Assembly (NCBI RefSeq): GCF_963675975.1
Contig: NZ_OY780939.1
Span: 248,001 to 312,000, forward strand
Origin: Halarcobacter sp.
Lineage (GTDB): Bacteria; Campylobacterota; Campylobacteria; Campylobacterales; Arcobacteraceae
DNA: 64,000 nucleotides
Direction: 5' to 3'
The translations under genes were made by a program, and so were the position numbers. Below, piece after piece: positions 1 through 64,000 of the stretch (positions within the stretch are counted from its first letter, which is position 1; the number at the start of each line of letters is the position of its first letter). The notes beneath the pieces are model-generated. The model ran no database searches. It was given only the letters and a program-made list of their open reading frames with translations, and had not been told where the DNA came from.

Positions 1-91
1 CGTAATGCCTTGTAGAATAAATATTTACCTCATTTGCACCAAAAAGTGAACATGATAATATTGCACTTCCTAAAATTAATTTTCCAAACAT
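1..91 (-). CDS. Fe(3+) ABC transporter substrate-binding protein, N-terminal fragment
   Basis: Only the first 30 codons lie in the window; the gene continues past the left edge. The start ATG is preceded by GGGA as a ribosome binding site. The fragment shows a signal peptide (basic start, hydrophobic core, then a likely cleavage near FGA-NE) followed by EVNIYSTRHY. That string is typical of the mature N-terminus of periplasmic ferric-iron binding proteins of the FbpA/FutA type, where the Tyr is an iron ligand. A Fur-type operator lies about 60 bases upstream and fits an iron-uptake role. Family assignment rests on 30 residues plus the operator, so it is good but not certain. Confidence 0.7.
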   Translation of the reverse strand, partial: MFGKLILGSAILSCSLFGANEVNIYSTRHY

Positions 92-149
92 GCTTATCCC
101 TTTTTTCTTAAGTAAAGAAATTATAAGTAAGCTTTCATTAAATTAATCT

Positions 150-164
150 TAATAATGATTATCA
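150..164 (-). promoter_or_regulatory. Fur box upstream of the iron-binding protein gene
   Basis: Read on the minus strand the site is TGATAAT-C-ATTATTA. It matches the 7-1-7 inverted repeat of the Fur consensus (TGATAAT-N-ATTATCA) at 13 of 14 arm positions. It lies about 60 bases upstream of the start codon of the iron-binding protein gene, where iron-Fur repression is expected. Confidence 0.7.
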
Positions 165-189
165 AAAATATAATTATTTTGAACATAAA

Positions 190-219
190 AAAAGGGAGAT
201 AGTCGACTATCTCCCTTTT
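190..219 (-). terminator. Intrinsic terminator after rpsR
   Basis: A perfect 30-base palindrome (arms of 15, centre CG) with a GGGAGATAG/CTATCTCCC stem. On the minus strand it is followed by an unbroken T run. It lies just downstream of the rpsR stop codon and closes the rpsF-ssb-rpsR operon, insulating the iron-uptake gene beyond it. Confidence 0.8.
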
Positions 220-236
220 GTTGGTTAAAAATATAA

Positions 237-494
237 TTATTTAACGTATGCTGCGTCAGTTACGTTTTGAGTGTCAACAATATATGGAACTAATGCCATG
301 TGTCTTGCTCTTTTAATCGCTTTTTCTACCATCTCTTGTGAGTTTTTAGAGTTACCTGTAAGTCTTCTAGGCATAATTTTACCTCTTTCACTCATAGATA
401 TTTTTAGTAAATCTACATTTTTGTAATCAATGAAATCAATTTTCATCTCTGTATATTTACAATATTTTTTTCCGTATTTTCTTCTTTCTGCCAT
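237..494 (-). CDS. rpsR: 30S ribosomal protein S18
   Basis: An 85-residue basic protein of normal S18 length. It carries the family core [27 protein letters not shown], here with the typical G-KI-PRR-TG segment, followed by a basic helix ([16 protein letters not shown]). S18 binds with S6 on the 30S platform. It is the last gene of the rpsF-ssb-rpsR operon, 16 bases after ssb, and is followed by a strong terminator. Synthesis is probably set with rpsF through the leader in front of rpsF. Identification is secure. Confidence 0.97.
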
Positions 495-510
495 TTTTAA
501 TCCTTATATT

Positions 511-1050
511 CTAGAAAGGTATTTCATCATCATCAATATTGATTTCAGGTATTCTTTGCTCAGGCATTTGATGTGAACCTGAGTTATTCATACCACCATA
601 ATTATTTTGACCCATATTATTTTGTTGAGGAACTTGTTGTTGATTATTGTATTGTGAACCTTGTTGGTTATAACTGTTTTGTTGGTTATAAGAACCTTGG
701 TTATCCGACATATTTTGTGAATCCGCTTTTGTATCTAACATTTTCATTGTATCAACTCTAAGAGCATGTCTACTTCTGTTAGAACCATCTTGTGCAGTCC
801 ATTGTTCAAATACTAATCTTCCTTCCAATAAAACTTTAGAACCTTTTCTTAAATATTGGTTAGCAACTTCGGCACTTCTTCCAAAAATATTGAAATCTAA
901 AAAGCAAACTTCTTCTTTTTGCTCTCCAGTATTAGTCTTATATCTATGACTTGTAGCTATTGCTGATTTAGCTAATGCAGAACCATTAGGCATATATCTA
1001 AGCTCAATATCTCTTGTTAAGTTTCCTACCATTACTACTTTGTTATACAT
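511..1050 (-). CDS. ssb: Single-stranded DNA-binding protein SSB
   Basis: Residues 1-105 form the OB fold, opening with NKVVMVGNLTRDIELR and including VCFLDFNIFGRSAEVANQYLRKGSKVLLEGRL. The linker (about 110-165) is a low-complexity Gln/Asn/Gly/Tyr tract. The last residues, DDDEIPF, are the acidic tip used to recruit replication and repair proteins. At 179 residues it matches bacterial SSBs. It sits between rpsF and rpsR, an arrangement conserved in many bacteria, and is surely co-transcribed with them. Confidence 0.97.
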   Translation of the reverse strand: MYNKVVMVGNLTRDIELRYMPNGSALAKSAIATSHRYKTNTGEQKEEVCFLDFNIFGRSAEVANQYLRKGSKVLLEGRLVFEQWTAQDGSNRSRHALRVDTMKMLDTKADSQNMSDNQGSYNQQNSYNQQGSQYNNQQQVPQQNNMGQNNYGGMNNSGSHQMPEQRIPEINIDDDEIPF

Positions 1051-1071
1051 AAGATGTCCTATAAATTTTGA

Positions 1072-1425
1072 TTAGTTAGCTTTTTTAGCTGCCTCTTCGC
1101 TCATTTTTGTCCATGCAGCGATCTCTTTTTTACTTTCATATTTAATGAAAATAAATCTCATAATATTTTCGTTGATTCTATAGTTTCTTTCTATTTCTAA
1201 GATTCCTTCAGTTGAACCTTTGAAGTAAATTACGAAATAGTAACCTCTTTTGTTTTTTTGAATTTCATAAGCTAGTTGTCTTGTTCCCATGTCGTCACAA
1301 GATGAAATTTCACCACCATTTTTTTCGATTGTAGCTTTAACTAAATCGATTTGAGCCTTAGTTTCTTCTTCAGTAAGAGTTGGCTTCAAAATAAACATTG
1401 TTTCATAATGTTTGATTCTTGACAT
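1072..1425 (-). CDS. rpsF: 30S ribosomal protein S6
   Basis: A 117-residue S6 homologue with the usual N-terminal strand ([16 protein letters not shown]), the central [12 protein letters not shown] segment and the [19 protein letters not shown] helix and strand. S6 pairs with S18 on the 30S platform. First gene of the rpsF-ssb-rpsR operon; the start has a strong AAGGAG site. The 70 bases in front contain a hairpin and an ACCGG segment that may be an S6:S18 feedback site. The C-terminal extension ([19 protein letters not shown]) is lysine/alanine rich. Confidence 0.97.
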
Positions 1426-1439
1426 TAATTATCTCCTTA

Positions 1440-1496
1440 TAGATTGTGCCGGTATCTTTACAAATATCAGCAAGGTTTTTTGTAAAGTCTGTGATT
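1440..1496 (-). promoter_or_regulatory. Structured leader of rpsF, candidate S6:S18 autoregulatory element
   Basis: Between holA and rpsF, on the minus strand, a hairpin with 9-base perfect arms (CTTTACAAA/TTTGTAAAG, loop of 14) is followed by ATACCGGCAC and then AAGGAG and the ATG. Many bacteria place a hairpin plus a conserved CCG element in the rpsF leader, where the S6:S18 complex binds and represses. The layout fits, but the outer stem is weak here, so the call is an inference. Confidence 0.4.
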
Positions 1497-2477
1497 TTAT
1501 CTAATTAAAACTGAAATTTTCCTAAGACAAGCTTGTAAATAAAGATTTTGATTTGAGATTTTTGAAGACTTTAATTCCAATTCTACTTCAAGAAGATAAT
1601 CAATTATCTCTGAAAATTTTTCTGGCTTTATGTTCATAGCCAATCTACTTTTCTTTTCCCAAACATTTTTTGGAGGGACAAAACCTAAAATCTCTTTCGC
1701 ATTTGCACTTCCAAAAACTCTAATATAAGAGCTAATCATAAATAGTTGTTGTACAAAAGATGTTACTTGATTTAAAAGATATATCTCATTTATCCCCTCT
1801 TCTAAAAGAGTTTCCAAATCCAAACTTATATCTTGAGAAGCTATAAGATTGTGTAAAAAGTCTTCAAAATTAACTGCACCAATACCAAAACAGTGTTTAT
1901 AAACCAAATCAGGGGTGATAGTCGCATCTAAAATTGCAAGTTTTTTTAAGTCATTCATACATAAAGATAAATCTTGTCTATGCATAAAATATAGATTATT
2001 TAATGCAGACATCTCATATTTCATATTTAACTGTTTTGCATGATTTTCAATAAGTCTAATTGCTTCATTTGGAAATGGTGAAAACATACGTACACTAACA
2101 GCATTTAGTTTTTGAGTAAAATAACCACCCATAGTTTTAAATTCACTATCATCCATACAAGCAAAGATAACTTTTGAATCAGGATTAGTATTACAAGCTT
2201 CTATTAAAGTTGTAACCTCTTTTTTATTTAGTTTCTTTTCTAATTTTATAATCAAAATATTGTTTGAAGCAAAAAGTGATGACTGAAGTAGTTTATCTTT
2301 TGCATATTTAAAATCAAAATCATCAAAATAGATTTTTTCTATCTCATCTGGACTACCTAATCTATTTGCAACAAGACTAGTATAGTAGTCAATCAAAAAA
2401 GTAGATTGCCCATAAAACATATAAGCACTAAAAATTTTGTTTTGATTTAATAAGTTATCGAATTCGTTTTTATACAT
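1497..2477 (-). CDS. holA: DNA polymerase III subunit delta
   Basis: A 326-residue protein with the delta-subunit plan: an N-terminal AAA+-like domain without nucleotide-binding motifs (FYGQSTFLIDYYTSLV ... FDDFDF ... SSLFASNNILIIKLEKK), a small middle domain and a helical collar domain (EEGINEIYLLNQVTSFVQQLFMISSYIR). Delta opens the beta clamp within the clamp loader. It lies directly upstream of the rpsF operon and about 2 kb from rnr, a grouping also seen in Campylobacter. Sequence conservation in this family is low, so the call rests on overall pattern and context. Confidence 0.88.
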   Translation of the reverse strand: MYKNEFDNLLNQNKIFSAYMFYGQSTFLIDYYTSLVANRLGSPDEIEKIYFDDFDFKYAKDKLLQSSLFASNNILIIKLEKKLNKKEVTTLIEACNTNPDSKVIFACMDDSEFKTMGGYFTQKLNAVSVRMFSPFPNEAIRLIENHAKQLNMKYEMSALNNLYFMHRQDLSLCMNDLKKLAILDATITPDLVYKHCFGIGAVNFEDFLHNLIASQDISLDLETLLEEGINEIYLLNQVTSFVQQLFMISSYIRVFGSANAKEILGFVPPKNVWEKKSRLAMNIKPEKFSEIIDYLLEVELELKSSKISNQNLYLQACLRKISVLIR

Positions 2478-2514
2478 AATGAAATATTAGCCTAAATTTA
2501 CTTTTTTTGTACTT

Positions 2515-3732
2515 TTAAAATAGTTTTTCCAAACGATTAAAAAGTCCTACCCATGTTTTATCTTTAAGCAACTCTGTTACCCTTTGAATATTGTATTTTT
2601 TATTTGTTAAAATCTCAGAACTAAGCTCATCAATTTTTTCACTTAACTCATCTTCAAAACTTTTAATATCCTCTTCAAAAGGCTTATCAATATCTTTTAG
2701 CCTAGGCATTTTCACATATCTTATTGCACCAAGTTCTTTTAACTCATTACCTAAGAAAGCATCAAGTCCTGGTAAATCTGTACAAATAACTTTTGCTCCT
2801 GAAGCTAAAGCTTCAATAACAACCAAAGGTAAACCTTCAAAAAATGAGGGAAGAACAAGAATATCACTATACCTTAAAATAGACTCTAACTCATTTTGAG
2901 GAACTAAACCTAAATAACGGATATTTGCCTTTGATGTTACAATACTTTTTATTATTTCATTACTCTCTTTAGATGTTCCATTTCCAATCAAGTTTAATTC
3001 AATGTTTTCATATTTTTTTACATTTTCCATTGCTTTAATAAGATGAGGAACTCCTTTAGCATTACAGATTTTTCCCACATATACAATTTGTATTTTTTCA
3101 TTTTTTTCCCTTTTTATAGGGAAAAACATCTCAGGGTTATATCCACTTCCACTTGTTATAACTTTACTATCAGGAAGATTATATAATTTTTTAATCTCTT
3201 CAGCTTGTGCAGAATTTAAAGCAAACAAATAATCGCATTTAGGAATCTTATTTTTTAATAAAGGTACAAATTGATGAGCTCTTTCTAACTGTCTTAAATC
3301 AGTTCCATGACAAAGTGTTAATACTTTTAGATTTGGATATAAATCTTTTATAAATGTACTTAATAGCCAAATATGATTGCAGATTACAACATCAGGTTTA
3401 AACTCTTCAACAGCTTGTGTTATGACTTTTTTAAACTCTTTCTCATAAAGTTTAAACATCTGCTCATTTAAATCACTATATTTAGTACTTTTATAAGGCA
3501 TAACATCACTCATTCCAACAACAGGGAATGGCAACTCTTTAGTTTCAAACAAAACTGGATAAAAATTATTTAATTCAAACCCTGTCATATCTTCTTTTTG
3601 TTCACTAACAGGAACTCCTGCAAGAATAGCTTGCTGATGTTTTTTTTCAACTCCTGCTTTAAACAATTGTTGAAGGAAAACACCACTTCCTGTTCTTCCT
3701 GGTCTTTGTGCCAGTACATGTAAAATTCTCAT
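2515..3732 (-). CDS. Glycosyltransferase, GT4 family (GT-B fold)
   Basis: 405 residues with two Rossmann halves. The N-terminal half opens MRILHVLAQRPGRTGSGVFLQQLF (acceptor side). The C-terminal half has IVYVGKICNAKGVPHLIKA and the EX7E sugar-nucleotide signature at E299 and E307 (EGLPLVVIEALASG). No membrane segment or signal peptide is seen, so it acts in the cytoplasm or at the inner membrane face. It is not in a polysaccharide cluster: holA lies downstream on the same strand and a DUF2721 gene is divergent. The donor and acceptor cannot be told; a lipid or surface glycan is likely. Confidence 0.85.
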   Translation of the reverse strand: MRILHVLAQRPGRTGSGVFLQQLFKAGVEKKHQQAILAGVPVSEQKEDMTGFELNNFYPVLFETKELPFPVVGMSDVMPYKSTKYSDLNEQMFKLYEKEFKKVITQAVEEFKPDVVICNHIWLLSTFIKDLYPNLKVLTLCHGTDLRQLERAHQFVPLLKNKIPKCDYLFALNSAQAEEIKKLYNLPDSKVITSGSGYNPEMFFPIKREKNEKIQIVYVGKICNAKGVPHLIKAMENVKKYENIELNLIGNGTSKESNEIIKSIVTSKANIRYLGLVPQNELESILRYSDILVLPSFFEGLPLVVIEALASGAKVICTDLPGLDAFLGNELKELGAIRYVKMPRLKDIDKPFEEDIKSFEDELSEKIDELSSEILTNKKYNIQRVTELLKDKTWVGLFNRLEKLF

Positions 3733-3832
3733 ACTTAGCCTTATTAAATATTATTAATATAAAATATTATCCAAGAAATGCTTTTCATATCCAATTGTTT
3801 TTGTTACAATTGCGAAAAAAAAGGTTTATTAT

Positions 3833-4231
3833 ATGGATATTGAGATATCAACACCTGCACTTCTTTTTCCTGCAATTTCACTACTACTTTTGGCATATAC
3901 AAATAGATTTTTAACAACTGGTCAATTAATCAGAGCCCTTAGTAGTCAAGCTAGAAAAGATGGAATCAGAGAATTCAAAGGTCAAATTGCAAACTTAAAA
4001 AAAAGACTTGAACTTACAAAATGGATGCAGTTTTTTGGAGTGGTATCTATACTTTTATGTACTATTTCAATGTTTTGTCTTTTTTTAGGTTTTAATGATG
4101 TTGGAAAAAAAATCTTTGGTTTAAGTCTCATTACTATGTGTATATCACTTGCAATTTCTCTTTGGGAAGTATATATCTCGTCAAATGCTCTGAATTTGGA
4201 ATTAAAAGATTTAACAGATAAATGTAACTAG
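3833..4231 (+). CDS. DUF2721 family inner-membrane protein
   Basis: A 132-residue protein with the DUF2721 pattern: ISTPALLFPAISLLLLAYTNRF at the start (first membrane helix, about 8-24), a basic cytoplasmic stretch rich in Arg/Lys with an EFKGQIANLKKRLELTK helix, then two more membrane helices (about 66-86 and 92-113). No biochemical role is known for the family. It has its own promoter region, divergent from the glycosyltransferase gene, and is followed by the DsrE-family gene in the same direction. The start follows a purine-rich AAAAAAAAGG tract. Confidence 0.75.
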   Translation: MDIEISTPALLFPAISLLLLAYTNRFLTTGQLIRALSSQARKDGIREFKGQIANLKKRLELTKWMQFFGVVSILLCTISMFCLFLGFNDVGKKIFGLSLITMCISLAISLWEVYISSNALNLELKDLTDKCN

Positions 4232-4266
4232 ATTTAAATATTTATAAAAGTAAAAGTTAGCAATGT

Positions 4267-4272
4267 TATAAT
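4267..4272 (+). promoter_or_regulatory. -10 box of the DsrE-family gene
   Basis: TATAAT 27 bases upstream of the start codon, after an AT-rich stretch and without a clear -35 box, as is usual for housekeeping promoters in this lineage. Confidence 0.5.
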
Positions 4273-4299
4273 TTTTAAAATTACTTAAAAGGTTTAGAT

Positions 4300-4638
4300 A
4301 TGCAAAAAGAAGCGAAAATTTTATGGACTACAGATAATAAAGAAACAGCTTTAAATATGGTACTTTTATATGCTCACAATGCTAAACTTAAAGGCTGGAT
4401 GGAAGAAGTTTCTGTTTTAGTTTGGGGAACTAGTCAAAAACTAATTTCTCAAGATAAAGAGATTCAAGAAAAAGTTAAAGCTATGATAGATGATGGTGTA
4501 AAAGTTACAGCTTGTCTAAAGTGTGCTGAAAATATGCAGATTGCAGAAGGTTTAGAAGCTTGTAATATTGATATTTATTATACTGGTGAGCTTTTAAGTG
4601 ATTGGATAAAAAGTGGTGATACAATAATTAGTGTTTAA
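4300..4638 (+). CDS. DsrE family protein
   Basis: A 112-residue cytoplasmic protein of the DsrE fold. It has an N-terminal strand (AKILWTTDNKETALNMVLLYAHNAKLKGW) and VSVLVWGTSQKL, followed by a cysteine-bearing segment with C72 and C75 (ACLKCAENM) and C88. DsrE-like proteins move or reduce sulfur, and a Cys at the first of these positions is commonly the active one. The CxxC could form a disulfide. There are no sulfur-relay neighbours, so the substrate is open. It ends in a hairpin shared with rnr on the other strand. Confidence 0.75.
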   Translation: MQKEAKILWTTDNKETALNMVLLYAHNAKLKGWMEEVSVLVWGTSQKLISQDKEIQEKVKAMIDDGVKVTACLKCAENMQIAEGLEACNIDIYYTGELLSDWIKSGDTIISV

Positions 4639-4647
4639 GACACTAAT
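4627..4647. terminator. Convergent terminator-like hairpin between the DsrE gene and rnr
   Basis: ATTAGTGT and ACACTAAT pair perfectly around a 5-base loop. The stop codons of both convergent genes lie inside it. There is no strong T run on either side, so efficiency is uncertain. Confidence 0.45.
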
Positions 4648-6493
4648 ATTTCACACTCCCTATTATCTTTTTAGAGATTAAATCACTTGATTTAAGAACT
4701 ACTCTTATTTTACTAAAAAGAGTTTGCCCTTTATAGTTATCTAGATATATTTTAGCTCCACTTATCTCAGAATAAGTAACTGCTATACCCCTTTCTGTAT
4801 CAGTTATTTTTGCTTTTACTTCTTTTCCTATATTTTTTAAAGCCCATCTTGCATATTTTCTATCTTCATAATCCCAAACCATTTGATCAATTTTTCTCTC
4901 TTGAATTGAGATATGGTCACAAATAATATCTATATCTTTAGGAGTTTGTTTAGATTTTAAAATTCTATGTAAAACTAAATCAGAATATCTTCTAATTGGA
5001 CTTGTAAAATGTGAATATGATGTAAAACCTAAACCAAAGTGTCCTAAGTTTTTTGAACTATATTTTGCTTGGGTTTGGGAATGAATAATTAATTCATCAA
5101 TCTCTTCACGTAGTGTTGTTTTATTTGCTTTTTCTTGAATATGAGTGATTGTTGTATGAACATCATTTTGTAATTTTACTTTTACCCCTAAGGCATTTAC
5201 ATCATCTACAAGTTTTGATATTGCTTTAAAAGGTGGTTCTTCGTGAATTCTAAAAATACCTACACTATTTACTTTTTTACTAGCTTCAATATTTGCTAAA
5301 AGCATACACTCTTCTATTAATTGATGTGAAGCGGATGATGTTTCAATCTCTACACTTTGAATCTCTCCATTTTTTAATCTTAGTCTATGCTCACTACTTC
5401 TAAAATCATATCCCTTTACAAGTCTTTTTTTTCTAAATGCCTTTGTAACTTCATATAAAGGTAAAATATAATCAAATATTTTTTTCTCTGTTTGAGTATA
5501 TGTATCAAACTTCTCTTCTAAAACCCTGTCAATTCTTCCATATGAAAATTTTTTGTGAGAATTTATCAAAGCTTCAAATAGTTCTGATTTTTTCACTTCA
5601 AATTTTTCTAAATCTAAATATATTTTAAATACATATGAGTATCTATCAACACCCTCTTTTAATGAACATAAATCTTCACTTAATTCATTTGGAAGCATTG
5701 GTAATACTTTTGAAGGTAGATACGCAGAAGTAGATTTTTTATAAGCTAATTTATCTAATTCACTCCCCTCTTTTACAAAATATGAAACATCAGCAATTGC
5801 TACATATAAAACTGCATTCTCCCAGTCAAAATATATTGCATCATCGTGGTCTTTTGCAGTATTTGGATCAATAGTACAAAAAGGTAAATCTCTTAAATCC
5901 ACCCTTTGTTTTTCATCATCCATTTTAGCATCAACATCAATTTTTGTAGTAACTCTATAATCTTCTGAATATAAATTTAAAGATATTATCTCATCAACTT
6001 TATTATCACTTATATTTCCAAAGTTTTTTACAACATCAAAGCTTTTACTATCTATTAATAAAATATCCCCATCATTTAAGTTTTTGTCAACTTTTGCTTG
6101 AAGTTTTATAGATTCTTTTATGGTAAAGTAGCTTTTATCTTTTGTATAAACTAATATTTCACTTTTTTTACTATTTGAAAAAACCTTTTCAACTTTTGCT
6201 TTTATTTTACTTCTTGGATTGAAAACTCTTTTTGCAAGAACTAAATCCCCATCATAGGCACCATTTAGATGTTCAAAATCTAAATTTATATTTTTATGTT
6301 CATTAAGTAAATCACAAAGTACTGCTCTATTTTTTTCTATTTTTACTATTCCAACTCTATATTTTGAGTTTATTTCATAAGTTTCATTTTTTACAATAAA
6401 TCCATCTTTTACGAAATCTTCTAATATTTCTATCTCTTGCTTATTAAAATCTTTTATATGTTGTTGTATCTTTTTAAATAATTCATTAAACAA
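4643..6493 (-). CDS. rnr: Ribonuclease R / RNase II-family 3'-5' exoribonuclease
   Basis: 616 residues with an N-terminal cold-shock-like region and the RNB catalytic domain. The metal-binding aspartates are visible at D209, D215, D217 and D218 (TIDPNTAKDHDDAIYF). They are followed by the family strings YVAIADVSYFV, LPMLPNELSEDLCSLKEGVDR and FTSPIRRYSDLVLHR. The C-terminal S1-like part (about 540-610) is short and there is no long basic tail, so the protein is about 200 residues shorter than E. coli RNase R, as usual for Campylobacterota. It degrades structured RNA processively. Confidence 0.93.
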   Translation of the reverse strand: MFNELFKKIQQHIKDFNKQEIEILEDFVKDGFIVKNETYEINSKYRVGIVKIEKNRAVLCDLLNEHKNINLDFEHLNGAYDGDLVLAKRVFNPRSKIKAKVEKVFSNSKKSEILVYTKDKSYFTIKESIKLQAKVDKNLNDGDILLIDSKSFDVVKNFGNISDNKVDEIISLNLYSEDYRVTTKIDVDAKMDDEKQRVDLRDLPFCTIDPNTAKDHDDAIYFDWENAVLYVAIADVSYFVKEGSELDKLAYKKSTSAYLPSKVLPMLPNELSEDLCSLKEGVDRYSYVFKIYLDLEKFEVKKSELFEALINSHKKFSYGRIDRVLEEKFDTYTQTEKKIFDYILPLYEVTKAFRKKRLVKGYDFRSSEHRLRLKNGEIQSVEIETSSASHQLIEECMLLANIEASKKVNSVGIFRIHEEPPFKAISKLVDDVNALGVKVKLQNDVHTTITHIQEKANKTTLREEIDELIIHSQTQAKYSSKNLGHFGLGFTSYSHFTSPIRRYSDLVLHRILKSKQTPKDIDIICDHISIQERKIDQMVWDYEDRKYARWALKNIGKEVKAKITDTERGIAVTYSEISGAKIYLDNYKGQTLFSKIRVVLKSSDLISKKIIGSVKY

Positions 6494-6594
6494 TTCTTAA
6501 ACCTTTAAACTATCTATATATTTTAATATAACTTTTGCTAATATTATATAGTTATATATCACAAAATATACCCTAAAATAAAAGGAGGAGTATT

Positions 6595-7356
6595 TTGTTC
6601 AGTAAAATCATACTCTCATTACTCTTAACATTTATTTTGTCTATTAACCTTTATGCAAATAAACCTATTCTTATTTTATACACGGGCATAACAATGGTTA
6701 AACCAATGAAAGAGATAGCAAAAATTATTGAAAAAAAATATGATTGTATAATTAAGGTTTCGCAGGGTAGTTCAAAAGATTTATATGAATCTTTAAAATA
6801 TTCAAAAAAAGGTGACTTATATTTACCAGGAAGTGAATCTTATAGAATAAACAATTTAAAAGATGGTTACCTATTAGATGCAGAGGAGATAGGTTTTAAT
6901 AAAGCAGCTATATTTGTCAGAAAAGGAAATCCACTAAATATAAAAAGTCTTAATAGTTTTATCAACAAAGACATAAAGACAATTCTTTGTAATCCTGAAG
7001 CTGGAAGTATTGGTCGAGAAACTAAAAAAATATTTTTAAAATATAAAGATGAATCTTTTTTAAATAAAGCCTATGACAACTCTATATTTATAGGTACAGA
7101 TTCAAGAAACTTAAATCGTGCACTTATTGAAGAGGATGTTGATTTAACAATTAACTGGAGAGCAAGTGCATATTGGGATGAAAACTCAAAATATATTGAT
7201 GTTGTTCCTTTGCCAGATAATCTTGCTCCTAGAAAGAAATTGGTAATTTCTCTTTTAAGTTTTTCAGAAAATAAAGAGATTGCGAAAGCATTTATAAAGT
7301 TTTCTAGTTCTAAAGAGGGACAAAAAGTTATGAAAAAATATGGATTTGTTAGGTAG
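6595..7356 (+). CDS. Periplasmic ModA-like substrate-binding protein paired with a histidine kinase
   Basis: 253 residues. The TTG start follows an almost ideal AAAGGAGGAG site. A signal peptide (1-21, ending LYA) precedes a two-lobed type 2 periplasmic binding domain of the molybdate/tungstate kind. ILYTGITMVKPMKEIAKII forms the first lobe, QGSSKDLYESL and GDLYLPGSESY line the cleft, and DLTINWRASAYWDE follows. No ABC permease or ATPase is nearby; instead a membrane histidine kinase gene starts 3 bases after its stop. The likely role is therefore ligand capture for sensing rather than transport. The ligand, perhaps an oxyanion, is unknown. Confidence 0.8.
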   Translation: MFSKIILSLLLTFILSINLYANKPILILYTGITMVKPMKEIAKIIEKKYDCIIKVSQGSSKDLYESLKYSKKGDLYLPGSESYRINNLKDGYLLDAEEIGFNKAAIFVRKGNPLNIKSLNSFINKDIKTILCNPEAGSIGRETKKIFLKYKDESFLNKAYDNSIFIGTDSRNLNRALIEEDVDLTINWRASAYWDENSKYIDVVPLPDNLAPRKKLVISLLSFSENKEIAKAFIKFSSSKEGQKVMKKYGFVR

Positions 7357-7359
7357 ATA

Positions 7360-10457
<3,098 letters not shown>

Positions 10458-10464
10458 AAAATCT

Positions 10465-10496
10465 ATTTAAAGTAAGGATAAACCCTTACTTTAAAT
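10465..10496 (+). terminator. Terminator after ilvC
   Basis: A perfect 13-base stem (ATTTAAAGTAAGG with its complement) around a 6-base loop starts 7 bases after the ilvC stop. The downstream T tract is short and interrupted. The next gene starts 13 bases later, so read-through may be the way it is expressed. Confidence 0.6.
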
Positions 10497-10509
10497 TTAC
10501 TAAGTTTTC

Positions 10510-11559
10510 ATGACAAAAAGAAAAAAAACTACGCCTAAAAAAACTACCAGAAGAAAAAATACAAAAACAAATAAAAGTAATAGTAAATTAATAAATATAC
10601 TTCTATTTATAATCATATTACTACTTCTTGCTATTGGATTTTTAATATATACAATTGATACTAATAAGCTAAATGAGACTAAAAAAGAGATCCCTAAAGT
10701 AGTAAAAAATATTGAAACAAAAGTTAAAGAAACAAATGATGAATTTGATAAATATTTTGATCAAATAGAAAAAATCAAAAAAGATAAATTTGAAGAATAT
10801 ACAAAAGATTTTTATAAAGAATACACAGATACAGAAGAGATTAAAACACCTAATAAAGAAGAAATTAAAAAAACAGAAGTAAAACAAAAAGCAACAACTT
10901 CAAACAAACCTAAACTAGCAATTATATTTGATGATGTAACAACACAATATCAAATTAATAAAATCCATGATATAGGATATACAACAACTATTTCAGTTAT
11001 GCCTCCAACAAAAAGACATCCTGATTCTGCTAAAATCACGAGCAAATTACCATTTTATATGATTCATTTCCCACTTGAGGCAAGGGTATTTAAAAATGAA
11101 GAATCAAGCACACTACATATTAATGATACATATGAAAAAATTGAAAAAAGAGTTGCCAAAATAAGAGAACTATATCCAAATGCAAAATATACAAATAATC
11201 ATACAGGAAGTAAGTTTACTTCAAATGAACCAGCTATGGATAAACTGTTTAAAGCTCTTAAAAAATATGATTTTATTTTTGTAGATAGTAGAACAACTAG
11301 TAAAAGTGTAGCTAAACAAATGGCAAAAAAATACAATATGCCATATATATCAAGAAATGTGTTTTTAGATAATGAACAAGATTTTGATTATATTCAAGGG
11401 CAATTAAAAAAAGCAATTGCCATTGCAAAGAAAAATGGCTTTGCAATTGCTATATGCCATCCACATTCAATGACAATAAAAACTTTAAAAGAATCAAAAG
11501 CTTTAGTAAAAGATTTAGATATGATTTATCTAAATCAATTACCATCTTTAGCAAATTGA
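10510..11559 (+). CDS. Divergent polysaccharide deacetylase family protein
   Basis: 349 residues. A Lys/Arg/Thr-rich cytoplasmic start (1-27) leads to one membrane helix (about 28-49), a charged helical spacer (50-135) and a NodB-fold domain of the divergent type (YibQ-like, from about 135). This carries KLAIIFDDVTT, MPPTKRHPDSA, PFYMIHFPLEA, TNNHTGSKFTS, DSRTTSKSVA and AICHPH. It is anchored in the inner membrane with the domain in the periplasm. The family's substrate is not established. The ATG has no clear ribosome site and lies just after the ilvC terminator stem. Confidence 0.82.
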   Translation: MTKRKKTTPKKTTRRKNTKTNKSNSKLINILLFIIILLLLAIGFLIYTIDTNKLNETKKEIPKVVKNIETKVKETNDEFDKYFDQIEKIKKDKFEEYTKDFYKEYTDTEEIKTPNKEEIKKTEVKQKATTSNKPKLAIIFDDVTTQYQINKIHDIGYTTTISVMPPTKRHPDSAKITSKLPFYMIHFPLEARVFKNEESSTLHINDTYEKIEKRVAKIRELYPNAKYTNNHTGSKFTSNEPAMDKLFKALKKYDFIFVDSRTTSKSVAKQMAKKYNMPYISRNVFLDNEQDFDYIQGQLKKAIAIAKKNGFAIAICHPHSMTIKTLKESKALVKDLDMIYLNQLPSLAN

Positions 11560-11562
11560 TTA

Positions 11563-11596
11563 AAAACAAATAAAAGATTTAACTTTTATCTGTTTT
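11563..11596. terminator. Terminator hairpin between the deacetylase gene and a small minus-strand gene
   Basis: AAAACA-A-ATAAAAG pairs with CTTTTAT-C-TGTTTT (13 pairs, one mismatch, 6-base loop). On the plus strand it is followed by a T tract, so it ends the ilvC-side transcript. The stop codon of the 36-residue minus-strand gene lies within it. Confidence 0.55.
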
Positions 11597-11689
11597 AACT
11601 TTTTTCAAATCCTCTTTTAAAACCTCTTTTTTTAGTTTATCAAATCTTTTTTGTAAAAGTTTTAAATCTAATTTTTTTTCTGAATCCAT
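11579..11689 (-). CDS. Small lysine-rich hypothetical protein, 36 residues
   Basis: The ATG is preceded by AAAGGACAATT, a good ribosome site at proper spacing. It encodes MDSEKKLDLKLLQKRF and continues as one strongly charged helix rich in Lys, Leu, Glu and Asp, ending in a hairpin at the stop. There is no signal peptide or membrane segment. It lies 23 bases downstream of the 56-residue gene on the same strand, so the two probably form one small operon. I do not recognise it. Support is the ribosome site, spacing and terminator; low complexity makes a chance reading frame possible. Confidence 0.5.
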   Translation of the reverse strand: MDSEKKLDLKLLQKRFDKLKKEVLKEDLKKVKTDKS

Positions 11690-11712
11690 AATTGTCCTTT
11701 AAATGGATTTTA

Positions 11713-11883
11713 TTAATACTCATTTATTAATTTTGTAGCGATTAAAGCAATATGCTTTTGATCAACATCACCATACTTCATTCTAAAAAGTTTTACTATT
11801 GAGCAAACCATTTTAGGATGAACCTTACAAACAGATGTTTTTAAATATCTTCTTACCTCTCTTTTGATCATTAAATCTGACAT
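11713..11883 (-). CDS. Small hypothetical protein, 56 residues, behind a Fur-like box
   Basis: ATG with a strong AAGGGAAG ribosome site. The product begins MSDLMIKREVRRYLKTSVCK and continues with HPKMVCSIVKLFRMKYGDVD and IALIATKLINEY. It is basic and probably helical, with two cysteines and no signal peptide. A near-perfect Fur-type inverted repeat ends 14 bases upstream of the start codon, overlapping where a promoter would be. It fills most of the 470 bases between the deacetylase gene and dprA. I cannot name a family. The ribosome site, operator and position together make it likely real. Confidence 0.6.
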   Translation of the reverse strand: MSDLMIKREVRRYLKTSVCKVHPKMVCSIVKLFRMKYGDVDQKHIALIATKLINEY

Positions 11884-11896
11884 ATTCTTCCCTTAT

Positions 11897-11911
11897 TGAT
11901 ATTAATTATCA
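11897..11911 (-). promoter_or_regulatory. Fur-like box before the small minus-strand genes
   Basis: TGATATT-A-ATTATCA fits the 7-1-7 Fur consensus at 13 of 14 arm positions. A weaker relative (TGATAAC-T-GTTATTA) lies at 11949-11963, between this site and the dprA -10 box. Control could therefore reach the small genes, dprA or both. Confidence 0.5.
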
Positions 11912-11998
11912 AAATAATACACTTATAAAACTTAAAATTAAATAATATTGATAACTGTTATTATTTATAAGTTCTACTAAGTATAAGCTATTTTAAAT

Positions 11999-12004
11999 TA
12001 TAAT
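11999..12004 (+). promoter_or_regulatory. -10 box of dprA
   Basis: TATAAT 25 bases upstream of the dprA ATG, which is preceded by AAAGGC as a ribosome site. Confidence 0.45.
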
Positions 12005-12029
12005 TTTTATGATTATTTAAAGGCTTGCA

Positions 12030-12800
12030 ATGACGAATATATTACATAATAAAATTCCAGAACTAAATAAAATGGATAAATATCCTGATAATATCTATTA
12101 TAGAGGAAACCTAGAATTATTAAAAAAAAGAAAAGTTTCCATTGTAGGAAGTAGAAAACCTCTATCTTATACAAATAAGATGACCTATAAACTTGCAAAT
12201 GAATTATCTAAAAGAGATATAACTATTATAAGTGGTGCAGCATTAGGTGTAGATTCAATTGCTCACAAAGCGGCATCACCAAATAATACTATAGCTGTGA
12301 TGGCAAATGGCTTAGATATAAAATATCCTTCTGTAAATCATAAATTAATATCAGCTATAGAAAAAGAAGGTTTAGTTTTAAGTACATATCAAGATGGAGA
12401 AAAAGCAAGAAATTATACATTTGTACAAAGAAATGAATTAGTAGTTGCCTTAGGGGAAGTTTTAATAGTAACTCAAGCTGATTTAAACAGTGGAACTTTA
12501 TCATCAATAAATTATGCATTAAAAATGGGTAAAGAGATATATACAATACCTCACCATATAAATGATAGTTTAGGTACACAAGAATTACTAGAAAAAAATC
12601 TGATAAATCCTATATACAATTTGGAAAACTTTTTAAACAGTTTTGGTGAAATAAAAAAAAGTGAAGATAATACACTTGAATACTATTTAAATACTTTCCC
12701 TTCATATGAAGAAGCCCTAAGATTATATAAAGATAAAATATTTAAGCTTGAACTAGAAGGAAAAATAGTTGTAGAAAACGGTTTAATTAAACCTTGTTAA
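12030..12800 (+). CDS. dprA: DNA-processing protein DprA (Smf family)
   Basis: 256 residues with the extended Rossmann domain of DprA: VSIVGSRKPLSYTNK, TIISGAALGVDSIAHKAA, AVMANGLDIKYPSVN, RNELVVALGEVLIVTQADLNSGTLSSINYALKMGK and TIPHHIND. There is no N-terminal SAM domain, and the C-terminal region (215-256) is a short winged-helix-like piece. DprA loads RecA on incoming single-stranded DNA during natural transformation. In Campylobacter it also follows the deacetylase gene, but there ruvX comes next; here ruvX is 18 kb away. Its end overlaps nhaA by 4 bases. Confidence 0.93.
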   Translation: MTNILHNKIPELNKMDKYPDNIYYRGNLELLKKRKVSIVGSRKPLSYTNKMTYKLANELSKRDITIISGAALGVDSIAHKAASPNNTIAVMANGLDIKYPSVNHKLISAIEKEGLVLSTYQDGEKARNYTFVQRNELVVALGEVLIVTQADLNSGTLSSINYALKMGKEIYTIPHHINDSLGTQELLEKNLINPIYNLENFLNSFGEIKKSEDNTLEYYLNTFPSYEEALRLYKDKIFKLELEGKIVVENGLIKPC

Positions 12801-13987
12801 ATAGCGCATCTTCTTTTGCCTTTTACAAATCTTAATATTAAATACCCTAATAATCCTGATAGAAATGATCCAATTAGGATACCTAACTTATCAGTATAAA
12901 AAAACTGATGACTGTTTTCAAAAGCAAGACTATCAATAAATAAACTCATTGTAAAACCAATACCTGTTAGTACTGATACTCCATACAATTGTGCTAGAGT
13001 TGCACACTTGGGAAGTTTTGCAATATTATATTTAATTGCAAGATAAGAGAATGCAAATACACCTAGTTGTTTACCAATAAATAAACCAAATATAATACCC
13101 AAAGCAACAGGATTAGACATCTTATCAATTGATACGTTGTTTAAATCAACCCCTGCATTTACAAATGCAAATAATGGCAAAATATAAAATGCAACCCAAT
13201 AATGTATATGATGTTGTAAAGATTTGGCAGGAGAGATTAATTTTCTTTTTTCATTAACAGCATGTAAAGGGATACAAAAAGCGACTATTATTCCTGCAAG
13301 TGTTGCATGAACTCCTGATTTTAATACAAATACCCATAATAATATTCCAAGAATCCAATAAAATCCTAATCTAGTCACTTTAAATCTGTTTAATACAACT
13401 AGCATCAAAATACATAATCCAGCCAAAGATATGGCATGGAAAGATAAATCATTTGTATAGAAAAATGCAATAATTAAAATAGCTCCCAAATCATCAAATA
13501 TCGCCAAGGCCATTAAAAAAATTTTTAATGATACAGGTATTCTTCTTCCTAAAAGAGATAATATTCCTAAAGCAAAAGCGATGTCAGTAGCTGTAGGTAT
13601 TGCCCAACCTTGCAAAGAGTAATCATCTCCATAATTAAAAATAAAATAGATAAATGCTGGAACAATCATACCACCTAAAGCAGCAATTGCAGGAAGAGCA
13701 ATTTTACTAGGGGTTGATAAATGCCCTGCAATAACTTCTCTTTTTATCTCTAAACCAATAAGAAGAAAGAAAATTGCCATAAGACCATCATTAATCCATA
13801 AAATCAATGGTTTATCAATATCAAGTATATGCCCAACTTTAAAAGTAATTTGTGTTTCTAATATGGAAGTATAATATTCAGAAAGAAAAGAGTTATTTAA
13901 AATTAATGCAGCAATTGTTGCAAAAATCAAAATTATACCAGAAGTAGACTCTTTTTTAATATATTTTTTAACTAAAATTTTCATCAA
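12797..13987 (-). CDS. nhaA: Na+/H+ antiporter NhaA
   Basis: 396 residues, about 12 membrane helices. Family landmarks are visible: WINDGLMAIFFLLIGLEIKREVIAGHLS, PTATDIAFALGILSLLGRRIP with the ion-binding aspartate region, AIFDDLGAILIIAFFYT with the paired catalytic aspartates, and GIGFTMSLFIDSLAF near the end. It exchanges sodium for protons across the inner membrane for pH and salt balance, fitting a marine or brackish lifestyle. It is transcribed alone and is convergent with dprA. Confidence 0.95.
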   Translation of the reverse strand: MMKILVKKYIKKESTSGIILIFATIAALILNNSFLSEYYTSILETQITFKVGHILDIDKPLILWINDGLMAIFFLLIGLEIKREVIAGHLSTPSKIALPAIAALGGMIVPAFIYFIFNYGDDYSLQGWAIPTATDIAFALGILSLLGRRIPVSLKIFLMALAIFDDLGAILIIAFFYTNDLSFHAISLAGLCILMLVVLNRFKVTRLGFYWILGILLWVFVLKSGVHATLAGIIVAFCIPLHAVNEKRKLISPAKSLQHHIHYWVAFYILPLFAFVNAGVDLNNVSIDKMSNPVALGIIFGLFIGKQLGVFAFSYLAIKYNIAKLPKCATLAQLYGVSVLTGIGFTMSLFIDSLAFENSHQFFYTDKLGILIGSFLSGLLGYLILRFVKGKRRCAI

Positions 13988-14079
13988 CTTCCCCTAGTAA
14001 AATTGTATTTTATAAATATAAAATACAACTTTATTTCTAAGAGAAGTATTAATTATGAGAAATTATTTTTTATTTAACT

Positions 14080-16053
14080 TTAAAAACTTTCCCATTCATC
14101 ATCATCTTTTGTATTACTTTTTATTTCATTATTTGAAACTTTTTTTGTTTCCTCTTTTTTAGGTGAAACTTTTTTCTCAAAAGTTAATGATTCTTTTTTA
14201 GGTTCAGAGGTATTAGTTCTTACTTTTACTTCATTTTTACCTAAAAACTCTTTTGATTGGGCATCTGCAACTATCTCTTTAGCTATAGTATCAGTTTGAG
14301 CTGCTATATCATGCGTTTCTGTTGCAATTAATGCATTTTGTTGAGTTTGTTGATCTAACTGATTTACAGCATCATTAATTTGTGTAATACCTTGTTCTTG
14401 CTCTTTACTTGCATTTGCAATCTCTGAGATTTTTTCAGTTGATTTACTTATATCAACTAATAGCTCTTCATATCCAGAGATCATTTGATTACTAATCTCT
14501 TTACCTTGAGAAGCTTTAGTTGTAGCATTTTCAACTAATTCTTTAATCTCTTTAGCAGCCTCTGCTGATCTAGAAGCTAGATTTCTAACCTCTTGTGCAA
14601 CAACAGCAAAACCTTTACCAGCTTCACCAGCCGTTGCTGCTTCAACTGCAGCATTAAGTGAAAGAATATTTGTCTGGAAAGCAATTTGATCAATTACAGA
14701 AATTGCTTCATTAATTGAATTTACCTGATCTGTAATATCTTCCATAGCTTTTGTAGTATTTTGAGCTAAAGTCTGACCTGTTTTAGCTGAACCACTTAAA
14801 TTATTTGCATAGTCACTCATAAGTTGCACATTTTCTGCATTATTTACAATTGTACTTGTAATCTCTTCAAGTGCTGCTGCTGTTTCTTCTAAAGAAGCTG
14901 CTGCTTCAGTTGAACTTTTATTTAAAGTATCAACATTTACAATTAATTTATCTGATGAATCATCAAGAGTAAGTCCAATTGTATAAGATTGTTTCAATAG
15001 ATTAGAGATTTCATCTGTTAAGAAATTTAAACTTTCTAGTAATTTCTTCATATCCCCTTCAACATTTTTGGCATCAAGTTTTCTAGTAAAGTTATAATTA
15101 CTAAACTCAGACAACACAACATTTATTGAATCTATTTTCTCTTTTATACCACTTAACATAGTATTTAAAGCACTACACAATTGAATAAGTTGAGGATTAT
15201 TTGGTTCACTTTTTACAAGATTATTTAAATACCCATGATTTGCTTTTTCAACTATAGATAAAACCTCTTTTACAGTTTCATTATCTTTAATTAAACCTTT
15301 TTTAGTTTTTTCTATACTTTCATTTACAGATTGAGCCATAATAGCAAACTCATCTTTACCATCAATTTCTAATAGCTTTGTATCTTCACTTTCTCTGTTA
15401 ATATAAGCAAAAAATGAAGCTAATCCATCTTTGAATTTTTCAATTGAACTAGTAATGATATTAGATAATATTATTGAGAAAATTACGAATATAAGTACTG
15501 AAACAATCACAATTGCTATTAAAATACTATTCATAGTAGATTCTGCATCATCTCTTAAAGATTGTGCACTTGTATTAATTTTTTGTAACTCTTCTTCAAG
15601 TTTTAGACCTGATTCTACCATTTTGGCAATTACTGGTTTTAAGTTCTCAGACTCTATTAATATTCCATTTTCAAAGTCTTTTATTTTTTGTTCTGAAAAT
15701 TGATTAAAATATTTTATATAATCTGATGATTCCTTTAAAATATTATCACAAAGCTCTTTATTTGATTTTTGACTAACTTTATCTCTTAAATCAGTAACAT
15801 TTTTATCAAGCTCTTGGAAACTTACCACTACTTTTTGCGCATTTGCATCAGATGGTGCTCTTAAGAATTGATAAACAGCTATTCTACCTTTCAACACTTG
15901 TTGAATAAAAACCTCTGTTTGAACTGCTGCTTCTATTCTAAATTTTACAAGATTATTATAATATGTAAAGATTATTGCAACTATTGTCACAATTAGAACA
16001 TAAACAATTGGCACAAGCATCAATTTTATTTTTGTACTAAAATTTTTTAACAT
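14080..16053 (-). CDS. Methyl-accepting chemotaxis protein with C-terminal xWxxF peptide
   Basis: Two membrane helices (about 7-27 and 182-203 from the chosen start) flank a helical periplasmic sensor of about 150 residues. A HAMP-like region follows, then the signalling domain with the hairpin tip [24 protein letters not shown]. The last five residues are EWESF after an acidic linker, matching the xWxxF peptide that tethers CheR/CheB in long receptors. I chose the second ATG: a GGGGGGAC ribosome site precedes it, while the ATG four codons upstream (16065) has none. The ligand is unknown. Confidence 0.92.
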
Positions 16054-16066
16054 CCGTCCCCCCATG

Positions 16067-16088
16067 TTATTGATGATAATATCAATAA
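16067..16088. repeat. Perfect inverted repeat in front of the chemoreceptor gene
   Basis: TTATTGAT and ATCAATAA (8-base arms, 6-base spacer) sit directly upstream of the receptor gene. It resembles an operator by size and position. The match to Fur is poor, so no regulator is proposed. Confidence 0.45.
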
Positions 16089-16164
16089 TAGCACATTAGA
16101 TATTAAAATAATTAATTGAAAGTTATAAAAAAGTTATAAAAATGACAAAAAAGTAACAAAAGTA

Positions 16165-16196
16165 ATAAGAAATAACATATAGATGTTATTTCTTAT
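16165..16196 (-). terminator. Terminator after murC
   Basis: A perfect 14-base stem (ATAAGAAATAACAT and complement) with a 4-base loop overlaps the murC stop codon. On the minus strand a T-rich tract follows. It closes the operon that runs leftward through dapC and murC. Confidence 0.7.
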
Positions 16197-17494
16197 CTTA
16201 ATTGATAAGTAATATCCCCTGCACCAACGCCTAAAATTATTCCAGAATCTATGGTTTTAATTATTTTTCCATCTTTAACTAATTCCACTTTTCCTTTAGA
16301 GGTATTAAGTTTATCGGCAAATGTAGGATTGTATTGGGCAAACTCTTTTTCAAAATCTATTTCAATTACTTGCTCACCAGGAATTGTCCAAATAGGAAGA
16401 ATAATTAATTCATCACATCTTCTAAAACATCTTTTAAAACCCTCTAAATTATCGTTTGTTCTAGAATATTTATGGGGTTGCCAAATAACCACTCTTTTGT
16501 TTATATTTGTAAGATTATCATATAATTCAACTGATTTCATAGTAGCTTCAATCTCTGTTGGGTGATGTGCATAATCGTCAATTAAAGCAAAGTTGTCCTC
16601 TTTTTGAACAAGATCAAATCTTTTTTTAATCCCTTTATAACAAGTGATATTTTTTCTAATAGTTTCAACATCTAATTCATTTAAAGCAGCTAATATGGCT
16701 AGTGAAGCATCTACTGCAATATGGTAACCAAATCCCCAAACTTCAAATGAACCAAAATCTTTTAAATCAAATTTAGTACAAGGTTCACCATCTTTTAAAA
16801 GATATGATAAGTTTTTAATATCACAACTTGGATATAAAAAATCTGCATCTTTTATATTTAATTTTTGTATATGTTCATCTTCACCATTTAAAACTTTTTT
16901 AGTACCTAATTCTATAAATTTTCTGTATGCTTCATAGAACTTTTCATAATCATAATGGTAATACTCCATATGTTCTGGCTCTGCATTTGTAACAATTGAA
17001 CAATAAGGATTTGATAATAAAAATGAAGCATCAGATTCATCTGCTTCAAAACATACTAAATCATTTACATACCTAAAGTTTGAGCCAAAATCTTTTGAGA
17101 TTGCACCTATTAAAGCTGAACTTTGCATTATTGAAGCAAGGATTGCAGTTGTTGTTGATTTTCCATGGGCTCCTGCTACACAAAAATTCTTTTTATCTCC
17201 TAATACAATTGGTAAAGCTTCTTTTCTTGATAAAGTTCTTATTTGTTTTAATCTAGCTTCTATTAATTCAGGGTTCTCATCTGTAACAGCTGCTGAGTAT
17301 ATAACTAAATCAAAATCATCAGAGATATTTTTTGAATCTTGAGGAGAAGATACTTTGATTCCCTCTTTTTCTAATTCAAGAGTAATTGGCGAACTTTTCA
17401 TATCAGAACCACTTACTTCATGCCCATCATAGTTTAAAAATCTTGCTAAGGCAGAAAGACCTATCCCACCTATTCCTATAAAATGTACTTTCAT
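16193..17494 (-). CDS. murC: UDP-N-acetylmuramate--L-alanine ligase
   Basis: 433 residues with the three Mur-ligase domains: the UDP-binding Rossmann start (FIGIGGIGLSALARFLNYDGHEVSGSD), the ATP-binding loop (CVAGAHGKSTTTA), the catalytic centre (FEADESDASFL, TNAEPEHMEYY) and the C-terminal domain with DDYAHHPTEIEATMKS and WQPHKYSRT. It adds L-alanine to UDP-MurNAc, the first peptide step of peptidoglycan synthesis. Its ATG overlaps the stop codon of the preceding gene by one base (TAATG), implying translational coupling. Confidence 0.97.
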   Translation of the reverse strand: MKVHFIGIGGIGLSALARFLNYDGHEVSGSDMKSSPITLELEKEGIKVSSPQDSKNISDDFDLVIYSAAVTDENPELIEARLKQIRTLSRKEALPIVLGDKKNFCVAGAHGKSTTTAILASIMQSSALIGAISKDFGSNFRYVNDLVCFEADESDASFLLSNPYCSIVTNAEPEHMEYYHYDYEKFYEAYRKFIELGTKKVLNGEDEHIQKLNIKDADFLYPSCDIKNLSYLLKDGEPCTKFDLKDFGSFEVWGFGYHIAVDASLAILAALNELDVETIRKNITCYKGIKKRFDLVQKEDNFALIDDYAHHPTEIEATMKSVELYDNLTNINKRVVIWQPHKYSRTNDNLEGFKRCFRRCDELIILPIWTIPGEQVIEIDFEKEFAQYNPTFADKLNTSKGKVELVKDGKIIKTIDSGIILGVGAGDITYQLR

Positions 17495-18072
17495 TAATGT
17501 CCTAATAAATGTTTTAATTCTTCATATTCTTTTTCTAAAATATCTGTATTGTTGTTTATATGTTCTTCTAAATCATATGTGAAATTTGTAATAAAATAAC
17601 CATATTTCTCATCATCATCACTATTACTCAAATCAACCTCAGTTGAATAAAAAGTATCTAAATCAATCCCTTTTGATAATGCAATTATATGTGACTGTAA
17701 TCCTTTACATAGTTTTTCATCATCAACAATATTTGATAAAACAAAAACTAACTCTTTTGCACCTTCTAGATTTTCATAACTCCATTTTTCAATGGCATGT
17801 TCATAAAATGCTCTTGTGAAATATAAATCATCATCTTCAAGTTTTAATTTTCTTTTTTTAATAATCTCATCTACATTTTCAAAAGATATTTGTAAAATAT
17901 TTTGATATATCTCATTTATTTTTTCTTCATCTAAATCTAAAATTAAAAATGAATCTAAAACCTCATATAAAGCAGAGATATTTTTTGTATTTATTGCATC
18001 AACTCTTGTTTCTTCTAAATATTTTAGAAAGTCTGGATTTGTTCTTGCTTCTTGAAGTTGCTCTTTATCCAT
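17494..18072 (-). CDS. Conserved hypothetical protein between dapC and murC
   Basis: 192 acidic residues, rich in Glu, Asp and Leu and predicted all-helical, with no signal peptide or membrane helix. It opens MDKEQLQEARTNPDFLKYLE. I chose the ATG at 18072, which has AAAGGA at good spacing, over a TTG one codon earlier. It overlaps the end of dapC by 8 bases and murC by 1, so it is tightly embedded in a cell-wall precursor operon. I do not recognise a family. A helical-repeat adaptor role is possible but unsupported. Confidence 0.75.
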   Translation of the reverse strand: MDKEQLQEARTNPDFLKYLEETRVDAINTKNISALYEVLDSFLILDLDEEKINEIYQNILQISFENVDEIIKKRKLKLEDDDLYFTRAFYEHAIEKWSYENLEGAKELVFVLSNIVDDEKLCKGLQSHIIALSKGIDLDTFYSTEVDLSNSDDDEKYGYFITNFTYDLEEHINNNTDILEKEYEELKHLLGH

Positions 18073-19195
18073 CAATAAAATCCTTTAATCTTTCTAATAC
18101 CTCTTTAGTTTTCTTTTCATTTTCAACAAGAGCAATTCTTACATACCCTTTTCCAATTCCATTTCTTCCTAAAAAACTACCAGGTAATACTTTTATATGT
18201 TTTTCTTCAAAAAGTTTTTTTGTAAACTCTAATTCATCTTCAACTTTTAACCAAATATAAAAAGTTGCTTTTGGAGGATTTATACCTAAAATCTCTTTTG
18301 CCAATTCAAAGTTTTTCTTATAAATTTTTCTAAATCCATCCACATGAGATGTTTCATTCCAAGCTACAGCAGCTGCTTTTTGTAAAGGAACTGGTGAAGC
18401 ACATCCCACATAAGTTCTATACTTCATATACTCATTAAGAATATTTGCATCTCCTGCTATAAATCCACTTCTTAGACCTGGAGCTGAACTTCTTTTTGAA
18501 ATAGAGTTCATAACCAATACATTTTTAAATTCACTATTTCCAACAGCTAAACTAGCTTCTAAAAGTGAAGATGGTTTATCTTTTTCATCAAAATAAATTT
18601 CTGAATAACACTCATCGTTTACTAATATAAAATCAAACTCTAAAGCTTTTTTAACCCAAATAGCTAATTCCTCTTTTGTCATCTCTGCTGATGTTGGATT
18701 ATTTGGATAGTTTAGTATTACTAAATCACATTTTTTTAACTCTTCATCACTTAAATTAGCTTTGAAATCATTTTCTAAAGTTAAATCTATATGTATGACT
18801 TTTGCTCTACTTGCAATCGCCGCACCTTCATAAATTTGATAAAAAGGGTTTGTAAATGCAATAGTTGGATCTTTTTTATCAAAAAGTGCAAACTGAGGAA
18901 AGTTAAAAAGTACTTCTCTTGTACCAAATGTTGGTATAATTTGTTCATCTTCTAAATCTACATTAAATCTGTTTTTAACAAAATTTCTCATAGCATCTTT
19001 TAACTCTGGTAAACCTGCACTTGCTGGGTATTTTTGTAATAGTGAAGTTGTTTTAGCTAACTCTTCTTGGATAAAATCTGGTGTTTCAAATTTTGGTTCA
19101 CCTATTGTTAAAGCACTTAATTCGTATTTACTATTTGGTTCAATACCTTCTAATAATTCATTTAATCTTTCAAATGGATATTTTTCAAAATTCAT
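18065..19195 (-). CDS. dapC: Succinyldiaminopimelate transaminase (fold type I aminotransferase)
   Basis: 376 residues of aminotransferase class I/II. Visible active-site features are the substrate-binding start (IGEPKFETPD), NYPNNPTSA (N162 onwards), DECYSE (D194) and the PLP lysine K234 in SISKRSSAPGLRSGF. It resembles the proteins annotated as DapC in Campylobacterota, which make the diaminopimelate precursor of lysine and peptidoglycan. Co-transcription with murC supports this over other amino-acid substrates. Aminotransferase specificity cannot be read from sequence alone. Confidence 0.85.
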   Translation of the reverse strand: MNFEKYPFERLNELLEGIEPNSKYELSALTIGEPKFETPDFIQEELAKTTSLLQKYPASAGLPELKDAMRNFVKNRFNVDLEDEQIIPTFGTREVLFNFPQFALFDKKDPTIAFTNPFYQIYEGAAIASRAKVIHIDLTLENDFKANLSDEELKKCDLVILNYPNNPTSAEMTKEELAIWVKKALEFDFILVNDECYSEIYFDEKDKPSSLLEASLAVGNSEFKNVLVMNSISKRSSAPGLRSGFIAGDANILNEYMKYRTYVGCASPVPLQKAAAVAWNETSHVDGFRKIYKKNFELAKEILGINPPKATFYIWLKVEDELEFTKKLFEEKHIKVLPGSFLGRNGIGKGYVRIALVENEKKTKEVLERLKDFIDG

Positions 19196-19203
19196 TTTTT
19201 TCC

Positions 19204-20634
19204 TTACTCTTCAATAACTGGTATTAGCAGTTGGTTATAATTGCCCATATCAAAAGATACTAGGTCTGGATTTGTATATAAAAACTGCCACGAAAGTCTT
19301 GTTTTTAACATACTTTGTTTTAATGGTAATATTTGCAAAATATTTGTATGTTTTTTTAACTCTCTAATTGGATTTTTATCATTTGTAACAATCTCAATTT
19401 TTTCATTAAATATTTTTGCTAAATTTTCAAAATGGTCTAATAGGTTTGATTTATCTTGGTTTTCCCCTAATGGATCCATATTAAAAATCTTTGTTTTAGT
19501 TTTTAATTGACTTGAAACATCAAAAACAACTGGTGATATTTGTTCGTAAGAGTTTACATCATTGATTAAAACAACTGATCTTTTTACACCTGAACCATCA
19601 ATATTTTCACCTATTTTAAAAACTGGAAGTTTTAAATCTAATACATGTTTACTTTTTTTTCTGTTATTAAACATCTCATTAGTTAAAATCAACATTCCTA
19701 TATCATAAGCTCTTGTATCACTTTTTAATAATTTTTCCATCCCTAAATTATGATAATCCATTTTTAATTCAACAGAATCATTATTGGCAAAAGTTTTTTT
19801 AATCTCATTTAATACACTAACCGTAGTTGGTCTTGTAATTCTAATAATCAATTTACCATTTTTTAATCTTTGATGTAAAAACTGTACCTCATCAATTACA
19901 TTTAAAATTCTTTCATCTGTTTGTAAAAACATATCAAGATATAGATATAGATTGTGACCAAAAGGCATAGGAAATTGACCTTGAGATTTACCAATTGCAT
20001 TATATACCTGCATTAAAACTGTAGGTTTTCCAATTACAAGGATTACATCATTTGGTTTTAAGATTAGTGAAGGTTTTATGTTTATAAGTTTTTCACCCCT
20101 ATAAAGACCAAATATTTTCCACTCTCTTTGCTCTATTGAACCTATATATCTATAAGCATAAGAACTTCCAAAAGGGATTTTAATCTCCATAATTTCACCC
20201 TGTTTTAAACCAATGTTTTGAGCCATTACAGGAATATTAGGAAGTCTTTCAACCATCCCATTAGCTAATACTTCTATCCCTTTATATACGTTTACATAGG
20301 GGTCTTTTATATTTATTCCCCAATAATCAAGGATAGCCATAGGAAGGTTTTTCTTTCTAGCTTTTATATTTTTTATAACATTTAGCATCTCATCTTTTGA
20401 GTTTAATGCCACTAAAACTTGAGTATGCACATCTTTATCTAAAACCATTGCCAGTTTAGATTCAGAAGTTGGGTCAAATTTATAAAAAGTAAAATTGGAT
20501 GCTTTTTGCTCAGGAACTATTGCATCATTTATATAAACAACATCATAACTATTTTCAGTCGTGTTTGTTTCTATAATTCTTTGCATTAATTTTTTTGCAA
20601 CAATACCATCAAGAATAATTAATATTTTTTTCAT
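19204..20634 (-). CDS. TrkA/RCK-like cytoplasmic protein (COG3400 type)
   Basis: 476 residues. The N-terminal part (1-130) resembles an RCK/TrkA-N Rossmann fold without a clear GxGxxG (KKILIILDGIVAKKLMQRI). A TrkA-C-like domain follows (about 140-215: GEIMEIKIPFGSSYAYRYIG, IKPSLILKPNDVILVIGK). The remaining part (about 225-476) has a universal-stress-like alpha/beta pattern. Proteins of this layout are common in Campylobacterota and are taken as potassium-transport regulators, but no channel gene is adjacent. It is 8 bases upstream of dapC and so probably heads that operon. Confidence 0.7.
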   Translation of the reverse strand: MKKILIILDGIVAKKLMQRIIETNTTENSYDVVYINDAIVPEQKASNFTFYKFDPTSESKLAMVLDKDVHTQVLVALNSKDEMLNVIKNIKARKKNLPMAILDYWGINIKDPYVNVYKGIEVLANGMVERLPNIPVMAQNIGLKQGEIMEIKIPFGSSYAYRYIGSIEQREWKIFGLYRGEKLINIKPSLILKPNDVILVIGKPTVLMQVYNAIGKSQGQFPMPFGHNLYLYLDMFLQTDERILNVIDEVQFLHQRLKNGKLIIRITRPTTVSVLNEIKKTFANNDSVELKMDYHNLGMEKLLKSDTRAYDIGMLILTNEMFNNRKKSKHVLDLKLPVFKIGENIDGSGVKRSVVLINDVNSYEQISPVVFDVSSQLKTKTKIFNMDPLGENQDKSNLLDHFENLAKIFNEKIEIVTNDKNPIRELKKHTNILQILPLKQSMLKTRLSWQFLYTNPDLVSFDMGNYNQLLIPVIEE

Positions 20635-20670
20635 ACGGTATTATATCAAAAAGTACTAAATTTTAGATGC

Positions 20671-21531
20671 TTATTTATTTTTGATATTTTGGTCCAGATA
20701 ATTTTTATAAAATAGTTCTAATTTTTCTAATTCAGAATCTTCAACTTCACTTATATTTTGAACTTGTATATAGTTTGTAGTTTCAAAATTATCTTCAGAT
20801 TGATTAATACTTGATATAAGTTTATTAGCAATTTGTGATATTTCTTTTTCTAAATTTTTTCTCTTAAATCCCATTCCTAAGAAAAATATCTTTTCTGATT
20901 TAGAGATAATTTCAACTTTTTCTTTTATTTGAGGATTTAATTCTATCATAGTGTCATACATAGATTTAGACATTATAGAGATACTATTTTCTTTAAAAAA
21001 AAGTTCATAAAACAATTTTTTAGGTTTATTAACTTTTTTTAGTTTCGAAGAGATATTATCTATAGCCTCAGTTTCAATTAAAGATTCAAACCATATTTTT
21101 GCATATTTATCTATATATAAAATCTCTTGGGTATCAAAATTTTTTAATGTAAATTTAGATTTTCTATTTTTTATTAAATATAACTCTTCAAATTTTTCAT
21201 TAGACCTACTTACAATCCATTTTTTATCTGAATATTTATTTATATACTCTTTATTTTCTAAGTAAAATAAATCATTTGATAAAACAGCTGCAAGTTTTTT
21301 ATCTTTATAGTCTTTTAGAAGTAGATTCATATCTTTATAAAACTTTATACTCAATTTTATATCTGGGTACTCTTTATTCATATATTTTTCCCATAATCTA
21401 GCTCCAACTTCAGCTACATTTTTATCATTAATAAATAGTCTATCATAGTACATACCTATTTTAATAGTCATTTTTGCATCTAGATTTAAAGTGATTAGAA
21501 AAAATAAAATAAAAGTTTTTAAAAATTTCAT
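20671..21531 (-). CDS. PhnD-like periplasmic binding protein, last gene of the tolC-kinase operon
   Basis: 286 residues. Signal peptide (about 1-19, ending LDA) followed by a type 2 binding fold of the phosphonate-binding (PhnD) kind: IKIGMYYDRLFINDKNVAEVG, a long charged first lobe, KLAAVLSNDLFYL and MSKSMYDTMIELNPQIKEKVEII. The C-terminal tail (245-286) is charged and helical. It follows the histidine kinase gene by 8 bases. No transporter permease or ATPase lies nearby, so a ligand-presenting role for the kinase is more likely than uptake. It is a divergent paralogue of the binding protein at 23138-24034. Confidence 0.72.
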   Translation of the reverse strand: MKFLKTFILFFLITLNLDAKMTIKIGMYYDRLFINDKNVAEVGARLWEKYMNKEYPDIKLSIKFYKDMNLLLKDYKDKKLAAVLSNDLFYLENKEYINKYSDKKWIVSRSNEKFEELYLIKNRKSKFTLKNFDTQEILYIDKYAKIWFESLIETEAIDNISSKLKKVNKPKKLFYELFFKENSISIMSKSMYDTMIELNPQIKEKVEIISKSEKIFFLGMGFKRKNLEKEISQIANKLISSINQSEDNFETTNYIQVQNISEVEDSELEKLELFYKNYLDQNIKNK

Positions 21532-21539
21532 AATAAACC

Positions 21540-23138
21540 TTATATCTTAGGTACAGATATTGTAAACACTGCCCCATCCTTATCATTTTCTACTTTTAAC
21601 TCCCCTTGCATATTCTCTTCAATAATCATTTTTGACATATAAAGCCCAATTCCAGTACCTTGAGATTTATGTTTAGTTGTAAAATATGGTTCAAAAATTT
21701 TATCAATAATATTATTTTCAACTCCACCTGCATTATCTTTTATTTCAAGTACTCCTAAGCCATTTTTTTCATAAATTTTTAAATTTATAGTTGGGTTTAT
21801 TATATTTCTATCTACTAAAATATCTTTGGCATTATTTAATATATTCATAACTGCTTGGGCATATTCATTTGCAAAACCATTTACTACTATATCTTTTTCA
21901 ACATCCTTATTCACAGAAATATGATAATATCTAAAACTCGCCCCAACCAACTCTAAAGATTGCTTTATCATAGTATCAATCTTGAAATTTTCTTTTTCTT
22001 TATTTGGTTTAAAAAAGTTACTAAAATCTTCAATTGTATTTGAAAGATACATTGAAGTTTTCATAATGATTTCAACTTTATTTAATTCCTCTTCTTCAGA
22101 AGATATACCAAACTCTTTTTCAACTTTTATTCCAGATGCAGCAGTTGTTATAATAGATAAAGGTTGTCTCCATTGGTGAGCAATATTTCCTATCATTTCA
22201 CCCATTGCTGCTAGTCTTGATTGTTGAATAAGAAGCCTCTCTTGATCTGTTCTTTTTTCAACTTCATCTTTTACCTTTTTATCTAACTGTTTATTTAAAT
22301 GTTCCAATTCAATTGTTTTTTCTTCAAGTTTTTTATTTGTTTCATTTAACTCTAATGTTCTAAGTTCTACTCTATTTTCAAGCTCTTCGTGGGATTCTTT
22401 TAGTTGTTCTTGAGAAGTTTGTATTTTAGAAATCATTTTATTAAAGCTATTTGATAATTGTCCAAACTCATCTTTACTCTTGTAATCACTTCTTAGTTGT
22501 AAATTACCACGGGAAATCTCATTTGCAATTTCATTTAATTTTATAATTGGTTTTGAAAAACTTTTTGCTATAAAATAAGATACTAAAGAGGTAATAAATA
22601 ATAAAACAATAAAAAAGAAAGAGAAACTTACATACATACTTTCTATTCTTTTGTTATATTGTTCTAAAGAGAAACTTAAATGTATATGACCCCAGTTTGT
22701 TGCAGAAAATACTATTGGATAAGTATAATGAAAAACCATTTCATTTAAAATTTTACTTTTCATGATTTTAGCTTTTTCAATATCACTTTCTAATTCGGTA
22801 AAACTCTTATCAATACTCTTTTCAAAAGACCATTTATCTTTTTTTACTATAAAGTATTCATTAGAATTTTTAGAAATAATAATAGATTTTAATAACTCAT
22901 GTTGAGAAAGAAATTCATGGTTAAACTCTACAATATATGCACCATCATTTAAAACGATAGCATCAGAAGTAACATATACAATCATCTTTGCAATACTTTT
23001 TGCTTCTAATTGCATAGAATCAATAATCTCTTTTTTTTGATTTTTTACATAATATACTGAGAATATTACAGAAAAAAATAGTATTGATAAAAACATTGAT
23101 ATAAAAATTTTTAAAGATATTCTATTTATACTTAACAT
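21540..23138 (-). CDS. Membrane sensor histidine kinase between two binding-protein genes
   Basis: 532 residues. Membrane helices at about 9-31 and 168-190 enclose a periplasmic sensor of about 135 residues. HAMP (190-243), a long coiled coil (245-300) and the kinase core follow, with H321 in HQWRQPL, N box NEYAQAVMNILNNAKD, DNAGG and GTGIGLYMSK. The core is closely related to the kinase at 7360-9390. The ATG overlaps the stop of the preceding binding-protein gene (TAATG). No response regulator is in the operon. It probably senses through the two flanking periplasmic proteins. Confidence 0.9.
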   Translation of the reverse strand: MLSINRISLKIFISMFLSILFFSVIFSVYYVKNQKKEIIDSMQLEAKSIAKMIVYVTSDAIVLNDGAYIVEFNHEFLSQHELLKSIIISKNSNEYFIVKKDKWSFEKSIDKSFTELESDIEKAKIMKSKILNEMVFHYTYPIVFSATNWGHIHLSFSLEQYNKRIESMYVSFSFFFIVLLFITSLVSYFIAKSFSKPIIKLNEIANEISRGNLQLRSDYKSKDEFGQLSNSFNKMISKIQTSQEQLKESHEELENRVELRTLELNETNKKLEEKTIELEHLNKQLDKKVKDEVEKRTDQERLLIQQSRLAAMGEMIGNIAHQWRQPLSIITTAASGIKVEKEFGISSEEEELNKVEIIMKTSMYLSNTIEDFSNFFKPNKEKENFKIDTMIKQSLELVGASFRYYHISVNKDVEKDIVVNGFANEYAQAVMNILNNAKDILVDRNIINPTINLKIYEKNGLGVLEIKDNAGGVENNIIDKIFEPYFTTKHKSQGTGIGLYMSKMIIEENMQGELKVENDKDGAVFTISVPKI

Positions 23139-24014
23139 TAATATTTTCTTTTTAACTCCATATATTCATCATAAAACTTTTCTAATTCATTCAAATCTTC
23201 AGGATATATTCTTTTGATTTTTACATTTCCTAATAGTTCTAATAAAGACTGATAATCTCTGTCAAAAGTACCATTCTCAACTATTTCATTAAAACTATTA
23301 ATTATTTTTTTACTTGTATTTTTATGTATTAAACCTAAACCAAAAAGAAATATTGGTTCAGACTCTTTTAAGACTGTTACTCTTTTTTTAATTGCAGGAT
23401 TTAATGAAACAATATCATTAAAAGCACTTTTTCTTATAACAGAAAAATCTGATTTATTAAAATACAGGTCTAATACTAAAGCAGAATCACTTTGAACCTC
23501 TTTAATACTTTTCAGAATATCTTTATAAGATTTATGTAGTTCTTTAAAAGTAACATAATCAAGCCAATCAGCATAATTATCATTTGCTACAAATGTTGAA
23601 AATCTTTTACCTTTTAAATCTTTTATTGATTTAATATTAGATTTATTATTTACAAGTAAAACATATTGCTGAAACTCTTTATTATAATCAAAAGTAAAAT
23701 AATACTGAGAATTTTTTTTTAATCTTTCTTTATCTCTTAAATAGAAACTTGCATAAGTGATTATTGCATTATATTTTTTGTAATTAACATAATTATCTTC
23801 CAGTTTTTTAGTGTCATCTAAAAAAGATACATCAACAAAATATTTATTTCCATTTAAATTTTGGAATTGGTTTGAAATTCTTTTTACAACACTTTTTATT
23901 TTATTTTGGTGTATTTTATCATACTTACTTATAATTACTCCGAAGCTATAATTATTGTCTAAATAATCATTAGCATTTGAATAACTTACTAATACAAAGA
24001 ATAAAATAAAAAGA

Positions 24015-24034
<20 letters not shown>
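23138..24034 (-). CDS. PhnD-like periplasmic binding protein between the tolC-type and kinase genes
   Basis: 298 residues with a signal peptide (1-21, ending SNA) and a PhnD-type binding fold: FGVIISKYDKIHQNKIKSV, NAIITYASFYLRDKERL, NKSNIKSIKDLKGKRFSTF (typical of this family) and IRKSAFNDIVSLNPAIKKRV. It overlaps the end of the TolC-type gene by 20 bases and the kinase start by 1, so all are translationally linked. The motif SLNPAIKKRVTVLKESEPIFLFGLGL is echoed in the downstream paralogue. The ligand is unknown; a phosphonate, phosphate or other small anion is conceivable. Confidence 0.75.
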
Positions 24035-26742
<2,708 letters not shown>

Positions 26743-26760
26743 ACTTAACCTCTTTTTAGA

Positions 26761-26766
26761 TATAAT
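26761..26766 (+). promoter_or_regulatory. -10 box of the gatC leader transcript
   Basis: TATAAT preceded by a T-rich stretch, 19 bases after the tgt stop. Transcription would start near 26773 and give a leader of about 125 bases before gatC. Confidence 0.5.
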
Positions 26767-26779
26767 CTAAACAATTTTA

Positions 26780-26890
26780 AGAGCAACTCGTTGCTCTCTT
26801 TAGATTTTTGCTACTTTTAAGTGAATTTATTTCACTGATAAAAAGTAGTTATTAAACATTGGTCCCTTTTAAAGGGTACCTTTAAAAGGA
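26780..26890 (+). promoter_or_regulatory. Three-hairpin leader in front of gatC that can hide its ribosome site
   Basis: Three stems stand in a row. The first, at 26780-26797, pairs AGAGCAA with TTGCTCT around CTCG. The second, at 26811-26848, has an outer stem CTACTTTT/AAAAGTAG and an inner stem AGTGAA/TTCACT. The third, at 26865-26889, has perfect 11-base arms (CCTTTTAAAGG/CCTTTAAAAGG) and a 3-base loop. The 3' arm of the last stem contains the AAAAGG ribosome site of gatC, 9 bases before its ATG. This suggests translational control, or that the first stem ends tgt transcripts. I recognise no known riboswitch class. Confidence 0.5.
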
Positions 26891-26898
26891 TTTATATA

Positions 26899-27189
26899 AT
26901 GACGGTTGATGACAAACTAATCGAAAAATTAGCAAAACTATCTAGTCTTGAGATTGAAGAATCAAAAAAAGAAAACCTTAAATCTGAACTTGCAGATATT
27001 ATCAACTTTGTTGAAAATCTAAATGAGATTGATGTTTCTAATATCGAAGCAACTTTTAACACAGTTGAGGGTGGAACTCCACTAAGAGAAGATGAAGCAA
27101 AACAAGATTTAGAACTATCAAATCACATTTTAAAACATGCACCAAAATCAGAAGATGGATACTTTATAGTTCCAAAAATTATTGAGTAG
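26899..27189 (+). CDS. gatC: Glutamyl-tRNA(Gln)/aspartyl-tRNA(Asn) amidotransferase subunit C
   Basis: A 96-residue protein with the GatC pattern: KLIEKLAKLSSLEIEESKKENLKSEL, LADIINFVENLNEIDVSNIEATFN and the conserved TPLREDEA turn near 75. GatC stabilises the GatAB complex that amidates mischarged Glu-tRNAGln or Asp-tRNAAsn. gatA and gatB are not in the window, so the complex is encoded at several loci, as usual in Campylobacterota. It starts behind a structured leader and is followed within 8 bases by an ArsC/Spx-like gene. Confidence 0.93.
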   Translation: MTVDDKLIEKLAKLSSLEIEESKKENLKSELADIINFVENLNEIDVSNIEATFNTVEGGTPLREDEAKQDLELSNHILKHAPKSEDGYFIVPKIIE

Positions 27190-27197
27190 GAATAAAA

Positions 27198-27542
27198 ATG
27201 TCTTATAAAGTTTATGGAATAAAAACTTGTAACTCAGTAAGAAGTGCACTAAAGTTTTTCAAAGACAACAATATAGAAGTTGAGTTTTGTGACCTAAGAA
27301 AAGAACCACCTGCATCTGATGTAATTAAAAACTGGGTTGACAAAGCTGGTATTGATATTGTTTTTAATAACAAAGGTGCTAAATATAGAGACCTAAAACT
27401 AAAAGAGTTAAATCTTGATGATGAGGGTAAATTTGAATGGTTATGTAAAGAACCAATGCTTGTAAAAAGACCTGTTGTAGTTCATAATGAAAATGTTACA
27501 GTAGGATTTAAAGAGGATATTTATAAAGAAACTTTTCTTTAA
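27198..27542 (+). CDS. ArsC/Spx/YffB-family protein
   Basis: A 114-residue thioredoxin-like protein. The active-site region reads YGIKTCNSVRSALKFF, with one Cys followed by N-S-V, so there is no CxxC redox pair. Later motifs KGAKYRDLKLKELNL and EPMLVKRPVVVH (the PMLIKRP box) are typical of ArsC/YffB proteins. Glutaredoxin-linked arsenate reductases and uncharacterised YffB-type proteins share this plan. It lies far from the ars locus and is co-transcribed with gatC, so a general redox or housekeeping role is more likely than arsenate reduction. Confidence 0.8.
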   Translation: MSYKVYGIKTCNSVRSALKFFKDNNIEVEFCDLRKEPPASDVIKNWVDKAGIDIVFNNKGAKYRDLKLKELNLDDEGKFEWLCKEPMLVKRPVVVHNENVTVGFKEDIYKETFL

Positions 27543-27551
27543 TATTTTTTC

Positions 27552-27576
27552 ATAAGAAGAGAAAATCTCTTCTTAT
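27552..27576 (+). terminator. Terminator of the gatC operon
   Basis: A perfect 11-base stem (ATAAGAAGAGA and complement) with an AAA loop, followed by TTTTC on the plus strand. The stop codon of the convergent DAHP synthase gene lies in its 3' arm. Confidence 0.65.
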
Positions 27577-28925
27577 TTTCTAGCTTCTTTTAAAGTTTCA
27601 GCTATCATAAATGCCAATTCTAAAGATTGATCTGCATTTAATCTTGGGTCACATTGTGTGTGATATCTACTTGCTAAGCCTTCAGCTGTAATAGCCGAAC
27701 TTGCACTTCCTGTACACTCAGTAACATTTTGTCCTGTCATCTCTAAATGAATACCACCTGCAACACTTCCTTGTGCTTTATGGATTTGGAAGAACTGTTT
27801 TACTTCACTTAAAATATTAGCAAAGTCTCTTGTTTTATAACCGTTGTCAGTTTTCTCAACATTTCCATGCATTGGGTCACATGACCAAACAACTTTTTTA
27901 CCTTCACTCTCAACTTTTTTAAGAAGATTAGGGAAAATATCTGCAACTTTGTCATGTCCCATTCTAACTATTAAGTTAAGTCTTCCAGCTTCATTTTCTG
28001 GGTTTAAAGCATCAATTAGTCTAATAAGTTCATCTTCTTTCATTGATGGACCAACTTTACAACCAATAGGGTTTTTGATTCCTCTAAAGTATTCAATATG
28101 TGCACCATCTAATTCTCTTGTTCTATCACCAATCCATAACATATGAGCACTACAATCATACCAATCATTTGTAAGAGAATCTCTTCTTGTAAGAGCTTCT
28201 TCATAGTTTAATAATAAAGCTTCATGAGAAGTGTAAAGTACTGTTTCTCTTAATTGGTTTGTGTTAGAACTTGTAATTCCACAAGATTCCATAAACTTTA
28301 GTGTTTCAGAAATTTTATCTGCTAATTGGTCATACTTTTCACCTAAAGTATTATCTTTAACAAAATCTAAATTCCAAGCATGAACTTTATGTAAGTCTGC
28401 CATACCACCTCTAGCAAATGCCCTTAAAAGATTTAATGTAGCAGCACTTTGATTATATGCTTTTAACAATCTCTTTGGTTTAGGAGTTCTATCTTTTTGA
28501 GAAAACCCTACATTGTTGATTATGTCACCTCTGTATGATGGAAGTGCAATTCCATTTACCTCTTCATAATCTGAACTTCTAGGTTTTGCAAATTGACCTG
28601 CAATTCTACCAACTTTTACTACAGGACAACCACCTGAAAAAGTCAGTACAACTGCCATTTGCATCATAACTTTAAATAAATCTTTTATATTGTTTGCATC
28701 AAAGGCATTAAAAGATTCAGCGCAATCTCCACCTTGAAGTAAAAATGCTTTTCCTTCTGATACATCAGACAATTGACTTTTTAATCGTCTTGCTTCTTCT
28801 GCAAAAATTAACGGAGGATAAGTTGCTAACTCTTTCTCAACCTTTGTTAATTTTTCTAAATCATCATATAATGGTTGTTGTTTTATTGGAAAGTTTCTCC
28901 AACTATCTGGATTCCAATTATTCAT
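27573..28925 (-). CDS. 3-deoxy-7-phosphoheptulonate synthase, class II
   Basis: 450 residues of the class II (plant/mycobacterial type) DAHP synthase family: [112 protein letters not shown] and the CDPRLN metal-site end. It joins phosphoenolpyruvate and erythrose 4-phosphate in the first step of aromatic synthesis. The tal gene about 100 bases upstream belongs to the pathway that handles erythrose 4-phosphate. A strong hairpin separates the two. Confidence 0.96.
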
Positions 28926-28984
28926 ATTTTAACCCTTGTTTTTTAAATAGTTGTAGATTTTATCTAAAAATATCTTAAGTATTA

Positions 28985-29022
28985 AAAGTGTAACAAGAAA
29001 GGTTACTTTCAAGTTACACTTT
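28985..29022 (-). terminator. Terminator after tal
   Basis: AAAGTGTAAC pairs with GTTACACTTT and, beyond an AA/AA internal loop, GAAAG pairs with CTTTC around a 4-base loop. On the minus strand it follows the tal stop codon by 4 bases. Confidence 0.65.
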
Positions 29023-29026
29023 AATT

Positions 29027-30022
29027 TTAATCTTTTTGTAATTTGTTAAGTAAATCTTTAAATGAGTCTTTAAATGCTGATAAACCATCATCTAAAAGTT
29101 TTGTGTAATTACTTTTCATATCAATTTTATTATCAGCTAAAGTTTTAAAATATTTATCACAAGCCTCTTCAGAAGGGATCTCACTAGGCTCAGTTTGCCC
29201 ATTTTCTAACCATTCATCAATAGTTGCCAAAGGTGCTGTATTTACTGAATTTGGGTAAAGAAGATTATCAATATAGTAACTACCTTCTAAATCATCACCT
29301 TTTACACCTGTACTAGCAAATAGTGTTCTAATATTAGAATTTTCAAACTTTTCTATCTCATGGTAACACTTAGTTGCATTCATAATACCAAGTTGTGCTT
29401 TTTTTAATCCTTTTGCAAAAAGTTCTGAATCACATAATCTATCAAGTCTTGAAACAAAAATAGAGATTACAGCTTTTGTATCTTTATTTGAAAGTTTTAT
29501 CCCTTCATCTAAAGCTTTTGCACAAGCAATTGCTTGAAGTGGAGAGAAAATCAATGTAGCGTTTACATTAATTCCTTGAGAAGTTAACTCCTTCATAGCT
29601 TCATATCCTGCACTTGTTGCAGGAACTTTAATCATCACATTTTCAGAACTTATTAAAGAATTAAGTCTCATCCCTTCTTCTATAGTTCCTTTTGCATCAT
29701 CACAAAGTTCTGGATCAACTTCAATTGATATAAATCCATCATTTTGGTCTTCCATATATAAATCATTTAAAAGTTCTGCTGCCCTTTTAATATCTGTAAT
29801 TGCCAACTCTTCATAAATTGTTTTTGCTTCATTAGCTTGTAGCATTTGTAATTGTTGACCATATGCTACTGAATTTGAGATTGAAGATTCAAAGATTGCT
29901 GGGTTTGATGTTGCCCCATAAATAATCTTTTCTTCGATTAAATTTTTAAATCTGTTTTCTAAAAAATCTCTTTCAATAAAATCACACCAAAGTGAAAAAT
30001 TTATATCCTCTTTTAAACTCAT
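29027..30022 (-). CDS. tal: Transaldolase
   Basis: 331 residues of the larger bacterial transaldolase type. Visible are ATSNPAIFESSISNSVAYGQQL, VMIKVPATSAGYEAM, in which the Lys forms the Schiff base, NVNATLIFSPLQAIACAKALDEG and ISIFVSRLDRLCD. It transfers a dihydroxyacetone unit in the non-oxidative pentose phosphate pathway, linking with transketolase at 60 kb. It follows serB by 10 bases and ends at its own hairpin, so serB-tal form an operon. Confidence 0.95.
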   Translation of the reverse strand: MSLKEDINFSLWCDFIERDFLENRFKNLIEEKIIYGATSNPAIFESSISNSVAYGQQLQMLQANEAKTIYEELAITDIKRAAELLNDLYMEDQNDGFISIEVDPELCDDAKGTIEEGMRLNSLISSENVMIKVPATSAGYEAMKELTSQGINVNATLIFSPLQAIACAKALDEGIKLSNKDTKAVISIFVSRLDRLCDSELFAKGLKKAQLGIMNATKCYHEIEKFENSNIRTLFASTGVKGDDLEGSYYIDNLLYPNSVNTAPLATIDEWLENGQTEPSEIPSEEACDKYFKTLADNKIDMKSNYTKLLDDGLSAFKDSFKDLLNKLQKD

Positions 30023-30032
30023 ACTTACATCC

Positions 30033-30653
30033 TTAAATATATTCTAATATTTTAGTTAAATCTTTTTCATCAACAATAATATTAGCTTCTTTTTTTAAAA
30101 TCTCTCTTCCACAAAATGCAACTCTTTTATCTGCATATGGAAACATAGAGACATCATTTGCACCATCCCCCGCTACAAGTGTATTCTCTTTTGATACTCC
30201 AAGTAAAGATTGAACTCTTTGAATCATATCCCCTTTTGAAAATCCAAACATCATATCTCCACCAACAAGTCCTGTTAATATTCCATCTTTTTCATGTAAT
30301 ATATTTGAAAAATCAGCATCAAGTTTTAATTTTTCTTTTGCAGGAGTCGTACCAATTCTAAAACCACCTGAAAAACAAACCACTTTATAACCATCCTCTT
30401 TTAGCTTTGCAATTGTTTCAAAAGCCCCTGGCATAAGTGGTAAATCTTTACATATTTCTACAGCTTTTGAATACTCTAAGCCTTTTAATAAAGATACTCT
30501 TTCAACTAATGATTCAAAGAAATCTAACTCACCTGCCATTGCTTTTTCAGTAATAACTGCAACTTTTTCTTCTAAACCTAAAGGTTTAGCCAAAAAGTCA
30601 ATAGTTTCCCCATCCATAAGTGTTGAATCAAAATCAAAAACTGCTAATTTCAT
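30033..30653 (-). CDS. serB: Phosphoserine phosphatase
   Basis: 206 residues, HAD superfamily. The nucleophile motif is DFDSTLMDGET (first Asp), followed by the small helical cap, then SGGFRIGTTPAKEKL (motif II Ser) and VAGDGANDVSMF (motif IV aspartates). It dephosphorylates phosphoserine in the last step of serine synthesis. It lacks the N-terminal ACT domains of longer SerB proteins. First gene of a serB-tal operon, divergent from ruvX. Confidence 0.93.
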   Translation of the reverse strand: MKLAVFDFDSTLMDGETIDFLAKPLGLEEKVAVITEKAMAGELDFFESLVERVSLLKGLEYSKAVEICKDLPLMPGAFETIAKLKEDGYKVVCFSGGFRIGTTPAKEKLKLDADFSNILHEKDGILTGLVGGDMMFGFSKGDMIQRVQSLLGVSKENTLVAGDGANDVSMFPYADKRVAFCGREILKKEANIIVDEKDLTKILEYI

Positions 30654-30685
30654 GCCTATTTTTCCTAGTTTTATTTTTTTAAGGC

Positions 30686-30691
30686 TATAAT
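30686..30691 (+). promoter_or_regulatory. -10 box of ruvX
   Basis: TATAAT 29 bases before the TTG start of ruvX, in the short space shared with divergent serB. Confidence 0.5.
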
Positions 30692-30720
30692 ATTATCCAA
30701 ATTTAACTAAAGGTAACTGT

Positions 30721-31098
30721 TTGAAACTTGCATCAATTGATATTGGACTAAAAAGAATAGGTATGGCAATATCCCTACATAATGATATAGTAACCCCTCT
30801 TCCAGCAGTTTTAAGAAAAAATAGAAATCAAGCTTCAAGTGATGTTTTAAAAGTTTTAAAAGAGTGGGAAATTGAAAAACTTATTGTTGGATTTCCAAGT
30901 GCCAGTGAAGATATGCAAAAAAGAGTCGAACATTTTACAAAACTTTTAGAACTAAATATCCCTTATGAATTTCAAGAAGAAAATATGAGCTCTATTGAAG
31001 CAGAAGAACTTATAAAAGGTGATATAAAATATAAAAGAGATGGAAGAGTTGATTCCCTTGCAGCTAAAATTATACTTGAAAGATATTTAAGTAAATAA
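30721..31098 (+). CDS. ruvX: Putative pre-16S rRNA nuclease YqgF/RuvX
   Basis: 125 residues from a TTG start with AAAGGTAAC upstream. The RNase H-like fold shows KLASIDIGLKRIGMAIS (first catalytic Asp), IEKLIVGFPSASE and the late RDGRVDSLAAKIILERYL segment with the last acidic residue. YqgF trims 16S rRNA 5' ends and was long listed as a Holliday-junction resolvase. It is convergent with acpS, their ends one base apart. Confidence 0.9.
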   Translation: MKLASIDIGLKRIGMAISLHNDIVTPLPAVLRKNRNQASSDVLKVLKEWEIEKLIVGFPSASEDMQKRVEHFTKLLELNIPYEFQEENMSSIEAEELIKGDIKYKRDGRVDSLAAKIILERYLSK

Positions 31099-31099
31099 A

Positions 31100-31450
31100 C
31101 TATTTTTTGATATTATAAACTACAGCTACAGCTACACCCTCATCATGAGTTATAGAAAGATGAGATTTCTTAATTTTAAATTTTTTTCTAATATCTTTTG
31201 AATATTTTAATTTTGGAGCTCCCAGTTTATTTTTTTTGATTTTTATATCATGAAAAGAGCATTCTTTTCCAATTCCCGTTCCCAAAGCTTTACTTGCAGC
31301 CTCTTTTGCTGCCCAAAATCCAGCAGCTGTACTTGAAGATTTTACAAGAGCTATCTCTTCTTCATCTAAAAACCTTGCATAAGCCTTTTGACCGAACTTC
31401 TCATACATCTTTTCAATTCTTTGAATTGAAGCTATATCTATACCTATCAT
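31100..31450 (-). CDS. acpS: Holo-[acyl-carrier-protein] synthase
   Basis: 116 residues. The metal-binding motif IGIDIASIQRIEKM and the second motif FWAAKEAASKALGTGIG are both intact, and HLSITHDEGVAVAVVY closes the protein. It transfers 4'-phosphopantetheine from CoA to acyl carrier protein. It starts 30 bases from the divergent ABC permease gene, so the promoters must overlap. Confidence 0.95.
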   Translation of the reverse strand: MIGIDIASIQRIEKMYEKFGQKAYARFLDEEEIALVKSSSTAAGFWAAKEAASKALGTGIGKECSFHDIKIKKNKLGAPKLKYSKDIRKKFKIKKSHLSITHDEGVAVAVVYNIKK

Positions 31451-31468
31451 TTTTAACCTATCTACTTG

Positions 31469-31474
31469 TATAAT
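31469..31474 (+). promoter_or_regulatory. -10 box abutting the ABC permease start
   Basis: TATAAT ends six bases before the ATG at 31481. Transcription would then begin at or next to the start codon, suggesting a leaderless message. Confidence 0.4.
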
Positions 31475-31480
31475 ACGCTC

Positions 31481-32440
31481 ATGAAACTATTTATGAACAA
31501 ATTATTATATCTTATTATCATGCTTTTTATAATAAGCTTAATATCATTTTTGGCTATAAATCTAGCGCCTAATTCTTTTTTTGCTAGTGGACAGCTAAAT
31601 CCAAATATTACGCCAGAATCTATTGAACAATTAAAAGCAGTATATGGACTTGATAAACCATTATATGTTCAGTTTTTTTCATGGTTAACAGCTTTAATGC
31701 ATTTGGATTTTGGTATCTCATTTGCAAGTGGACAAATGGTAAAAGAAGAGATTTTAGATAGAATTCCTATAACTCTAACTATAAATATCATCTCTATGTT
31801 TTTAATTTTTGCTATCTCGTTATATTTAGGTATTCAAGCAGCATTAAAAAAAGACTCAAAAACAGATAAGTTTGTTGGACAACTATCTCTTTTAAGTTTT
31901 TCAATGCCCTCTTTTTATCTTGCTTTATTGATGGTAATGATTTTTTCTATATACTTTGAAATCTTACCAATAGCAGGATTACACTCTGTACCAAATGATG
32001 GAAGTTTAACATACTATTTAGATTTTGCTTGGCATTTAGTTTTACCAATTTCAATTATCACTTTTGGAGGAATTGGAAGTTTAACTTTATATATTAGATC
32101 TTTAACCATAGAGATACTCAAATCAGATTATATATTTTTTGCTAAATCAAGAGGTTTAAGTAAAAAAACAATATTAAGATATTATATTTTGCCAAATTTA
32201 TATCCTCCGGTAATTACCCTTTTAGGTTTATCACTACCTGGTATTATTGGTGGAAGTGTGATTTTAGAAACAATTTTTTCTATTGATGGAATGGGTTTAT
32301 TATTTTATCAAAGTGCTTTAAGTCACGATTATCCTGTAATTATGGGAATATTAATTATTGGTGCATTTTTAACACTTTTAGGAAATATGTTAGCAGATTT
32401 AATTCTTCTAAAACTAAATCCTAATTATGACGGAAAATAA
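31481..32440 (+). CDS. ABC transporter permease, DppB/OppB family
   Basis: 319 residues from this ATG, with six membrane helices. It shows the pattern of peptide/nickel permeases: LKAVYGLDKPLYVQFFSWL, LDFGISFASGQMVKEEILDRIPITLTI and the conserved coupling loop YIRSLTIEILKSDYIFFAKSRGLSKKTILRYYILPN that contacts the ATPase. No partner permease, ATPases or binding protein are adjacent, so the rest of the transporter lies elsewhere. No ribosome site precedes this ATG or the one at 31493, and a TATAAT box sits immediately upstream. The exact start is therefore uncertain. Confidence 0.85.
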   Translation: MKLFMNKLLYLIIMLFIISLISFLAINLAPNSFFASGQLNPNITPESIEQLKAVYGLDKPLYVQFFSWLTALMHLDFGISFASGQMVKEEILDRIPITLTINIISMFLIFAISLYLGIQAALKKDSKTDKFVGQLSLLSFSMPSFYLALLMVMIFSIYFEILPIAGLHSVPNDGSLTYYLDFAWHLVLPISIITFGGIGSLTLYIRSLTIEILKSDYIFFAKSRGLSKKTILRYYILPNLYPPVITLLGLSLPGIIGGSVILETIFSIDGMGLLFYQSALSHDYPVIMGILIIGAFLTLLGNMLADLILLKLNPNYDGK

Positions 32441-32476
32441 ACTTAAAAAATAAGTTAAATATTATAAGGATTTTTT

Positions 32477-33295
32477 TTGAAAATTTTAAAAACTATTGAA
32501 GAACTACAAGAGGTTCGAAAAAATATCTTGGGAACAGTTGGTTTTGTTCCTACAATGGGAGCATTACATGATGGACATATCTCTTTAATAAAACAAGCTA
32601 GAACTGAAAATGATATAGTATTTGTTTCTATTTTTGTAAACCCTACACAATTTTTACCTGGTGAAGATTTAGATGCTTATCCTAGACGTGAAGAAGCAGA
32701 TAAAAAAATATGTGAAATGTGTAAAGCAGATTATCTTTTTATGCCAGAAATAAGCTCAATGTATAAAGAGGAAGAGGTATTAATTAAAGCTCCAAATAAA
32801 AGTTATATTTTGGAAGGAAAAGCTAGACCTAGCCACTTTGATGGTGTTTTACAAGTTGTACTTAAATTATTTGGTTTAGTTCAACCAACAAATGCATATT
32901 TTGGAAAAAAAGATGCACAGCAACTTACACTTATTCAACAAATGGTAAAAAATCTATTTTTACCAATTAATATTATTCCTTGTCCTATTGTAAGAGAGAG
33001 TGATGGATTAGCTAGAAGTTCTAGAAATGTTTATTTAACTGCGCAACAAAGAAAAGATGCCTTACTTATATCAAAATCTTTATACTCAGCAGCAAATCTA
33101 ATAGGAAAAAAAGAGATTAGCGTAGAAGCTGTAAAAAATAGAATGTATGAAGTTATGGAAACTTTAGATGTTGAATATGTAGAGATTGTAAATAGGGAAT
33201 TTGATAAAATTGATACTATTGAGATTGGGAATACTATTATTTTAGTTGTGGCTAGATTTGGCAATACAAGACTTCTTGATAATATATGGCTGTAA
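32477..33295 (+). CDS. panC: Pantothenate synthetase
   Basis: 272 residues from a TTG start with AAGGA upstream. It has the HIGH-type motif PTMGALHDGHISLI, FVSIFVNPTQF, GKKDAQQL and the KMSKS-like SDGLARSSRNVYL. It condenses pantoate and beta-alanine using ATP, leading to CoA. It follows the ABC permease by 36 bases and may share its transcript. No panB or panD is nearby. Confidence 0.95.
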   Translation: MKILKTIEELQEVRKNILGTVGFVPTMGALHDGHISLIKQARTENDIVFVSIFVNPTQFLPGEDLDAYPRREEADKKICEMCKADYLFMPEISSMYKEEEVLIKAPNKSYILEGKARPSHFDGVLQVVLKLFGLVQPTNAYFGKKDAQQLTLIQQMVKNLFLPINIIPCPIVRESDGLARSSRNVYLTAQQRKDALLISKSLYSAANLIGKKEISVEAVKNRMYEVMETLDVEYVEIVNREFDKIDTIEIGNTIILVVARFGNTRLLDNIWL

Positions 33296-33358
33296 ATTTT
33301 ACAATTTTTTTAGAATATGCTAAAATTCGCAAAAAATAAAAGAAAGATAAAATAATAT

Positions 33359-34708
33359 ATGAAATTTAGTGAAAACAAACCTCAAAAATCTTTACACTTA
33401 GTTAGTCTTGGATGTACAAAAAACCTTGTAGATTCTGAGATCATGTTAGGAAAACTTAAAGAGTATAAAATTACTAACGAACCAGAAACTGCAGATGTAA
33501 TTATTGTAAATACCTGTGGATTTATTGATAGTGCAAAAGAAGAAAGTATTAATACAATTTTAACTTTACACGATGATAGAAAAGAAGAATCAGTACTTGT
33601 TATGGCTGGGTGTTTAAGTGAAAGATATAAAGAGGAACTACAAAAAGAACTTCCCGAAATAGATATTTTTACAGGGGTTGGGGATTATGACAAAATTGAT
33701 AAACTAGTAGAAGAAAAAAGAAGTTTTTTTACTGACGAAGTTTTTCTTTTAAATGAAGAAAATGACAGAGTTATTACTGGTTCATCATACCATGCATATA
33801 TAAAACTAAGTGAAGGGTGTAACCAAAGCTGTTCATTTTGTGCTATACCAAACTTTAAAGGTAAGCTTCATTCAAGAACACTTGAATCTTTAGTTAAAGA
33901 GGTTAAAAATCTAGTTAAAAATGGTTATACAGATTTCTCTTTTGTTTCACAAGACTCTTCATCTTATTTAAGAGATTTAGATATTAAAGATGGACTTGAA
34001 AGATTAATTGAAGAGGTTGAAAAAATTGAAGGTGTTAAAAGCGCAAGAATTCTTTATCTTTACCCTTCTACTACAACTTTAAGTTTGATTGAGAAGATTA
34101 AAAACTCAAAGGTATTTGAAAACTATTTTGACATGCCTTTACAACATATTTCATCAAACCTTCTTAAAATTATGAAAAGAGGAAAAGGTGTAGAAAAACT
34201 TAAAGAGCTAATGGAGGCTATGAGAAAAGTTCCAAATAGTTTTGTAAGAACAACATTTATTGTTGGACACCCTGGTGAAACTCAAGAAGATTTTGAAGAG
34301 CTTTGTAATTATGTAAAAGAATATAAATTTGATAGAGCAAATGTATTTTCATATTCGGATGAAGAGGGTACAAGTGCTTATGATAGAGTAGACAAAATTG
34401 AGCAAGAGATTATTGATTCTAGAGCTGAAATTTTAGGTGAAATTATCTCTGAAACAACAAATAACTCTTTTGAAAATGAGATTGGAAAAGAGTTTGAAGT
34501 TTATATTGATGGTGAAAGTGAAGAGCACGAATATCTTTTAAGCGCAAGAAAAATAACTTGGGCACCAGATATTGATGGAGAAATCTATATTAACGATAAT
34601 GAACTATACGATGAAAATGATCCAAAACAATTAGAGTTTGGTAAAATTTATAAAGTAAAAATAACTGAATTAGTTGGAGATAAACTTTTAGCTACAGTTA
34701 TCAAATAA
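33359..34708 (+). CDS. rimO: Ribosomal protein S12 methylthiotransferase RimO
   Basis: 449 residues in three domains. The N-terminal UPF0004 domain has three cluster cysteines ([27 protein letters not shown]). A radical-SAM domain carries CNQSCSFC (CxxxCxxC), and a C-terminal TRAM domain follows (about 385-449). It adds a methylthio group to Asp88 of S12. The motif [10 protein letters not shown] marks RimO rather than MiaB. It is followed by tilS with one base between them. Confidence 0.95.
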
Positions 34709-34709
34709 T

Positions 34710-35693
34710 ATGAATCTTAATTTTAATGAAATCAATACCAAAAGAAATCTACTAGCTTTTTCTGCTGGTATTGATTCTACTGCACTATTTTTTCTGCTTT
34801 TAGAAAAGAACATACCTTTTGATATAGCTATTGTAAATTATAATGTAAGAGAACAATCAAAAGATGAAGTTGAATATGCAAAAAAGTTAGCCAATAAATA
34901 CAATAAAAAGATTTATATTAAAAGTATAAAACTAGAAAATATTTCAAACTTTGAAAAAAAAGCAAGAGATATAAGATATGCTTTTTTTGAAGATATAATA
35001 GAAGAAAACAATTATGAAACTTTAATAACAGCTCATCAATTAAATGATAAGCTTGAATGGTTTTTAATGCAACTTACACGAGGTGCAGGACTTACAGAAC
35101 TAATATCTTTTGATAAAATAATACATAAAGATTCATATAAAATATATAGACCTCTTTTAGATATAACAAAACCTAAATTACAAAAATACTTAGATACAAA
35201 CAATATACAATATTTTATAGATATTACAAATTTTGATGAACAATATAAAAGAAATTTTTTTAGAAAAAACTTTTCAAATGAATTATTAGAAGAGTTTGAA
35301 GAGGGTATTAAAAGAAGTTTTGAATATTTACAAAAAGATATTAATTCTTTAAATATTAATCAAACACCTATATATAAAGAGGAACAATTAGAAGTATTTA
35401 CAAACCAAGAAGATGATAATTTAAATATAAGAGTTATAGATTTAAACCTAAAAAAAAGAGGAATTCTTTTAAGTAAAGCTCAAAGAGATGAGATATTAAA
35501 ACAAAAAGAATTAGTTATTTCTCATAAAATCTCAATAAGTATAACAGAAAAATATATTTTTATTTCACCTTATGAAAGCTGTATTATGGATAAAAAATTT
35601 AAAGAGAAATGTAGATTAGCAAAGATACCAAAAAATAATAGAGCCTATATTTATAAAAAAAATTTATTAGGTGTATTTGAATTAATTATTTAA
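34710..35693 (+). CDS. tilS: tRNA(Ile)-lysidine synthase
   Basis: 327 residues with the PP-loop LLAFSAGIDSTALFFLL (Ala in place of the usual first Gly), NYNVREQSKDE, ITAHQLNDKLEWFLMQLTRGAG and YRPLLDITKP. It converts C34 of the CAU-anticodon tRNAIle to lysidine so that it reads AUA. Only a short C-terminal region is present, as in other Campylobacterota. Translation is probably coupled with rimO. Its end overlaps a small flagellar-operon gene on the other strand by 12 bases. Confidence 0.93.
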   Translation: MNLNFNEINTKRNLLAFSAGIDSTALFFLLLEKNIPFDIAIVNYNVREQSKDEVEYAKKLANKYNKKIYIKSIKLENISNFEKKARDIRYAFFEDIIEENNYETLITAHQLNDKLEWFLMQLTRGAGLTELISFDKIIHKDSYKIYRPLLDITKPKLQKYLDTNNIQYFIDITNFDEQYKRNFFRKNFSNELLEEFEEGIKRSFEYLQKDINSLNINQTPIYKEEQLEVFTNQEDDNLNIRVIDLNLKKRGILLSKAQRDEILKQKELVISHKISISITEKYIFISPYESCIMDKKFKEKCRLAKIPKNNRAYIYKKNLLGVFELII

Positions 35694-35951
35694 AAATTTT
35701 CTTAATTTTCTATTTTCAACCATCTCTTTTCTTGTTCTTTCTTTATGCTCTTTCAAGAAATTTATGTTTTTATAAAAAAGTTCGTGCAATTTTTTGAAGT
35801 CTTCATTGCTTAATTGAAAATCTGTGATTTTTGTTTCTGTAAGATATTTTTCATTCCAGCGAACAAGGGCACTAGCCTTTTCGTAGGAATCTAAAGAATC
35901 AATATATATTAATTCTTCAAGGGCCTTTATAGACCAGTTTCCTCTTTCCAT
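35682..35951 (-). CDS. Hypothetical protein following fliS, possible FliT-like chaperone
   Basis: 89 charged residues predicted mainly helical (WSIKALEELIYIDSLDSYEKA, DFKKLHELFYKNINFLKEHKERTRKEM), with no signal peptide or membrane segment. It overlaps the end of fliS by 25 bases, so it is certainly translated in register with the fliS message. Many flagellar operons place fliT, a small helical export chaperone, after fliS; size and position fit, but I see no clear FliT sequence signature. Treat as unknown in a flagellar context. Confidence 0.7.
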   Translation of the reverse strand: MERGNWSIKALEELIYIDSLDSYEKASALVRWNEKYLTETKITDFQLSNEDFKKLHELFYKNINFLKEHKERTRKEMVENRKLRKFLNN

Positions 35952-36283
35952 GCGTCAATTAAACCTTGTACAACTTTCATCACTTGATTTACTGAATTAA
36001 TATTATCGTCAATTCCAGCACCGAATAAAGTTTCTATTTGATAAAGATATAAACCATCTAAGTAATAAGATACATCTCCACCTTCAAAATCTAGTACATT
36101 TCTAAGTTCATCAAAGATTGCAACTGATTTATTTATATATTTAAACTTTGTTTCAATATCGCCACTTTCCATTGAAGATTTAACAAAAGAAAGATATTTT
36201 AGTAAGCCTTCATATAGCTTTAATATTAATAAATATGGATCATCAGACACTGCATTTTGCTGTTGATATGCTTCAATTCCCAT
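35927..36283 (-). CDS. fliS: Flagellin export chaperone FliS
   Basis: 118 residues from the ATG at 36283, chosen because GGAGT precedes it at good spacing; an upstream ATG at 36313 has no such site. It begins MGIEAYQQQNAVSDDPYLLILKLYEGLLKYL, the standard FliS start, followed by NKSVAIFDELRNVLDFEGG and the late helix. FliS holds flagellin C-termini before export. It is separated from flgH by about 130 bases and may have its own promoter (TATAAT-like stretch on the minus strand around 36320). Confidence 0.92.
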   Translation of the reverse strand: MGIEAYQQQNAVSDDPYLLILKLYEGLLKYLSFVKSSMESGDIETKFKYINKSVAIFDELRNVLDFEGGDVSYYLDGLYLYQIETLFGAGIDDNINSVNQVMKVVQGLIDAWKEETGL

Positions 36284-36370
36284 AAGATAACTCCATAAAT
36301 TTATATTGAACAAATAGTATATTATATAAATACTTAAAAAAAGTTATATTTATAAAAATAAATTCAATAT

Positions 36371-36416
36371 TAGAAAAATTATTTTTAAATTATTGAAATA
36401 AAAAATAATTTTTCTA
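36371..36416 (-). terminator. Long AT-rich hairpin after flgH
   Basis: Perfect 16-base arms (TAGAAAAATTATTTTT and complement) enclose a 14-base loop and include the flgH stop codon. The stem has few GC pairs but is long, and probably marks the end of the fliQ-flgH operon before fliS. Confidence 0.45.
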
Positions 36417-37112
36417 AAAAGGCCAGAACATTTGAATAATACTTAAACCCCAAGGAGTACGCATTACATTTTGTTCTTCACCATCTTTTGAATAAAGAAT
36501 TTTTAAATTTGCTATTTGTGAAGATGAAACTGAATTATCAGCTGTAATATCATAAGGTCTAATTACCCCTGTTAATGTTAAAGACTGTTTTTGCCCATCT
36601 ATTAACATCTCTTTAGTAGCTTTAATAAAATAGTTTCCATTTTGATATACTTCTTGAATAATTGCAGAAACAGTTGTTGCAAAATCTTCACTCAATTTTG
36701 TTTTTACTTCACCACTGTTATCTGTTGAAGAGTTTGTTTCAAATCCTATATCTGTAATAGGATTTAATTTATTTGCAAGTTTTTCAGCAAAGCCACCTTC
36801 AGTTCCTGCTCTTGCAACTCCCCCACCAAAAGAGTTAGTTCTATCTGAACTTGTTTCTCTTTTATTGTTTGTATTTGAAGATAAAGATTCATCAATCTCT
36901 ACTTGCAAAATATCCCCAACTTGTAAATCTTTTTTGTCAGCAAACAAAGATGGTCCCTTGATAGAATATAAGGAACCTTTGTTTTTTCTAAATACCGGTT
37001 GTTCTTTTGGAATTTGCTCTTTTGGTTTCGTAAATTCAATATCTGGATTTTGTGTTACACAGCCAATAAAAAGAAAAGGAATCAGAGATAAAAAAATATA
37101 TTTAATTTGCAT
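36414..37112 (-). CDS. flgH: Flagellar L-ring protein FlgH
   Basis: 232 residues with a lipoprotein signal peptide (LFIGC, Cys at 18) and the FlgH core: GSLYSIKGPSLFADKKDLQVGDILQVEIDESLSS, NYFIKATKEMLIDGQKQSLTLTGVIRPYDI and a C-terminal WGLSIIQMFWPF. It builds the outer-membrane ring around the rod, partner of FlgI encoded 3 kb away. It overlaps the preceding membrane-protein gene by 11 bases and is the last gene of the fliQ operon. Confidence 0.95.
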   Translation of the reverse strand: MQIKYIFLSLIPFLFIGCVTQNPDIEFTKPKEQIPKEQPVFRKNKGSLYSIKGPSLFADKKDLQVGDILQVEIDESLSSNTNNKRETSSDRTNSFGGGVARAGTEGGFAEKLANKLNPITDIGFETNSSTDNSGEVKTKLSEDFATTVSAIIQEVYQNGNYFIKATKEMLIDGQKQSLTLTGVIRPYDITADNSVSSSQIANLKILYSKDGEEQNVMRTPWGLSIIQMFWPF

Positions 37113-37530
37113 TATATTTACTCTCTATTACATATTTTAGATCGATTGCAATTTTTATATCTTTTAAACCTTTTTTAACCAAAGCTGCACTTCCATATCT
37201 TACTGTTAATGCATCTAAATTAGTATCAGGATCTACAACAATCAAAGCTCTATTTGATACTATTTTTACATCAATAACTTTTCTTTGACCAATTAGATCA
37301 ACTGCTGTTTCAATCTCTCTATAAATTATTCGCTCTAATTTTCTAGCACTTTCACTTTTTTCATTAATTTCTATCTGTTTTAATTTTTTTTCATTTTCTA
37401 ACTGTTCACGCTTTGCATACTCTTCACTCATATGAAAATAGTATGCAATAAGCATTATAACTACTGCACCTATTGAAAGGAGCTTTATTAAAGCTCTTTT
37501 TCTACTATTAGTTTTAACAGCTACTATCAT
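37102..37530 (-). CDS. Unknown single-pass membrane protein in the flagellar operon
   Basis: 142 residues: a basic start, one membrane helix (about 14-33), a coiled coil (36-70: SEEYAKREQLENEKKLKQIEINEKSESARKLERI) and a small alpha/beta domain (75-142: VIDVKIVSNRALIVVDPDTNLDALTVRYG). The C-terminal part should lie in the periplasm. It follows fliL by 4 bases and overlaps flgH by 11, so it is translated with motor and ring genes. I recognise no family; it could help position ring or stator parts, but that is a guess from context. Confidence 0.75.
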   Translation of the reverse strand: MIVAVKTNSRKRALIKLLSIGAVVIMLIAYYFHMSEEYAKREQLENEKKLKQIEINEKSESARKLERIIYREIETAVDLIGQRKVIDVKIVSNRALIVVDPDTNLDALTVRYGSAALVKKGLKDIKIAIDLKYVIESKYNAN

Positions 37531-37534
37531 ATTT

Positions 37535-38065
37535 TTATTTTATTACAAAAGAAGTAAACAATATTTGTTTTACATTATTCTTTTTAACATCATCATTATT
37601 CGAAGTTACTTCATTTATAATTGAATTGATATCATCTAATAATTCTTCTTTTAAAAGTGCTTTACCACCTACTGTTAAAAGCTCTTCTGAACTTCTTGAA
37701 CTTATTTGTGCTATTACTGAATCAACGATTTCTGGTTTATATTCTTCAACAAGAGCTTCTATTGAAGGTTCTGTACTTTTTATAGAGAATGACAACTTCA
37801 TTAGTTTTTCTCTACCTTTTGCATTTGTAATATTTAAAACTAAATCATTTATACTTGCTTTATATGTTTCGCTTGAATTACTACTTTCTTGATTTTGTAC
37901 CTGTTGCTGTCCATTTTGATTTTGTCCATTTAATATTCCACTAGAAAGTAATAAATAACCCCCAATTCCAACTGCTGCTAAAAGTATTACTACTAATACT
38001 ACTAGTACTATTATTAAACCTTTTCCTCCACCAGATTGTTTTACTTCTTCATTTTCATCAGCCAT
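37535..38065 (-). CDS. fliL: Flagellar basal body-associated protein FliL
   Basis: 176 residues: a charged start, one membrane helix (about 16-39, GLIIVLVVLVVILLAAVGIGGYLL), a Gln/Asn/Ser-rich linker (45-65), and the periplasmic FliL domain (70-176) with LVLNITNAKGREKLMKLSFSIK and ILFTSFVIK at the end. FliL rings surround the stators and raise motor output. It lies between a MotE-like gene (2 bases) and an unknown membrane-protein gene (4 bases). Confidence 0.92.
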   Translation of the reverse strand: MADENEEVKQSGGGKGLIIVLVVLVVILLAAVGIGGYLLLSSGILNGQNQNGQQQVQNQESSNSSETYKASINDLVLNITNAKGREKLMKLSFSIKSTEPSIEALVEEYKPEIVDSVIAQISSRSSEELLTVGGKALLKEELLDDINSIINEVTSNNDDVKKNNVKQILFTSFVIK

Positions 38066-38067
38066 AT

Positions 38068-38568
38068 TTACCCTTCTTCATTATTATTTACTTTATAGTC
38101 CTTTAACATTTGTGTTAATATTGAAGCATTTTTAGGACTTATATATTTCATCAAAGATGTTATATTTTTATCTTTTAATCTTAAGATTATATCAAAAACA
38201 TCTTCAATTTTTCCCTCAATAATCATTTGATTAAAAATTTCTGCAGCAACTTTTGGTTTCATTTTATTATAAATATTTGCTGTTTTACTATCAACTTCAC
38301 CTTTAATGTTTTGTAATAATTCTCTATTTTCGTCTCTTAGAGCTTGAATCTGTTTTCTCTCTTTTTCAACTTTTGCTAATAGTGTTTCTAACTCTTTTTT
38401 TCTTACTTGATACTCTTTTTCTTTATTATTATAAAAAGTATTCAAATCTTTTTTTAGCTCTTTTATTTCAATTTTTTGTTTAATTAAACTTGCACTACTA
38501 ACCTCTTGAGCATTTAAACTTATAATAACAAAAAATAACAAAAGTAAAACTTTAAAAATTCTCATCAT
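38068..38568 (-). CDS. MotE-like periplasmic flagellar protein
   Basis: 166 residues. A signal peptide or anchor (about 1-20, ending LNA) leads to a long coiled coil (28-95) and a globular end, NIYNKMKPKVAAEIFNQMIIEGKIEDVFDIILRLKDKN. That end resembles the MgtE-N-like domain of MotE, a periplasmic chaperone of the motility protein MotC in other bacteria. Here it sits between a FliJ-like gene and fliL. Assignment to a motor-assembly role is by domain and context. Confidence 0.75.
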   Translation of the reverse strand: MMRIFKVLLLLFFVIISLNAQEVSSASLIKQKIEIKELKKDLNTFYNNKEKEYQVRKKELETLLAKVEKERKQIQALRDENRELLQNIKGEVDSKTANIYNKMKPKVAAEIFNQMIIEGKIEDVFDIILRLKDKNITSLMKYISPKNASILTQMLKDYKVNNNEEG

Positions 38569-38571
38569 TCT

Positions 38572-38988
38572 CTACCCTGTAATATATTTACTCTGCATAT
38601 ACTCACTTGATGCTTCCTCTTCTGCAACTAATATTTGTCTTAATTGCTCTTGTTGTTGCTCTTCTAAAATATATTTAAATTGTTCACTCTCTTTTTGAAG
38701 CTCAATTATCTCTTTATTTAATATATCCATTTCTTTATTTAAAATAACTTTCTCTTTTTCAAGTTCTTGAATATGTGCCTTCATTGTATTTTTATGAATT
38801 TGCAAAATAGCAAAATCTGAAACTGCACCATATTTTTCAACACTTGTAGTACTTATTTTATTTTCTGTAAACATGATTTCATCATTTATATGACTTATTT
38901 TTGAAAGTATTTGACCTTTTTCCATCATTTTTTGGTCAGTTTGCATTTTTTTTAATTCATAAAGTTTTTCTATCATTTTATTGTCCAA
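38572..38988 (-). CDS. FliJ-like coiled-coil flagellar protein
   Basis: 138 residues, almost entirely coiled coil (MIEKLYELKKMQTDQKMMEKGQ; MKAHIQELEKEKVILNKEMDILNKEIIELQKESEQF), with no signal peptide. Length and composition fit FliJ, which escorts chaperones to the export gate and inserts in the FliI ring. FliJ proteins are poorly conserved, so the name is tentative. It overlaps the end of fliQ by 11 bases and precedes the MotE-like gene by 3. Confidence 0.65.
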   Translation of the reverse strand: MDNKMIEKLYELKKMQTDQKMMEKGQILSKISHINDEIMFTENKISTTSVEKYGAVSDFAILQIHKNTMKAHIQELEKEKVILNKEMDILNKEIIELQKESEQFKYILEEQQQEQLRQILVAEEEASSEYMQSKYITG

Positions 38989-39238
38989 AAACCAAAATCA
39001 TATCCCATAAATCTTTTGTATAGGTTTCAATATTATCCCCAATCCAAGGTAGAGAAATAAGAACAAATACTGAAACAAATATAATTTTAGGAACAAAAGA
39101 TAAAGATGCATCTGATACTTGTGTAACAGCTTGAAATATTGAAATCACTAATCCAATTACCATACTAACAATTAGGGAAGGTAATCCTAAAATTAGAATG
39201 ATTTTAACTGTGCTTTCTGCAATACCTATTAAATCCAT
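38978..39238 (-). CDS. fliQ: Flagellar export apparatus protein FliQ
   Basis: 86 residues with two membrane helices (about 13-37 and 50-70) and the family core LPSLIVSMVIGLVISIFQAVTQVSDASLSFVPKII. FliQ is a small subunit of the export gate with FliP and FliR, which are not in this window. It starts one base after the acidic-protein gene and overlaps the FliJ-like gene. Confidence 0.95.
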   Translation of the reverse strand: MDLIGIAESTVKIILILGLPSLIVSMVIGLVISIFQAVTQVSDASLSFVPKIIFVSVFVLISLPWIGDNIETYTKDLWDMILVFGQ

Positions 39239-39239
39239 A

Positions 39240-40250
39240 CTAATCTTTTACTTTAATAGTTATCTCCAGTGTTTTGTTATTAAGAAGTTGAGAAATTAAT
39301 TTTGCAATATCATCAGCACTAGAACTACCTAAATTTAAACTCTGTGAATTATTTTCTTTTTTATCAATATTAGTAGTATTTATACTTATATCTTTTGCTG
39401 GCATTGATTCAGTACCTACTCCATCTAACGCTGCTAATAAATCTGCTTCATTTAATGAATCAAATTCTGAAAATTCATCTGCCATTTCAACTCCTTGGTT
39501 TCTATTCTCTTCTTGGAAATTATTATCATTTATATCTTCACTTTTATCAACTTCTATATTACCAAAATCTTCTTCAAAACTCAAATCTTTTAAAGCAAAC
39601 TCATCATCTTCTAGACTATCATCTTCTTCAACTAAATTATCTAATTCATCAAGTAAAGGGTCGTTTAGCAAAGGATCATTTAGCAATGGATTTTCTTTTT
39701 CGTCTTCAATTATAGATTGATCTTCATCATCTTCAATCATAGAAGAGATATCTACTATTTGCTCAATTTTAGGTTCATCTTCACTTGGACTCAATAACTC
39801 TTTGAGTTCTTCATCTAATTGAATATAATCATTAGAATCTTCATTATCATAAGCATCTTCAACAATTTCTACTATTGATTCTTGAATTCTTTCAGATTCA
39901 TTACTATCTATTGCAGCATCTAATTTATTTTTTATATGGTTTGAAAGTTCTTCCATAGAATCAACTGACATATCTCCAATCCCATGATCTAGCAAATACT
40001 CTTGTTCAATACCATCTTTAGGTTTAAAAAGTTTGATTTTATTATTTAATGAGTTTTTCTTAATGATTTTAGAATCATCAATCAAATAAATATTATTTGG
40101 ATTATCTTGGATTGCGTTTTTTAAGTCTTCTAAGGTATCAAGATCTATTACTTCCCCATTATCACCCAATCTAAATTTTATGTTAGAATGTTCCAATAGT
40201 TCATGTATATCTTTTTTAAAATCATCACTACCATAAATATAAATAATCAA
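39240..40250 (-). CDS. Highly acidic protein of unknown function heading the fliQ operon
   Basis: 336 residues. The N-terminal 60 form a compact alpha/beta unit (MIIYIYGSDDFKKDIHELLEHSN; DNPNNIYLIDDSKII). The middle (about 115-265) is extremely rich in Asp and Glu and includes three tandem LLNDP-type units. The C-terminus (about 305-336) is a short folded piece, DDIAKLISQLLNNKTLEITIKVKD. There is no signal peptide or membrane helix. It is the first gene of the operon and abuts fliQ. I know no biochemical function; acidic proteins of this kind recur in flagellar loci of Campylobacterota. Confidence 0.8.
   Translation of the reverse strand: MIIYIYGSDDFKKDIHELLEHSNIKFRLGDNGEVIDLDTLEDLKNAIQDNPNNIYLIDDSKIIKKNSLNNKIKLFKPKDGIEQEYLLDHGIGDMSVDSMEELSNHIKNKLDAAIDSNESERIQESIVEIVEDAYDNEDSNDYIQLDEELKELLSPSEDEPKIEQIVDISSMIEDDEDQSIIEDEKENPLLNDPLLNDPLLDELDNLVEEDDSLEDDEFALKDLSFEEDFGNIEVDKSEDINDNNFQEENRNQGVEMADEFSEFDSLNEADLLAALDGVGTESMPAKDISINTTNIDKKENNSQSLNLGSSSADDIAKLISQLLNNKTLEITIKVKD
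39661..39690 (-). repeat. Tandem 15-base repeat coding LLNDP units
   Basis: Two 15-base copies (TCGTTTAGCAAAGGA and TCATTTAGCAATGGA) differ at two positions. They encode successive LLNDP units in the acidic protein, and a more diverged third copy precedes them. The repeat keeps the reading frame, so copy-number change would alter the protein without breaking it. Confidence 0.6.
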
Positions 40251-40278
40251 AAGATATCCTAATATTATTTTTTGCTTG

Positions 40279-40301
40279 ATTATACCTATATTTTATATAA
40301 T
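40279..40301. promoter_or_regulatory. Back-to-back -10 boxes for the fliQ operon and flgI
   Basis: On the minus strand TATAAT (40279-40284) serves the acidic protein and fliQ operon. On the plus strand TATAAT (40296-40301) serves flgI. I see no sigma-54 (GG-N10-GC) or sigma-28 element in this space, so both operons look like early housekeeping-sigma flagellar genes. Confidence 0.5.
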
Positions 40302-40340
40302 TTTAGATAAAATTTAAACAACTATGTCCGAGGTGCAAAA

Positions 40341-41393
40341 TTGAGATTTCTTATAACGTTAATTTTCATTGTTAATTCAGTTTTTGCTGTAACAATAAAA
40401 GATATATCAAATATTGTGGGAATAAGAGATAACCAATTAATTGGTTATGGACTTGTAGTTGGACTTGCAGGAACAGGTGATAAATCACAGTTTACTATGC
40501 AGAGTCTACAAAATTTACTTAGAAATTCTTATATAAAAATTCCTACATCATCGATTAAATCAAAAAATATAGCAGCAGTAATGGTTACTGCCGATTTACC
40601 AGCCTTTTCTAGACAAGGTGATAAGATTAAAATAAAAGTTTCAGCAATTGGTGATGCAAAATCAATAGACCATGGAGAACTTCTTTTAACACAATTAAAA
40701 GCTGTTGATGGTCAAGTTTATGCTTTAGCTCAAGGAACTATTGTTGCTGATGCAAAAAATAATACAACTGGTTTTATTTATGATGGGGCTACAATAGAAA
40801 ATGAAGTAGACTATTCATTACAAGATGAAAACTCTATAACTTTAAGTCTTTTAAAAAATGATGCTAAACAAGCTTATGAGATAGAAAAAAGAATAAATGA
40901 AACTTTTGGGGCGAGACTTGCAATGGCTACAGATACAAGAACTGTAGAGGTTAGAAAACCTCAAAATATTTCAACTGTTAAGTTTATTTCTGACGTTCAA
41001 AGTATCCAATTAGATTCTGATTTTAAAAAGAAAATTATTATAGATATGCAAAGAGAAACAATTATTGCAGGAGCAGATATTCAAATTGATCCAGTTACAG
41101 TTGCAAGAGAAAATTTTACAATTAGAATAAAAAAATCTGCACTAAGTGAAGAGGAATGGGACGATCCACAGGAAAATCCAGGTAGAGATATTGGAGACAG
41201 TGTAAAACTTGATAATAAACCTGTGGCTGTAAATATTGACAATACTCTTTTAAATAGTAAAAATACACCAACAGTATCTGACTTAGTTAGAGCCATGAAA
41301 GTTATGCAACTTCCTATGACAGATATTATTGATACTATAAAAATGATAAAAGAACTAGGTGCATTAAATGTTGAATTGGAGATAAGAGGATAA
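40341..41393 (+). CDS. flgI: Flagellar P-ring protein FlgI
   Basis: 350 residues from a TTG start with GAGGTG upstream; it runs straight into a signal peptide (RFLITLIFIVNSVFA). FlgI motifs follow: IKDISNIVGIRDNQLIGYGLVVGLAGTGDKSQFTMQSLQNLL, KNIAAVMVTADLPAFSRQGDKIKIKVSAIGDAKS, GGELLLTQL-type GELLLTQLKAVDG and VSDLVRAMKVMQLPMTDIIDTIKMIKELGALNVELEI. It forms the periplasmic rod bushing with FlgH outside it. fliM follows with one base between. Confidence 0.96.
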   Translation: MRFLITLIFIVNSVFAVTIKDISNIVGIRDNQLIGYGLVVGLAGTGDKSQFTMQSLQNLLRNSYIKIPTSSIKSKNIAAVMVTADLPAFSRQGDKIKIKVSAIGDAKSIDHGELLLTQLKAVDGQVYALAQGTIVADAKNNTTGFIYDGATIENEVDYSLQDENSITLSLLKNDAKQAYEIEKRINETFGARLAMATDTRTVEVRKPQNISTVKFISDVQSIQLDSDFKKKIIIDMQRETIIAGADIQIDPVTVARENFTIRIKKSALSEEEWDDPQENPGRDIGDSVKLDNKPVAVNIDNTLLNSKNTPTVSDLVRAMKVMQLPMTDIIDTIKMIKELGALNVELEIRG

Positions 41394-41394
41394 A

Positions 41395-42513
41395 ATGGCT
41401 GAATTTTTAAGTCAAGATGAAATTGATGCACTTTTAGATATAGCAGAAGCTGGAGAAGAGATTGATACCAACTCTGAAGAGCAAATTATATCTAAAGAGA
41501 AAAACTACTCTATTTACGATTTTAAAAAACCAAATAGAATATCAAATGAACAATTTAAAGCATTTTCAACACTACATGACAAGATGTTAAGGGATTTAAT
41601 TACAGATCTTTCTGCAATGCTTAGAAAAGTTGTTGATATTAAATTATATTCAATTGAGCAAATGACTTATGGGGAATTTATTCTTTCAATTCCACAATTA
41701 ACTTCACTTAATACTTTATCAATTAAACCTCTTGATGGAAGAATAGTTGTTGAGTGTAACCCTGGAATTTCTCATAAAATTATTGCAGAACTCTTAGGTA
41801 GTGGTGCAGTTGCAGCCAGTGATAACCTTGATAGAGAACTAACAGAAATAGAAGTTAATATTTTTGAACATTTTTATAAGATGTTTGTAAAACATATGTA
41901 CAAAGCTTGGCAAGAAGTTACAACATTAAACTTTAAAATTGAATCAAGAGATACAAATGCAAACGCCATTCAAATTATCTCAGACCACGAAATTGTACTT
42001 TTAGTTGTATTGGAGATTACAATTGATGAGGAATCAGGTTTCTTATCTATTTGTTATCCTATAGCTTATATTGAGCCTTTATTAAATAAAATTGTTGAAA
42101 AGATGTTTAATGAAGGTAAAAATAAAAAAGCTAGTAGAAAGCCAGATATTACGACATTAATCTCAGGTGCTAAAATGAGTGTAGAAGCTATTATGGCAGA
42201 AACAGAGCTTACGGTAGGAGAATTATTAAAACTAAAAGCAAATGATATTATTGTTTTTAATAAAAATGCTACATCTTCATCTTCTAAAATTTATATTAAT
42301 AGTACAGAAAAGTTTTTAGGTGTTTCTGGAGTATCAAGTAATAGAAAAGCTATTCAAATGAAAGCTAATATTGACCATGAAAAACAAGAAACATTAGAAA
42401 TATTAAGAAATATGAGAGAAGAAAGAATCAAAAAAACTGAAGAATCTAATGCAAATATTAAACGTCTTTTAAAAGAAAGAGGTCTAAGTTCTAGGCCCCC
42501 TTCAAGTGAGTAG
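41395..42513 (+). CDS. fliM: Flagellar motor switch protein FliM
   Basis: 372 residues. The CheY-binding N-terminal peptide (MAEFLSQDEIDALLDIA) is followed by the middle domain (YDFKKPNRISNEQFKAFSTLHDKMLRDL) and the C-terminal SpoA domain (TELTVGELLKLKANDIIVFNK). An extra charged tail (about 325-372: EKQETLEILRNMREERIKKTEESNANIK) goes beyond the standard FliM end. It sits in the switch complex of the C-ring. It is coupled to flgI and ends at a hairpin shared with pyrC. Confidence 0.95.
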   Translation: MAEFLSQDEIDALLDIAEAGEEIDTNSEEQIISKEKNYSIYDFKKPNRISNEQFKAFSTLHDKMLRDLITDLSAMLRKVVDIKLYSIEQMTYGEFILSIPQLTSLNTLSIKPLDGRIVVECNPGISHKIIAELLGSGAVAASDNLDRELTEIEVNIFEHFYKMFVKHMYKAWQEVTTLNFKIESRDTNANAIQIISDHEIVLLVVLEITIDEESGFLSICYPIAYIEPLLNKIVEKMFNEGKNKKASRKPDITTLISGAKMSVEAIMAETELTVGELLKLKANDIIVFNKNATSSSSKIYINSTEKFLGVSGVSSNRKAIQMKANIDHEKQETLEILRNMREERIKKTEESNANIKRLLKERGLSSRPPSSE

Positions 42514-42526
42514 TTAAGAACTACTC
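42508..42526. terminator. Hairpin between convergent fliM and pyrC
   Basis: GAGTAGTT and AACTACTC pair perfectly around AAG. The fliM stop codon and the pyrC end both lie in it, so it may serve both directions. T runs are weak. Confidence 0.45.
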
Positions 42527-43537
42527 TTCTATACTCCAAGATAGTTTTTCCCCTGCAAACATAGGTACAACTAATTCTTCATTATATCTATATGCATCTG
42601 GAACAAAAAAATCTTTTTTTATTAATTTTATTAATTTCTCTTTTGGTTTATAATTATAAATTTTTTGTGCATTTAGACTTACAAAGCTATTTAGATTTTC
42701 TAGTTTTCCATTTTTTTCAAATAGGTCAGCTAATACTTGTAAAGCTATTGGAGAAGTGAACACTCCTGCAGCACATCCACAACACTCTTTTTTATGTTTA
42801 GGATGAGGAGCTGAATCACTTCCAAACATAAGCTTTGAATGCGCATTTAAAGCGGCTTCCAATAAAGCACTTCTATCTTCTGGTCTTTTTGCTATTGGTT
42901 TACAAAAAAGATGTGGTTGTAACATCCCCCCAGCTACATCATCTAATGTAATAAGTAAATGATGTAAAGTTACAGTTGCATGTAAATTATCATATTTATC
43001 CAATAAATTCACAGCATCTTTTGTTGTAATATGTTCCATAATAATTTTTAAATCTGGAAAAGCAGAAGCAATTGATTCATAAATTGGCATAAACTCTTTT
43101 TCTCTATCCATCACAAATCCATTAGTTTCTCCATGAATACATAATGGAATTCCTAATTTACTCATTGACTCTAAAGTTGGTCTTAATTCTTCAACATCCA
43201 TTGAAGCTACACCAGTTTCTGAGTTTGTTGTTATACCAGCAGGATAAAGTTTAATTGCAATTATTTCATCTTTCATCTCTTCTAAAAATTCATACGAATA
43301 ATCATTTTTGAAAAAAAGAGTCATTTTTGGTTCAAATTCATCATTTCCACTAGCTTCAATAATTCTTTGTTTATATGCTAATAAAGCCTCTTTTGTAGTA
43401 ATAGGTGGTACTAAATTTGGCATAACTAAAGCACCTGCAAATGTTTTTGAACTTAAAGGAGCAACAAGCTTTAGCATCTCTTCATCTCTTAGATGAAGAT
43501 GCATATCTAAAGCTGTATTTACTGTAAAAGTTTGCAT
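42521..43537 (-). CDS. pyrC: Dihydroorotase
   Basis: 338 residues from the ATG at 43537, chosen because the sequence then begins [18 protein letters not shown] as in related enzymes and GAGGA lies upstream; a longer frame starting at 43564 would lie inside the PII gene. Metal ligands are visible in DMHLHLRD, the carboxylated-Lys region [22 protein letters not shown] and [12 protein letters not shown]. It closes carbamoyl-aspartate to dihydroorotate in pyrimidine synthesis. It starts one base after the PII stop codon, so it is expressed with the second amt-PII pair. Confidence 0.95.
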
Positions 43538-43538
43538 A

Positions 43539-43898
<360 letters not shown>

Positions 43899-43949
43899 TT
43901 ATATTTTAACTAAAAAAATTTAAAATAACTCTTGATTTCAAAAGTAGTT

Positions 43950-45137
43950 TTAGAATGCTCTTTTAAATTCTGGGTATGCTTCTAAACCACATTCATCAAC
44001 ATCTAAGCCTTGCATCTCTTCATCTCTATCTGCTCTTAATGGAATTATTTTATTAATAATATATAAAACTACAAATGATACCACAAATGCAAATGCCCCA
44101 ACAACAACTACACCTTTTAGTTGACCTAAAAACGTAATATCATCACCATTACTTGCAAAAATTCCTACTGCTAAAGTTCCCCAAATACCATTTAAAAGGT
44201 GTACTGATAAAGCCCCAACAGGATCATCAAGTCTTAATTTATCAAATAGTGATACACCAATTACTACAATTAAACCACCAATTGCACCAATTAAAATTGG
44301 AGTATAAATATTATATAAATCTGGTCCAGCAGTAATTGCAACTAAACCACCTAAAGCACCATTTAAAATCATTGTAATATCAAGTTTTTTATATAAAATA
44401 TACATCATAATACCAACAACAATTGCACCTGCAAGACCTGCTGTATTTGTATTCATAATAGTTAGTGCAACTGCATCAGCAGCTTCTTTTGAAGATATAG
44501 AACCTACACTTCCTCCATTAAATCCAAACCATCCAATCCATAAAAGGAAAGCTCCTAATGTAACTAAAGGTATATTTGATGCAGGAATAACTCTAACACC
44601 ACCCTCTTTAGTATATCTTCCATGTCTAGAACCAATAATTAAAATTGCAGCTAAAAGTGCCCATCCACCAGTAGAGTGTATTACTGTCGAACCTGCTAAA
44701 TCATACATGTTTATATCAAAAAATGTTCCATCTAACATATCACTTCCCCAAGACCAATTCACTACTGTAGGATAAATAAATCCACCCATTATTACAGTAA
44801 ATATTGCCAAAGGAATCACTTTTGCTCTTTCACTAACTCCCCCTGACATAATATTTATAACTTTCCCAACAAATGCCATTTGAAATAAAAAAGCTGCCCA
44901 TTTAGACATTGAATCACTACCAAAGTCTCCAAAGGCTATAGAGTACCCAACTAATAAAAATGCTAATGATGCTATTGCATAAATCATTGTATTTACCATT
45001 AACACAGCTGAAACATTTTTTGTTCTAACAAGTCCAGCTTCTAACATGGCAAAACCTGGTACCATAAAGATGATTAGTGTCATTGCAAAAATTGCAAAAA
45101 AAGTATCAATAACATAACTTATTGATTGTAAGTCCAT
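43950..45137 (-). CDS. amt: Ammonium transporter (second copy)
   Basis: 395 residues, 11 membrane helices. Landmarks are FLVGYSIAFGDF, the pore histidines in STVIHSTGGWALLA and ALSVHLLNGIWGTLAVG, WIGWFGFNGGS and NTNTAGLAGAIV. It conducts ammonium inward and is gated by PII. It is followed by PII and pyrC and preceded by a promoter with TATAAT at 45170-45175 and the shared GTATA-N5-TATAC element further upstream. Confidence 0.96.
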   Translation of the reverse strand: MDLQSISYVIDTFFAIFAMTLIIFMVPGFAMLEAGLVRTKNVSAVLMVNTMIYAIASLAFLLVGYSIAFGDFGSDSMSKWAAFLFQMAFVGKVINIMSGGVSERAKVIPLAIFTVIMGGFIYPTVVNWSWGSDMLDGTFFDINMYDLAGSTVIHSTGGWALLAAILIIGSRHGRYTKEGGVRVIPASNIPLVTLGAFLLWIGWFGFNGGSVGSISSKEAADAVALTIMNTNTAGLAGAIVVGIMMYILYKKLDITMILNGALGGLVAITAGPDLYNIYTPILIGAIGGLIVVIGVSLFDKLRLDDPVGALSVHLLNGIWGTLAVGIFASNGDDITFLGQLKGVVVVGAFAFVVSFVVLYIINKIIPLRADRDEEMQGLDVDECGLEAYPEFKRAF

Positions 45138-45208
45138 ATTTAAATCCTCGCTTTCTCTGATTGGCGAGTATTATATATTTTTTTTAAGATTTTAAAAAGT
45201 AGTCTTTT

Positions 45209-45223
45209 GTATATTTTATATAC
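45209..45223. promoter_or_regulatory. Candidate nitrogen operator C, upstream of amt2
   Basis: GTATA-TTTTA-TATAC, a perfect inverted repeat, lies 33 bases upstream of the amt2 -10 box (minus-strand TATAAT, 45170-45175). It is nested in a larger inverted repeat with outer arms TAGTCTTT/AAAGACTA (45200-45207 and 45232-45239). Close copies lie in front of amt1 and of the sensor-regulator-glnD operon. Confidence 0.5.
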
Positions 45224-45276
45224 ATATATATAAAGACTATATAGAAGAGGAGAAAATCTCCATCTTCCATAAAATG

Positions 45277-45624
<348 letters not shown>

Positions 45625-45636
45625 CTACCTATCTTA

Positions 45637-46851
45637 TTAAGCTTTTTTGAATTCTGGGTAACACTCTAATCCAGTTTCGTGGATATCAAGTCCAGTAATT
45701 TCAGTCTCTTCATCTACTCTTAATCCCATGATTACATCTAAAATCTTCCATACAATGAATGATACGATGAATACAAATGCACCAATTACAACAACACCTT
45801 TGATTTGAGCAAGGATTGTTACATCTGGATTAAAGATACCAACTGCGATAGTTCCCCAGATACCAGCAACTAAGTGAACAGATAATGCACCAACAGGATC
45901 ATCAATTTTTAACTTATCGAAGAATGGTACAGCAAATACTACAAGAGCACCACCAACAAGACCTTCAATAAATGCAACTAACATACCTAAGTCTGGACCA
46001 GCTGTACAAGATACAAGACCAGCTAAAGCACCATTTAATACCATAGTTAAATCAACTTTTTTGTATAGAAGTTGAGTTAATAATGCAGCCATAACAGCAC
46101 CAGCTGCAGCAGCCATATTTGTATCAGCAACAACTAAAGCAATTCCATCAATATCAGCTTTTGAACCTAATGCTAATTGAGAACCACCATTGAATCCAAA
46201 CCATCCCATCCATAGAATGAATGTACCTAATGTAGCAAGTGTTAAGTTTGAACCAGGAATTGGTCTTACTTTACCATCTTTAGTATATTTACCTTTTCTA
46301 GCACCTAAGATTAATACACCAGCTAATGCTGCCCATCCACCAACAGAGTGAACAATTGTAGAACCTGCGAAGTCAGAGAATCCTGCGATTAATCCACCTA
46401 ACTCAGTTCCACCCCATGTCCAGTGACCTTGAATTGGATAAATTACACCACTTAAAACAACAACGAATATTAAGAATGGCCATAATTTCATTCTTTCAGC
46501 AATTGTTCCAGAGATTACTGATGCTGCAGTTGCAACGAACATAACTTGGAAGAAAAAGTCTGCTGCTGCTGGGTAAGAAGCATCAGCTGCACTTTCCATT
46601 GAAATTGTTGAGAAGCTTCCCATGAAAGCTGAACCATCACCATACATTAAATTGTATCCAATGAAATAGTACATAATACAAGAGATTGCAAATAATGCAA
46701 TATTTTTAGTTAATACTGTCGCATTATTTTTAGTTCTTGTTAAACCTGATTCTAGCATAGCAAAACCTGCTGCCATCCACATTACTAATACACCAGAAAA
46801 CACAAATAGAAAACCATCTAATATGTATTTTAAGTCGTTAAAATTTTCCAT
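45637..46851 (-). CDS. amt: Ammonium transporter (first copy)
   Basis: 404 residues from the ATG at 46851, chosen because GGAAAAGG precedes it; a frame reaching 46905 lacks a site and runs through the promoter. It has 11 membrane helices with SGTIAERMKLWPFL, STIVHSVGGWAALAGVLILGARKGKYTKDG, WMGWFGFNGGSQLALG and ALSVHLVAGIWGTIAVGIF carrying the paired pore histidines. It forms an operon with PII. The promoter has a TACAAT -10 (46883-46888) with the shared operator upstream. Confidence 0.96.
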   Translation of the reverse strand: MENFNDLKYILDGFLFVFSGVLVMWMAAGFAMLESGLTRTKNNATVLTKNIALFAISCIMYYFIGYNLMYGDGSAFMGSFSTISMESAADASYPAAADFFFQVMFVATAASVISGTIAERMKLWPFLIFVVVLSGVIYPIQGHWTWGGTELGGLIAGFSDFAGSTIVHSVGGWAALAGVLILGARKGKYTKDGKVRPIPGSNLTLATLGTFILWMGWFGFNGGSQLALGSKADIDGIALVVADTNMAAAAGAVMAALLTQLLYKKVDLTMVLNGALAGLVSCTAGPDLGMLVAFIEGLVGGALVVFAVPFFDKLKIDDPVGALSVHLVAGIWGTIAVGIFNPDVTILAQIKGVVVIGAFVFIVSFIVWKILDVIMGLRVDEETEITGLDIHETGLECYPEFKKA

Positions 46852-46916
46852 ATTTTTCCTTTTCCAAAATAAATATGCTGAAATTGTATCAGATAAATAA
46901 ATCAATTTCCCACTTT

Positions 46917-46947
46917 TTATGTATATATTTTATACAGTATTATATAA
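46917..46947. promoter_or_regulatory. Candidate nitrogen operator A, upstream of amt1
   Basis: The core GTATA-TATTT-TATAC (46921-46935) lies 32 bases upstream of the amt1 -10 box, almost the same distance as operator C from the amt2 -10 box. The wider 31-base segment repeats, with a 2-base gap and three substitutions, at 47078-47110. Confidence 0.55.
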
Positions 46948-47077
46948 AATATCTCTAATCCTATAATATAAATCCCTATTTTATGGGCTCTATAAAAAAC
47001 TTACATTTTTGTAGATTGCTTTATTCTCTTCTTTAATAATTGAACAGATTTTTATTTTTTAGATAATTGTTTAGTTT

Positions 47078-47111
47078 TTATACATATATTTTATATACAG
47101 TATGATATAAT
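47078..47111. promoter_or_regulatory. Candidate nitrogen operator B and -10 box of the sensor-regulator-glnD operon
   Basis: The core ATATA-TTTTA-TATAC (47084-47098) is one mismatch from operator C. It ends seven bases before TATAAT (47106-47111), so a bound protein would cover the -35 region. Position suggests repression or autoregulation here, in contrast to the upstream sites at the amt genes. Confidence 0.55.
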
Positions 47112-47134
47112 ATATGATTAATTAAGGAGAATAG

Positions 47135-47998
47135 ATGAAAGAATACTTAGAAGTATATTTTCAAAATCAAGAAAAAATAGAAAACTTTTTACAAGAAAGC
47201 CTTTTAAAACTTGGGGAACTAAAGTGTTTAAGAGAACAAAACTTTAAAGAGATTTTTTCTATGTTTCCATCTTTGGAATTAGTATATATAATAAACAAAG
47301 ATACTAAATTACAAATTTCTCCTAATTTTTATAAAAATAATAATATTGATAAAAGTGCACAAAATATATCAAGAGAGTATTTAATATCTAAATTACATTT
47401 TAAAGAGAATAGTGCAGCAGCATTTAGTACTCCATATGTTAGTAGTGCTACAAGAAATAGTTGTGTGACTGTTTCAGTAAAAGAGGGTAATTACATTTTA
47501 TTTTTTGATTTTAAAATTGAATCTTTATTGGAAAGATTAAATTTAATAGAATTAAACAAGCCCTTTCATACTGTGACAAAAGCATTTTATACAATTGCTG
47601 GTTATTCGATGTTTTTATTATCAATTTTTATGGTTTGTTATTCTATGTATGACTTTGTCCATTCGTTTATGGTAAAGGGTATATTCAATCTTGACACTAT
47701 ATTTAAACCAATTATTGCCTTAACCTTAGGTGTTGCAATTTTTGATTTGGCAAAAACAATATTAGAACAAGAGGTTTACTTTAAAAGTTATTCTAAAAAC
47801 TCAAAAGTTGAAACAAAGATGATAACAAAGTTTTTAATTTCAATTATTATTGCTTTATCGATTGAAGCTTTAATGGTTGTATTTAAAATAGCAATTAATG
47901 ACTATGATAAGATGATTAATGCTTTATATCTTATAACTGGTATCTCGCTTATCTTAATCGCTTTATCTATATTTATATATTTAACAAAAAAGAAATAA
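47135..47998 (+). CDS. Membrane protein with N-terminal Cache/PDC-like sensor domain, in a nitrogen-control operon
   Basis: 287 residues with strong AAGGAG upstream. Residues 1-135 are soluble and PDC/Cache-like (PSLELVYIINKDTKLQISPNFYK; AAFSTPYVSSATRNSCVTVSV). Four hydrophobic helices follow (about 150-174, 190-210, 231-252, 262-283). There is no signal peptide or helix before the sensor domain, so it should lie in the cytoplasm, unusual for a Cache fold. It heads an operon with a shrunken NtrC-like regulator and glnD, which suggests nitrogen sensing. No output domain is visible. The family name is not known to me. Confidence 0.75.
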   Translation: MKEYLEVYFQNQEKIENFLQESLLKLGELKCLREQNFKEIFSMFPSLELVYIINKDTKLQISPNFYKNNNIDKSAQNISREYLISKLHFKENSAAAFSTPYVSSATRNSCVTVSVKEGNYILFFDFKIESLLERLNLIELNKPFHTVTKAFYTIAGYSMFLLSIFMVCYSMYDFVHSFMVKGIFNLDTIFKPIIALTLGVAIFDLAKTILEQEVYFKSYSKNSKVETKMITKFLISIIIALSIEALMVVFKIAINDYDKMINALYLITGISLILIALSIFIYLTKKK

Positions 47999-48030
47999 AC
48001 ATTTAATATAATTAATCAAGAAGGTAAAAA

Positions 48031-48789
48031 ATGGAAAATTATATAGCAATATCTAAAAATTCTAAAGAGATTTTAAACTCTGCACATCTATTACAAAGTG
48101 TAGAGGTAAATGCTTTAATATCAGGAGAAGCCGGTGTAGGTAAAAAATCTTTATCTCAATATATAGTTCCTAAAGCTCCAGTTTTTAAAGCAAAAAACTT
48201 ACAACAAGATATTAGTGACAATATAATAAATCTGCAAAACTGTTCAGTTATTATTGATAAAATAGAAAATATTACAAATGTAGACCTATTTATAAACTGG
48301 GCAAATGAAAATGGGATTAGAGTTATAGCAACAACTCTAAAAGATGAACTTAACAGTAAACTATCTGAGCTTTTCTCAATCACTATTGAGCTTCCACCTT
48401 TAAGGGATAGAGAAGAGGATGTAAAAGCACTAACTCAAAAGTTCTCAAAAGAAGCGAGTATTACACTAGATTTAGATCAAATTATACCTTCAAAACTTAT
48501 GATTAATATCTCTAATAATGCTCACAGTTTAAGAAAATCAATTTACTTTTCATATCTTTTTGAAACAATTGGAGAAGATGAGATACTGATGTTTATGGAA
48601 AACTATATGTATGCTAATATGAAAGGTGAAAACTCTTATAAAGATTTCCTTTATCTGTTAGAAGTTCCTATTTTAAAAGCAGCAAATAAAAAATATAAAT
48701 CACAAGTTCAAATGGCTAAACATCTTGGATTAAATAGAATTACTCTTAGAAAAAAACTAGATATTCATAAGGAATATTTGAATGACTGA
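48031..48789 (+). CDS. NtrC-type regulator reduced to a minimal AAA+ core and Fis-type helix-turn-helix
   Basis: 252 residues. Walker A is recognisable (SGEAGVGKKS, 31-40), then a weakened Walker B (SVIIDKIENI, 72-81), sensor-I-like RVIATTLKDEL and arginine-finger string PPLRDREEDV (R125, R127). The HTH is at about 226-243 (VQMAKHLGLNRITLRKKLDI). Only about 30 residues separate Walker A from B and there is no GAFTGA loop, so it should not activate sigma-54 polymerase. There is no receiver domain. It overlaps glnD by 8 bases. It is the best candidate to bind the shared operators. Confidence 0.8.
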   Translation: MENYIAISKNSKEILNSAHLLQSVEVNALISGEAGVGKKSLSQYIVPKAPVFKAKNLQQDISDNIINLQNCSVIIDKIENITNVDLFINWANENGIRVIATTLKDELNSKLSELFSITIELPPLRDREEDVKALTQKFSKEASITLDLDQIIPSKLMINISNNAHSLRKSIYFSYLFETIGEDEILMFMENYMYANMKGENSYKDFLYLLEVPILKAANKKYKSQVQMAKHLGLNRITLRKKLDIHKEYLND

Positions 48790-51316
48790 ATTAAATATTC
48801 AGATTGAAGAACTAATATCAAAAAATGCGCAAGACTTTGAGATATCAAAAGTTTTTAGAACCTATTATAAAGATTATGTTTCATCGATTGACACAACTTT
48901 AGAAACAACTGGGGGTAAAGACTTTTTTGTAAAACATACAAAACATACAGATAAGTTTTTAATTCAACTTTATAAATATATTCTTAGAAAACATTTTGGG
49001 GATTATCAACCAATGAGCTCTTCTATTCCAGTAACCTTAGTTGCTTTAGGAAGTTATGGAAGAGAACAATTATGTATCTATTCTGATGTTGATTTAATGA
49101 TCCTTTATCAAGATATAAAAGGATATAACCTAAGACCTATTATGGAAGAGTTAGTTACTCTTGCTTGGGATTGTGGTTTAAAATTAGGTTCAAGAGTTCA
49201 TGAAATAAAAGAGATTGAAGAGGGTGTAAAAGAAGATATTACAATTAAAACCTCTATTTTAGAATCAAGAATCATTTATGGTTCAAAACACCTTTGGTAT
49301 GCCTATGAAAATATCCTAAGAAAAATAAGAAAAACAGACCAAAAAGAGTTTATCCAAGAAAAACTTGAAGAACACAAACAAAGACTTTTAAAATATCCTC
49401 TAAAAATGGAACCAAATATCAAAGATGGATATGGAGGTATGAGAGAATCAAATATGGTTTTCTGGATGGCAACTGTTATTTTTGGTGTTTATGATACAAA
49501 AGAGTTAATAGGAAAAGAGTTTACTGAAGATGAATATAAAAAATATAGAGCAGCCTTAGAATATATTTTTCAAGTAAGAAATGCTTTACACAATATTGCA
49601 AAGAAAAAATTAGATGTGGTTAATTTTGATCTACTACCGGAGCTTAGTAGTAAATTAGGATTTGCACATACTCCTAGGATGACAAAAGAGCGTCAGTGTA
49701 TGGCAAAAATACTTGAGTCATTACATAGAATTCATTTTTTCTCTTCTGTGATGGTAAAAAAATTTACTAGAAGAATAATTTATGAAAATAAAAATATATC
49801 TTTACTAAAAGAGTATAGATATAAAAAAGATATTTATATTATTGATGGTAAATTATACACCTCATTTAGTGTAAAACCTAAACCTTTAGTTCAATTTTTA
49901 AAAGAATTAATTGAATTACCTGATACTGTAAAAATTTTTGATAGGTCTTATGTTTATTATGCAAGTAAAACTATTTTGCCTACAAAACAAACTCAAGAGT
50001 TAAAAAGAACATTAAAAGTCTTATTGTATAAACCAAATCTATATCCATTGATAAAATTAATTTATAATAGTAGATTATTTCAAGCAATCTTACCAATAAC
50101 TAAAAAAATAGTTAATCAACCTCAATTTGATGGATATCATCAGCATCCAGTAGATGTTCACTCTATAAAAGCATTAAAAAAACTTGAAGAGATTAAAGAC
50201 CCATATGTTAATGAGTTATATGAAAGTTTAGAAGAGAAAGAAAAAGCAATTGTTAGAATGGTAACTTTGCTTCATGATGTAGGTAAAGGAAGAGTTACAG
50301 ACCACCATATTTCAGGGGAAAAGCTTTTCAAAAATATGACAACTGCTTATAACTTTGACCATGAACATATCCAAATAGGTTCTTTATTAGTTAGATATCA
50401 TAATATGATGAGTAAAGTTGCAAGTAGTGAAGATATTTATTCAGAAAAAGTGATTTTATCTTTTACGGCATTAGTTAAATCTAAACTTGCATTAAAAATG
50501 CTTTTTATTGTTACCTATGCAGATATTTCAGCTGTAGGTGAAAGTATTTATAAAAGTGCTACAGCTTCTTTATTAAAACAGTTATATTTACAATCTTTAC
50601 CTGCATTTGAGAATACTGCACTTCTTACAGAAAGTGCAAGAAGAAATGCAAAACAAGAAAGAATTAAAAAACTAAATAAATTTAAAACTCTTTCAAATAT
50701 TATGAAGAAAAAGATTTTCTATATTTCTTCAAATCATATGTTCTTAAAAATGAAATCTAATGAGATTATTGATATTGCAGTAAAAGCTCAAAATATCGAT
50801 ACCTTTGATTATGAAATACTAAATGAAAACAATTTAGTTATCAGAATCATTAGAAAAGTACCCCTTAATCTAGGATTTTTACTTGGAAGACTAGAGTTTT
50901 TAAATATCTCTACAATGAATATTTTCAAACTATATGATGAAAAGAAATTTTTTGAGATTAGTTTTTCTGAGAAAGTTGATGATGAAGATATATTATTTAT
51001 TTCACAAATCATTGAAAGCTCTTTTGATATGACTAAGAAAACAAAATTAAATATTCCAATAATTAAAAAAGATGGTATAACTATAGATTGTAATCACACT
51101 ACATATTTAGCATCTATGCAAGTAATAGCTAAGGATCAAAAAGGTTTATTAGCATACATTGCAAAAGTTTTTGATGACTATGGAATAGAGATTGAGACTG
51201 CAAAATTAAGCTCAATAAAAAATAAAGCAAAAGATCTTTTCCTTATAGAAAAAAATGGAAACTTCTGTGCAAAACAAGAACAGATTATTGAAAATCTATG
51301 TGTAGATGGGAAATAA
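48782..51316 (+). CDS. glnD: Bifunctional [protein-PII] uridylyltransferase/uridylyl-removing enzyme
   Basis: 844 residues. The nucleotidyltransferase motif is GSYGREQLCIYSDVDLMIL (aspartates D102 and D104). The GlnD-specific segment MEPNIKDGYGGMRESN and KKKLDVVNFDLLPELS follow. The HD hydrolase domain has GYHQHPVDVHSIKAL and LLHDVGKGRVTDHH. Two ACT domains end the protein, which opens its last part with MQVIAKDQKGLLAYIAKVFDDYGIEIETAKLS. It adds or removes UMP on PII Tyr51 according to glutamine. Both PII genes and both amt genes lie within 9 kb, giving a complete sensing set. Confidence 0.95.
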   Translation: MTELNIQIEELISKNAQDFEISKVFRTYYKDYVSSIDTTLETTGGKDFFVKHTKHTDKFLIQLYKYILRKHFGDYQPMSSSIPVTLVALGSYGREQLCIYSDVDLMILYQDIKGYNLRPIMEELVTLAWDCGLKLGSRVHEIKEIEEGVKEDITIKTSILESRIIYGSKHLWYAYENILRKIRKTDQKEFIQEKLEEHKQRLLKYPLKMEPNIKDGYGGMRESNMVFWMATVIFGVYDTKELIGKEFTEDEYKKYRAALEYIFQVRNALHNIAKKKLDVVNFDLLPELSSKLGFAHTPRMTKERQCMAKILESLHRIHFFSSVMVKKFTRRIIYENKNISLLKEYRYKKDIYIIDGKLYTSFSVKPKPLVQFLKELIELPDTVKIFDRSYVYYASKTILPTKQTQELKRTLKVLLYKPNLYPLIKLIYNSRLFQAILPITKKIVNQPQFDGYHQHPVDVHSIKALKKLEEIKDPYVNELYESLEEKEKAIVRMVTLLHDVGKGRVTDHHISGEKLFKNMTTAYNFDHEHIQIGSLLVRYHNMMSKVASSEDIYSEKVILSFTALVKSKLALKMLFIVTYADISAVGESIYKSATASLLKQLYLQSLPAFENTALLTESARRNAKQERIKKLNKFKTLSNIMKKKIFYISSNHMFLKMKSNEIIDIAVKAQNIDTFDYEILNENNLVIRIIRKVPLNLGFLLGRLEFLNISTMNIFKLYDEKKFFEISFSEKVDDEDILFISQIIESSFDMTKKTKLNIPIIKKDGITIDCNHTTYLASMQVIAKDQKGLLAYIAKVFDDYGIEIETAKLSSIKNKAKDLFLIEKNGNFCAKQEQIIENLCVDGK

Positions 51317-51329
51317 TCCTATCTACACA
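51299..51329. terminator. Bidirectional terminator between glnD and the aas-type gene
   Basis: A 12-base stem (TGTGTAGATGGG with CCTATCTACACA, one G-T pair) around AAATAAT holds both stop codons of the convergent genes. Confidence 0.6.
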
Positions 51330-54300
51330 AATCAGATGCAACTTTTTTTGCTTTACTAAAATCACTTTTTCCACTACCTAATTTAGGTACCTCATCAACT
51401 ATTTTATATGAACTTGGAATCATTAAATTATTGTCAAAATCTTCTTTTATAGCTTTTTTAAGTATTTCAAGCTTTTCTTCACTTATATGTGAAATGAGTG
51501 CAATAATTTTTTCACCTTTTTTTTCATCACTAATAGAAGTTACAATAATATCTGTTTCATCCTCTTCTAATAAAGCTTTTATTTTCTCTTCAACTAATCC
51601 TAAACTTATCATCTCTCCTCCAAGTTTTGCAAATCTTGAATACCTATCTACAATAGTTAAAAAGCCATCATTGTCAAGTTTTCCTTTATCTCCAGTTATA
51701 TAATATTTTCTACCATTTTTTTCAAGGATTACCTCATCTGTTTTTTTCTTATCTTTTAGATAGCCTTTCATAACTTGAACACCAGATATTAAAATCATCC
51801 CCTCCTCATTTGTTTTAAGTTCTTTAAAAGTACTAGGGTCTACAATTTTTATTTTTGTACCAGGAAGAGGCATACCTACAGTTCCAATTTTATTTCCTAA
51901 TTGAAAACTTCCATCTGGATTTTCTACATCAGGTAAATTACAACAAGCAACAGGAGTGGTTTCAGTTGTACCAAAACCTTCTAAAATCTGTTTATCAAAT
52001 CTTTTTTCAAAATCAACTCTTACCTTCTGTGAAAGTTTTTCTGCTCCTGCTACAACTAATCTTAGGGATTGAAACATCTCTTTTGTAACTTTTGGATTCT
52101 TTGCATATAATCTAAAAAAAGTAGAAGTACCTAATATGATTGTTCCTTTATATTTTTGAACTAATTTACCAATTGCAAAACCATCAGTAGGGTCTGGATG
52201 AGATATACATAAAATTCCCTCAATCAAAGGTAGAAACATAGTTACAACTGTTCCAAAAGCATGAAATAAAGGTAAAGATCCAACTATAACATCATTTTCA
52301 CTTGCATTTATAACTGCAGCAATTTGTTTTGAATTTCCTATTATATTTCCATGGGTTAATTCTATACCCTTTGGTACCCCCTCACTTCCACTACTAAACA
52401 TAATAAGTGCTGTTGAATCTTTACTAATATTTTTAAGATGTATTGCTTTTAAAAGCATAGTTGGAAAGATAACTACACTCAATAATGTGATTAAACCTTT
52501 TGGTTTTGTTATCTCTTTTTTTATATCTTCAATATAAATCACTTCATTTAAATTAAGAAGTTCATCAATCTTAACGCCCTTTTCTATAAGTTTTTCAACA
52601 AATTTCTTTGATGTGATTATTGTTTTGATTTCTGCTTTTTCTACACTTGAAATAAGTGTTTGCATAGAAGAGGTAAAATTTAGATTCACAGCAACTTTTC
52701 CCAACATTAAAATTGAAGTATTGATAAAAGCTCCCCCTACACTAGCAGGTATTAATAAACCTATATTCTCACCTTTTATTTTTCTTTTTAATAAATTTTT
52801 AAAAAGTATTGCTGCTGTTAAAAACTTATATCCACTTAGTTCTATTCCAGTAGTATCTGCAAATATTTTTTTAGATTTTACATCTGCTTTTAATCTTTCA
52901 AAAATTGCTTCAGGTATAGTTTTAAAACTATTTGAATATTCAAGCCATGAATTTGAAGAAAGCTCTTTTATGGTTTGTTTAACTCTATACGCACTTGCTT
53001 TATTCTTTTTTATAGGTTTTGAAAAATGTATTGATACGGCTCTTGTTCTTCCAGTTTTTTTATATTTTTTATTTGCTCTACTAAACATGGATTCCCATAA
53101 ACCTCTAATATAAAATGCAACAACAGGAATATCCTCTTTTGTTTGTTTTAAAATAAGTTCAAATCCTTTTTTAAACTCACCTAAATGCCCACTTCTTGTA
53201 ATGCCTCCTTCAGGAAAAAGTACCACAATATCTCCAGCATCTAAACTTTTAGCTATAGTTTTTATTGTTTCTTTACTTGAAGAGTTAGAAATAGGTATAA
53301 CTTTAAAAAGTTTTAAAAGCCAAGTTAAGTACCATTTTTCATATATTGGTTTATGCATTACAAATCTAATTTGCCTTGGCGAACTCATAAATACTATAGC
53401 CCAATCTATCCAAGATACATGGTTTCCTAAAAGTAATACTCCACCTGAGGATGGTATATTATTTAAACCTTTTACACTAAGTTTATATTTAAATCCAACA
53501 ATTAATTTTACAAAAAACAGAATCAAAGATTGAGGCAAATGATAAATTGTAAACCCCATCCCAACAATTGTGATGATAAGTATTAGATAAAGAGTATTTA
53601 AAGGATCAAGGTTATTAAAAGAAACAAAAGTTGTAATACATAACATTATAAACATTGACAAAGAATGAAACCAATTATTCCCAGCTAATATTGTTCCTAG
53701 ATTTTTTCTTTTTGCATTAAATTGTATTAAAGCATTCAAAGGCACAACAAATAAGCCCCCAAATATACCAAAAACTAAAAAACATAATGCCAATAATATA
53801 GTACTTTCTACAATAGTTGAAGTATAAATCATAAGAACCATACCCAAAGCAGCGAAGGGAATCGTTCCAACTTCTATATAATGTTTTGAAAGCTTTGAAT
53901 AGATAATTGAACCTATTGCAATTCCTATACCTGAAGAAGCGATTATTCCATTTATTACAAATACATCAACTATATTTAAATATTGTTTTGCAAAGGATGG
54001 ATATACAGCCATTAAGCCTTGAGATATGCCCCAAAAAAGTGATAAGCCAATAACTGACATAGCAATTTGTTCATTAGAAAAAATTGTTTTAATATTTTTC
54101 TTTAAAAGCTCACCTTTTAGCAATTTGTTTTTATCTAATATAAGTGTTTTATCTTGTTTGTATTTTGTATTTAATTTTTTTAAAATAAAAATTGATATAA
54201 ACATTTCAAAAAAAGCAATAGGAACTATATAATAAGTTAAAGGTATTATTGCTGTTAGCAACTGCTCTTTACTTGATAATAGATTTAAATTATGAGTATT

Positions 54301-54804
54301 ATAAAATGATTCAAAAATAAATGAACCACTTGCTATTGAAAAAAGTATTGCTATAATAGAGATAGCTTGTAAACTTGCATTTCCTTTTGATAAATTGCTT
54401 TTTCCCCAAATATCAATTATGATTCCAAACTTTGCAGGAGAATAAATAGTACTTTGTATTGCTAAAAGCACTAGATTTAACATAGCAAGATAAAAGTTTC
54501 CACTAATATAAGATAACACCATTAAACATGAAAGAACAAAAGAAGAGATTGCACCATAAATTAAAATATCTTTTTTGTTATATCTATCTGACAAATATCC
54601 ACTTAAACTAAAAAGAAGTAAAAAAGGGATTATTATTAATCCATTTATAATAGATATCCAAACAACTTGTTCACTTCCATCAAATATCTTAAAAGCTATA
54701 TTTTGAAGTAAAATTTTATGCGCAACATCAACAATAACATTACAAAAGACCACAGATAAAAAAGCAAATTTTATTATTGTTATATTACTTAATATCTTTT
54801 CCAT
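51319..54804 (-). CDS. aas: Three-domain lysophospholipid transporter / acyltransferase / acyl-ACP synthetase
   Basis: 1161 residues. The N-terminal part (about 1-410) is an MFS transporter like LplT. A PlsC-type acyltransferase follows (about 430-630) with NHVSWIDWA (HX4D) and FPEGGITRSG. An AMP-forming synthetase (about 640-1161) has ALIMFSSGSEGVPKGIELTH, GFGTTETTPV and YITGDKG. Together it would flip lyso-phosphatidylethanolamine inward and re-acylate it. In E. coli, LplT and Aas are separate neighbouring genes; here they are one chain. It is transcribed alone. Confidence 0.92.
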   Translation of the reverse strand: MEKILSNITIIKFAFLSVVFCNVIVDVAHKILLQNIAFKIFDGSEQVVWISIINGLIIIPFLLLFSLSGYLSDRYNKKDILIYGAISSFVLSCLMVLSYISGNFYLAMLNLVLLAIQSTIYSPAKFGIIIDIWGKSNLSKGNASLQAISIIAILFSIASGSFIFESFYNTHNLNLLSSKEQLLTAIIPLTYYIVPIAFFEMFISIFILKKLNTKYKQDKTLILDKNKLLKGELLKKNIKTIFSNEQIAMSVIGLSLFWGISQGLMAVYPSFAKQYLNIVDVFVINGIIASSGIGIAIGSIIYSKLSKHYIEVGTIPFAALGMVLMIYTSTIVESTILLALCFLVFGIFGGLFVVPLNALIQFNAKRKNLGTILAGNNWFHSLSMFIMLCITTFVSFNNLDPLNTLYLILIITIVGMGFTIYHLPQSLILFFVKLIVGFKYKLSVKGLNNIPSSGGVLLLGNHVSWIDWAIVFMSSPRQIRFVMHKPIYEKWYLTWLLKLFKVIPISNSSSKETIKTIAKSLDAGDIVVLFPEGGITRSGHLGEFKKGFELILKQTKEDIPVVAFYIRGLWESMFSRANKKYKKTGRTRAVSIHFSKPIKKNKASAYRVKQTIKELSSNSWLEYSNSFKTIPEAIFERLKADVKSKKIFADTTGIELSGYKFLTAAILFKNLLKRKIKGENIGLLIPASVGGAFINTSILMLGKVAVNLNFTSSMQTLISSVEKAEIKTIITSKKFVEKLIEKGVKIDELLNLNEVIYIEDIKKEITKPKGLITLLSVVIFPTMLLKAIHLKNISKDSTALIMFSSGSEGVPKGIELTHGNIIGNSKQIAAVINASENDVIVGSLPLFHAFGTVVTMFLPLIEGILCISHPDPTDGFAIGKLVQKYKGTIILGTSTFFRLYAKNPKVTKEMFQSLRLVVAGAEKLSQKVRVDFEKRFDKQILEGFGTTETTPVACCNLPDVENPDGSFQLGNKIGTVGMPLPGTKIKIVDPSTFKELKTNEEGMILISGVQVMKGYLKDKKKTDEVILEKNGRKYYITGDKGKLDNDGFLTIVDRYSRFAKLGGEMISLGLVEEKIKALLEEDETDIIVTSISDEKKGEKIIALISHISEEKLEILKKAIKEDFDNNLMIPSSYKIVDEVPKLGSGKSDFSKAKKVASDLCR

Positions 54805-54879
54805 ACCTACACTATTCTCTCTTTTTCAACAATTTACTTGTAAGTATAGAAAAGCTTTATAAAAAAATCAAGTTTATAA

Positions 54880-55782
54880 CTATTTAGATTTTCCTTTGGA
54901 ACTCTTTTGTAACTTTATTATAGAATCAAATGAAAATATAAATAAGGCAATCCAGATTAAAACAAAAGTGATAAGTTTATCAAGATTAAACTCTTCATTA
55001 TAAATAAATACTGCCAATAAAAATGATGCTGTTGGACCAATATATTGAAGAAACCCAAGGGTTATCAACTTTATTCTTGTTGCTGCTCCATTGAATAGTA
55101 GTAAAGGAATAACAGTCATCAATCCAGCCAAAGTTAGCATAAATGAAATATACCCATCACTGTTTTGAATAAATGATAATTCGCCATTATTAAATAAATA
55201 TATTAAATAGATAAGTGCAAAAGGTGTCAAAAGTATCACTTCAACAAAAAGTCCCACTTGAGAGCCTACATTTATTTTTTTTCGAAGCACTCCATAAAAT
55301 GCAAAACTAACTGCAAGAGAAAAAGAAATATATGGAATATGTCCTAATGTAAAGAGTTGATAAACAACTGCACATAAAGCTATAAATATGGCAATATATT
55401 GATTTCGTGTAACTCTTTCTTGAAAAAATATAAATCCAAGCAATACATTAACCAAAGGATTAATATAATACCCCAAAGATGTTTCTAAAATCCTGCCATT
55501 TCCAATAGCCCAAATAAAAATATACCAGTTTAAAGAGACAAAAAAAGTTGAAGCAAAAAGATACTTAACTTTTCTTTTGTCTTTTAAAGTTAAAAAAAGT
55601 GTTTTAATCTCACTTTTGTAAATCAATAAAGGTATTAGTGTAACTACTGAAAATACTATTCTATACATTAGTATTTCAAAAGCATCAACTGAGTCTACCT
55701 CTTTAAAATAAATAGGTGAAAGTCCACCCCAAAAAAGAAATGCCAAAATAGCATATATACTACCTAGTTTTTCATTATTCAA
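54880..55782 (-). CDS. rarD: RarD-type EamA family transporter
   Basis: 300 residues with ten membrane helices and the RarD/EamA pattern: GSIYAILAFLFWGGLSPIYFKEV, YRIVFSVVTLIPLL, SLNWYIFIWAIGNGRILETSLGYYINPLVNVLLGF and LGFLQYIGPTASFLLAVF. These strings are specific to RarD proteins. The substrate is unknown; a chloramphenicol-sensitivity name is historical. It lies 65 bases after the ars-linked thioredoxin gene and probably has its own promoter. Confidence 0.88.
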   Translation of the reverse strand: MNNEKLGSIYAILAFLFWGGLSPIYFKEVDSVDAFEILMYRIVFSVVTLIPLLIYKSEIKTLFLTLKDKRKVKYLFASTFFVSLNWYIFIWAIGNGRILETSLGYYINPLVNVLLGFIFFQERVTRNQYIAIFIALCAVVYQLFTLGHIPYISFSLAVSFAFYGVLRKKINVGSQVGLFVEVILLTPFALIYLIYLFNNGELSFIQNSDGYISFMLTLAGLMTVIPLLLFNGAATRIKLITLGFLQYIGPTASFLLAVFIYNEEFNLDKLITFVLIWIALFIFSFDSIIKLQKSSKGKSK

Positions 55783-55847
55783 AAATATCCTTATAAAAAA
55801 GATGATATTTTAGCTAAATAACTAGATTATATTATAGAAAATAATTG

Positions 55848-56078
55848 CTATTTTAAAAACTCTTCTATCTCTTGTGCTGTTAAGACTTTTCCAGTTGATT
55901 TAACCTCTCCATCTATTACCAAACCTGGTGTGCTCATAACACCATATTCCATAATTTTTATCATATCATCTACTTTTTCAACTTGTGCAAAAATACCTTT
56001 TTTTGCAATTGCTGCTTTAACATTGTTTGTTAAAGCTTCACATTTTGAACAACCTGTTCCTAAAATCTCTATTTTCAT
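55848..56078 (-). CDS. Small thioredoxin-fold protein (redox-active disulfide type)
   Basis: 76 residues: MKIEILGTGCSKCEALTNNVKAAI with the CxxC at C10 and C13, and VMSTPGLVIDGEVKSTGK carrying the cis-Pro loop. It belongs to the glutaredoxin-like family of very small thioredoxins often found beside permeases of the ArsP type. It begins 13 bases after the permease gene in the ars operon. It may reduce the ArsC enzyme or a cysteine site in the permease, which is an inference from context. Confidence 0.88.
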   Translation of the reverse strand: MKIEILGTGCSKCEALTNNVKAAIAKKGIFAQVEKVDDMIKIMEYGVMSTPGLVIDGEVKSTGKVLTAQEIEEFLK

Positions 56079-56091
56079 TTTAAATCCTTAA

Positions 56092-57051
56092 TTATAAAAT
56101 CATATTAAAAACAAATCCCACTAATAAAATTGCAAATCCAACTATTCCAAAAAATATTGAAATCAATTTTATTGATAAAACTCTTTTTAAAATCATTGCT
56201 TCTGGTAAACTTAAGGCAACAACTGCCATCATAAAAGATAAAGCAGTTCCTAAAAGCATCCCTTTTGAAGTTAAAACTTCAATCAATGGTAACATTCCTG
56301 CTGCACTTGAATACATAGGAATTCCCATAAATACTGCAACTATTGGAGCATACCAAATATCTCCACCTGCATATTTAACTATTAGTTCTGATGGAACATA
56401 CCCATGAATAAAAGCTCCAATTCCTATACCTATAAAAACATATAAATAAATTTTCTTTAATATATCTAAACTATCTTTCCAAGCCTCTTTTGCTCTATAT
56501 TTTAGTGAAATATTTTCTTCACTTGATGAAGCACAACATGAAGCTGGTTTTACTTCTAAAAGAATCTCTTTTTCTAAATTTAAAGAACCAATTACTAAAC
56601 CTGCAATTATTGCTATAAGTAGCGCACAAGCCATATATAAAAGTGTAATTTTTATTCCAAATAAAGAGAATAATAAAGCAATAACTACTGCATCACTTAG
56701 TGGTGCTGAAATTAGATATGAAAAAGTAACACCTAAAGGGATTCTTGCTTGTAAAAATCCCAAAAATAAAGGTATTGCACTACATGAGCAAAAAGGGGTA
56801 AGTACACCAAAACATGCTGCAAATACATGACCTACAAGTTTATGTTTACCACTTAAATAATCCCTTACTTTTTCAACTGGGAAATAGCTTCTTAAAAAAG
56901 TTACTAGGTATATGATTAATACAAGTAATACTAAAATCTTTACAGTATCAAAAATAAAAAAATGTAAAGCTTGAGTTAAATGCTCTTCTTTATCTAATCC
57001 CAATAAAGAATAAACAAAAAAATCTACAAACTTTTCCCAATAATAAAACAT
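56092..57051 (-). CDS. ArsP-like permease (DUF318 type)
   Basis: 319 residues, about eight membrane helices in two halves. A CxC pair stands in GVLTPFCSCSAIPLFLGFLQARIPLGVTFSYLISAPLSD, and a cytoplasmic loop carries CCASSSEE (about 172-180). The second half repeats the pattern (VAVFMGIPMYSSAAGMLPLIEVLTSKGM). Relatives include ArsP, which exports trivalent organoarsenicals in Campylobacter jejuni, and permeases for other metals. Position between arsC and a mini-thioredoxin supports an arsenic role; inorganic versus methylated substrate is not decidable here. Confidence 0.82.
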   Translation of the reverse strand: MFYYWEKFVDFFVYSLLGLDKEEHLTQALHFFIFDTVKILVLLVLIIYLVTFLRSYFPVEKVRDYLSGKHKLVGHVFAACFGVLTPFCSCSAIPLFLGFLQARIPLGVTFSYLISAPLSDAVVIALLFSLFGIKITLLYMACALLIAIIAGLVIGSLNLEKEILLEVKPASCCASSSEENISLKYRAKEAWKDSLDILKKIYLYVFIGIGIGAFIHGYVPSELIVKYAGGDIWYAPIVAVFMGIPMYSSAAGMLPLIEVLTSKGMLLGTALSFMMAVVALSLPEAMILKRVLSIKLISIFFGIVGFAILLVGFVFNMIL

Positions 57052-57052
57052 C

Positions 57053-57457
57053 TTAAACTCCTAACTCTTCCTTTACTTTAGGAAGTAACACTGTTTCAAT
57101 CTCTTCATAGGTTTTTATAAAAGCATCAAAACCTTTCCCATCTGGATCTTCAAAACCAACATGGATAACCTTTACAGCTTTTGGAAACATTGGACAAGTT
57201 TCATTTGCATGGTCACAAACTGTTACAACTAAATCATAAGGATTAGCTAACACTTTATCTATTGTTTTAGAGTGATACTCCTCTTTCCAAATACCTTTGT
57301 CTTCTAAAAGTTTTTTTGCATTTGGATTTACCCTTCCACTAGCTTTTACTCCACTAGAATCAGCACTAATACCTTCTAACTTTGCATTTATAAGTGCTTC
57401 TGCGATAATACTTCTACAAGAGTTTCCTGTACATAAAATCAATACTTTCTTTTCCAT
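57053..57457 (-). CDS. arsC: Arsenate reductase, thioredoxin-coupled type
   Basis: 134 residues of the low-molecular-weight phosphatase family. The P-loop is LCTGNSCRS (nucleophilic Cys plus Arg), and the redox relay pair lies in VTVCDHANETCPMFP, two cysteines seven apart as in staphylococcal ArsC. It reduces arsenate to arsenite using thioredoxin. It lies one base from the ArsP-like gene and 14 bases after arsB, so all share a transcript. Confidence 0.95.
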   Translation of the reverse strand: MEKKVLILCTGNSCRSIIAEALINAKLEGISADSSGVKASGRVNPNAKKLLEDKGIWKEEYHSKTIDKVLANPYDLVVTVCDHANETCPMFPKAVKVIHVGFEDPDGKGFDAFIKTYEEIETVLLPKVKEELGV

Positions 57458-57471
57458 CTTAAATTATTCCT

Positions 57472-58725
57472 TTATATTAATGTTAATAAAACTATAAATA
57501 GCACTGGTGGAGTAACTATTAAACCAAATTTACTATATTGCCAAAATCCAATCTCTACACCTTTTTTACTTAATACATGAAGCCAAAGAAGTGTAGCTAA
57601 AGAACCAAATGGTGTCATCTTTGGTCCAAGATTACATCCAATAATATTTGCATAAGCCAAAGCTTCATTTGGTATATCTTTTAAAGCTATATCCATAACC
57701 ATAACTGTTGGCATATTATTCATGATTGCACTTAATATTGCAGATATGAATCCCGTACCAAGGATTGCAATAGCATCTCCTTTTTGAACTAAATCGTTTA
57801 ATATAAGAGTTAAATAATCAGTTAATCCTGCATTTTTTAAACCATATACAACTATATAAAGTCCTATACTAAACCATACAACTTGCCAAGGTGCAGTTTT
57901 AATTGTAAGCCAAGCTTTAGCACTTTTCATATAACTAGCTATTGCTAAAAATATAACTCCTCCACCTAAAGCAAATACTGAAACAGGAAGATTATACATA
58001 TCACCAATAAAGTAACCTAAAATTAGTAAAGCTAAAAATATCCAAGAGAATTTAAATAATGTTTTGTTTTTTAACACTTCATCTGGATTTTTTAGTAAAG
58101 TAATATCAACAGTTGTTGGAATATCTTTTCTCAAAATTAACCATAAAACTATAATAGAAACTATTGTACTTACAATATAAGGTACAAGCATATTTGCTAA
58201 ATACTGTGCAAATCCTATATTAAAATAGTTTGCTGTTACAATGTTTGTAAGGTTTGAGAAAACAAAAGGTAAAGATGCACTATCACTTATAAATCCACCT
58301 GCAAGTAAAAAAGCTAAGATAGTTTTTGCATTTAGTTTTAAAATCTTCATTTTGGCTAATAAAATTGGAGTTAAAATTAAAGCTGCTCCATCATTTGCAA
58401 AAAGTGCTGACACAAATGACCCCAATAATAAAGAGTAAACAAACATCTTATGTCCATCACCACGTGAGAGTTTTGCCATTTTTATTGAACACCATTCAAA
58501 GAAACCAATCTCATCTAAAACCATAGAAAGAATAATAATACCTATAAATGCTAAAGTAGCATCCCAAACTATTTCGGTAACTATTAATACATCATCTAAA
58601 GATACAACTCCAGCTAATAATGCAACAATTGCTCCTAATACTGCAGTTGTACCTATTTGTAAATTTTTAGGTTGCCAAATTACAAATATAAGTGTAATTA
58701 TAAATATTGAACTTGCTAAAAACAT
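57472..58725 (-). CDS. arsB: Arsenite efflux transporter ArsB
   Basis: 417 residues, 12 membrane helices, closely matching E. coli ArsB segment by segment: FVIWQPKNLQIGTTAVLGA, FANDGAALILTPILLAKM, GGFISDSASLPFVFSNLTNIV, MYLVVYGLRNAGLT-like IVVYGLKNAGLTDYL, IMNNMPTVMVMD and LGPKMTPFGSLATLLWLHVL. It exports arsenite and antimonite. First gene of the arsB-arsC-arsP-thioredoxin unit, with an ArsR-type operator just upstream. Confidence 0.95.
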   Translation of the reverse strand: MFLASSIFIITLIFVIWQPKNLQIGTTAVLGAIVALLAGVVSLDDVLIVTEIVWDATLAFIGIIILSMVLDEIGFFEWCSIKMAKLSRGDGHKMFVYSLLLGSFVSALFANDGAALILTPILLAKMKILKLNAKTILAFLLAGGFISDSASLPFVFSNLTNIVTANYFNIGFAQYLANMLVPYIVSTIVSIIVLWLILRKDIPTTVDITLLKNPDEVLKNKTLFKFSWIFLALLILGYFIGDMYNLPVSVFALGGGVIFLAIASYMKSAKAWLTIKTAPWQVVWFSIGLYIVVYGLKNAGLTDYLTLILNDLVQKGDAIAILGTGFISAILSAIMNNMPTVMVMDIALKDIPNEALAYANIIGCNLGPKMTPFGSLATLLWLHVLSKKGVEIGFWQYSKFGLIVTPPVLFIVLLTLI

Positions 58726-58740
58726 TTTTCTCCTTAATTC

Positions 58741-58766
58741 AATACATCAAGATATATTGATATATT
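58741..58766. promoter_or_regulatory. ArsR-type operator before arsB
   Basis: An imperfect palindrome centred on ATCAAGATATATTGAT with AT-rich flanks that also pair. The half-sites equal those of the perfect palindrome upstream of arsR. It lies 16 bases upstream of the arsB start, so arsB has its own ArsR-controlled promoter. Confidence 0.7.
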
Positions 58767-58776
58767 TTATAAAAAA

Positions 58777-58800
58777 AAGAGTAACTCTTTGGTTACTCTT
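58777..58800 (-). terminator. Terminator after the arsR-glutamylcyclotransferase unit
   Basis: AAGAGTAAC and GTTACTCTT pair perfectly around a 6-base loop, and on the minus strand a run of T follows. The stop codon of the cyclotransferase gene lies in the stem. It separates arsR from arsB. Confidence 0.75.
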
Positions 58801-59146
58801 CTAACATCTCTTCAACTTCAGCTTTCAAAGCATAGATAAAAGTATCAACTTCTAACTCATCATACCTTTCAACTGTCACAGGGGTTCTTACAAACTCTAA
58901 GCCCTCAAACTCATCTAAATAATCCCAATGATTTATAAGATTACTTGAATAAAACAGATATCCATGAACTGTATCAATAGGTTCATCTAATCTAATTCCA
59001 GGATATCCCATACCTGCACTCCATCCTGCATCTACAAGTCGTCCTTTAACTGTAGCAGGAACAAATTTTCCAACTATATTTTCCAAAACATGTCCATTTG
59101 GACAGTTTGGCATCAGTGTTCCATAAACAAATAATGTTTCTGTCAT
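58793..59146 (-). CDS. Gamma-glutamylcyclotransferase family protein
   Basis: 117 residues with the family fold: FVYGTLMPNCPNGHV (YGTL substrate loop, residues 8-11), KGRLVDAGWSAGMGYPGIRL, VHGYLFYSS and the acidic LDEFEGLEFVRTPVTV containing the expected catalytic Glu. Such enzymes cleave gamma-glutamyl amides to 5-oxoproline. Its ATG overlaps the arsR stop (ATGA), so it is co-translated with the arsenic regulator. A role in gamma-glutamyl thiol turnover under arsenic stress is plausible but not shown. Confidence 0.85.
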   Translation of the reverse strand: MTETLFVYGTLMPNCPNGHVLENIVGKFVPATVKGRLVDAGWSAGMGYPGIRLDEPIDTVHGYLFYSSNLINHWDYLDEFEGLEFVRTPVTVERYDELEVDTFIYALKAEVEEMLEE

Positions 59147-59454
59147 TTTGCCTCACAAACTTTTTTTAAATTTGGTAAATCAATATCTAAAGTCATAATC
59201 TCTTTTATGCTTGCTTGTCTAAATTCATCTAAAGGGCTTCTAATAGAATAATAAGCCCATCGACCTACTCTGTCAACTCTTAAAAAACCACCCTCTTTTA
59301 AAATCTTTAGATGTCTAGAAAGTCGTGATTGTATCATATCAAAAGAGTTTTCTAAATCACATACACAACATTTACCATGAATATTAATAAACTTAAGTAG
59401 CTTTACTCTTGTTTCATCATTTAATGCTGAAACAGATTTTAGAAAAATATCCAT
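59143..59454 (-). CDS. arsR: Arsenite-responsive repressor ArsR
   Basis: 103 residues, winged-helix ArsR/SmtB fold. The metal site is KCCVCDL (C29, C30, C32); C30 and C32 match the paired cysteines of the E. coli ELCVCDL site. The recognition region is DMIQSRLSRHLKILKEGGFLRVDRVGRWAYYSI. It should repress its own promoter and arsB until arsenite binds. A perfect 32-base palindrome lies about 50 bases upstream. Confidence 0.94.
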   Translation of the reverse strand: MDIFLKSVSALNDETRVKLLKFINIHGKCCVCDLENSFDMIQSRLSRHLKILKEGGFLRVDRVGRWAYYSIRSPLDEFRQASIKEIMTLDIDLPNLKKVCEAK

Positions 59455-59501
59455 AAATCTCCTTTAAAATACAATCATAATTTGAAGTATATCAAAATAT
59501 A

Positions 59502-59533
59502 ATTAATATATCAAGATATCTTGATATATTAAT
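59502..59533. promoter_or_regulatory. ArsR operator, perfect 32-base palindrome
   Basis: Centred on ATATCAAGATATCTTGATAT, with TTA/TAA and one more pair on each side. It lies between divergent arsR and the flavin-type oxidase-family gene, and a third half-site-like TATATCAA sits at 59489. ArsR dimers typically bind ATCAA-N6-TTGAT. It could control both directions. Confidence 0.8.
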
Positions 59534-59559
59534 GTAATCATTTGTTAATCATTTTTTTA

Positions 59560-59565
59560 TATAAT
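59560..59565 (+). promoter_or_regulatory. -10 box of the oxidase-family gene
   Basis: TATAAT 15 bases before the chosen ATG. The ArsR palindrome ends 26 bases upstream of it, overlapping where a -35 region would be. Confidence 0.5.
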
Positions 59566-59580
59566 TTATTAAAAAGAGAA

Positions 59581-60132
59581 ATGATGGGTAAAATTACAGA
59601 TAAATTAAGTAAAAAAGATATTAACTTTATAAAAGAACAAAAAATGTTTTTTGTTGCAACTGCTCCTAAAAAAGGAAAAATCAATATTTCACCAAAAGGT
59701 CTAGATAAAACTTTTAAAGTAATTGATGATAACACCGTACTTTGGTTAAACTATTTTGGAAGTGGAAATGAAACATCTGCACATCTACTTGAAGATGATA
59801 GAATGACTTTAATGTTTTGTGCATTTGAAGGTAAAGCAAATATTTTAAGACTATATTGTAAAGCAAAGGCAATACAAGAAAAAGACAAAAAGTGGGATAA
59901 ATATATCTCTTATTTTCCAGATACAAATGGTGCTAGACAAATATTTAAAATAAAAATACTAAATGTAAATAATTCTTGTGGACTAGGTGTTCCATTGTAT
60001 GAGTTTGTAGACCAAAGGGAAGATTTAAAAAAATATTATAAGAAAACAACAAAAAAAGAGCAAATTGAATATATGAAGAAAAAAAATCAAATAAGTTTTG
60101 ATGGAAAACCAACAAAACTATTTGAAGATTAA
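59581..60132 (+). CDS. Pyridoxamine 5'-phosphate oxidase-family (split-barrel FMN) protein
   Basis: 183 residues from this ATG; the frame reaches further upstream but would cross the -10 box. The split-barrel FMN fold is seen in FIKEQKMFFVATAPKKGKINISPKGLDKTFKVIDDNTVLWLNYFGSGNETSAHL and RMTLMFCAFEGKANILRLYCKAK. It resembles proteins that handle flavin or heme cofactors rather than true PdxH. It faces arsR across the operator and could be arsenic-responsive. The charged C-terminal tail (about 140-183) is typical of this subgroup. Function is unknown. Confidence 0.8.
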   Translation: MMGKITDKLSKKDINFIKEQKMFFVATAPKKGKINISPKGLDKTFKVIDDNTVLWLNYFGSGNETSAHLLEDDRMTLMFCAFEGKANILRLYCKAKAIQEKDKKWDKYISYFPDTNGARQIFKIKILNVNNSCGLGVPLYEFVDQREDLKKYYKKTTKKEQIEYMKKKNQISFDGKPTKLFED

Positions 60133-60152
60133 GTTAGAGAAAACTCTAACTT
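60131..60152. terminator. Hairpin between the oxidase-family gene and tkt
   Basis: AAGTTAGAG and CTCTAACTT pair perfectly around AAAA, between the two convergent stop codons. It probably acts on both transcripts. Confidence 0.6.
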
Positions 60153-62061
60153 ATATATCTTTTTTGATTTTTTCTACTAAAGCCTCTTTAGTAAATCCAA
60201 AATGTTTAAAAAGTTCACCAGCTGGAGCTGATGCACCAAAAGTATCCATACCATAAACTACATCTGCATATTTATAATATTCCATACCTCTAGCAGCTTC
60301 TACAGCAAATACTTTTGTATTTGGTTTAATAATAGTATCAACATACTCTTTATCTTGCTCAACTAAAAGGTCAAAACAAGGAACAGAAACAACATTTGCT
60401 TTAATTCCCTCTTTATCTAAGTCACAAGCAGTTTGTAATGCTAACATCACTTCACTACCACTTGCCATAATAGTAACAGTTGCACCATCTCTTTCTTTTA
60501 ATAGATATCCACCATTTGATACATCACCAAATGCTTTCTCATCTTTTAATACTTCAAGGTTTTGTCTTGAACAAACAAATGCTGTTGGTGCATTCATTTT
60601 AAGAGCAACTTTCCAAGAATCAACATTTTCTGTTGCATCAGCAGGTCTAAATGTATAGAAGTTTGGTAATGCTCTAAATTGTGATAAATGCTCAATTGGT
60701 TGGTGAGTTGGTCCATCTTCTCCAACACCAATTGAATCGTGAGTCCATACAAAATGTTGTGGAATTGAAGCTAAAGCTGCAATTCTTGCACTTGGTTTTA
60801 AATAATCTGAGAATACAAAGAATGTAGCAGAGAATACTCTAAATAATCCATAAAGATTCATTGCATTTGTCATTGCTGCCATTGCATGTTCTTTAATACC
60901 AAAGTGAATGTTTCTTCCATTTGGGAAATCACCCATTCCAGCTAATTCAGTTTTATTTGAAGGAGCCAAGTCAGCACTTCCACCTAAAAACCCAGGAATT
61001 GCTTTTGCAATTGCATTTAAGATTTTATGGTTTGAACTTCTTGTTGCAACAGAACTTCCAACTTCAAATTCTGGATAAACAATTGAATCAAAATCAGGGT
61101 TTTGTAATTGTTTGATTTTTTCTTTTGTTTCGGCACTTAATGATTCTTCCCAAGCATTTTCTGCTTCAACACCTTTGATAAGTTTGTCAAATGCACCTTT
61201 AATATCATAAGGAACTACAAATTTTTCATCTGGATTAAATCCAGCTTTGATTTTTGATTCTCTAATCTCTTCATCACCTAATGGAGCTCCATGTGTATGA
61301 TGACTTCCTTCTAATGTTGCAGCACCTTTACCAATAGAAGTTGTTGCAATAATAAGTACAGGTTTATCACTTTGTTTTGCAGTAACAATAGCTTTATCAA
61401 TTTGATCAAAATTGTGTCCATCTACTTCTAATACTTCAAAGTTAATAGCAGTAAATCTTTTCTTTACATTTTCACTCCAAGCAATTGATGTATCACCTTC
61501 AATTGTAATTGAGTTTGAATCGTAAATTACTACAAGATTATCTAAACCTAAATGTCCAGCAGTCGCACAAGCTTCATAAGAGATACCCTCTTGTAAATCT
61601 CCATCTCCACAAAGACAATATACATTATGATTAATAACATCTTTACCTAAAGTATTTTGTGCGTATTTTGATGCCATAGCAAAACCAACTGCATTTGCAA
61701 TACCTTGACCTAATGGACCTGTTGTAATCTCTACACCATGTGTATGACCATATTCTGGGTGACCAGGAGTTTTTGAGTTAAATTGTCTAAACTCTCTCAT
61801 ATCTGGTAAGCTAACATCAAATCCCCATAAATGAAGTAAAGAGTAAACTAATCCTGTAGCATGACCCCCACTAAACACTAATCTATCTCTGTTTAGCCAT
61901 TTATCATTTGCAGGGTTTAAGTTTAAGTGAGCACTTAATACTGTAGCTATATCAGCCATCCCCATTGGTGCACCAGGGTGTCCTGAATTTGCTTCTTGAA
62001 CCATATCAGCAGCTAAAAATCTAATAGTATCAGCTTGCTTTTGAAGTAATTGTTTTGACAT
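60151..62061 (-). CDS. tkt: Transketolase
   Basis: 636 residues. The thiamine diphosphate motif GDGDLQEGISYEACATAGHLGLDNLVVIYDSN is intact, with substrate histidines in NSGHPGAPMGMADI, GGHATGLVYSLLHLWG, and SHHTHGAPLG, and the pyrimidine-domain FGIKEHAMAAMTNAM (catalytic Glu) and THDSIGVGEDGPTHQPIEHL. It moves two-carbon units in the pentose phosphate pathway together with transaldolase at 29 kb. It is transcribed alone and ends at a shared hairpin. Confidence 0.97.
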   Translation of the reverse strand: MSKQLLQKQADTIRFLAADMVQEANSGHPGAPMGMADIATVLSAHLNLNPANDKWLNRDRLVFSGGHATGLVYSLLHLWGFDVSLPDMREFRQFNSKTPGHPEYGHTHGVEITTGPLGQGIANAVGFAMASKYAQNTLGKDVINHNVYCLCGDGDLQEGISYEACATAGHLGLDNLVVIYDSNSITIEGDTSIAWSENVKKRFTAINFEVLEVDGHNFDQIDKAIVTAKQSDKPVLIIATTSIGKGAATLEGSHHTHGAPLGDEEIRESKIKAGFNPDEKFVVPYDIKGAFDKLIKGVEAENAWEESLSAETKEKIKQLQNPDFDSIVYPEFEVGSSVATRSSNHKILNAIAKAIPGFLGGSADLAPSNKTELAGMGDFPNGRNIHFGIKEHAMAAMTNAMNLYGLFRVFSATFFVFSDYLKPSARIAALASIPQHFVWTHDSIGVGEDGPTHQPIEHLSQFRALPNFYTFRPADATENVDSWKVALKMNAPTAFVCSRQNLEVLKDEKAFGDVSNGGYLLKERDGATVTIMASGSEVMLALQTACDLDKEGIKANVVSVPCFDLLVEQDKEYVDTIIKPNTKVFAVEAARGMEYYKYADVVYGMDTFGASAPAGELFKHFGFTKEALVEKIKKDI

Positions 62062-62167
62062 AATATTCCTATGATTGATGATTTATCGTAATATAAAATT
62101 TTGCGATTATAACTAAAAAGTATTAAAGAGTTTTTTAAGTGAAGAGTATATTAAAAATTTGGAAGAG

Positions 62168-62193
62168 AAGAAGTGAGTTAAAACTCACTTCTT
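62168..62193 (-). terminator. Terminator after the WG-repeat lipoprotein gene
   Basis: A perfect 12-base stem (AAGAAGTGAGTT and complement, A-rich loop) reaches the stop codon of the lipoprotein gene. A T-rich stretch follows on the minus strand. Confidence 0.6.
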
Positions 62194-62947
62194 AAAAGTC
62201 AAGACCTTCATCAAAAGTCTTTCTTTCAATCTCTTCTCCAGCTAGATTTATATATGTAAATAAACCATCAGTTTTTTGCACTTTAGCTAAACCATTAGAA
62301 AAGTCTTTTGCAAACTTATATTGTGGTTTTACAACTAAATTACAACGTGTATCCATAAATCCCCATAGATTATCTTTTTTAACTCTCATTCTTTTTTCAT
62401 TTGAAAGAAAAATCATATCATAATCTAAAGGTGCTATAAGTTCCATGTTTGTATTTAAGCAACCATATTGAATTCTATCATTTTTCATAAAATTCTTAAC
62501 AACAATAGCTTCATCAATTGGATTTCTCACATCATCATAAATTGGTTTTAGTACAACTTCTAAATCTTCATTGATAAGCCCATATTTACCATCAACTTCA
62601 ACTTTTGCAAAACCATTAACAAATTGTCCTATTGAATCAAAAATCACCTTTAATTTTAAATTTCCTTCATCATCAACAATTCCATATTTATTATCAATAT
62701 TTTTTACTATAGAATATCTTTGTCCATCTATATGTAACCAATGAAGGTTCACATAGTGAGGATGTTTATAATTGTTTGTAGAGATTGTATCAAGTTTTCC
62801 CATTTTTTTATAAACTGGTTTTACTTGAACCTCTCCACTCTCATTTAATATCCCATCCTTATCTCCTACAGTTACAACAGTTGTATTTTTTTGGGCACAA
62901 CCTGTTATCAATGCAATAAGTGCTATCCCTGCTAAATATTTTTTCAT
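62192..62947 (-). CDS. WG-repeat lipoprotein
   Basis: 251 residues. A lipoprotein signal peptide ends in LITGC (Cys17). The rest is a series of short beta units with the WG-repeat pattern: KDGILNESGEVQVKPVYKKM, NKYGIVDDEGNLKLKVIFDSIG, GKYGLINEDLEVVLKPIYDDV, LWGFMDTRCNLVVKPQYKFAKDFSNGLAKV. It should be tethered to a membrane as a scaffold facing periplasm or surface. It lies 11 bases after the ankyrin-OmpA gene and is co-transcribed with it, suggesting joint work at the cell envelope. No enzymatic residues are apparent. Confidence 0.82.
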   Translation of the reverse strand: MKKYLAGIALIALITGCAQKNTTVVTVGDKDGILNESGEVQVKPVYKKMGKLDTISTNNYKHPHYVNLHWLHIDGQRYSIVKNIDNKYGIVDDEGNLKLKVIFDSIGQFVNGFAKVEVDGKYGLINEDLEVVLKPIYDDVRNPIDEAIVVKNFMKNDRIQYGCLNTNMELIAPLDYDMIFLSNEKRMRVKKDNLWGFMDTRCNLVVKPQYKFAKDFSNGLAKVQKTDGLFTYINLAGEEIERKTFDEGLDF

Positions 62948-62958
62948 AAAGGATCCTT

Positions 62959-64000
62959 TTAATTCATTATTTTATTAATTCTAAACTCAACTCTTCTTGA
63001 TTGAACTTTGTCTTCTACACCGTTTTCATCATAGATCAAATCATCATAAGCCATACCATGGTAAGAATAAACTTTCTCTAGCCATGAACTATTCGCTTTA
63101 ACTTCTATATCATTTGTCATATTTTGAGTGTATTCAAAAACTTGTTTTGCTCTATTTTCAGAAAGAGCTTTATTTTTTGAATATCTTTCTTCATCACTTT
63201 TTGCAGTTCTAAATTCTGAAGATGTATGACCCTCAACTCTAACTGCTGCAATTTGATCTACATATCTATCTAAAACTTTTAAATATCTAGGAAAAAAGTT
63301 ATCTAAGATTTCTGTATATTTTGTTCTTAATTCACTGCTTCCTCTTTTAAATAATACAGTTGGATCTTTAAATCTAAATACTAATCCATTTTTATCTAAT
63401 TCTGCATTCCAAGGTCCAAAGTCTGGTCCAAATTCTGTCATTAAAGCTTCATATAAACCTTCAATATATTCATCTTTTGGTTCCTCTTTTGTAAGTTTTA
63501 TATCACTAAGATTTGCAGTTGCAATAGCTTTATCAATATCATTTGTACCGATTGCAGTAACTAAATAATCTGCTCCACTTTTAAGAGGTTTATTAAGTTT
63601 TGCACAATAAGTTTTTTCATCAATTTGGGCTTTAAAAGGTCCCATTGGTTTTACAGAATCTTCAGAATCTTCAGCAAGTGTTACATCAATATTAGTTGCC
63701 ACTCCTGTTGGAATATTTCCACAAATTTTATTATCTACATCATCATAATATTCTAATGTAATAGATAGTTTTTGACATAAAAGTGTAGTATCTTGAGTTT
63801 GTAACATCATAGCAATATATAAATCATTGTTTTTTGATGCATTATGTAAAGGAGTCATTTCATGTTTATCATGAACATTTCTCTCTGCTCCGTTACAAAT
63901 CAAAAATCTTGACATTGCATTTGTACTATTTCTTGTAGAATCTATAAGTGGTGTATCTCCAAATTTATCGGTATTATTAATACTAGCTCCACTTGCAAAC
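62959..64000 (-). CDS. Ankyrin-repeat protein with OmpA-like C-terminal domain, N-terminus off the window
   Basis: The open frame runs to the right edge, so at least 346 residues are present without the start. The upstream part holds ankyrin repeats (FGDTPLIDSTRNSTNAMSRF; HEMTPLHNASKNNDLYIAMML). A middle beta-rich region contains several cysteines. The C-terminal OmpA-like peptidoglycan-binding domain includes FKRGSSELRTKYTEILDNFF, VRVEGHTSSE and NKALSENRAKQVFEY. Combining ankyrin repeats with OmpA in one chain is unusual. It likely sits in the periplasm, anchored to peptidoglycan, next to the WG-repeat lipoprotein. Confidence 0.8.
   Translation of the reverse strand, partial: FASGASINNTDKFGDTPLIDSTRNSTNAMSRFLICNGAERNVHDKHEMTPLHNASKNNDLYIAMMLQTQDTTLLCQKLSITLEYYDDVDNKICGNIPTGVATNIDVTLAEDSEDSVKPMGPFKAQIDEKTYCAKLNKPLKSGADYLVTAIGTNDIDKAIATANLSDIKLTKEEPKDEYIEGLYEALMTEFGPDFGPWNAELDKNGLVFRFKDPTVLFKRGSSELRTKYTEILDNFFPRYLKVLDRYVDQIAAVRVEGHTSSEFRTAKSDEERYSKNKALSENRAKQVFEYTQNMTNDIEVKANSSWLEKVYSYHGMAYDDLIYDENGVEDKVQSRRVEFRINKIMN

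Follow-up and report, generated by a model that had tools for sequence, protein, structure and literature searches.

The window analysed here is a 64,000-nucleotide stretch of a Halarcobacter sp. genome. On its forward strand, positions 48031..48789 encode a 252-aa NtrC-like protein (NLP) with an ATG start, called from the ORF list, homologues in most genomes of the same family (81 of 104), a structural model and a fold match. NLP combines a degenerate AAA+ core with a Fis-type helix-turn-helix (HTH) and has neither a receiver domain nor a GAFTGA loop. The PII uridylyltransferase gene glnD follows on the same strand at 48782..51316 (PF08335 at 92.3 bits, above cut-off; TIGR01693 at E 9.4e-106, under cut-off). 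Its start at 48782 gives an overlap of 8 bp with NLP; an earlier reading of the letters alone (hereafter the sequence-only reading) had described this ORF and this overlap, and the ORF list bears out both. Upstream of NLP, a gene for a 287-aa predicted membrane protein (47135..47998, forward strand) matches no Pfam or NCBIfam family above cut-off, is a conserved neighbour and probably forms one operon with NLP. It is kept beside amt or NLP in many genera, often with the dyad described below in front, and is perhaps a nitrogen-related membrane protein without family assignment. Divergent from this operon lies the ammonium transporter gene amt2 (45637..46851, reverse strand), for which we chose an ATG start within a longer TTG ORF. 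The reverse strand also carries glnK2 (PII; 45277..45615), called like amt2 from its ORF and neighbourhood, and amt1 (ammonium transporter; 43950..45137) and glnK1 (PII; 43539..43877), called from their ORFs and the site survey.

The only conserved nucleotide-binding motif of NLP is the P-loop (Walker A) GEAGVGKK at residues 32-39 (48124..48147, forward strand). Among 110 distinct homologues, G32 and G37 are kept in all and K38 in 108. The Walker-B-like strand SVIIDKIE (residues 72-79; 48244..48267, forward strand) begins at residue 72, 32 residues on, much as the sequence-only reading had put it (about 30 residues). In the 110-homologue alignment this strand is degenerate: the catalytic E is absent, no homologue has the Walker-B 'DE', D stands at residue 76 in 57 and E at residue 77 in 2. 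That reading had overlooked the degeneracy (the window copy reads IIDKIE) and also the loss of the sensor-II arginine, where R is found in 3 of 110 homologues. It was right that Walker A is present, that GAFTGA is gone (none of the 110 homologues has a GAFTGA-like word) and that the receiver domain is missing (no Pfam match at E up to 1). It had further taken PPLRDREED (residues 122-130; 48394..48420, forward strand) for an arginine-finger string. In the NtrC family, the arginine fingers sit just before PPLRxRxED, in a FREDLYYRL-type segment, and PPLRxRxED itself is a structural stretch. The hhalign alignment has gaps at the finger region of NLP, where R is conserved in no column and reaches 7 of 110 homologues at most, so we rejected the finger assignment and treat PPLRDREED as a structural motif. 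With the P-loop kept and the hydrolysis residues gone, ATP binding by NLP is plausible and ATP hydrolysis unlikely; judged from these motifs, NLP likely binds ATP without hydrolysing it.

The predicted Fis-type HTH covers residues ~202-245 (48634..48765, forward strand), assigned from HTH_8 and the alignment, and is the most conserved region of the NLP family. HTH_8 matched 30 of 31 NLP members (E<=0.1), and residues N235, R236, T238, L239, R240, K241 and K242 are invariant across 57 sequences. The sequence-only reading had recognized this domain, which in the window copy lies under the Pfam gathering score (HTH_8 18.3 versus 22), as does the core (Sigma54_activat 18.4 versus 20.2). The NtrC equivalog TIGR01818 scores 36.9 bits against a curated cut-off of 558.6, which NLP misses. 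The case for its kinship to NtrC is thus made by profile and fold comparison rather than by a curated family call.

Profile and structure comparisons agree on that kinship. Searched against PDB sequences, a profile built from the 31 members matched Aquifex NtrC1 (E 3.5e-11), VpsR (7v2b, 3.6e-7) and Fis-type proteins (best 4e-6). With hhalign, NLP residues 3-245 align to residues 139-465 of E. coli NtrC, receiver excluded, at 95% probability (E 3.9e-8). Modelled with AlphaFold2 on 57 sequences (mean pLDDT 91.6), NLP has an AAA+ core and lid helices and ends in an HTH at its C-terminus. NtrC-family AAA+ domains are the best fold matches of this model: NtrC1 (3m0e) ranks first in Foldseek (E 2.9e-8), and FlrC (4qht) superposes at Z 17.0 and rmsd 2.2 over 174 of 245 residues. 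The ~70 unaligned target residues would correspond to the lost L1/L2 region. The NifL-NifA complex 9qq6 is among the matches of both the PDB sequence profile and the fold searches. NLP is NtrC-derived, as the sequence-only reading had proposed.

NLP homologues occur in 81 of the 104 family genomes and 19 of its 20 genera (E<=1e-3), with open frames of ~245-285 aa except for one 45-residue fragment. Since the same architecture recurs in 81 of 104 genomes, a frameshift or misassembly as the source of the short protein was rejected; the possibility had been raised that orthologues would carry GAFTGA, and they are intact and lack it. One genome (G043) has two NLP loci, in an assembly with 7% contamination. 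Across the order, the 31-member profile matches 354 of 398 genomes at E<=1e-3, many of them weakly and perhaps through true sigma-54 activators. A stricter count outside the family (E<1e-10) finds NLP in 240 of 351 genomes, the weak order-wide matches above 1e-10 having been selected by eye. Where a genome there has several profile matches, these may be other activators.

We surveyed linkage at 65 NLP loci, which come from 64 carrier genomes out of 81, one of them counted twice. At 46 loci the next gene downstream, on the same strand, is glnD. At 14 loci NLP adjoins a gene of ~230 aa, its partner (below). An amt gene stands within 1.6 kb at no fewer than 44 loci, a minimum because only 1.5 kb of flank was available at many of the 65. 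Several genera (g8, g11, g12) have the order NLP, partner, amt, glnK. In other families, NLP was also seen within a Tol-Pal/SlyD-type isomerase/FabD cluster (L173-L175, L177-L179, L181, L183, L185-L187); the cluster was named by look, with the isomerase and FabD of L177 confirmed by NCBIfam. In three g2 genomes without NLP (L201, L202, L203), a gene of 642-643 aa overlaps the start of a diverged glnD (~49% identity) next to amt-glnK; Pfam identifies the L201 copy as an ankyrin-repeat protein. This diverged glnD is present in nine non-carriers, and eleven have no glnD of this kind. By look, genes that begin similarly also exist in NLP carriers, preceded by the dyad described below (L087, L099, L230).

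We searched for operators in the 330 bp before amt in 54 family regions, among them close relatives and repeat entries of some genomes, allowing any 6-bp inverted repeat with a spacer of 2-12. A single outlier emerged, TGTATA-N5-TATACA, exact in 35 of the 54 regions against a shuffle mean of 0.03; the best of any dyad reached 2-5 per shuffle. Within one mismatch it occurs in 52 regions (shuffle 0.3). A longer AT-rich repeat suspected by eye was dropped in favour of this dyad, which came from the unbiased search. Matching the pattern to the window gives candidate operators, without assigned strand, before amt2 (exact, 46920..46936, 68 bp to the ATG; the dyad itself was found without a prior pattern), before amt1 (exact, 45208..45224, 70 bp to the ATG) and before the 287-aa gene-NLP-glnD operon (one mismatch, 47068..47084).

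Genome-wide, the exact dyad tracks NLP. The 81 carriers hold 420 copies in 212.9 Mb (1.97/Mb; reversed-pattern control 0.43), the 23 non-carriers 15 in 44.4 Mb (0.34/Mb; control 0.38). No carrier is without an exact dyad, versus 15 of the 23 non-carriers. Within genus g2, 17 carriers have 2-9 exact dyads and 14 non-carriers have none (13) or one (1); these non-carriers may trace back to a single loss or to two, which inflates p-values. The window genome has no genome-wide excess (exact 4 versus 3 in the control, one mismatch 42 versus 49). Among 49 loci from other families (431 kb), 10 dyad matches fall within one mismatch, versus 4 for the reversed pattern. Seven of the ten, from 4 genomes, adjoin NLP, amt or glnK, with exact copies in L170/L134, L172 and L266; no dyad was seen in most of the 49 loci, among them L259 and L265, in which NLP and its partner adjoin amt. 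Three g3 genomes (G032, G033, G034) carry 21, 14 and 12 exact dyads against 0-3 in controls, suggesting an expanded regulon.

NLP is probably the protein that binds the dyad. The dyad might instead belong to another nitrogen regulator, such as one of the CRP family like cyanobacterial NtcA, with NLP only a co-regulated member of the cluster. NtcA sites have the form GTA-N8-TAC, and the TGTA-N9-TACA within the dyad resembles them; the joint loss of NLP, partner and dyad could also include further lost genes, such as another transcription factor. However, the 6-N5-6 geometry is that of the NtrC site, TGCACC-N5-GGTGCA. Within the cluster it is NLP that encodes a DNA-binding domain, and a one-mismatch dyad precedes its own operon; genomes without NLP and partner have dyad counts at background, and in three genomes of other families exact dyads adjoin NLP, amt or glnK. 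We consider a different reader improbable.

The genes behind the dyad are largely those of nitrogen metabolism. We sampled 20 regions with 21 exact sites from 8 genomes, and 14 of the 20 have a nitrogen gene next to the dyad: glnA (4), gltB (3), amt (2), gdhA (2), the quinohemoprotein amine dehydrogenase alpha subunit (2) and a putative urea-transporter binding protein (1). One copy each was confirmed above NCBIfam cut-off for GlnA (TIGR00653), Amt (TIGR00836), GdhA (NF006929), amine dehydrogenase (TIGR03908) and urea binding protein (TIGR03427). A GltB piece of 615 aa, cut by the region end, matches NF008730 at E 7e-206, under cut-off, and the remaining copies were named by look. The other 6 regions have no clear nitrogen gene (a KefC-like exchanger, MPG phosphatase twice, porin/prs twice and MqnE). 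In the window genome, glnA, gltB and gdhA were not found behind exact or one-mismatch dyads. One-mismatch sites there precede urease gamma/beta by 65 bp and UrtA by 76 bp, two picks of 38; urease, UrtA and ureidoglycolate lyase, picked from these 38 sites, are only suggestive as targets. The nitrogen role proposed in the sequence-only reading gains support from the amt, glnK and glnD linkage and from the dyads before glnA, amt, gltB and gdhA.

For promoter geometry we took site-gene pairs with a dyad of at most one mismatch located 40-150 bp ahead of an ORF; limiting downstream identity to at most 80% left 153 non-redundant pairs of 234. An exact TATAAT starts 30-32 bases past the dyad in 56 pairs. 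A second peak at offset 21, one helical turn nearer the dyad, holds 9 of the 153. Words resembling a -10 box occur at offset 28-37 in 97 pairs, versus 37, 44, 32 and 21 in four other offset ranges. The window follows both spacings, with letters checked: a -10-like TACAAT 31 bases past the amt2 operator (46883..46888, reverse strand), a TATAAT 32 bases past that of amt1 (45170..45175, reverse strand), both at the main peak, and a TATAAT 21 bases past the operator of the 287-aa gene-NLP-glnD operon (47106..47111, forward strand), at the secondary peak.

From these spacings we infer that the dyad centre lies at about -52 (or -42) from the transcription start, an activator position, and NLP quite probably activates rather than represses. 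Its being a repressor or co-repressor of the dyad promoters would suit the offset-21 class (an exact TATAAT in 9 of the 153 pairs, and the NLP operon of the window), where the dyad would overlap the -35 region. Yet in the main class the centre would fall near -52, upstream of the -35 region and typical of an activator, and the Rhodobacter capsulatus NtrC, which has no GAFTGA, is reported to activate sigma-70 RNA polymerase (PMC10274813). Repression is, on balance, unlikely.

Sigma-54 itself is patchy in the family. RpoN (PF04552) was matched in 33 of the 104 genomes, and full activator domains (E<=1e-20) in 35, being absent from 69. The two occur together in 31 genomes. Textbook NtrC control cannot be general in this family, because RpoN goes unmatched in 71 of the 104 genomes and a full activator domain in 69. 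Searches of the open literature turned up no published alternative. Among the 81 NLP carriers, 32 have RpoN and 49 have no PF04552 match; the latter include the single-contig assemblies G056, G002 and G003. Going by gene content, sigma-54 is dispensable for NLP. The sigma-54 independence suggested by the sequence-only reading is supported by these 49 carriers and by the constant spacing between dyad and -10 box.

Could NLP still need sigma-54 in the 32 carriers that have RpoN, the window genome among them? The window genome does encode RpoN and one strong full activator with a GAF-AAA-Fis layout, NifA-like by look (RpoN and activator loci L001 1060-2610 and G000:C1:761382-761846, from domain searches). 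Against this, GAFTGA and the Walker-B DE are absent in all 110 homologues, and no GG-N10-GC lies between dyad and gene in any of the 153 pairs, which is weak evidence in AT-rich DNA. A full activator domain, present in 31 of the 33 RpoN genomes, would moreover explain why RpoN is retained. A sigma-54 requirement is therefore very unlikely.

NLP is inherited together with the partner, a shrunken NtrB-like protein likewise present in 81 of the 104 family genomes. Both are found in 80 genomes and neither in 22; the two discordant genomes, one of each kind, are G075 (86% complete) and G041 (91%). Outside the family, 234 of 351 genomes have both, 106 neither, 6 NLP alone and 5 the partner alone. 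Fisher's test gives p 2.7e-20 (family) and 2.5e-75 (outside), ignoring phylogeny. A few genomes (families f14 and f15) have two partner matches. This close pairing bears on whether NLP is a decaying, pseudogene-like remnant kept through its glnD linkage, as the loss of its catalytic motifs might suggest. Such decay is extremely unlikely: besides the pairing, NLP is conserved order-wide with invariant P-loop and HTH residues, and its linkages differ between genera.

Where the partner does not lie beside NLP, it usually lies beside the housekeeping sigma factor gene. In the window genome, the partner survey places it far from NLP (C1:1949474-1950151). At all 12 of the examined family loci that hold it away from NLP, it is directly behind rpoD with gaps of 1-9 bp. 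The RpoD of L193 was confirmed by NF004208 (E 3e-215), and the other family RpoDs are 78-89% identical to it. In other families the same holds for 14 of 19 regions (gaps of -4 to 16 bp, one of 205); four of the remaining five have the partner next to NLP, three of them also with amt, and the fifth is L256, where tblastn places the partner gene at 4001-4681. The rpoD-partner order was seen at L193 4995-7551, L248-L255, L257, L258, L260, L262, L264 and L267, which span several families. Travelling with rpoD is no more than a suggestive hint of co-production with sigma-70. Since the partner adjoins rpoD wherever it is not beside NLP, the two linkages of NLP (partner/amt and tol-pal/fabD) seem better read as one relocated gene than as two paralogue types.

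The NtrB likeness of the partner is convincing only in the fold search. The window-genome copy has one NCBIfam match, to NtrB (NF008293, E 2.1e-4, 20.6 bits versus a cut-off of 240), and the L260 copy has none at E<=1e-4. hhalign against E. coli NtrB gives a weak 3% probability, and the partner profile finds no relevant match among PDB sequences. In the structural model (pLDDT 84.4), residues 1-92 look PAS-like and are scarcely covered by structure comparison; PAS models match at most 2 of 26 members, weakly. Residues ~97-229 resemble histidine-kinase catalytic domains, including NtrB 1r62 (Foldseek E 3.3e-5, TM 0.60 by target; Z 13.1, 116 aligned residues, rmsd 2.7, tied with ETR1 and ThkA). 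None of 30 partner sequences contains HExxNP, the N-box NxxxNA, DxGxG or GxGLG, and all 30 contain a [YFV]Dx[STAD][IL]P word resembling YDPSLPE of NtrB. As modelled, the partner is a kinase fold without an acceptor His or canonical ATP boxes; lacking acceptor His, N-box and G-boxes, it would therefore be a kinase fold stripped of its phosphotransfer parts.

The best explanation of these observations, and a fairly probable one, is that NLP and partner are a phosphotransfer-free remnant of NtrB/NtrC that activates sigma-70 nitrogen promoters. The HTH of NLP would probably bind TGTATA-N5-TATACA and switch on sigma-70 promoters of amt-glnK, glnA, gltB, gdhA, urea- and amine-use genes and its own operon. 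It would act together with the co-inherited shrunken NtrB, made up of a PAS-like domain and a degenerate GHKL domain without phospho-acceptor helices. Judging by the sequences, phosphotransfer from NtrB to NtrC looks impossible here, because the partner has no acceptor His and NLP no receiver. The most likely route is consequently direct contact from partner to NLP, as in NifL-NifA, and by that analogy we lean towards contact signalling. The likeliest input would be PII: GlnK or GlnB, whose state depends on GlnD and 2-oxoglutarate, would act on the GHKL domain of the partner. PII acts on NtrB and on NifL; by analogy, we rate a PII input here as an even prospect. ATP would be held, not hydrolysed, in the P-loop of NLP. 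The sequence-only reading had NLP reading the ATP state directly; the partner is a second route for a signal, which goes beyond that view. A bolder version, less likely than not, is a nitrogen switch used across the order: both halves of NtrB/NtrC would have lost phosphotransfer, the ATPase motor and the sigma-54 contact and would now signal by contact to the housekeeping polymerase. With the sensor often made alongside RpoD, PII status would then reach sigma-70 promoters directly. On the preferred reading, NLP, partner, dyad and promoter geometry illustrate how a sigma-54-dependent two-component system may be reduced to a sigma-70 switch.

Several known systems share parts of this arrangement. 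NtrC proteins without GAFTGA that act at sigma-70 promoters are known. That of R. capsulatus, of the NtrC lineage like NLP, is reported to work with housekeeping RNA polymerase while binding rather than hydrolysing ATP, and to need aspartyl phosphorylation (PMC10274813), hence a receiver and a true NtrB; NLP lacks the receiver and all of the L1 region, and its partner has no phospho-acceptor His. Caulobacter NtrC also has no GAFTGA, controls glnBA and glnK-amt and is proposed to act at sigma-70 promoters (PMC10274813). It differs in having a deletion of just eight residues, in the reported importance of ATP binding, ATP hydrolysis and receiver D56, and in its pairing with the NtrB kinase. Both proteins depend on receiver phosphorylation; in searches of open-licence papers, no pair with both halves stripped came up. 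In NifL-NifA, a PAS and GHKL sensor controls an NtrC-family regulator by contact rather than phosphotransfer, and GlnK can act on NifL. NifA, however, is a complete sigma-54 activator, whereas NLP and its partner are both cut down and sigma-54 would be dispensable. The E. coli NtrC regulon covers glnA, amt and glnK, and the dyad regulon overlaps it in these three. NLP matches E. coli NtrC over its AAA+ domain and HTH but lacks the receiver, L1 loop, arginine fingers and Walker-B E; the partner shares with NtrB a similar catalytic fold and a YDxSxPE-type motif but lacks the acceptor His, N-box and G-boxes. The sigma-70 regulators VpsR and TyrR resemble NLP in having an NtrC-family fold without a working GAFTGA, TyrR being a further instance of that loss; both have full-size AAA+ domains and respond to other signals.
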